Of a stretch of 33,590 nt of DNA, positions 1 to 33,590 are shown piece by piece. The notes beneath the pieces were generated by a model. That model was given only the letters and a program-made list of their open reading frames with translations, was not told the DNA's origin and did not search any database. How positions within the stretch are numbered: position 1 is the stretch's first letter; each line of letters begins with the position of its first letter. Source of the DNA: Actinomycetota bacterium (lineage in GTDB: Bacteria; Actinomycetota; CADDZG01; WHSQ01); the NCBI GenBank assembly GCA_013695465.1, contig JACDAL010000095.1, forward strand, positions 1 to 33,590, written 5' to 3'. Position numbers and translations under genes: made by a program.

Positions 1-1167
1 CACACCACCGACATGCCCAACGTCGGTGACGAGCTCCATCACTACGGCTGGCAGATCTGCAGCTCGGCGTGTCACGCACAGGATCGCGAGCGCAAGCACT
101 TGGTCGTCCCCGGAGTGCGCTCGTCGCGCATCCACATCGTCGACGTGGCTACGGACCCAAGGGCGCCCGAGATCGTCAAGGTCATCGAGCCCGAAGAGGT
201 CAAGTCGAAGACCGGTCTATCGGCTCCACACACGGTTCACTGCATGCCCGGTGACAATGTCGTGATGTCGATGCTCGGCAACGCAGAAGGGGGCCGGGGT
301 GGAGGCTTCTTGGTTCTCGACGCGCAGAGCTTCGAGATCAAGGGCCGCTGGGAGGCAAACGGGGCGCCCGAGTGGGCGTATGACTTCTGGTACCAGCCGC
401 GCAAGAACGTCCTCCTCTCGAGCGAGTGGGCCGCGCCCGAGGTGTTCATGCCTGGCTTCAATCTCGATGATGTGGCTGCCGGCAATTACGGCCACTCCAT
501 CCACTTCTGGGACCTCGACAAGCGCACCGTGCAACAGACAATCGACCTCGGCGACACCGGCATGATTCCTCTGGAGATCCGCTGGCTTCACGACCCCGAC
601 TCAGAGACCGGTTTCGTCGGTGCGGCCCTGTCTTCGACGATGTGGCGTTTCTATCGCGACGGAGACAAGTGGGCCGCGGACACGGTCATCGAGATCGAGA
701 CGCGTGACCTCGAAGGCTTTCCGGTCCCGGTGCCGGGTCTGATCACCGACCTGGTCGTTTCCATGGACGATCGCTTCCTCTACTTCTCGAACTGGCTTCA
801 CGGTGACTTGCGCCAGTACGACATCTCGAACCCTGCGGAGCCCAAGCACACAGGCTCGGTTGCGCTCGGAGGTCTATTCGAGGAAGCCAGGCATCCCAAC
901 GGGACGGTGCTGGACGGCGGGCCGCAGATGCTGCAGCTGTCGATGGACGGGCGCCGGCTCTACGCCACGAACTCGCTGTTCTCGACGTGGGACAACCAGT
1001 TCTACGCAGACCTCGACTCGTGGCTGGTGCAGATCGATATCGCAGAGGACGGCGCAATGTCGCTCAACCCGGACTTCTTCGTTGACTTCTCGGCCCTGCC
1101 CGGAAAGCCGCGGGCTCACGAAATTCACTTGCCTGGAGGCGACTGCACTACAGAGATCTTCCAGTAA
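1..1167 (+). CDS. Selenium-binding protein 56 / methanethiol oxidase family, N-terminus cut by window edge
   Basis: Frame is open to base 1 (HTTDMPNVGDELHHYGWQICSSAC...). SBP56-like motifs include APEWAYDFWYQPRKNVLLSSEWAAP, PNGTVLDGGPQMLQLSMDGRRLYATNSLFSTWDNQFY and the C-terminal RAHEIHLPGGDCTTEIF. Confidence 0.9.
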   Translation, partial: HTTDMPNVGDELHHYGWQICSSACHAQDRERKHLVVPGVRSSRIHIVDVATDPRAPEIVKVIEPEEVKSKTGLSAPHTVHCMPGDNVVMSMLGNAEGGRGGGFLVLDAQSFEIKGRWEANGAPEWAYDFWYQPRKNVLLSSEWAAPEVFMPGFNLDDVAAGNYGHSIHFWDLDKRTVQQTIDLGDTGMIPLEIRWLHDPDSETGFVGAALSSTMWRFYRDGDKWAADTVIEIETRDLEGFPVPVPGLITDLVVSMDDRFLYFSNWLHGDLRQYDISNPAEPKHTGSVALGGLFEEARHPNGTVLDGGPQMLQLSMDGRRLYATNSLFSTWDNQFYADLDSWLVQIDIAEDGAMSLNPDFFVDFSALPGKPRAHEIHLPGGDCTTEIFQ

Positions 1168-1246
1168 GAGCGAAAGCATGCGAACCTTGCGCGTCTGATT
1201 ACCAGTGGGGGGGTGGACTGGAGGCACAAGGCTTGGCCCAGCCCCC

Positions 1247-2485
1247 TCACGGCCCCCGCAGCGTCGCCGGAGGACCGAACCGCCATGTCCCCACCCCCTT
1301 TCTATTCTCGCGATCCTCCAGCGGATCGCTGGTCTCAAGCAGATAGCCGCGAGAGGTCTTCAGGTAGTGGTGCCACAGACACAGCCGGCAGAGGTTTGCC
1401 AAGCGGGTGAGCCCCTTGTCCGCAACGCCCACGATGTGATCGATCTCAAGCGGCCAGCGCACATCGCAACCCGGCACCACACAAGTCTGATCGCGGGCAA
1501 TCAAAGCGGTGCGCAGATGGGCGGGGATGGTGCGCCCGAAATGGCTCACCGCAGTGACGTCGACCCCGTTCAGGACGACCGCGCTGAGGATCGAGTCGGA
1601 CATCAGCGCCTTCGCCGAGGCCACCGTGATGGGACCTACCCCTGCTATCTCCGAGCGCTCGCCGGGTACCAGGTGCCCTCTCATCAGGGCACTGTGGTCG
1701 ATCAGGACCTGGACCATGGCCTTGGGGCCCGAGCTCGAGGATTGCCCGTCGCAATTCCCGTGCACGGCCAGGGTCACGAGCGCATCTGCCGCATAGGCCT
1801 CCAACGGCTCGTTGCGGCCCTGGTTCTTGGCCTCCTTGACGATCTGCTCGGTCAAGGGCTTGAGCGCGGCCAACAGCATCCCTCCCGATTCGGGGGTCAG
1901 TAACGCCTCTAGCCGGAAGGCACCGTCGGGATCTCTCCACTTGCGCAGGCGGCGGCGTCTGCGAATTGACTCGTGACGCTCTGCCTCAGAGCCCAGAGCT
2001 GCCGCCCTGACCCTGGCGCAACGCTCCTTCAGGCCCGAGACGCTGTCGTTCTCGGCGCTCTCCAACAGCTCCTTTTCTGCACTGGGATCGGAGCTTGCCG
2101 CCGAGGTGATCTCCTGGGCTTGGGATTGGGTGAGCTTTCCGGCCCGAAACGCTTCGGCGGTGGAGGACAGCTGTGCCACCTGACACGCCGTCTCGAGCAT
2201 TCCCACCGCCTGTCCCACCGAGGACTTGGTGGTACGAGCCACCCAGTGCGCCGCGGAGCGATCCCCATGCTTGCGCCAGGCCCCCGAGTGGGCCACCCTG
2301 CCGGCGCAGAGAGCTTTACCGGCTGCGGCCATACGCTCGATTCGGTCGAAGCGCTCGACCAGCTGTGTAGCGGTCTCGCTGTCGAGCACCTCGGGCTCGA
2401 GCGCGTCCACGCCCTTGGCGATGACCGCCTCCGCTTCACTAACCCACTCGAACATGTGTTCGATATTAGAGTAGGGGTGTGACAC
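1247..2485 (-). CDS. DUF222 (13E12 repeat) domain protein with C-terminal HNH endonuclease motif
   Basis: 412 aa; N-terminal DUF222-like helical region, C-terminal CVVPGCDVRWPLEIDHIVGVADKGLTRLANLCRLCLWHHYLKT (HNH-like). The start codon could be further downstream. Confidence 0.85.
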   Translation of the reverse strand: MSHPYSNIEHMFEWVSEAEAVIAKGVDALEPEVLDSETATQLVERFDRIERMAAAGKALCAGRVAHSGAWRKHGDRSAAHWVARTTKSSVGQAVGMLETACQVAQLSSTAEAFRAGKLTQSQAQEITSAASSDPSAEKELLESAENDSVSGLKERCARVRAAALGSEAERHESIRRRRRLRKWRDPDGAFRLEALLTPESGGMLLAALKPLTEQIVKEAKNQGRNEPLEAYAADALVTLAVHGNCDGQSSSSGPKAMVQVLIDHSALMRGHLVPGERSEIAGVGPITVASAKALMSDSILSAVVLNGVDVTAVSHFGRTIPAHLRTALIARDQTCVVPGCDVRWPLEIDHIVGVADKGLTRLANLCRLCLWHHYLKTSRGYLLETSDPLEDRENRKGVGTWRFGPPATLRGP

Positions 2486-2629
2486 GTTCCTTCTTGCGAA
2501 GTGTTTTGTTTCGTGGCAACGGGTTGGAGCGGTCGCAAGGGCTGCTTAGGCCGGACCCGAATATCGTCTGTTGCTACAACCTCCTGTGTGGGGTCGCGGC
2601 GACAGGGTCTCGGCGGATACGGTGAAGCC

Positions 2630-3013
2630 GTGCCACTTCGTCACATAGCTGCGCATTCGTTGTCGGACGCCACCGGACAGACCTCGGGCATGCGCCGCCT
2701 GGCCGGGATCTCCGCGTCGACGGCCGGTTCGCAGTCGATCTTCATGGGGGAGACACACGTACTGGCCGGAGCTTCGTCCGGCCCCCATCATCATGGGGAG
2801 TCCGAGACGTGTGTCTACGTCGTGTCGGGACGGCCGCGCTTTCTGTTCAAGAAGGACGGTCGGGAGCAAGCCATCGAAACGGGTCCGGGAGACTACGTCT
2901 ACATCCCACCCTTCGAATCGCACGTCGAGGAGAATCCTCACGACGAGGAAGCGGTGGTCGTCCTGGCGCGCAACACTCAGGAAGCGATAGTCGAAAACCT
3001 CGAGCACCTTTAG
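2630..3013 (+). CDS. Small cupin-domain protein
   Basis: From a GTG at 2630: GPHHHGESETCVYVVSGRPRFLFKKDG...ETGPGDYVYIPPFESHVEEN matches cupin motifs 1 and 2. The ORF track start at 2501 is probably too early. Confidence 0.8.
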   Translation: MPLRHIAAHSLSDATGQTSGMRRLAGISASTAGSQSIFMGETHVLAGASSGPHHHGESETCVYVVSGRPRFLFKKDGREQAIETGPGDYVYIPPFESHVEENPHDEEAVVVLARNTQEAIVENLEHL

Positions 3014-3207
3014 CAGAGGCTTCGCGCCAGGATCATGACGCCACCTTCCCGACTAGCCCCTCCCCCTAACTCCCCGCCCCCCCAGCTCCCCAAGATGGTG
3101 GCAAAAGACCACGGTGTGCGTTCACTCACAGTTCTTGTCCGCAGAGGCCCGCAGTTTGCTTTTGCTACCACGACGATCTCGCCCACCCCCGGCCCAAGAC
3201 GCGGCCC

Positions 3208-4656
3208 TCAGCCTTTGACCACTCCCACCGGCCGCAGCCGTGCAACCACTTTCGAGAGCCCGGCGATCTCGCACGACCTCACGACCTCCGACGCGTCCTT
3301 GTAGGCATAGGGCGCCTCCTCGGCCAACAGCTTCCACTTCGAGCCGGCCAGCACAATGCCCTGGGCTTCGAGCTCCCTCTTGAGCTGCTCTCCGCGCATC
3401 ACTTTCTTTGCAGCGGTGCGCGACATGGCGCGTCCGGCGCCGTGACAAGTAGATGCGAACGATTGCGGAGAGGCCCGTCCGACGAGCAGGAACGAAGCCG
3501 AGCCCATCGAGCCCGGAACTATGACCGGCTGGCCTATCGCCGAGTACGCCGCGGGCAGCTCTGGGTTGCCTGGCCCGAGGGCGCGCGTGGCGCCCTTACG
3601 GTGAACGCACAGCTTCATGCGCTTACCGTCGACCTCGTGCTCTTCGAGCTTCGCGAGGTTGTGCGAGATGTCGTAGACAAGCGACAAGCCGAGCGACTTG
3701 GTGCCGGCGGACAACGTCGTTGCAAAGGTCTCGCGAGTCGCATCGGCCAGCACCTGCCGGTTGGCGCGCGCGAAGTTGCCGGCCGCGTCCATGGCGCCCA
3801 AGTAGCTGGTCGCCAGCTCATGGTCGAAGGGCACACAGGCGAGCTGCCGATCGGGCAGGTCGTAGCCCAGCGACGGCATGAGCGGGTCCAGTTTCTTGAG
3901 GTAGTCGGTGCAGGTCTGATGGCCCAGGCCACGGGAGCCTGAGTGGATCATCACGCAGACCTGGTTCTGGAACACGCCCATGACCTCCGCCGCCTGTGGA
4001 TCGCGCACTTCGTCGACCACCTGGACCTCGAGGAAGTGGTTACCGCCACCGAGGCTCCCGAGCTGCCCCAAACCTCGCTCGCGCGCGCGCTCCGACAGGT
4101 GCTCGGGCTGAGGGTCCGAGAGGGGGCCCGAGCCTTCGGCGAGCTCGACGTCTTCGTCCCATCCTGCTCCCCGGCGCACCGCATAAGCAGCTCCCTCACG
4201 AAGCACCTGATCGAGGCCGCCTTCATCCAGCGACATGCGCCCCCGGCCCCCTGTCCCACGCGGCACCGCCCGCCCCAGCGCCGCAACCAGCTCGCGAAGT
4301 TGAGGTTTCACGTCTTCCTCGAAGCTCAAGTCGCTGCGCAGTAGCCTCACTCCGCAACCGATGTCGAAGCCCACACCCCCGGGAGACACGACTCCGTCCG
4401 AATCGACGGCCGTCGCCGCCACCCCGCCGATGGGAAAGCCGTAGCCCCAGTGGATGTCGGGCATTGCGCAGGCCGCGCCCACGACCCCCGGCAGCGTCGC
4501 CATGTTTGCGACTTGCTCCGCGGCGCGGTCCTCGAGCGCCTTCTGGAAAAGGGTTTCGGTGGCAAAGATGCGGCCCGGGACCCTCATTCCATCGCGATAG
4601 CCGACGGGCAGCTCCCAGACTGCGTCGCCGATCCGTACGGGTTCGGTTGTGGTCAC
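3208..4656 (-). CDS. rtcB: RtcB-type 3'-phosphate RNA-splicing ligase
   Basis: 482 aa with AMPDIHWGYGFPIGGVAA, GGVGFDIGCGVRLLRS, LGSLGGGNHFLEVQ, HSGSRGLGHQ, HRKGATRA and STCHGAGRAMSR. GTG start. Confidence 0.95.
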   Translation of the reverse strand: MTTTEPVRIGDAVWELPVGYRDGMRVPGRIFATETLFQKALEDRAAEQVANMATLPGVVGAACAMPDIHWGYGFPIGGVAATAVDSDGVVSPGGVGFDIGCGVRLLRSDLSFEEDVKPQLRELVAALGRAVPRGTGGRGRMSLDEGGLDQVLREGAAYAVRRGAGWDEDVELAEGSGPLSDPQPEHLSERARERGLGQLGSLGGGNHFLEVQVVDEVRDPQAAEVMGVFQNQVCVMIHSGSRGLGHQTCTDYLKKLDPLMPSLGYDLPDRQLACVPFDHELATSYLGAMDAAGNFARANRQVLADATRETFATTLSAGTKSLGLSLVYDISHNLAKLEEHEVDGKRMKLCVHRKGATRALGPGNPELPAAYSAIGQPVIVPGSMGSASFLLVGRASPQSFASTCHGAGRAMSRTAAKKVMRGEQLKRELEAQGIVLAGSKWKLLAEEAPYAYKDASEVVRSCEIAGLSKVVARLRPVGVVKG

Positions 4657-5441
4657 GCCGCGGCCGCGGCGCGCTCCCGGGCCTCTCTCAGGATCGGCGG
4701 TCCCGGAAGCAGAACGTTCATTGCTCTACACAGTGCGAACGTGCTGGGACGCACGGCAGAGCTTGCCAGTGGGAGCCACGGGATGCGGTAAAGCCTGCGC
4801 GCGCGAGCGGGCAGGATCGCCACGGCGGCGGTGGCGGGGACGGCCCAGAGGGGACGCGCCAGCGGGGGGAGGGGCGGGTTCAACACAAACTTGAAACCAC
4901 GCCGGGCCTCGGGTGTCGCCTGCAGATTCGTCGCCCCATCCAGGTAGTGGCGCAGGGCCGTCAGATCGTGAGGTACGTCGCCGGGGCTCAGTCCGACGAG
5001 CTCCGCGGCCGTCACCATCTCGGCCACATAGCAATCGCATTGAGCGAGTGTCAGCCTCCCGCCGTAGCTTCGGTACGCGGCCAAGAAGGAATCCACCTCC
5101 ACGTTGTGGACCCACGTCAAGAGCTCTGGGTCGTTGGCCCGGATGGTGCGTCCGCTCACGGGATCCAGACCGGTGATGCGGGAGTGCAGAGTCCGGATGC
5201 GCGCCCCCTGAGCGCGAGCCGCCCGGCTGGGGGCGAAGGTCGTAGTCATGACGTAGGCGCTCGTGCGCTGGAGCCGACCCCATGGGTCGGCCGCAAAATT
5301 GGAGCTCTGCGCCATCACGGCCATGGCGAGGGGGTTCAGGGCCTGAAGCAACAGGGCCCTCAGTCCTCCAATCAACGACGAGGGATCTCCGTGGATGCGC
5401 CACGCCATGCTGCCGGGCCCGAACAGGCCGAGGTCTTCCAT
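4653..5441 (-). CDS. DUF2236 / oxygenase MpaB-family protein
   Basis: From MEDLGLFGPGSMAWRIHGDPSSLIGGLRALLLQALNPLAMAVM...WVHNVEVDSFLAAYRSYGG, typical of the DUF2236 family. Its TGA overlaps the rtcB GTG (GTGA). Confidence 0.85.
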   Translation of the reverse strand: MEDLGLFGPGSMAWRIHGDPSSLIGGLRALLLQALNPLAMAVMAQSSNFAADPWGRLQRTSAYVMTTTFAPSRAARAQGARIRTLHSRITGLDPVSGRTIRANDPELLTWVHNVEVDSFLAAYRSYGGRLTLAQCDCYVAEMVTAAELVGLSPGDVPHDLTALRHYLDGATNLQATPEARRGFKFVLNPPLPPLARPLWAVPATAAVAILPARARRLYRIPWLPLASSAVRPSTFALCRAMNVLLPGPPILREARERAAAAA

Positions 5442-5531
5442 GTTGCAACGATACGGTCTCGAAACCTCATGCGTGGCGCCTAAAGCAGCGGCACCCAAAC
5501 GGCCAAGGCCCTCCGAGCCTTCATCGGTGCT

Positions 5532-5975
5532 TCATGGCGAGATCAGTCTTCGCAGGAGGTTCTTGAGCTGCCTCCGATCCGCGGTGGGTATCGGCGCCAG
5601 GAACTCGGCGTCCGCCCTCCTTGCGGCCTCGTCGGCGCGGCGGAGCACGCGACGGCCCTGAGAGTTGGCCCGAAGCGCGTACGCTCGGCGGTCATCGGGG
5701 TCGCGCTCGCGCTCGACGAAGCCGTTCCGCTCGAGTTCGTCGACGACCGCCACCATCGTCGTGCGGTCTACTCGCATCCTCTTTCCAAGACGCTGTTGGG
5801 AGAGCGGGCCTTCGTCGGCCAGCACTGAAAGTGCGCCGAACTCCTTGACGCCGAGCCCAAGCGAGGCGAGCGGCACTTCGGCCCTCCGGCGGTGAGCGAG
5901 GTGCGCCTGGCCGAGCAGGTAGCCGAGCCGATCCGAGAGGGCGGGCGGAAGGGTGTCGTCGGAGAACTCGTTCAC
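5532..5975 (-). CDS. MarR family transcriptional regulator
   Basis: 147 aa; FGALSVLADEGPLSQQRLGKRMRVDRTTMVAVVDELERNGFVERERDPDDRRAYALRAN is a winged HTH with the DRR wing. Confidence 0.92.
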   Translation of the reverse strand: MNEFSDDTLPPALSDRLGYLLGQAHLAHRRRAEVPLASLGLGVKEFGALSVLADEGPLSQQRLGKRMRVDRTTMVAVVDELERNGFVERERDPDDRRAYALRANSQGRRVLRRADEAARRADAEFLAPIPTADRRQLKNLLRRLISP

Positions 5976-6023
5976 GAAGTTGTGTCCAAGGCGGGCATGA
6001 GCCCATGATAATCCGCTAGACTG

Positions 6024-6044
6024 ATCGTCAGTTTTACTGATGAT
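6024..6044. promoter_or_regulatory. Candidate MarR operator, imperfect palindrome
   Basis: ATCGTCAG-TTTTA-CTGATGAT, 8+5+8 with one mismatch, in the divergent MarR/VOC intergenic region. Confidence 0.55.
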
Positions 6045-6062
6045 TACTCAGGAGGTAGACAC

Positions 6063-6440
6063 ATGGCCACAGTCAGCGTGCGTTACATCGTCGACGACGT
6101 CGAGGCGGCGATTCTCTTCTACACAGAGCGGCTCGGGTTCGACGTCGACCTGCACCCCGGGCCCGGTTTCGCGAGCCTCGTCCGGGGTGACCTGCGGTTG
6201 CTTCTGAACGCGCCGTCAGGTCCCGGAGGGGCGGCCCAGCCGATGCCCGACGGGCGCGTGCCAGGGTCCGGCGGCTGGAACCGGATCCAGCTCGAGGTCG
6301 AGGACCTCGCCACCGAGGTCCAGGAACTCAGGAATGCAGGCGCCCGCTTCCGTAATGAGATCGTCGGCGGCAGAGGCGGGAAGCAGATCTTGCTCGACGA
6401 TCCCAGCGGCAACCCGATCGAGCTCTTCCAGCCCGGATAG
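6063..6440 (+). CDS. VOC / glyoxalase-bleomycin resistance domain protein
   Basis: 125 aa; VRYIVDDVEAAILFYTERLGFDV...ILLDDPSGNPIELFQP; AGGAGGT ribosome-binding site just upstream. Confidence 0.92.
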   Translation: MATVSVRYIVDDVEAAILFYTERLGFDVDLHPGPGFASLVRGDLRLLLNAPSGPGGAAQPMPDGRVPGSGGWNRIQLEVEDLATEVQELRNAGARFRNEIVGGRGGKQILLDDPSGNPIELFQPG

Positions 6441-6523
6441 CCGCCTCGTCTCCACATCAGAGGAACCCTTTCCAGGGAGGGACGTCTTGGCCGTCTCACC
6501 GGCCGTACGGCTGCGACGTCGTC

Positions 6524-6935
6524 TCAGATGTCGAGATAGACCGTGGCCGTCCAGCCCCGCGCGCCTTCAGCAACCCCGAGCTGGTGGTAGGTGACGGCCT
6601 TGACCTGCACTCCCTCGTCCGGGTTCCGCAGCTCCCGCAACGTTACCGATCCCCGGCACGAGCCGCGGCTTACGGACGCGACTTGCACCCCACCGAGCGC
6701 AGCGCCGCGGCTGTCGAACAGGTAGAGGGTCTCCGAGAGCCAGTCGACCAGCAGTCCCCCGCGGTCGGCGGCTTCCGCCTCGATGGAGATTTCCTCGCCC
6801 GGCCCCGGGTCCCAAGCCCCGGCGATGTGAGCGACGGCTTCGGTCGCTGCGGCGAACATCTCTTCGAGCGTGGCGCCCCATGCCCTCAGCCCAACGTCGG
6901 CCGTGTGCTCCAGGATCTCGAAGCGACGCGCCAAA
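6524..6935 (-). CDS. Archease (RtcB activation cofactor family)
   Basis: RRFEILEHTADVGLRAWGATLEEMFAAATEAVAHI...GLLVDWLSETLYLFDSRG...VKAVTYHQLGV...WTATVYLDI. Probable TTG start at 6935; the ORF track over-extends to 7363. Confidence 0.9.
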
Positions 6936-6944
6936 GGGCCGGTG

Positions 6945-7508
6945 TCAGGGTGTTTCTGGTTTTGGAGGTATCTCGAGGTCGAAGCCGACCGGCAACTCGG
7001 TGGTGTCGGCGATGCCGTTGAACTCGGCGAGGAAGTCGTCGTAGTCGATGTCGCCGTAGTAGTCGACGGCGATTTCCTGAAGCGTGTCTCCGGGCTGAAC
7101 CGTGTAGCTCTTGGTCTTCTCTTCAGCAGAAGGCGAGGGCGTCTCGGTGGCGGTGGGGTCCGGACCGGCAGCCGCTTCCAGCTCTTCGACCTGGGCTTGG
7201 GCGTCCACGAGCTGCTGGCGGGCATCGGCAAGTCGTGCTTCGAGCTGCTGGGAGTTTTCCTCGGACTGCCGCAGATCCGCCCGCAAGTCTCCGACCCGTG
7301 CGTCCGAGCTTTCCCTTGGGGCCAGCAGGAAGCCTGCGATGAAAGCCACCACCAAAAAGGCAACCAGAGCGGCGATTCGAACCCATAGAATGCGCGTGTG
7401 AGTGGCCTCCTCCTCGACGTCCCACTCCGTAGAGTCTGGGGGATCCGAAGATTCGAAGCTGTAGTCCGACTGCTGCCTCATTCGTGGCCGTCCCGTTAGG
7501 TCGTACAT
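6945..7508 (-). CDS. Single-pass membrane protein with coiled-coil region and C-terminal LysM domain
   Basis: TM segment IAALVAFLVVAFIAGFLLA, heptad-like region, then YTVQPGDTLQEIAVDYYGDIDYDDFLAEFNGI...LPVGFDLEIP. The start codon could be internal. Confidence 0.82.
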   Translation of the reverse strand: MYDLTGRPRMRQQSDYSFESSDPPDSTEWDVEEEATHTRILWVRIAALVAFLVVAFIAGFLLAPRESSDARVGDLRADLRQSEENSQQLEARLADARQQLVDAQAQVEELEAAAGPDPTATETPSPSAEEKTKSYTVQPGDTLQEIAVDYYGDIDYDDFLAEFNGIADTTELPVGFDLEIPPKPETP

Positions 7509-7538
7509 GATGCCGAGGCACAGACTAGCTCACAAAGA

Positions 7539-7608
7539 CCGGGAAATTCTGGTTTGCGTGTCCTTGATGACGGAGCGGAGGACCGGGGCGGCTAGCGGAA
7601 TTTCCCGG
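7539..7608. repeat. 11-bp perfect inverted repeat enclosing 48 nt
   Basis: CCGGGAAATTC (7539-7549) and GAATTTCCCGG (7598-7608) are exact reverse complements, in the M28 to LysM intergenic region. Confidence 0.8.
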
Positions 7609-7720
7609 AAGGGAGCGCTGGGCGCTGCGGAGGTGGAGAAGATGGACCAAGAGTTGCCCCCGGACGGGCGCCCCAATTGCCAAGAGAAGAGCTGCCAACC
7701 GGCCCCCCCGGCCCGGAGCC

Positions 7721-8638
7721 TCAGCCTTGGGCCCGGAACTGCCTCAGCGTCTTGATGTCGAGGCCCCTCACGAAGCGGCGCACGGCGCGGCCCGATCTAC
7801 GCAGGTCCCGCCGCGACATGTTCTTCACGGTGTCGGAGGGATCGTGATAGTTGGGCTCGGTTCCGCTCCACATGAACGCGCCCGGGATCCCGGCGAGCTC
7901 GAAGGGCCCGTTGTCGGAGCAGTCGCATATCGTCCGGTAAACGACGTCGAACCCCGCCCGCTTCAGGCGCCGGTACAAGGTGCGCGCCACCACCGGGTGC
8001 CCTATGCCCGCCGTTCCAATGATTAGCGGGCGACCGTCGGCGACCATGTCTACCGACACCATGCCGGCGACCCTGCGGCGTCCCTTCTTGCCCAGACGTT
8101 TCACAAACACGTTCGAGCCGACGTGATGGATGCCGTTCGAGCCGGACTCCTCGGAGCCGAACGCCACCAGCCGCACGTTGCGAGCATGCTTTCGGCCCGC
8201 CAAAGCACGTGCGATATCGATGAGGATGGCGACGCCCGAGGCGTTGTCGTTCGCCCCCGGCGCACCCGCGACCGTATCCATATGCGCTCCGAGAACGACC
8301 GGATAACGACGGGCTCCGGGCCACCACGCCACCACGTTCCTCGACGATCCTCCGTCGACCTCGAAGCGCTGCACGTTGGTGACGTAGCCTTTGTCCCGAA
8401 GCCTCCGCCGGAAGTAGCGCGCGGCGCGCGTCTCGGCATCGGTTCCTGTTACGCGCGGCCCGATCCTTCCGGCGAGACGGCGGACGTGGCGCATGGCGTA
8501 ATAAACGGAGAACGGCCTGATGCCCCGGCCGGCGGCCGCTGACGAGGAAAGCGCTTCGGGAGGAGGCGCGGCGGGAATTGCTCCGGCCTCGAGCATTAGC
8601 AACCCGACCAACAGCGCCAGCAGCGCGCGTCTAGCCAC
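7721..8638 (-). CDS. M28-family metallopeptidase, probably secreted
   Basis: VVLGAHMDTVAGAPGANDNASGVAILIDIARAL...VRLVAFGSEESGSNGIHHVGS...CDCSDNGPFELAGIPGAFMWSG. GTG at 8638 gives a signal-like N-terminus VARRALLALLVGLLMLEAGAIPAA. Confidence 0.9.
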   Translation of the reverse strand: MARRALLALLVGLLMLEAGAIPAAPPPEALSSSAAAGRGIRPFSVYYAMRHVRRLAGRIGPRVTGTDAETRAARYFRRRLRDKGYVTNVQRFEVDGGSSRNVVAWWPGARRYPVVLGAHMDTVAGAPGANDNASGVAILIDIARALAGRKHARNVRLVAFGSEESGSNGIHHVGSNVFVKRLGKKGRRRVAGMVSVDMVADGRPLIIGTAGIGHPVVARTLYRRLKRAGFDVVYRTICDCSDNGPFELAGIPGAFMWSGTEPNYHDPSDTVKNMSRRDLRRSGRAVRRFVRGLDIKTLRQFRAQG

Positions 8639-8656
8639 GGCCTTACAGTAGCGGCA

Positions 8657-10069
8657 ATGGCAAGAGAAAAAGCCCCCAAAGGGCCCATTCCTACCGGCTG
8701 GATGGAAAGAGGCGCCCGCTTGGCGGGCCAAACTGGTCTGTCGGCGGCGCGCTTCGTGGGCACGCGCTTCAAGTCGTTTGCGTCACCCGACCGGGCTCAG
8801 GAATACCTCGAGGGCTTCCACGAGCAGACGGCCCGCCAGCTCGTGCAGATGCTCGGTGAGATGAAGGGGGCGGCCATGAAAGTGGGCCAGCTCGCCTCTT
8901 TCTACGAGCTGTCGGATTCAGGCGAGCTTCAGACCTATCGCGATGCGCTCACAATGTTGCAGAACTCGGCGCCGCCCATGGACGGGAGCGCTTCACGCAA
9001 GGTGATCGAGGACGAGTTCGGTGCCCCCGCAGATGAGATCTTCTCGAACTTCGAAGACGAGGCCGTGGCCTCCGCCTCGATCGGCCAGGTGCACAGGGCC
9101 GAGCTAAAGACCGGTGAGAAGGTCGCGATCAAGGTGCAGTATCCGGGAGTCGACGAAGCGGTGCGCGCAGATCTCAAGAACGTCTCGGCGCTCACCAAGC
9201 TGGCGGTTGCGATCGCCCCCAACATGGATCCCAGCGAGGTAGCGCGCGAGGTCAAGGAGCGAGTCCTAGAGGAGCTCGACTACAAGCGCGAGGCCTCCAA
9301 CCAGATGCGCTTCCACGAACTTTACAAAGGGCATCCTTTCATCGTCATCCCGCGCGTTTATCCCGATTACTGCCGCACGAGAGTGATCACGCAGGAATTC
9401 ATCGAGGGCGAGTCGTTTCTATCGGCGCTCGACTGGGACAAGGCAGACAGAAACCGGTTGGGCGAGATATTGTTCCGCTTCTTCTACGGCAGCCTCAACC
9501 GCTTCAGGCTGTTCTCCGCCGACCCCCACCCCGGCAACTACCTCCTGCTCGGCAAGGACAAGGTCGCGTTCCTGGACTTCGGTCTCGTCCGCGCGCTGGA
9601 CCCAGGCACGCACGAGCACCTCCTCGAGATCATCCAGGCTCTCATCGCAGGCGACAAGGAGCGTGAGAGGAGGGCGCTGGAAGGACTCGGCATCCTTACC
9701 GCTCGGACCCCGGAGATCGACGCCATCTGGGAGCACCTAGTCGAGCTCAATAGGCCGGTGCTGGTGGACGGCGACTTCACCATCGACCAGGCGGTCGTGC
9801 AAAAGGCGGCCGCGGCCGGCTTCGACCCGCGCTCGGAGGCGTTCCAGGCCCTGAGGCGGCTGGGCGTCCCGGGGGTCATGGTCACCTTCAATCGCATGTC
9901 GTTCGGAGTGCACTCGGTGCTGGGCCGGCTCGAGGTGACCAACAACTGGCAGTCGATCGCACGGGAGCTGTGGGAAGGGGCCGAGCCCAAGACCAAGCTC
10001 GGCAGGGCCGAGCAACGCTGGCTCAAGAAGGCCCACCCCGACTGGGAGCCGCCGCTGGCCTCGCTGTAG
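8657..10069 (+). CDS. ABC1/AarF/UbiB atypical kinase family protein
   Basis: 470 aa; MKGAAMKVGQLASF (KxGQ), ASASIGQVHRAELKTGEKVAIKVQYPGV, FSADPHPGNYLLLGKDKVAFLDFGLVR. Confidence 0.93.
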   Translation: MAREKAPKGPIPTGWMERGARLAGQTGLSAARFVGTRFKSFASPDRAQEYLEGFHEQTARQLVQMLGEMKGAAMKVGQLASFYELSDSGELQTYRDALTMLQNSAPPMDGSASRKVIEDEFGAPADEIFSNFEDEAVASASIGQVHRAELKTGEKVAIKVQYPGVDEAVRADLKNVSALTKLAVAIAPNMDPSEVAREVKERVLEELDYKREASNQMRFHELYKGHPFIVIPRVYPDYCRTRVITQEFIEGESFLSALDWDKADRNRLGEILFRFFYGSLNRFRLFSADPHPGNYLLLGKDKVAFLDFGLVRALDPGTHEHLLEIIQALIAGDKERERRALEGLGILTARTPEIDAIWEHLVELNRPVLVDGDFTIDQAVVQKAAAAGFDPRSEAFQALRRLGVPGVMVTFNRMSFGVHSVLGRLEVTNNWQSIARELWEGAEPKTKLGRAEQRWLKKAHPDWEPPLASL

Positions 10070-10167
10070 GCCCCCGCGGCTTGGCGGCCGCTTAGGTTGT
10101 TGCCTTCTCGCCCTCTGCGAGCGGAGTCTGCGGTGGTTTCATCCATCCTTGCGGCGAGGTTACGGTC

Positions 10168-11364
10168 GTGCCAATGCCAGACGTAGTAATCGTTGGGGCG
10201 GGGATCGTAGGGGCTGCGACGGCGTACTACCTTGCCGAGGCTGGTGCCCGGGTCGAGGTCCTCGAAGCGACGGACATCGCGACAGGCGCTACCGCCGCCA
10301 GCTTCGCTGTGGATGTCTCCCGAGTGAAGACGCCTCGCCTGCTGTACGACCTGGCCGTCGCCGGCACCCGCGAGCATGAGGCACTCGAAGGCGCCTGGGG
10401 TGCGGCGCCGTGGTTGCATCGGGCACCAACCTTGGAATGGGCCTACGCAACGGAGGGCAGGGCCCGGTTGCGCGAGCGGGTGGCGAGGCTGCGTAGCTGG
10501 GGTTACCCGGCTGAATGGGTGTCGCGGGGAGAGGCGCGCGATGTGGAGCCCGCGCTCGCCCTATCCGGCAGCGCCCCGGAAGAGATCGCCCTGTTCCCGC
10601 AAGGGACTTGGTACGAGCCGACCGTCCTGGCAGGCGCATTGCTCGACCGTGCGCAGACTCGAGGCGCTCGCCTGCACGTCCATGATTCGGTCACGGCAAT
10701 GGAGACGGTGCAGGGCCACATCACCGTGGTTAGGACGGCGACCGGTCGTCGAATCAGCGCTGATGTGGTCATCAACTGTGCCGGGCCCGACGCCGCCAAA
10801 CTTGCCGCCCTCGCCGGTACGCGGCTCCCGCTGCGGCGCGTTCCGGGTCTGGTCGCAACAACCACGTCCAATCGGACTCGGCTCGGAACGATCCTCCACG
10901 CCGGAGATCTCAACGTCCGGCCCGACGGGGACGGGCGACTGGTCCTGCACTCCTGGGTCCAGGATGCCGGACTTGATTTGTACCCCGAGTCCGGCGACCG
11001 GGTGGACAAAGCCCAGCGCCTCCTCCATCAGGCGCGAACCATGCTTCCCGGACTGGCCGACGCCGAGGTGCAGGAAGGCCGCGTCGGCGTGCGCCCGGTG
11101 CCGCCCGACGGAATGCCCCTTGTGGGCTTCACGGCCGATGTGGACAACCTCTACGTGGTCGTCTCTCACAGCGCTGTACACATGGCGCCCCTCCTTGGCC
11201 GCCTCGTCGCTCGCGAGCTGACGCTCGGGCGCGAAGACCGCCTGGAGCCATTCCGTCCCACCCGTCTCCAGGGTGATGACGAGCACGAGCCGCTAGACGA
11301 GAGCGCACGCAACATGCTTGCCATGGTGACGGCGGCATCAAAGGGGCCTGCCCATGGGCGATGA
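10168..11364 (+). CDS. DAO-type FAD-dependent oxidoreductase
   Basis: 398 aa; VVIVGAGIVGAATAYYLAEAGARVEVLEA (GxGxxG) and a C-terminal VGVRPVPPDGMPLVGF region. Confidence 0.9.
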   Translation: MPMPDVVIVGAGIVGAATAYYLAEAGARVEVLEATDIATGATAASFAVDVSRVKTPRLLYDLAVAGTREHEALEGAWGAAPWLHRAPTLEWAYATEGRARLRERVARLRSWGYPAEWVSRGEARDVEPALALSGSAPEEIALFPQGTWYEPTVLAGALLDRAQTRGARLHVHDSVTAMETVQGHITVVRTATGRRISADVVINCAGPDAAKLAALAGTRLPLRRVPGLVATTTSNRTRLGTILHAGDLNVRPDGDGRLVLHSWVQDAGLDLYPESGDRVDKAQRLLHQARTMLPGLADAEVQEGRVGVRPVPPDGMPLVGFTADVDNLYVVVSHSAVHMAPLLGRLVARELTLGREDRLEPFRPTRLQGDDEHEPLDESARNMLAMVTAASKGPAHGR

Positions 11365-12184
11365 CCCTTCCGGCTGGAGTCTCACGCGCCGCGCTGCCAC
11401 CGCGCTCGGGGAGATCGCCTGGGACGTCTACGGCGGCGGGCCGCCCGTCGTGCTTGTACACGGGACACCCAGCCGCTCGGTGCTGTGGCGCAACGTCGTG
11501 CCGGACCTCGCCAAACGTTTCACCGTGTACGTCTTCGATCTGCTCGGCTTCGGCCAGTCCGAGCGTTCGGAGGCCCAGCAGCTTTCGATCCGCTTGCATG
11601 CGCAGGTGCTCGCAGAGCTCGTCCGGATTTGGGACCTCGACTCGCCCGCCCTAGTTGGGCATGACATCGGTGGTGCGGTGGTGTTGCGAACCCACCTGCT
11701 CGAGGAGACGGCGGTATGTCAGATCGCTCTGATCGACGCCGTGGTGCTGCGGCCCTGGATTACGCCGACTACGCGGCACATGCAGGCCCACCTCGACGTG
11801 TACCGGACCATGCCCACACACATCTTTCGCGAAATCGCCGCCGCTCATCTGCGCACCGCCACATACCGGCCCATGAACCCCGTCGTGTTTGCCGGTTACT
11901 TCGAGCAATGGGAAGGCGAGTGCGGCCACCAACTCTGGATTCGCAACGTGCGGGGCTTCGATGAGCGGGATACAGCCGAGTTCGAGCCGCTGCTCAACCG
12001 CGTAACCATCCCCACGCGCATCATCTGGGGGGCACACGACGCCTGGCTCGATCCGGACGTAAGCACCCAGATCCAGCGTCGCCTGCCCGCCGCCGACCGA
12101 GTTCTGATTCCCGACGCGGGACACTTCTCACCCGAGGACCAACCAGCCCGGGTCGCTCAAGCACTCGACGAGTTCCTCGCCTGA
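11354..12184 (+). CDS. Alpha/beta hydrolase
   Basis: 276 aa; VVLVHGTPSRSVLWRNV, FDLLGFGQSE, LVGHDIGGAVVL, IIWGAHDAWLDP, DAGHFSPEDQP. Overlaps the preceding gene by 11 nt. Confidence 0.92.
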   Translation: MGDDPSGWSLTRRAATALGEIAWDVYGGGPPVVLVHGTPSRSVLWRNVVPDLAKRFTVYVFDLLGFGQSERSEAQQLSIRLHAQVLAELVRIWDLDSPALVGHDIGGAVVLRTHLLEETAVCQIALIDAVVLRPWITPTTRHMQAHLDVYRTMPTHIFREIAAAHLRTATYRPMNPVVFAGYFEQWEGECGHQLWIRNVRGFDERDTAEFEPLLNRVTIPTRIIWGAHDAWLDPDVSTQIQRRLPAADRVLIPDAGHFSPEDQPARVAQALDEFLA

Positions 12185-12235
12185 GGTCTTGAGAGCGGTG
12201 CTTGATCGTCCTCTCTGGACCTCAGCTCAAGTTTT
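12181..12235 (+). terminator. Hairpin terminator of the oxidoreductase/hydrolase pair
   Basis: CTGAGGTC-tt-GAGAG-n15-CTCTC-tg-GACCTCAG (12181-12225), nested perfect stems starting at the hydrolase stop codon, followed by ctcaagTTTT. Confidence 0.65.
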
Positions 12236-12262
12236 CGGTCGCTAGTCGTCTTCTATGCATGC

Positions 12263-14014
12263 TCAACCGCCGGGCCTCGCACCCGGCCCCCGAGAAAGCT
12301 CACCTTTCGCCATCGCTCCCGGGTTCGTTATCGCCCCCTCGGAGGCCGACGCCACCGACAGCGCGTACTTGGCGAACACACCGCTTGTGTAGCGGGGCGC
12401 CGGTGGATTCCATTCCGCCAGACGCTTGCCGATCTCTTCGTCGGACAGGTTCACGCGCAGCTCTCTCGCGTCGACGTCAATCTCGACGATGTCACCTTCC
12501 TCGAGGGCCGCGATCGGACCCCCATGGGCCGCCTCCGGCGCAATGTGGCCGACCATCAAACCGTGCGTCGCGCCCGAGAAGCGCCCGTCGGTGATCAGCG
12601 CCACAGACTCGTCCAGGTCCTCACCGACGAGGGCCGCCGTCACCGCGAGCATCTCTCGCATTCCGGGGCCGCCGGCCGGACCCTCGTAACGGATCACGAC
12701 GACATCCCCGCGCACGATCAGACCCTTCTTGACCGCCTCGAAGCAGTCGTCCTCGGAGTCGAAGACGCGCGCCGGTCCGCGGTGAAAGAGCCGTTCGTGG
12801 CCGGCGAGCTTGACCACTGCTCCTCCGGGAGCGAGGTTGCCCCGCAGAATCGCCAGGCCTCCGCTTTTTTTGAGGGGCCGGTTGGCCGGTACCACAACTT
12901 CTTGGCCGGCCGTCTCACGCGCACCCGACGCGATCTCCCCGAGGGTGCGGCCGTCGACCGTGAGGGCGTCGGAATGTAGCAGTCCGGCGCGATCAAGCTC
13001 CCTCGCCACCAGCGCCATTCCGCCCGCTTCGTACATGTCCACGGCGGTGAACCTTCCACCCGGCTTGAGGTCGGCGACGATCGGCGTACGTGCGGCAATC
13101 ACGTCGAAGTCATCAATCGAGAGCTCGACCCCCAGCTCGCGTGCAATCGCCAACATATGGAGGACTCCGTTGGTCGAGCCTCCCGTCCCCGCCACTGATG
13201 TGATGGCGTTCTCCAATGCAGCACGCGTGATGATCTGGGACGGCCGTACGTTCTTGCGGGTGACCTCGACTGCGACCTTGCCCGCCTGTTCCGCGGCCGC
13301 CTTCTTGCCCGGGGCGGTCGCCGGAATGTCGCCTAGACCTGCCGGAGTGATGCCGAGAAACTCGACCGCAGTCGCCATCGTGTTTGCGGTGAAGTGCCCA
13401 CCGCAGGCGCCCGCGCCGGGACAGGCGACGTTCTCGAGCGAATGCAGATCCTCGGCAGAGAGCTTTCCGGCGGCGTGGCGGCCGACCGCCTCAAAGACGT
13501 CTTGGAGCGTCACATCTTTGCCCCGCCAGCGTCCCGGAGCGATCGAGCCCGAATAGAGCACGAAGCCCGGGATGTCGAGCCGGCAGAGGGCCATGACCGC
13601 TGCCGGAATGGTCTTGTCGCAACCCACGAGGCACACGAGCCCATCGAAGAGATGTCCGCGTGCGACGAGCTCGATCGAGTCCGCTATCACCTCCCGGCTG
13701 ATGAGCGAGGCGCGCATTCCCTCGGTCCCCATCGACACGCCGTCTGAGACCGAGATCGTGTTGAACTCCATCGGAGTCCCCCCGGCGACCCTTATCCCGG
13801 CCTTGACCTGAGCCGCCAGCTCCCGCTGGTTGAGGTTGCACGGCATGGTTTCGAGCCAGGTGGTGGACACGCCGATAATCGGCTTGGAGAGGTCCTGATC
13901 CGAAAAGCCGACCGCTTTGAGCATCGCTCGGGCCCCGGCCCGATCGGTCCCGTCCGTGAGCCGGCTGCTGATGCGCTTGGCGGGATCCGAGGGCTGCGAA
14001 TAAGGGTCGGTCAT
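12263..14014 (-). CDS. ilvD: Dihydroxy-acid dehydratase
   Basis: 583 aa; [78 protein letters not shown]. Confidence 0.97.
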
Positions 14015-14219
14015 GACTTGCTCCTTGGCTCAGTCGTGCATTGGGGGTCGGCCGGCAGGCCGACGATACAAGCAGAGCGCCTGCCCTCGTCGGCTGGTCC
14101 GGCGGAGCCGAAGCGCCCAAGTTGGGCGTGAGAGTACCCAAAACAGCACTCAGGAGCCCATCGTGAGGGAATGAGCAACCCGGGGAGCGCTAAGCCGGGT
14201 CCACAAGGCGGCTTCGAGT

Positions 14220-14248
14220 TTGACATCGTTCAACATGTGCCCCATACT
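14220..14248 (+). promoter_or_regulatory. Sigma70-type promoter for the ilvB operon
   Basis: TTGACA (14220-14225), 17-nt spacer, CATACT (14243-14248). Predicted start is about 3 nt upstream of the leader ATG. Confidence 0.7.
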
Positions 14249-14257
14249 TTGCCGCTA

Positions 14258-14347
14258 ATGGACCGACACGAACACCGCGCCCTCAGTCTAGGAGCCGCGC
14301 GCGCCCTGGGTCACCCCTTCCTGATCAACCTCGTACTTATTAGCTAG
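14258..14347 (+). CDS. ilvB-operon leader peptide, 29 codons, Leu/Ile/Val-rich C-terminus
   Basis: ATG GAC CGA CAC GAA CAC CGC GCC CTC AGT CTA GGA GCC GCG CGC GCC CTG GGT CAC CCC TTC CTG ATC AAC CTC GTA CTT ATT AGC TAG = MDRHEHRALSLGAARALGHPFLINLVLIS*. Below the ORF-track length cutoff. Confidence 0.75.
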   Translation: MDRHEHRALSLGAARALGHPFLINLVLIS

Positions 14348-14386
14348 CGCGCGCCCTTCGGCCTCCAAGGCCGCAGGAACGTGCGC

Positions 14387-14414
14387 AAACCCTCCGAGAA
14401 CCGGGGGGTTTTTT
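14387..14414 (+). terminator. Intrinsic terminator acting as attenuator
   Basis: AAACCCTCC-gagaacc-GGGGGGTTT-TTT, 9-bp stem including one U-G pair, then T-tract; 40 nt after the leader-peptide stop and upstream of ilvB. Confidence 0.75.
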
Positions 14415-14458
14415 GATGGCCGCAAACCCGTGAAGCAACGACCTAGCAAGGAGAAGCG

Positions 14459-14722
14459 ATGAAGGCAGAGATCTACGACCGCAACTACGTCGGAAGCGCT
14501 GAGTGGACCGCGCCCGGTGCGGTGAGGCTGGAGCTTGCCGACGAAACCAGAAGATCCTGGTTCGAGCGCTACTTTCAGACGGAGGATTCTTTTCTGACAG
14601 GGCTCCTGGGCTCGGAGGAGATCGCCGCCGAGCGGCGCGATAGCTCACAAGAGGCTTTCTCACGAGCGTTGTTCAACCTCGCTGCCTATTCCTACCGGGT
14701 CCGGGGCGGGGGGCGGCCGTGA
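14459..14722 (+). CDS. Small hypothetical protein (87 aa) between attenuator and ilvB
   Basis: AAGGAGaagcgATG start context; MKAEIYDRNYVGSAEWTAPGAVRLELADETRRSWFERYFQTEDSFLTGLLG... No family recognised. Confidence 0.7.
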   Translation: MKAEIYDRNYVGSAEWTAPGAVRLELADETRRSWFERYFQTEDSFLTGLLGSEEIAAERRDSSQEAFSRALFNLAAYSYRVRGGGRP

Positions 14723-14756
14723 TTCGAATCCGCGTTCAGGCTAAGAGGGGAAGACG

Positions 14757-16505
14757 ATGACAACAGGCGCTCAATCGCTCGTGCGCTCGCTGGAGAGCGC
14801 CGGATGCGAGGTGATTTTCGGGATCCCCGGAGGGGCGATCCTCCCCGCCTACGATCCGCTGCTGGAATCCTCCATCCGCCACATTCTCATGCGGCACGAG
14901 CAGGGGGCCGGGCATGCCGCTGAGGGCTACGCACATGTCACCGGCAAAGTCGGCGTGTGCATGGCGACGTCGGGGCCCGGCGCCACCAATTTGGTCACCC
15001 CGCTTGCGGATGCGTTCATGGACTCGGTGCCCGTGGTCGCGGTCACCGGCCAGGTGCCGCGCGCAGTCATCGGTAACGACGCCTTCCAGGAGGCCGACAT
15101 CTGCGGCATCACGCTGCCGATCACCAAGCACAACTACAAGGTGATGGATGTAGACGAGATTCCAGAGGTCATTGCGGAGGCATTTCACATCGCTTCGAGC
15201 GGCCGCCCCGGGCCCGTGTTGGTAGACATCCCCAAGGATGTGCTGCAGGCGCAGACCGTGTTCGAGTGGCCTCAGTCCATCAACCTGCCCGGCTACCGGC
15301 CCATCGCGCAACCCAACGGCCGCCAGATCAGGTCCGCAGCGCAACTCATCAACGAGTCTCGCCGTCCGATTCTCTACGTCGGCGGAGGGGTTCTGAAGGC
15401 CCGCGCAGCAAAAGAGCTCATGCACCTGGCGGAGGCGATCGGCGCGCCGGTTGTCACCACATTGATGGCGCGCGGCGCTTTTCCAGACAACCATCCCTTG
15501 TGCTTGGGGATGCCCGGCATGCATGGCTCTTATGCGGCGGTGACCGCAATGCAGAGATCAGATCTGCTCATCAACATCGGTGCCCGCTTCGACGACCGCG
15601 TCACCGGAAATCTCCAAGGGTTCGCTCCCGAGGCCAAGATTATCCATGCCGACATCGACCCGGCCGAGATTGGAAAGAATCGGGCTGCGGATGTGCCCAT
15701 CGTCGGGGACGCGCGCAGCGTGATCGTCGAGCTGACCAGGGCCGTGGTTGAGAAGATGTCGGTGGACGGGCGCCCCGATCTCAACGCATGGCACGAGCTG
15801 GTGTCGTCGTGGAGCCGGGACTATCCGATCGCCTACAAGCAGGAAGACGACGGGCCGATCAAGCCGCAGTTCGTCGTCGACGTCTTCGATCAAGCGCTTC
15901 AGGGTGAGGCAGTCGTCGTAACCGGGGTGGGGCAGCACCAGATGTGGGCCTCTCAGATCATGTCCTGCAACCGCCCCTACTCGTGGGTTACCTCGGGAGG
16001 GCTCGGAACGATGGGCTTCGCGGTCCCCGCGGCCCTCGGTGCCAAGGTGGGGCGCCCCGACGACCGTGTGGTCGCCATAGACGGCGACGGATGCTTTCAG
16101 ATGACCGCGCAGGAGCTTGCCACCGCGACCCTCAACCACACGCCGTTCATAGTCGCCATCTTGAACAACGCTCATCTGGGCATGGTCAGGCAGTGGCAGG
16201 AGCTTTTTTACGACGAGCGCTACTCGGAGGTCCACCTGCCCCAGGACGTGCCCGACTACGCCATGCTGGCCGAGGCCTATGGCGCGGTCGGGCTGCGGGC
16301 GACGAGGCCCGAAGAAGTGGAAACGATCGTCGACAAGGCCCTGGGCGTTGACGATCGCCCCTGCGTCATCGACTTTCGAGTTGACTCGACCGAGATGTGC
16401 TTCCCGATGATCCCGGCGGGTGCCAGCAACGACGAAATCATCCTCGGCCCTTCGTCTCCCGACGAGCCGGCCGCCGCCGAAGCCGATATCAGGAGAACGG
16501 CGTGA
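14757..16505 (+). CDS. ilvB: Acetolactate synthase large subunit
   Basis: 582 aa; [65 protein letters not shown]...[16 protein letters not shown]. Confidence 0.97.
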
Positions 16506-17038
16506 ACACCACGACACAGACTTTGTCCGTGCTGGTCGAGAACAAGCCCGGCGTGCTCGCTCGCATCTCGGGATTGTTTGCCCGGCGCGGTTTCAACATC
16601 GACTCGCTCGCGGTGGGGGAGACGGAAGATCCAGCGGTCTCGCGCATGACGATCGTTGTCTCCGTGGACAACAAACCTCTTGAACATGTCACCAAGCAGC
16701 TGCATAAGCTCATCAATGTGCTCCGCATCGCGGAGCTTCCGCACGACGCATCGGTCGAGCGTGAGCTCGCACTGATCAAGGTAGGCGCAGGTGCGGGCCG
16801 CCGCGCCGAGGTGCTGGAGATGGTCGAGATCTTCAGAGCCAAGGTGATCGATGTCGATCCCGAGTCCATCGTCGTGGAGGCTACGGGTACGCCCGAGAAG
16901 GTCGAGGCGCTCCTGCAGCTGCTGAATCCTTTCGGGATAATCGAGATGGCACGCACCGGCAGGGTCGCGCTGGGACGTGGCGCCAGGGGACTGCGGGCCG
17001 GTGTGCTCAGGCCCGTCCCGGTCTTCGAAGCCTCTTAG
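16502..17038 (+). CDS. ilvN: Acetolactate synthase small (regulatory) subunit
   Basis: GTG start overlapping the ilv[41 protein letters not shown] (ACT domain), [28 protein letters not shown]. Confidence 0.96.
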
Positions 17039-17082
17039 AAAGTCTCTAAAGGGAGGGCCGGAGCGCGGACGCCGGCGGAGCC

Positions 17083-17106
17083 GACGTCTAACGAGACGTC
17101 TAACGA
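17083..17106. repeat. Tandem duplication of a 12-bp unit
   Basis: GACGTCTAACGA|GACGTCTAACGA, exact, between ilvN and the ilvC ribosome-binding site. Confidence 0.9.
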
Positions 17107-17121
17107 AAGGGGAGCATCCAA

Positions 17122-18120
17122 ATGGCAGCTCGCATCTACTACGAGAACGACGCCCCGAGAGAAGCACTCGAAGGCAAACACGTCACGATCCTCGGCTACG
17201 GATCTCAGGGAAGGGCACACGCTCTCAACCTCTTCGATTCCGGTTTGGACGTGACGGTAGGGCTGCGCAAGGACTCGCCTTCGTGGTCTCGGGCGGAAGG
17301 TGACGGGCTTCGCGTTGCAAGCGTGCACGAAGCCTGTGCCGATGCCGATCTCGTGGCGATGCTGGTGCCAGATCAGCATCAGGCGGCGGTGTATCGCGAG
17401 GCCGTCGAGAACAACCTTAAATCGGGAGCGTCTTTGCTGTTCGCGCACGGTTTCAACATCCACTTCGGCCAGATTCGCCCGCCCGACTCCATCGATGTAT
17501 CGATGGTCGCCCCCAAGGCTCCGGGACCGCTGGTGCGCAGGACGTACGAGGAGAACAGCGGCACTCCTGCACTGGTGGCGATTCACCAGGACGCGACTGG
17601 GGAAGCTAAGTCCAGGGCGCTTGCCTACGCGCGCGGACTTGGCTGTGCGCGCGCAGGAGTACTCGAGACGACATTCGCGGAAGAGACTGAGACCGATCTA
17701 TTTGGCGAGCAGGCGGTGCTGTGCGGTGGGACGTCACGACTTATTCAGGCCGGCTTCGAGACTCTGGTCGAAGCCGGTTATCAGCCTGAGATCGCCTACT
17801 TCGAGTGTATGCACGAGCTCAAGTTGATCGTCGACCTGCTTTATGAAGGCGGCTTCGCCGGCATGCGCGACGCGATCTCGGATACCGCCGAATACGGGGA
17901 CCTAACGCGCGGCAAGGAGATCATCGGGCCCGAGGTTGAGGCTGCCATGAGGAAGACGCTTGAGGATGTGCGCTCCGGCGCCTTCGCTCGTGAGTGGGTC
18001 CTCGAGAACCGCGCCGGCACCCCGGTACTCGACGCCGAACGGCGCCGCCAGACACAGCACCCGATCGAAGAGGTCGGGGCTCGCCTCAGGGGGATGATGT
18101 CGTGGATGAATCGGAAGTAA
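17122..18120 (+). CDS. ilvC: Ketol-acid reductoisomerase
   Basis: 332 aa; [91 protein letters not shown]. Confidence 0.97.
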
Positions 18121-19724
18121 CCGCAGGCGATGTAGAGGAGGGCGATGTAGCAACCGGCGTAGCGTCTGCCGGATCGAGCTTTCACAGCCTCCGCATTTTC
18201 GATACGACTCTTAGAGACGGCGAGCAGTCACCCGGGATCTCTCTAAACTTGAGGGAAAAGGTCGAGATCGCCGAGCAACTTGCGCGTCTGGGAGTCGATG
18301 TCATCGAAGCAGGCTTTCCGATCTCCTCGGACGGCGAGACCGAAGCAGTGAAGGCGATCGCCTCGCAGATCAAGGGCCCGATCATAGCGGGGTTGGCGCG
18401 TGTCGATCCGCGCGATATAGAGCGGGCGGCAGAGGCCGTGGGCAGCGCCCAGAGAGCCCGTATCCACACATTCATCGCTACCAGCGAGATCCATATGAAG
18501 CACAAGTTGCGTATGTCTGCGGTCGAGGTCCTCGAGGCAGCGAGACTCGGTGTGGAGCGCGCGCGCCTTTACGTCGATGACGTCGAGTTCTCGTGCGAGG
18601 ACGCGACCCGTAGCGACCCGGCCTTCTTGGCGGAGGTCTACACAGCCGCCGCGCGCGCGGGCGCCACGACTCTGAACCTGCCCGACACTGTGGGCTATGC
18701 CCTTCCAGCTGAGTTCGCGGACCTGCTGAGTTATCTCGCCTCGGAGGTTTCCGATGAGGTGATGTGGAGCGTCCATACGCATGACGACCTCGGACTCGCC
18801 GTAGCCAATGCATTGGCGGGAGTGGGGGCCGGGGCTCGCCAGATCGAGGTCGCCGTCAACGGCATAGGAGAGCGGGCGGGGAACTGCTCGCTCGAGGAAG
18901 TCGTGATGGCACTGCGGACGCGCCGGACGGTGGGCGGTTTCGATACCAGTATCAACACCAGGGAGATCGCACGAACCTCGCGTCTCGTGTCGATGCTCAC
19001 CGGCTATGCGGTGCCGCCGAACAAGGCGATCGTCGGAGCCAACGCCTTTGCTCATGAGGCGGGGATCCACCAGCACGGCGTGATGGTCGAAAGGACTACA
19101 TACGAGATCATGGATCCGGTCGATGTCGGGCTCGAGGGCTCGCGCATCGTGCTGGGCAAGCATTCGGGCCGGCACGCGTTCACCAACGCGCTCGAAGAGA
19201 TGGGCTTCCATCTCGACAAGACGGAGATTCAAAAGGCGTTCGACCGTTTCAAGTCGCTCGCCGACCGCAAGATCCGGATCACGGATATCGACCTCGAGGC
19301 CATCGTGGCGGATGAGCTGTCATCCGATGCCGAAGAGTACGAGATGATCTCGATTCAGGTTGCAGGCGGAACGCACCTGTCGCCGACTGCCACGGTCCGG
19401 CTCCGGCGCTCGGAAGAGATCATCGATGAGTCGGCCATAGGTGACGGTATGATCGATGCAGCCTGTGGCGCGATCCAGCGAGCAACCAGTATCGACGCGC
19501 GGCTCGAGTCCTTCAATGTGTCGAGTGTCACCGGAGGCATCGACGCGCTGGGGGACGTGACCATCGTTCTGGTCTCCGGAGAAGCCCAGGACGGTCCCGT
19601 GCGAAGGGCCACGGGTCGCGGAGTATCAACCGATGTGGTCGAGGCCGCGGCGCGCGCCTACCTCTCGGCCGTCAACCGGCTGATCGCCCTGTCGCACCGA
19701 CAGATGGCGCCGCCGCGCAGTTGA
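18102..19724 (+). CDS. leuA: 2-isopropylmalate synthase with C-terminal regulatory domain
   Basis: Probable GTG start at 18102 overlapping the ilvC end; [109 protein letters not shown], plus a C-terminal LeuA-dimer-like region. Confidence 0.92.
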
Positions 19725-20623
19725 TGGACATCACCACGCGGCGGATCTCGGTGTTGCCCGGGGACGGCATCGGCCCGGAGGTAATCAATGTCGCGCTCGA
19801 CGAGCTTCCGGACCACTTCGAGATCGAGGCGCTGGACGTCGGGGCTGAGCGCTATCTGTCCACCGGGAAGCTTCTAGAGGATGAGGACCTCGACACGATA
19901 AGAGGGTCGGATGCCGTGCTGTTCGGCGCCATCGGGGATCCTCGGGTGCCCGATGGAGTGCTCGAGCGAGGTGTGCTGCTGAGGCTCCGCAAAGAGCTCG
20001 ACCTCTATGTCAATCTGCGGCCCTTCCCCGAGCTGGGCGTGACTTTCGTGCGCGAGAACACCGAAGGCCCCTACTCGGGCGTTGGGACCCGGGAGCCGGA
20101 CGCGGCGACAGAGACGAGCGTCAACACGAGGACGGCGATCGAGCGTTGCGCGCGCTACGCGTTCGAGCTCGCGGCGCGCGGCGGCAGCCACTTGACCTGG
20201 GTTCATAAGACGAATGTTCTCGTCCACGCAGGTTCGTTGTGGTCGGAGGTCGTGAGAGAGGTTTCACAGGACTTTCCCGAGGTTTCGCTGAGCTATCAGC
20301 ACGCCGATGCGGCCGCGTATCTACTCGTGATGGAGCCGGAGCGTTTCGATGTCGTGTTGACCGACAACCTCTTCGGAGACCTGCTCTCTGACCTGGCTGC
20401 CGGGTTATCGGGAGGGCTGGGAAGCGCTGCGAGTGCCAACCTTCATCCCGAGCTCGCCACCAGACCCAGCAGATGCGTCGGCTTATTCGAGCCGGTCCAT
20501 GGCTCGGCCCCCGACATCGCAGGAATGGGCAGGGCCGACCCTACCGCTGCGGTTCGAGCCGCGCAGATGATGATCGCAGCTTTGGACAAGGAGCCGGTGA
20601 CGATATCAAGGGAGGGCCGGTGA
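19724..20623 (+). CDS. leuB: 3-isopropylmalate dehydrogenase, compact variant
   Basis: RRISVLPGDGIGPEVINVAL, LRKELDLYVNLRP, VRENTEGPYSG, VHKTNVL, LTDNLFGDLLSDLAAGL, FEPVHGSAPDIAGMGRADPTAAV. The ATG overlaps the leuA stop. Confidence 0.9.
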   Translation: MDITTRRISVLPGDGIGPEVINVALDELPDHFEIEALDVGAERYLSTGKLLEDEDLDTIRGSDAVLFGAIGDPRVPDGVLERGVLLRLRKELDLYVNLRPFPELGVTFVRENTEGPYSGVGTREPDAATETSVNTRTAIERCARYAFELAARGGSHLTWVHKTNVLVHAGSLWSEVVREVSQDFPEVSLSYQHADAAAYLLVMEPERFDVVLTDNLFGDLLSDLAAGLSGGLGSAASANLHPELATRPSRCVGLFEPVHGSAPDIAGMGRADPTAAVRAAQMMIAALDKEPVTISREGR

Positions 20624-21063
20624 CACATCAGCTCTATTTCAAGGTTTGCGGCTACAAGGTCGTCAGCGAGCGATCGACTCGAGAAGGCGCACGCGTGCAG
20701 GCCATCGTGGAGGTGGAGGTGGCGAGGGCTTTCGTACGGCGAGCCGCCACCGGCGTCGGGCCGGTGCACGCGCTCGATAACGCATTGCGGTTGTGTCTCG
20801 AGGAGCGCTTCCCCGAGATCGAAGGTGTGCGGCTATCCGACTATCGCGTGTCCGTGGTGGACGCCGCCGACGGCACCGGCGCCCGGGTGAAGGTGCTGGT
20901 CGAGGCGGCGGACGGGCACGGGCGGTGGGCGGCGGAACGCACATCGCCGAACATCCTCGAGGCCTCGTTCGAGGCGCTTTGTGAGACCGCTGCCACCGGC
21001 ATCGAGCGCGGCCGCTCGATTCTCGCAGGTAGCAACGGGCTCGATAAGCGGGCTGCGTCGTGA
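20620..21063 (+). CDS. Free-standing LeuA/CimA-type allosteric (LeuA_dimer-like) domain protein
   Basis: 147 aa from a GTG overlapping the leuB TGA; TGVGPVHALDNALRLCLEERFPEIEGVRLSDYRVSVVDAADGTGARVKVLVEAADGHGRWAAERTSPNILEASFEALCETAATGIERG resembles the C-terminal regulatory domain of citramalate/isopropylmalate synthases, with no catalytic barrel. Confidence 0.85.
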   Translation: MTHQLYFKVCGYKVVSERSTREGARVQAIVEVEVARAFVRRAATGVGPVHALDNALRLCLEERFPEIEGVRLSDYRVSVVDAADGTGARVKVLVEAADGHGRWAAERTSPNILEASFEALCETAATGIERGRSILAGSNGLDKRAAS

Positions 21064-21881
21064 CCGTCGTCGCCTATCAAGGCGAGATCGGCGCCTATTC
21101 GGAAGAGGGCGCTCAGGCCTTGTTCCCCGACGGCACTCACGTCCCGCTGTCGTCAATCCGCAAAGTCTTCGAGGCGGTCGAGGTGGGCCGCGCCGATCTG
21201 GGACTGGTTCCCATGGACAACTCTCAGGCCGGCAGCATCAACGAGACTTATGATCTATTCCTAAAGCACGGACTGCATGTCGTTGGTGAGACCGTTGTGC
21301 GTGTCAACCACTGTCTGCTCGCTCTTCCCGGCGTCGTAATCGATGATCTCGCTGAGGTCGTTTCGCATCCTCAGGCGATCGCGCAATGCGAGGAGTTCTT
21401 GACTGCACTCAATATCTCGATCCGGGCGGAGTACGATACCGCCGGGGCGGCCAAGCGCATCAACGACGAGAAACTCGAACGCACCGGCGCCATCGCCTCG
21501 CGCAGGGCCGCTTCTCTGTACGGCCTAGTCGTGCTGGCCGAACGCATCCAGACCTATCCCGACAACTACACGCGCTTCGGGGCATTGTCGCGCTCCCCTA
21601 ACCCTCTCACCGAGCCCAACAAGACCTCGCTCGTGTTCGGTGTGGGCCACGTGGCCGGCTCACTCGCTCGCTGCCTGGGGGCTTTCGCCGATCGCCATCT
21701 CAGCCTCAACAAGCTCGAATCACGGCCCCGTGCGGGACGCCCGTGGGAGTATGTCTTTTACGTCGACGTCGAGGCTCCGGCCGGGGAGCCCGCCATGGTG
21801 GAGGCCCTTTCCGAAGTATCCGAACACGCCACCTTCACTCGCCTGCTGGGCACCTACGCCTCAGGCATGCACCGCCGTTAG
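21060..21881 (+). CDS. pheA: Prephenate dehydratase with C-terminal ACT domain
   Basis: VAYQGEIGAYSEEGAQALFP, GLVPMDNSQAGSINETYDLF, SHPQAIAQCEEFL, NYTRFGALSR, ACT ESRP motif (LNKLESRPRAGRPWEYVFYVDVE). GTG overlaps the previous TGA. Confidence 0.95.
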   Translation: MTVVAYQGEIGAYSEEGAQALFPDGTHVPLSSIRKVFEAVEVGRADLGLVPMDNSQAGSINETYDLFLKHGLHVVGETVVRVNHCLLALPGVVIDDLAEVVSHPQAIAQCEEFLTALNISIRAEYDTAGAAKRINDEKLERTGAIASRRAASLYGLVVLAERIQTYPDNYTRFGALSRSPNPLTEPNKTSLVFGVGHVAGSLARCLGAFADRHLSLNKLESRPRAGRPWEYVFYVDVEAPAGEPAMVEALSEVSEHATFTRLLGTYASGMHRR

Positions 21882-21894
21882 ATCTGACGGGCCA

Positions 21895-22161
21895 CTAGGC
21901 CCTGAAGCCGGTTGCTCCCTGCGGGTCCTGGTCCTCGACCTCGACGGAATCCACCCGGGCCTGGCTTGAACCGCGGCGGCACCAATCGATCATGCGGTTG
22001 ATCGCGTCCTCGTCCCCCTCCAGGATGACCTCGACTCTTCCGTCCGAGAGGTTTCGGGCGGATCCTGCGATTCCCTTTTCCTCGGCCTCTCGCCGGCAAC
22101 TGTCGCGGTAGAAGACGCCCTGTACTCTGCCCGAGACGAGGAGGCGGCGCCGGATCGTCAT
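21895..22161 (-). CDS. acyP: Acylphosphatase
   Basis: 88 aa; LLVSGRVQGVFYRDSCRREAEEKGIAGSARNLSDGRVEVILEGDEDAINRMIDWCRRG. Confidence 0.93.
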   Translation of the reverse strand: MTIRRRLLVSGRVQGVFYRDSCRREAEEKGIAGSARNLSDGRVEVILEGDEDAINRMIDWCRRGSSQARVDSVEVEDQDPQGATGFRA

Positions 22162-22460
22162 TGAGATGACGAGGGGTCGGCCGGGCGCACGACGATGGTC
22201 TGATGCTGCGGCTCCACTGCAACCACCGAGTCGGGCAGGGCCGCCGTGACCTCGGGGGAGACGAACAAGCGCACGCCGCCAGCATCCACTACCGACTCGG
22301 CTTCGAGCGGAGCCTCGGCCAGCTCGATCTGGATATCGAAGCCACCCCCCAAGCCATGTGCTCCATGCAACCGCACGCCACCTCGGTCGGGGTCCACTCC
22401 TCCCATCTCCAGCGAGCGGCGGAGGACTTCGACTGCCTCTTCGGTTACCTGCATAGGCAC
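22158..22460 (-). CDS. HesB/IscA-like fold protein lacking cysteines
   Basis: 100 aa; MQVTEEAVEVLRRSLEMGG...VRLHGAHGLGGGFDIQIELAEAP...VDAGGVRLFVSPEVTAAL. Fold-like pattern, but no Cys anywhere. Stop overlaps the acyP start. Confidence 0.6.
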   Translation of the reverse strand: MPMQVTEEAVEVLRRSLEMGGVDPDRGGVRLHGAHGLGGGFDIQIELAEAPLEAESVVDAGGVRLFVSPEVTAALPDSVVAVEPQHQTIVVRPADPSSSQ

Positions 22461-22530
22461 GTTCTTCTCCTATCCTTCAAGTGAGATCTGGAGTCATGAT
22501 CTTTGGCACGAGCTCGGAAGGAGCCCGAGA

Positions 22531-22929
22531 ATGGACGAGCGCACCTCAAGCTTTCTCCAGTCGAACCATTCGACAATCATGGTGACACTCCGTAAGGATG
22601 GCACCCCGCACGTCGCACGGGTAGGTGTCGGGCTGGTGGACGGCAAGCTGCAGAGCTCGGGGACAAGAACGCGCCTGCGAACATCGCACCTCCGCAGGGA
22701 TTCCCGGGCCACTCTCTGCGTGCTGGCCAACGACAACCCCTGGGCCTGGATGGGAGCCGAATGCCGGGTCACGATCCACGACGGCTCCGATGCCGCCGAC
22801 CGCAACCTCGCCCTCTATAGAGTTCTTGCCGGGGAGCCGGAGGACCTCGACGAGTACATGCAGGCGATGCGCGACGAGCAGCGGCTGATCTATGAGTTCG
22901 ACATCCAAAAGACCTACGGGCCATTCTGA
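22531..22929 (+). CDS. Pyridoxamine 5'-phosphate oxidase-like / split-barrel flavin or F420-binding protein
   Basis: From ATG at 22531: MDERTSSFLQSNHSTIMVTLRKDGTPHVARVGVGLVDGKLQ...TSHLRRDSRATLCVLANDNPWAWMGAECRVTIHD. Confidence 0.8.
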   Translation: MDERTSSFLQSNHSTIMVTLRKDGTPHVARVGVGLVDGKLQSSGTRTRLRTSHLRRDSRATLCVLANDNPWAWMGAECRVTIHDGSDAADRNLALYRVLAGEPEDLDEYMQAMRDEQRLIYEFDIQKTYGPF

Positions 22930-22948
22930 AGCCTTCCAGTAGCCAATC

Positions 22949-22990
22949 GCGCTCGACGCTTGGGAGTACGTATCTGGTACTCAGGAGCGC
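22949..22990. repeat. Nested inverted repeat in a convergent intergenic region
   Basis: GCGCTC-n9-GAGTAC-n7-GTACTC-n2-GAGCGC. Confidence 0.65.
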
Positions 22991-23051
22991 GTTGGGCGAG
23001 TTTGAGAACAGCTCTCCCTGAGCTGGTGACCACTACCACTCGTCGCTTCGG

Positions 23052-23543
23052 TTAAACCGGCTTGAACTGTTCGAAGGGATTGCGGCACGACCTACAGTAG
23101 TAGATGGCGCGGCATGGGGTCGGACCGAACGGGTTTTCGTTGGCAGTGTCGCGTCCCCCGCAGAACGGGCACACCGCAACCTCGGGAAGTCGGATGTCGG
23201 TGACGAGCACGGGTCCCTCCGCAGGTGGGGCAAGCCCCGACTGCCTGAGTTTCGTGCGCCCCTCGGGGCTGATTCGCTCGGTGCTCCACGGAGGGTCGTA
23301 GACGAGCTTCACACGCACCGATTCGACGCCCTCGACCGCGGCTACCGCCCCTTCGACGTCTTGCACTATCACATCGATCGCCGGGCATCCCGTAAAGGTA
23401 GGGAGGATGGTGACCGAGACATCATTGTCCTCGGCCACCACGTCCAGCACCATGCCCATGTCGGTGATCGACACCGCCGGTATCTCGGGATCCATGACGC
23501 CGCCCAGAGCCGTCCACACGGTTTCGGCCAGTGATGCGCTCAC
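23052..23543 (-). CDS. paaD: Phenylacetyl-CoA epoxidase subunit PaaD
   Basis: VMDPEIPAVSITDMGMVLDV...TFTGCPAIDVI...VYDPPWSTERISPEGRTKLRQSGLAPP...CPFCGGRDTANENPFGPTPCRAIYYCRSCRNPFEQFKPV. Probable GTG start at 23543 overlapping the paaC stop. Confidence 0.93.
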   Translation of the reverse strand: MSASLAETVWTALGGVMDPEIPAVSITDMGMVLDVVAEDNDVSVTILPTFTGCPAIDVIVQDVEGAVAAVEGVESVRVKLVYDPPWSTERISPEGRTKLRQSGLAPPAEGPVLVTDIRLPEVAVCPFCGGRDTANENPFGPTPCRAIYYCRSCRNPFEQFKPV

Positions 23544-24373
23544 CACTGAGCTTCCGGGTGGAGGCGGTGGGTCGATGTCATCTCGTCCCACAACGCCTTG
23601 AATTCATCGGAATGCATCCCCGCCCGGCCCCCGATCCCCGGGCGAGCCGAAGCGCTAGAAGCATCCTTCTCTGAGGCGATTAGATCTCCGGAAGAGGAGG
23701 CGAGGAACTCGGCGGAATCGTCGAGGTCACGGTGTACGTCTGCCGGCAGGCCGAAATCGTCGAGCTCGCTCGTCGCCCTCATCGAGAACCGGCCGCGAAG
23801 CTCGGAGCTGGAGCAGGGCAATAAGTTGTTTTCGAGGATCGAATCCTCGAACTCGAGAATGTCGAACAGGGCCAAGGCCTCGGCGTAGCACATCCCCAAC
23901 GCATCGATCAAACGGGTTCGGCCTTCGACCGGCCCCTCGGAGACCCTCTTGATCCAAGCGTTCGCATGAAGGAGGTGATAGCGCTCCTCGCGCCGCATCT
24001 TGGTGGCAAGCGCAGCCAAGCTTGCGTCGGCACTTTCTTGCAAAGCCGCCAGCCTCACGTCGTCCGCCGTGTCGTAAAGCCAGTGTCTCACCAGCGAATA
24101 TGACCAGTCTCGGTTGAGTCGCTCGCAAAACACCGCATTGCGATATTCGAAGGGCTCCCTACCCAATGCCATGTGGTCGGGACTTGTACCCGTCACCTCG
24201 GCGATGAGTGAGTAGTAGGCGGCGGCGTGGCCGATCTCGTCCTGAGCGATCGAAGAGAAGGCGACGTCCTCCTCGATATGGGGAGCGAACCCAGTCCATT
24301 CCGAATGTCGGTGACCGATGATGAGCTCGTCGTCGGCGAGCGCGGTGACCAGTGAGACGAGAGCCTCCTTCAA
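23540..24373 (-). CDS. paaC: Phenylacetyl-CoA epoxidase subunit PaaC
   Basis: DDELIIGHRHSEWTGFAPHIEEDVAFSSIAQDEIGHAAAYYSLI...MRREERYHLLHANAWIKR...DEMTSTHRLHPEAQW. Confidence 0.94.
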   Translation of the reverse strand: MKEALVSLVTALADDELIIGHRHSEWTGFAPHIEEDVAFSSIAQDEIGHAAAYYSLIAEVTGTSPDHMALGREPFEYRNAVFCERLNRDWSYSLVRHWLYDTADDVRLAALQESADASLAALATKMRREERYHLLHANAWIKRVSEGPVEGRTRLIDALGMCYAEALALFDILEFEDSILENNLLPCSSSELRGRFSMRATSELDDFGLPADVHRDLDDSAEFLASSSGDLIASEKDASSASARPGIGGRAGMHSDEFKALWDEMTSTHRLHPEAQW

Positions 24374-24675
24374 CTAGCTCCACCCCACGACATGCTCGCC
24401 ACCCGGCGGCGCGCTGCCTCCCTCTTGTCGACGACATCTCGATAGTCCGAAGCGAAGCGATAGGACTTGTCGGCTGCGATCTCGAGTACGCTCTCGTCCT
24501 CGAGTGCGTGAATGTCGGACCGTCTGACGGCCCACAAGTGCTCGCCTTCTCGCCGTCGCAAGAAGCACTCTTTTCCCAGCAGCAATGCCATCTCGGGATC
24601 GGGAGCGATCACCGCCCCGCAGTGCTCGAAGGGGTTCTTGTGCCCGGAGCGACGAAAGATCTCGTAGACCTCCAC
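24370..24675 (-). CDS. paaB: Phenylacetyl-CoA epoxidase subunit PaaB
   Basis: 101 aa; MEVYEIFRRSGHKNPFEHCGAVIAPDPEMALLLGKECFLRRREGEHLWAVRRSDIHAL. Confidence 0.94.
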   Translation of the reverse strand: MEVYEIFRRSGHKNPFEHCGAVIAPDPEMALLLGKECFLRRREGEHLWAVRRSDIHALEDESVLEIAADKSYRFASDYRDVVDKREAARRRVASMSWGGAS

Positions 24676-24752
24676 GCCTAATGGCCCGTCGCGAAAATTA
24701 TCGTCACATTCGAGCGACCCTGCATCACCGATGGCTGCGTTGCTTGTCGCTC

Positions 24753-24770
24753 ACGTACCTCCAGGTACGT
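24753..24770. repeat. Perfect palindrome inside a REP-like hairpin in the paaA-paaB spacer
   Basis: ACGTACCT-CC-AGGTACGT (8+2+8) with outer TGCGT/ACGCA pairing (gcTGCGTtgcttgtcgctc...tcgactcctcACGCAttg). Confidence 0.75.
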
Positions 24771-24874
24771 TCGACTCCTCACGCATTGACCCCGACTCCG
24801 CCGAGGTCGGAATTGGGATTCAATCTGCAGCGCAGGGGCGCTCTCGGTGTTGGCGCTCATTTCGCTCCGGACCA

Positions 24875-25793
24875 CTAGGCTGCGTGCACCGCAGGCTCGG
24901 ACAGTGCCTCACGCACCCAGCGATGGGAGTCGTAAACCGCCCGTCGACGCGAGAGGCGCCGCTGGGTCTCAGGTCCCCGGTTCTTCTTGATCGCATCGAG
25001 CGGGGCCCAGTCGATATCTTCGGCGGCCACAACCCAGGCGTCCCCTTTCAGTCGAGGCACGGGGGTTGGGAAGGAGAAGCCGAGTTCGGTGACCTTCGGC
25101 ACATAGCGATCGAGGAACTCCTGGCGCAGGTCTTCGTTAGTGCGCGTCTTGACCTTCCAGTGCAGAAGCAGGTCCTTGGCGACGTTTGATCGGGGCCCGA
25201 AGAAGTGAATGATTGGCAGCCACCAGCGGTTTAGTGCTTCCTGGAACATCTCGCGTTGGTAGTCGGTGCCCGATGCTAGTTGCAGAGTGATGTGCTCGCC
25301 GTGACGCAGGTGAAGCTGCTCTTCGGAGCAGATGCGCTTGAGCACGCGGGTGTAAGGGGCGTACGAGGAATCGAGCAACGCCGCCTGAGTCACAAGTGCC
25401 GCCCCGTCGATCAGCCACCCGATCACCGCGACATCGCCCCAGTGGTGGACTGGGTAGTGGAAGACGTTGTGGAACTTCGACTCGCCGGCGAGCAGATCCT
25501 CATACATGGCCGTGCGGCTCTTGCCCAAGTCCTCTGCGACTCGGTAGAGAAGTTGAGCGTGGCCTATCTCGTCCTGGATCTTGGCAGCCAGCGACATCTT
25601 TCGCTTCAGCGTGGGCGCTTTGGGAAGACACTCCCGCTCGGGAAGCGCCCCCATGATCTCGGAGTTGGCGTGCATTTCAATGAACTTGAGAACGCCGCGC
25701 CTGTAGTCATCGGGCATCCAATCCGACGCCTCGACCTTGTCTCCGGCTTCGACTCGCCGGTTGAACTCCTCCAGCTTTTCCTCGTAGCTCATA
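24875..25793 (-). CDS. paaA: Phenylacetyl-CoA epoxidase catalytic subunit PaaA
   Basis: MSYEEKLEEFNRRVEAGDKVEASDWMPDDYRRGVLKFIEMHANSEIMGALPER...SLAAKIQDEIGHAQLLYRVAEDLG...EEQLHLRHGE. Confidence 0.95.
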
Positions 25794-26385
25794 CTGCCTC
25801 CTCTTGGTGAAGGCCCCCAATGATCATGTTTGCAAAAGCCTCCCCCACGGCCGAGGGGGACATTTCGCCATCGAGCCGGTACCACGAGTAGATCCAATTA
25901 CCGCAGGAAAGAACGAGCCGCGCCGCCAGGGAGATGTCTAGATCGGCGCGCAGCTCGCCGGCCGCGACGCCGTCGCGAAGGATTCCTCGAACCATCTCCT
26001 CGTAGGCATCGCGCTTGGTCTTGATGTCCTCCTGGAGGCTGTCATCAAGATAGCGCCATTCATTGAGGAACACCCGTCCTGCGTCGAGTTGCTCGATGGC
26101 GACCTCGGCGTGGCCCACAAGGAAGTCGCGCAACCGTTGGGGAGAGGGGGCAACCTGATGCACGGCGTGCTCGCCGCGCTGCAGAAAGCGCCTCGCGCCC
26201 TGATCGACCACGTCGAATAGCAGGTCCTGCTTGGAGCCGATGTGGGCGTACAAGGAACCCCTGAGAAGCCCCAGGGCATCACCGAGATCCTGCATCGAGG
26301 TGCCGTGATAGCCGCGTTCCGAGAAGAGGCGGGCGGCGGCGCTAACGAGCTCGTCTCTCCTGCGGCTTCGAAGCGCTACCGACAT
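25789..26385 (-). CDS. TetR family regulator, probable paa-operon regulator
   Basis: RRRDELVSAAARLFSERGYHGTSMQDLGDALGLLRGSLYAHIGSKQDLLFDVV. Start taken at MSVALRS; its stop overlaps the paaA start. Confidence 0.92.
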   Translation of the reverse strand: MSVALRSRRRDELVSAAARLFSERGYHGTSMQDLGDALGLLRGSLYAHIGSKQDLLFDVVDQGARRFLQRGEHAVHQVAPSPQRLRDFLVGHAEVAIEQLDAGRVFLNEWRYLDDSLQEDIKTKRDAYEEMVRGILRDGVAAGELRADLDISLAARLVLSCGNWIYSWYRLDGEMSPSAVGEAFANMIIGGLHQEEAV

Positions 26386-26414
26386 GATGACCTCTCTGGG
26401 GCATTGGGCACTGG

Positions 26415-26438
26415 ATTCTACAAACAAACAGTTGTTTG
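26415..26438 (-). promoter_or_regulatory. Candidate TetR operator plus -10 element for the tetR-paa operon
   Basis: CAAACAA-ACAG-TTGTTTG (26421-26438, perfect 7+4+7) abuts ATTCTA (= TAGAAT on the - strand, 26415-26420). Confidence 0.65.
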
Positions 26439-26464
26439 GAACAGTACCAGACTAGTGTTGATCA

Positions 26465-27205
26465 ATGCCACCCGGGCGTTACAGCCCCGCCGCCGAGCGG
26501 GTCCCGCTGATCCTCAGACGCCTGCGGCGCGCCTACCCCGAGGCTCGCATTGCGCTCGACTACTCCACCCCCCTGGAGTGTGCGGTCGCGACGATCCTGT
26601 CGGCTCAGTCCACCGACGTCGGCGTCAACAAGGTGACGAAATCGCTGTTCTCCAAGTACCGGACTCCGGAGGACTACCTCGCGGTTACCGAGGAGGAGCT
26701 GCAGCGGGAAATCCATGCCACCGGTTTCTTTCGTCAGAAGACCAGGGCGCTGAAGGGCCTGGCGCAGCGCCTCGTCGACGACTTCGATTCACAGGTGCCG
26801 AAGACGATGGCCGAGCTCATTTCACTCCCCGGCATCGCGCGCAAGACCGCCAACATCGTGCAGGGCAACTGCTTTCCGGAGGCGGCGAGGAGGGATCCCG
26901 ACGCGGGAATGGCCGTCGACACTCACGTCGGGCGACTGGCCGTTCGCCTCGGGCTCACGGAGCACAACTCCAAGGAGGCCGAGCGGATCGAGAGGGATCT
27001 GGTGCAGGTCGTCCCCCAGCGCAACCGCTTGAACGCTTCAAACCTGTTCATCGAGCACGGCAGACGGATCTGCCAGGCTAAGTCGCCGCGCTGCGAGGAC
27101 TGTGTGATCGAGTCGCTGTGTCCCTCGAGCCAGGAGGCTGGGCTAAACGACCTTTACCGGTTCTCGCGAGCAATCGCTCGCACCACCCCTACGATGGGTG
27201 GGTGA
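26465..27205 (+). CDS. nth: Endonuclease III
   Basis: ILSAQSTDVGVNKVTKSLF, LPGIARKTANIV, VDTHVGRLAVRLGL, and the Fe-S motif CQAKSPRCEDCVIESLC. Confidence 0.95.
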   Translation: MPPGRYSPAAERVPLILRRLRRAYPEARIALDYSTPLECAVATILSAQSTDVGVNKVTKSLFSKYRTPEDYLAVTEEELQREIHATGFFRQKTRALKGLAQRLVDDFDSQVPKTMAELISLPGIARKTANIVQGNCFPEAARRDPDAGMAVDTHVGRLAVRLGLTEHNSKEAERIERDLVQVVPQRNRLNASNLFIEHGRRICQAKSPRCEDCVIESLCPSSQEAGLNDLYRFSRAIARTTPTMGG

Positions 27206-28137
27206 GCAAGAGAGTGTTACTGGCCGGCCCGCGCGGCTACTGCGCCGGAGTCGATCGGGCCGTCCAGATCGTCGAGCGTGCACTCGACACCCTGGGCGCG
27301 CCGGTTTACGTCCGCAAGGAGATAGTCCATAACCGCCACGTCGTCTCCGAGCTGGCCCAGCGCGGCGCGGTGTTCGTGGAGTCGGAGGACGAGATCCCCG
27401 AGGGGGGAGTCTGCATCTTCTCCGCGCACGGTGTCTCGCTGGCGGTCAGGACCAACGCCGAGGCCCGCAACCTCCATGTCATCGACGCCACTTGCCCCCT
27501 GGTGACGAAGGTGCACCTCGAGGCCAAGCGGTTCGCCCGCGCCGGTCGAAAGATCGTCCTCGTCGGGCACATTGGACACGAGGAGATCGAGGGGACCGCA
27601 GGCGAGGTGCCCGAGCAGACGCGGGTGATCGAAAGCATCGAGCAGATGGAGGAGTTGGACCTCGACCCCCGTGAGCCGGTCGCATATCTCACACAGACGA
27701 CGCTTTCGGTCGACGACACACGCGACGTCGTTGAGGGCCTGCGCAATCGTTTCACCGACCTTAAGGGCCCACATTCCGATGACATCTGCTATGCAACCCA
27801 GAACCGGCAAGTCGCGGTAAAGGCGATAGCTCCGGAGTCCGACGTGGTCCTCATCGTCGGAGCAATCAACTCGAGCAACTCGAATCGCATGGTCGAGGTT
27901 GCCCAGAAAGCCGGAACGCCGGCCTACCTGGTCCCGGACGAGAGCGCCCTGGACGAGAGCTGGCTGGCGGGGGCCGAAACCGTCGGAGTGAGCTCCGGCG
28001 CCAGCGCCCCCGAAGTGCTCGTAGAGGCCTTGCTGGAACGCCTGGCCGGCCTCGGCTACGAGGATGTCGAGACCAAGGAGGTCACGACCGAAGCGGTGAC
28101 CTTCTCCCTGCCCCCGTGGCTGCGGGCGGGCTCTTAA
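27202..28137 (+). CDS. ispH: 4-hydroxy-3-methylbut-2-enyl diphosphate reductase
   Basis: GTG overlapping the nth TGA; LAGPRGYCAGVDRAVQIVERAL, IVHNRHVV, IFSAHGVS, DATCPLVTKVH, GHIGHEE, YLTQTTLSVDDT, SSNSNRMVEVA, GVSSGASAPE. Confidence 0.97.
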   Translation: MSKRVLLAGPRGYCAGVDRAVQIVERALDTLGAPVYVRKEIVHNRHVVSELAQRGAVFVESEDEIPEGGVCIFSAHGVSLAVRTNAEARNLHVIDATCPLVTKVHLEAKRFARAGRKIVLVGHIGHEEIEGTAGEVPEQTRVIESIEQMEELDLDPREPVAYLTQTTLSVDDTRDVVEGLRNRFTDLKGPHSDDICYATQNRQVAVKAIAPESDVVLIVGAINSSNSNRMVEVAQKAGTPAYLVPDESALDESWLAGAETVGVSSGASAPEVLVEALLERLAGLGYEDVETKEVTTEAVTFSLPPWLRAGS

Positions 28138-28168
28138 AGGGCGTCTTGCGTGCCGAGCGGCTGCTGGG

Positions 28169-28453
28169 TCAGCCGATCGACTGCTCGATCTCTCCGGCCA
28201 TATCGAAGTCGCGGGCGGTGAGGCCCCCCTCCGAGTGAGTCGATAGGCCCAGGCGTACTCGGTTCCAGCGGATGTCGATGTCGGGGTGGTGGTCGTAGCG
28301 GTCGGCGAGCCGGGCGACGTCGTTGACGAAATGAACGGCGGCGGCGAAGTCCTCGAACTCGAATACCTTCTGGATCTCGTGGCCCTCTCGTTCCCAGTCC
28401 CCGAGCTCGTCGAGGCGCTGTTCGATCTCTTCGTCTTCCAGCAGGTCTGCCAC
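28169..28453 (-). CDS. Pterin-4a-carbinolamine dehydratase
   Basis: 94 aa; FEFEDFAAAVHFVNDVARLADRYDHHPDIDIRWNRVRLGLSTHSEGGLTARDFDMA. Confidence 0.93.
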   Translation of the reverse strand: MADLLEDEEIEQRLDELGDWEREGHEIQKVFEFEDFAAAVHFVNDVARLADRYDHHPDIDIRWNRVRLGLSTHSEGGLTARDFDMAGEIEQSIG

Positions 28454-28559
28454 TCACTCTCCTCCGCCGTCTGATCTCCGGCGGAACATACCGCAGACGA
28501 CGGGGGATGCAACCTGCCGGGTGGCCTCGCAGTGCCGCGTGATCGCCGATGATGTAGGA

Positions 28560-29417
28560 ATGGAACAAGACGCGACCCTGTTCGCCGATCGATCGGACCG
28601 GGCCAAGCTGCGCATACACGGCCCCAGGCGGCTGTGGTTCCTCCATCAGCAGCTCACCCAGGCGTTCGAGGACATGACGCCCGGGTCGGTGCGCGACGCG
28701 GCCATGATCACAGTCCACGGACGCATGCGCGGCTACCTCGAAACGGTGGCGACAGAGGATGCGGTCCTGTGCCACTTCGAGCCTGAGCTTCGGCCCGGCC
28801 TCATCGAAGAATTGAGCCGTTTCGCCCCGCTGATCCCTGTGGCGATCGACGACGTCACCGAGGACTGGGGCCTTGTCCTCGTGACCGGCTCCTCGCTACA
28901 AGAGGCGGCTGGACTCTGCCCCCAAGCTATCGTTCACGAAACCGCGTCCTTAGGAGTGCCCGCTGCCTACCTGTGGATGCCGGCTGCGACCACGGCGAAG
29001 GCACTCTCAGACCTCGCCGGCCACGGCTTCGAGCGCGCGACCGAGGAACGCTTGGAGGCGCTGCGAATCGAGCGAGGTGTGCCCCGCTGGGGGCGGGAGA
29101 TGGACTTCAAGACCTTTCCGCAGGAGGTCGGTGTCGACGAGCGCGCCGTCCACTACAACAAGGGCTGCTACTTGGGCCAGGAGGCGATGGCCAAGATTCA
29201 TTTTCGCGGCAAGGTGAATCGGCGGCTTGCTCGTCTCGGCGGATTACAGCCTCTGGCAGCCGGCGCCGAGGTGATCCTGGAGGGAAAAAACGTTGGCGTC
29301 GTCACCAGTGCTTCCAACGGGCAGGCCCTGGCGTTGGTCCGGGCGGTGGTCCAGCCGGCCACCGAGGTGATGGTCGGGGGCGCGGCGGCCACCGTGGATC
29401 CGGTCGAGGAGGATTGA
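28560..29417 (+). CDS. ygfZ: YgfZ/GcvT-like folate-binding protein
   Basis: From ATG at 28560; LTQAFEDMTPGSVRDAAMITVHGRMRGYL, RIERGVPRWGREMDFKTFPQEVGVDERAVHYNKGCYLGQEAMAKIHFRGKVNRRL (K-G-C-Y-x-G-Q-E motif). Confidence 0.9.
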   Translation: MEQDATLFADRSDRAKLRIHGPRRLWFLHQQLTQAFEDMTPGSVRDAAMITVHGRMRGYLETVATEDAVLCHFEPELRPGLIEELSRFAPLIPVAIDDVTEDWGLVLVTGSSLQEAAGLCPQAIVHETASLGVPAAYLWMPAATTAKALSDLAGHGFERATEERLEALRIERGVPRWGREMDFKTFPQEVGVDERAVHYNKGCYLGQEAMAKIHFRGKVNRRLARLGGLQPLAAGAEVILEGKNVGVVTSASNGQALALVRAVVQPATEVMVGGAAATVDPVEED

Positions 29418-30025
29418 TGACTGCCGATAACGAGCATTACCGGGGTGAAGATATCGTCCTCCGTAAGATCGAGGTCGGGACGATGGAGAACAACGTCTAC
29501 GTCATCGAGTGTCCCGAAACGCACGAAGCGTTCCTCGTAGACGGCTGCTTCGAGGGTGATTCGATCATTTCTGGAGCTCAGGGAGCGAAAGTGTCGGCGA
29601 TCCTCCAGACGCACGGGCACCCCGACCACGTCCAGGCGCTTGCGGAGCTCAAGAAACGGCTGGGCGTGCCCGTGTACGCACACCCGGGTGACGCCTACCC
29701 AGTTACGATCGACCGAGAGCTCGCCGAAGGCGATGTGCTGGCCGTGGGAAATCGCGAGGTCACGGTCCTGCACACGCCCGGCCACACGCCCGGAGGGGTC
29801 TGCTTTCTGATCGGACGCCACCTCATATCGGGCGACACCCTCTTCCCCGGCGGGCCGGGAGGGACCCACGGCGACCGGAGAGCTTTCGAGCAGATCATCG
29901 CCTCCATCGAGGGCAAGCTCTTCACACTCCCCGACGACACCGCGGTGTATCCCGGTCACGGGGCCGACACCACGATCGGTGCCGAGAAGCCCCACCTTCA
30001 GGAGTGGAAGGACCGCGGCTGGTAG
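29417..30025 (+). CDS. Metallo-beta-lactamase-fold hydrolase, glyoxalase II-like
   Basis: TMENNVYVIEC, ILQTHGHPDHVQAL, VLHTPGHTPGGVCF, LISGDTLFPGGPG, VYPGHGADTTIGAEK. Confidence 0.92.
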   Translation: MTADNEHYRGEDIVLRKIEVGTMENNVYVIECPETHEAFLVDGCFEGDSIISGAQGAKVSAILQTHGHPDHVQALAELKKRLGVPVYAHPGDAYPVTIDRELAEGDVLAVGNREVTVLHTPGHTPGGVCFLIGRHLISGDTLFPGGPGGTHGDRRAFEQIIASIEGKLFTLPDDTAVYPGHGADTTIGAEKPHLQEWKDRGW

Positions 30026-30076
30026 GTGGGCGCCAAACCCGCCCGGCGCAATCATTAACAATCGCTAACAAATTCC

Positions 30077-31648
30077 ATGTCGGCGCACCAAAGGGACGCG
30101 GCGGCTGAGATTAGGCGCACAATCGAGCCTATGGACCACACTCGTTCGCTGAGGGTCGCGGGCCTGATTGGAAGCATTGCCGCGCTGGCGCTGCTGTGGG
30201 TGGCCTCCTCGCTGACCCGGCTGGTGCCGTTTCCGCCGACCGCCGTCGCCGCTCGGGTGGTCCGCCTCACGCCGGGAGACCTCGCCACTTTCTTTATCGA
30301 CACGCTCGGCCACTGGGCGCTGCGCCTACTGACTCTGGGGGCACTGATGGCGGCCTTGGTGATCGGTGCCGAAGCGCTTGTCGTGACATCCTCCGGCTCC
30401 CGCCCCCGTCCGGGCATTGCTGCCGTGATGCTCGGCATCGTCGCGGCCGCCGCTGCGTTCGTGGACCCGACCTTCCAGCCCGACCCGCTCTACGTCATCG
30501 CCGCCACCGTCTTCGCCGGCGCCCTTTACGCCGGGGTTGCGGGTCGCGTTCATCGACGGCTCGCGGCTGAAGAGCAGGGCGCCGACGAGGTCCGGCGGCA
30601 GACCATCCGGCTGGGGCTAATGGGGGGACTTGCTCTGGCGGCGTTCGGGGGCGGCGCGGGGTGGCTGGTCAGGCGCCTCGCCGGGCCCGATACCAGGGTT
30701 GTCCTGAGTGCTCCTGTGAGCCCGGCCGCAAGCCCCTCCCGAGGCGCCTTCCCGGAGGTCGCGGGCATCACTCCCGAGGTCACTTCGGTCGCCGACCACT
30801 ACGAGGTCGACATCAACCTCCTCCCTCCCAGCCTGGAGGCGAACTCATGGACGCTCAGCATCGCGGGAAGGGTCTCGGAGCCGCTCGAGCTGTCTTTCGA
30901 CGAGCTCCAGGAGCGCTTCGAGATCGTCGAGGAGTATGCCACGCTGGCCTGCGTGTCCAATGAGGTCGGGGGCGACCTGGTGGGGCACTCGAGATGGGGG
31001 GGTGTCCGCCTCAAAGAGGTCTTGGCTGCGGTACGCCCCATGCCCGGCGGCGAGGACGTGGTGCTGAAGGCGGCCGACGGCTACTCGGACTCGATCCCGC
31101 TGGAGGTGGCGACGGACCCCCGCGTGATCATCGCGCTGTCGCAGAACGGCCGCCCCCTGACGCGCGAGCACGGCTTTCCCTGCCGCCTCCGGGTGCCCGC
31201 GATCTATGGGATGAAGAACGTCAAGTGGCTGCAGTCCATCGAGGTCTCGGGTTCCGACTACTCCGGCTACTGGCAGGAGCGCGGATGGTCCGACGACGCC
31301 ACCGTCAAGACCCAATCCCGCATAGACGTTGCCGGCGAGGACAGGGCCGCCCGGATCGACGAGCAAACCTGGATCGCAGGGGTGGCGTGGGCGGGAGACA
31401 GGGGGATCGAGCTCGTCGAGGTTTCCCTCGATGCGGGGACGACGTGGGAGGCAGCGCAGGTGAGGGAACCGCTGAGCTCGGTGTCATGGGTCCAGTGGGC
31501 CTTTCGATGGACGCCCCGGGAAGCCCGCACAGTGACGGTGGCGTGCCGCGCTACCGACGGCGAGGGCAACGTCCAAACTGCACGGCTTGCTCAACCTCAT
31601 CCCGACGGCGCCAGTGGCTACCACGAGGTGGCGGTCTCGGTCACCTGA
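30077..31648 (+). CDS. Membrane-anchored sulfite-oxidase-type molybdopterin oxidoreductase
   Basis: Several N-terminal hydrophobic segments, then ATLACVSNEVGGDLVGHSRWGGVRLKEVL (molybdopterin Cys), PLEVATDPRVIIALSQNGRPLTREHGFPCRLRVPAIYGMKNVKWLQSIEV and a C-terminal dimerisation domain. Start may be the ATG at 30131. Confidence 0.9.
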   Translation: MSAHQRDAAAEIRRTIEPMDHTRSLRVAGLIGSIAALALLWVASSLTRLVPFPPTAVAARVVRLTPGDLATFFIDTLGHWALRLLTLGALMAALVIGAEALVVTSSGSRPRPGIAAVMLGIVAAAAAFVDPTFQPDPLYVIAATVFAGALYAGVAGRVHRRLAAEEQGADEVRRQTIRLGLMGGLALAAFGGGAGWLVRRLAGPDTRVVLSAPVSPAASPSRGAFPEVAGITPEVTSVADHYEVDINLLPPSLEANSWTLSIAGRVSEPLELSFDELQERFEIVEEYATLACVSNEVGGDLVGHSRWGGVRLKEVLAAVRPMPGGEDVVLKAADGYSDSIPLEVATDPRVIIALSQNGRPLTREHGFPCRLRVPAIYGMKNVKWLQSIEVSGSDYSGYWQERGWSDDATVKTQSRIDVAGEDRAARIDEQTWIAGVAWAGDRGIELVEVSLDAGTTWEAAQVREPLSSVSWVQWAFRWTPREARTVTVACRATDGEGNVQTARLAQPHPDGASGYHEVAVSVT

Positions 31649-31665
31649 TCCAGCCAGATCCTGCA

Positions 31666-33117
31666 TTAGGCGGGCTCGAAGTGAATGAGGACCACCCCGG
31701 CCTCGGAGACCTCCCGCCGGATGGCCAGCTCGATCCTCTCGGAAGCGGCGTGGATGCGAGCCAGCGGCAGATCTACTCGCCCCCGAACGTGGGCCGTGAT
31801 GTCGAGCCGGCCGGAGGCGCCGATCACGAGGACCTCGTGGCAATCGAGGACATCGGTCTCAGCCTCCGCTACCTGCCGGACGGTGTCCACGATGTCGCGA
31901 CGCTGACCGGTCACGTCGGTGCCGAATGTTGTGGTCTCGAGCGGCTCGAGGTGTGTGTCGACGCGGGCCTCGTCACCAAGCTCCTCCACCACCGCCTCCT
32001 CGATTCTCTCCGAGAGCTCGTGTGCCTCTCCCAGAGAGGTCAGGGCCCCCACCTTGGCGTGCAGGGTCACATGCAGCCTCTCCCTCCCGCTCTCCCGAAA
32101 GGCGTGAACGATGACGTTGTGGACCTCGTAGACGCCCTCGGTGCGGCTGGCCGCGGCCTGGGCCCGCTCGACGTGGGAGCTGGTCTCCGACGTGGGCTCG
32201 ACGTGGACCACGACGTCTGCTCCAGGGACCACCCGGGCGATCTCCCTCTCGACTCCCTCGGCGATGTCATGAGCGCGTTCCAAAGAGCTGGTCCGTCCCG
32301 CCGCCACGGTGACGTCGGCGAAAAGCTGCTTGCCGCTGCTCCGCACCCGCACTCGGCGCGTCTCGGCTACGCCCGGTGCTCCGCTCGCTGCAGCCGTGAT
32401 TGCGCCCGCCGGATCGCGCGGCGCCCTGTCCATTAGGACGTCGATGGATCTTCGGGCGAGTCTCCACGCGGCCACGAGCACCGCGGCTCCCACGAGCAGG
32501 CCGCCTGCGGCGTCCGCTCGCGGAAGCCCGGCACGCACCAACAAGAGGCTCACCAGCGCCACCACGGCCGTGCCGATGTCCGTGGCGAAGTTGAGCGCCC
32601 CCGCCCTGAGTGCCTCGGAGCCTTCGGCCCGAGCGGTACGGCGCAGCAGGACCACCCTCACGGCATCCACCACGATCGACAGCGCCAGCAGCGCGAGGGC
32701 GTACCCAGGTGCTTGCACTGCGGACGACGTTCCGACCAGGCGTCCGATCGCCTCCCAGGCGATGCCGGCCACGACCAAGGTCAACACCACCATCTGGGTG
32801 AACGCGGCGAGGTTCTCGGCCTTGGCGTGACCGTAATGATGGGACTCGTCCGCGGGCCGCCCTGCCAGGCGCACGGCGAAGTACAGCAAGACCAGCGCAA
32901 CCAGGTCGAGCCCCGAGTCGACCGCCTGCGACAGCAGGGCGAGGCTGGAGGTCCTCAGCCACACGATCAGCTTGAGAACGCCGAGGAGCGCGGTGACTCC
33001 GAGGGCGAGCAGGACCGCTTTGGGAGCGGCGCCGGGAGCATCCACGGTTCGAGAGCCTAGAGGCCAGGCGGCCCCCCGCCCCTCCCGGGACTTTCGTTCG
33101 GTACTCAACACGCGCAA
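31666..33117 (-). CDS. Cation diffusion facilitator transporter with three tandem C-terminal domains
   Basis: LLSQAVDSGLDLVALVLLYFAVRLAGRPADESHHYGHAKAENLAAF (CDF TM region), then three ferredoxin-like repeats ending VVVHVEP, VDTHLEP and VLIHFEP. An alternative GTG start exists at 33045. Confidence 0.9.
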   Translation of the reverse strand: MRVLSTERKSREGRGAAWPLGSRTVDAPGAAPKAVLLALGVTALLGVLKLIVWLRTSSLALLSQAVDSGLDLVALVLLYFAVRLAGRPADESHHYGHAKAENLAAFTQMVVLTLVVAGIAWEAIGRLVGTSSAVQAPGYALALLALSIVVDAVRVVLLRRTARAEGSEALRAGALNFATDIGTAVVALVSLLLVRAGLPRADAAGGLLVGAAVLVAAWRLARRSIDVLMDRAPRDPAGAITAAASGAPGVAETRRVRVRSSGKQLFADVTVAAGRTSSLERAHDIAEGVEREIARVVPGADVVVHVEPTSETSSHVERAQAAASRTEGVYEVHNVIVHAFRESGRERLHVTLHAKVGALTSLGEAHELSERIEEAVVEELGDEARVDTHLEPLETTTFGTDVTGQRRDIVDTVRQVAEAETDVLDCHEVLVIGASGRLDITAHVRGRVDLPLARIHAASERIELAIRREVSEAGVVLIHFEPA

Positions 33118-33124
33118 CGGCGAT

Positions 33125-33143
33125 CCCGGATACCAAATCCGGG
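33125..33143. repeat. Perfect palindrome between the divergent CDF and DtxR-family genes
   Basis: CCCGGAT-ACCAA-ATCCGGG (7+5+7). Confidence 0.7.
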
Positions 33144-33228
33144 TTCCAGAGCGTAGCGCGCGATCAGTACCTCGATCGCCTCGCCCACTCGTGCTCGGTG
33201 GCTCGGCACGGCGTGGTGGCGATTAGGA

Positions 33229-33242
33229 TTAGCCTCGGCTAA
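33229..33242. promoter_or_regulatory. Iron-box-like inverted repeat upstream of the DtxR-family gene
   Basis: TTAGCC-TC-GGCTAA, perfect 6+2+6, 10 nt before the ATG, in the context TTAGGATTAGCCTCGGCTAAACTA. Confidence 0.6.
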
Positions 33243-33252
33243 ACTATGATTT

Positions 33253-33590
33253 ATGTGTCCACAGACCTCGTCCGCGACCCAGGACTACCTCAAGGCAATC
33301 TATCAGCTCGCCGAGCGGCCGCCTCGGGCCGCCTCCGTGCTCGTTTCGACCACCGCGCTGGCGCAGAGGCTCGATGTGTCTGCGGCGTCGGCCACCAACA
33401 TGCTCAAGAGGCTCGACCAGCTCGGCCTGGTGGCGCACGTTCCCTATCACGGGGCCCGGCTCACGGAACGGGGCCGGGCCGTCGCTCTAGAGGTCGTTCG
33501 CCATCATCGCTTGCTCGAGACTTATCTCGCACAGGCGCTGGGAGTGCCCTGGGACGAGGTTCACGATGAGGCCGAGATCCTCGAGCACGT
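33253..33590 (+). CDS. DtxR/MntR-family metal-dependent regulator, C-terminus cut by window edge
   Basis: Own translation from ATG 33253: [112 protein letters not shown]. Not in the ORF track because there is no stop in the window. Confidence 0.92.

Follow-up and report, generated by a model that had tools for sequence, protein, structure and literature searches.

The region upstream of the ilv genes in the window, i.e., the whole 33,590-nt stretch of DNA analysed, is in all likelihood a leader-peptide attenuator for branched-chain amino acids (BCAA) that operates by the steps proposed below. Since numerous Actinomycetota carry the device and its sensor codons vary to suit the pathway under control, it very probably switches the genes on when BCAA are short. 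The assignment of an attenuator of an ordinary kind to the window is made with high confidence, this kind being already known from ilvB leaders in Corynebacterium, Mycobacterium, and Streptomyces. Unusual are its non-overlapping hairpins and the existence of codon-swapping copies. The source genome comprises 2.55 Mb in 186 contigs, and its relatives are recorded as Actinomycetota. The following features of the window are considered:

12263..14014, minus strand: ilvD, a divergent neighbour that leaves no upstream gene for the terminator to serve
14220..14248, plus strand: sigma-70-type promoter TTGACA-17-CATACT, from reading of the sequence and a site scan
14258..14347, plus strand: leader peptide ORF MDRHEHRALSLGAARALGHPFLINLVLIS with stop codon, plausibly near-leaderless, its ATG 9 nt past the -10 hexamer
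14330..14347, plus strand: sensor codons CTC GTA CTT ATT (Leu-Val-Leu-Ile), one spacer codon and TAG, the best-conserved block
14347..14386, plus strand: stop-codon hairpin (SH) with outer stem 14347-14353/14380-14386 and inner CGGCC/GGCCG hairpin, from folding and covariation
14387..14414, plus strand: intrinsic terminator hairpin (T) AAACCCTCCG/CGGGGGGTTT with U-tract, adjoining SH directly, from folding and covariation
14459..14722, plus strand: small conserved uncharacterised protein of 87 aa, first gene of the regulated operon
14757..16505, plus strand: ilvB, acetolactate synthase large subunit, with three TPP-enzyme domains
16505..20623, plus strand: presumed remainder of the operon, ilvN, ilvC, leuA, and leuB, with names deduced from the ORF sequences

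Direct reading bears out the promoter and leader that the sequence-only reading had described. The -35 hexamer TTGACA (14220-14225) and the -10 hexamer CATACT (14243-14248) are separated by a 17 nt spacer, and in a scan of positions 13500-15000 this was the sole sigma-70-like site found (0.1 expected). The 29-codon leader ORF had been placed about 10 nt past the -10 hexamer; the exact gap is 9 nt. The ORF opens with ATG at 14258, comprises 29 sense codons and closes with TAG at 14345-14347. Its final eight sense codons are CTG ATC AAC CTC GTA CTT ATT AGC, six of which encode Leu, Ile or Val as claimed. Taken alone, this tail has a binomial P of approximately 0.0024 at a local BCAA codon frequency of 22.5%. 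A near-leaderless start of the leader ORF is plausible, since the 9-nt gap between -10 hexamer and ATG is repeated in several unrelated copies of the element and ilvB of C. glutamicum is leaderless (PMC11857589).

The terminator with T-tract reported 39 nt past the leader stop was recovered at 14387-14414, where AAACCCTCCG-AGAAC-CGGGGGGTTT occupies 14387-14411 and the U-tract extends to 14414. The 5' arm of SH has as its first nucleotide the last base of the leader's TAG stop, i.e., the G at 14347, and since SH ends at 14386 and T starts at 14387, both hairpins are contiguous with a gap of 0. The proposed pairing of GCGCGC with GTGCGC forms a real hairpin. Lacking any overlap with the terminator, this hairpin does not qualify as an antiterminator of the standard type. 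Segment 14342-14416 folds with z = -4.7 (none of 200 shuffles equally stable), and the fold of the full 14250-14460 region is unremarkable (z = -1.2). The terminator pattern by itself is near background, without excess over shuffled sequences. Due to the weakness of the window's terminator and codon tail when each is taken alone, the case rests on conservation across genomes.

Conservation of BCAA codons, stop, hairpin, and terminator before ilvB, which had been named as a check, was found among family members and in the wider phylum; none of the refuting conditions that concern the sequence spoke against the earlier reading. Within the family, the sensor/stop block CTCGTACTTATTNNCTAG is recurrent in 10 genomes with identical anatomy. 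With at most one mismatch, CTCGTACTTATTANCTAG occurs in 10 out of 16 family genomes and in three genomes of other families, and all 13 matching sites share the same anatomy; the reversed-pattern control gave 1 match in 398 genomes. According to the family alignment, the LVLI-x-stop block is almost invariant in its nucleotides and leader codons further upstream are variable. The element is present in family genomes having an ilvB orthologue and absent at E<=0.001 in five of the six that lack one; a weak match (E=0.005) was obtained for G006, which has no ilvB orthologue. In case of G001, ilvD, the element, and the small ORF are present and ilvB was not found.

Across the phylum, covariance model R1, built from six family members with the leader codons included, gave matches at E<=1 in 78 out of 98 sources; where the locus contained ilvB, the match was mostly situated directly upstream of this gene. 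With the broader model R2 and a cut-off of E<=0.001, 96 of the 398 Actinomycetota genomes sampled were found to carry the element, again mostly before ilvB. One R2 match that lacks BCAA codons and belongs to an ABC-F gene (L221) is taken as a false positive, and for two others (L184 and L185) BCAA genes were not matched. Stem covariation, likewise suggested earlier as a check, is strong for SH and T. In an alignment of 65 copies, which was itself fitted to the SH/T structure, both-sided changes occur in all 17 modelled pairs and 95.4% of the cells are paired; none of 500 shuffles was as good and slid controls came nowhere near. Due to a wrong stem register between TAGCGCGC and TAGGCGCGC rows in MAFFT, the covariance model was built on a single register. 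A check anchored at the stop codon agrees, with a complementarity of 8.4 nt between each 5' arm and its own downstream sequence, compared to 6.7 nt for swapped partners and 5.0 nt for shuffled ones. Unconstrained folds yielded exactly two hairpins in 79 out of 79 copies. The start of the first was offset by 0-4 nt relative to the stop codon's initial base, and the gap between the two hairpins was 0-6 nt, without any overlap. As the copy set was chosen with a model built on both hairpins and the codons, and includes near-duplicate loci, these figures characterise the class and should not be taken as independent tests.

The choice of codons in the leaders argues for a ribosome-read sensor. Among 78 loci, GTA accounts for 60% of the Val codons in leader tails versus 2.8% in the downstream ilvB (odds ratio 53), a figure that is somewhat inflated because R1 contains GTA, although most sampled loci were found by R1. 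CTT and ATT are likewise enriched in the tails of these 78 loci, and GTA is situated at codon -4 in 60 of the 78 leaders. In the last six codons, leaders of leuA/leuS contain 24 Leu and no Ile/Val codons, and those of the cimA/leuB type contain 3 Leu and 44 Ile/Val codons (P=5.5e-16), where the genes behind non-ilvB copies were named by NCBIfam models or by similarity to LeuB. Codons matched in this way to the gene are what a charged-tRNA sensor for the end product predicts. That the leader is read by a ribosome and senses charged BCAA-tRNAs is therefore strongly supported, as judged from sequence comparison, and the earlier reading as ribosome-mediated BCAA attenuation gains support from conservation, covariation, rare codon choice, and gene-matched codon identity.

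Copies before leuA and leuS were observed at L187 (same site as L150), L198, L202, L212, L215, L200, and L222; Leu is the sole branched-chain codon near their stop, e.g., MSQNLLLT. Copies before cimA (citramalate synthase) or a leuB-type dehydrogenase were observed at L188, L190, L192, L204, L214, and L219, and at L195, L197, L206, L208, L210, L211, and L220, with Ile/Val-rich leaders, e.g., IIIIR. These leaders suggest that the leuB-type copies belong to an isoleucine route.

With respect to the genes controlled, the element is indeed placed before the ilv genes as had been claimed, but the operon starts with the unannotated 87-aa gene rather than with ilvB. This ORF is kept between attenuator and ilvB with 48-66% identity within the family and 29-41% in other families. 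Its product has no Pfam or NCBIfam match and a confident AlphaFold model (pLDDT 88), for which the fold search returned no PDB relative at E<=0.001. The ilvN, ilvC, leuA, and leuB ORFs of the window served as tblastn queries.

Besides the parts, their conservation, the codon bias, and the gene-matched codons, sequence comparison documents a spacing that would permit a ribosome to switch SH. We infer transcription start, translation, and direction of the response as follows. RNA polymerase would start a short distance before the leader ORF, and translation would begin with a ribosome loading almost at the 5' end of the RNA. With ample charged Leu-, Val-, and Ile-tRNA, the ribosome would reach TAG and cover the 5' arm of SH, and the terminator would end transcription. 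In case of BCAA shortage, it would stall at CTC-GTA-CTT-ATT with its front edge ending at the stop codon, SH would form, and more polymerases would read through. For modelling, the distance between the P-site codon's first base and the front edge of the ribosome was assumed to be 16 nt. On this basis, a ribosome at the stop is predicted to mask SH, and one that has stalled with Val codon -4 in its A site to leave SH free; the mean SH probabilities are 0.00 and 0.96, respectively. In these models hairpin formation depends on ribosome position. Moving the ribosome between these positions switches SH, but at equilibrium T is formed at approximately 0.97 in the stalled and the at-stop state alike. 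Due to this and to the lack of overlap between SH and T, textbook mutually exclusive antitermination is unsupported by equilibrium folding.

How SH weakens a terminator that it does not overlap may be a matter of coaxial or boundary competition, or of kinetics. Pre-pairing of the terminator 5' arm before its 3' arm exists was rejected as an antitermination route, since it has the wrong sign (0.14 stalled versus 0.37 at stop), and pairing of the SH interior with the terminator 3' arm was rejected as an antiterminator since many copies show no excess of such complementarity and the excess is marginal overall (mean z -0.25, s.e. 0.13). The terminator's first base is also open to pairing within SH in some family members, which makes for a boundary overlap of about one base. 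SH may lower termination by adjacency or kinetics, in analogy to M. tuberculosis, in which induction is lost when the sensor codons are replaced (PMC13236596). It is tempting to speculate, although we hold this at somewhat below an even chance, that the copies form a modular Actinomycetota attenuator class before ilvB, leuA, leuS, cimA, and leuB, in which a stop-codon-anchored SH has no sequence in common with T and read-through is achieved by adjacency or kinetics and not by mutually exclusive pairing.

Of the competing explanations, the most probable is that energy models of single strands overlook a mutually exclusive antiterminator of the classical type, e.g., one between the SH loop and the terminator 3' arm; this is a sub-variant of BCAA attenuation and not an alternative to it. 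The published models for M. tuberculosis (PMC13236596) as well as for Corynebacterium (PMC10272879, PMC11857589) include overlap or mutual exclusion, and the slight complementarity excess mentioned above as well as the terminator base available to SH in several family members point in the same direction. Since this excess is marginal and missing from many copies, and since 1-6 nt separate the hairpins in many copies, we regard such pairing as unlikely. An opposite sign, by which SH would protect the terminator and starvation would raise termination, agrees with the terminator 5' arm being freer once SH has formed, but for biosynthetic genes this would be the reverse of the physiologically expected response, and it conflicts with the induction observed in M. 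tuberculosis (PMC13236596) and Corynebacterium (PMC10272879), which makes it highly improbable.

A further reading holds the terminator to be constitutive or otherwise controlled, by a protein or small ligand on SH, with the leader peptide as a bystander. SH and T are compatible in every fold, and codon changes in S. coelicolor are described as without effect in PMC1262725. Gene-matched codon switching and the enrichment of the rare GTA would be purposeless, however, unless the codons are read, and in 79 of 79 copies the start of SH coincides with the stop codon's first base or is at most 4 nt away; this reading is therefore given a small probability. A BCAA-rich tail that lies beside an unrelated terminator by chance would be in agreement with a terminator pattern near background and a codon-tail P of about 0.002, but is already refuted by phylum-wide conservation and covariation and has a negligible probability. 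BCAA leader-peptide attenuation as outlined above remains the favoured explanation.

The enterobacterial trp, leu, and ilvGMEDA attenuators combine a leader rich in the end-product amino acid with a terminator, ribosome position being the signal. The window resembles them in its end-product-codon leader peptide, its terminator, and the proposed signal, but unlike in these systems, mutually exclusive pairing of the 2:3 versus 3:4 type could not be detected. With Rfam 15, no family reached the gathering score in the window or in 16 related loci; Phe_leader, the best sub-threshold family (27.6 of 55 bits), and RNAI were rejected as matches of hairpin shape alone. The stop-codon-anchored tandem-hairpin layout and its use before cimA and leuB were not found in Rfam or the literature searched, and that literature likewise yielded no cimA leader and no class extending over the phylum, with most subscription journals outside its reach.

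According to Seliverstov et al. 2005 (PMC1262725), BCAA leader ORFs with terminators lie upstream of ilvB in Corynebacterium, Mycobacterium, and Streptomyces, leuS leader attenuators occur in Streptomyces, and codon substitutions in the S. coelicolor ilvB leader were without effect; its leucine section has no mention of cimA or leuB. The window shares with these ilvB leaders a short BCAA-rich ORF and an intrinsic terminator upstream of an actinobacterial ilvB, with the small conserved ORF in between. It differs by a separate stop-codon hairpin that intervenes between leader ORF and terminator, whereas the 2005 ORFs are described as overlapping the terminator and the exact mode is called unclear. 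Since SH and T are separable in sequence, the antitermination mode, unclear for actinobacterial ilvB since 2005, is directly testable.

For M. tuberculosis ilvB1NC, a short terminated transcript was observed, mutually exclusive hairpins were proposed, and an LVVI-to-AAAA change in the ilvB1 leader abolishes induction (PMC13236596). The window is similar in having BCAA sensor codons including GUA (there LVVI) and a hairpin proposed to be ribosome-controlled that is followed by a terminator; the leader stop is UGA in M. tuberculosis and TAG in the window. The leader ORF of the window stops at the hairpin base, but in an LVVI-type leader among the genomes compared (L024) the ORF does not end after the sensor codons and enters the first hairpin; the Streptomyces-like MRTRILVLGKRVG leader (L025) also continues beyond the sensor codons.

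The window also resembles the ilvB-II or C. glutamicum attenuator, which has a leaderless, BCAA-rich uORF with the control codons CUU and GUA (PMC10272879, PMC11857589). Roles of terminator and codons were shown for the “fast” attenuator of C. glutamicum, whose antiterminator and terminator hairpins are adjacent with a 3-nt overlap (PMC11857589), compared to an overlap of 0 in the window; the boundary overlap of about one base in some family members resembles this trinucleotide overlap. For ilvB-II, loop-terminator pairing was proposed, and the sensor codons apparently pair within P1, as read from C. ulcerans oligonucleotides (PMC10272879), whereas those of the window lie outside SH. In the ilvB-II motif, P1 spans the uORF with its BCAA codons and P2 is the terminator; the element of the window lacks such a P1.

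With the copies described here, BCAA attenuation is no longer confined to a few model genera but covers much of a mostly uncultured phylum, and their Leu-only, Ile/Val, and mixed leaders represent a natural experiment on what each copy senses. Most family relatives additionally carry a short, conserved hairpin CCYC-N-GTCGCCGRGG in the 5' UTR just past the promoter (L112, L117, L118, L119, L120, and L121), approximately 90-130 nt before the sensor codons and with a closing pair that varies between C-G, U-A, and U-G; it is absent from the window. The 5' motif CARYGTCGCCGRGGT, conserved in family relatives, was rejected as a long-range antiterminator because the window lacks it, and its matches away from ilv leaders resemble coding sequence. 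In case of G002, two copies of the element (L125 and L003/L178) are located on contigs C73 and C119, each with ilvB sequence, which suggests a duplicated ilv operon.
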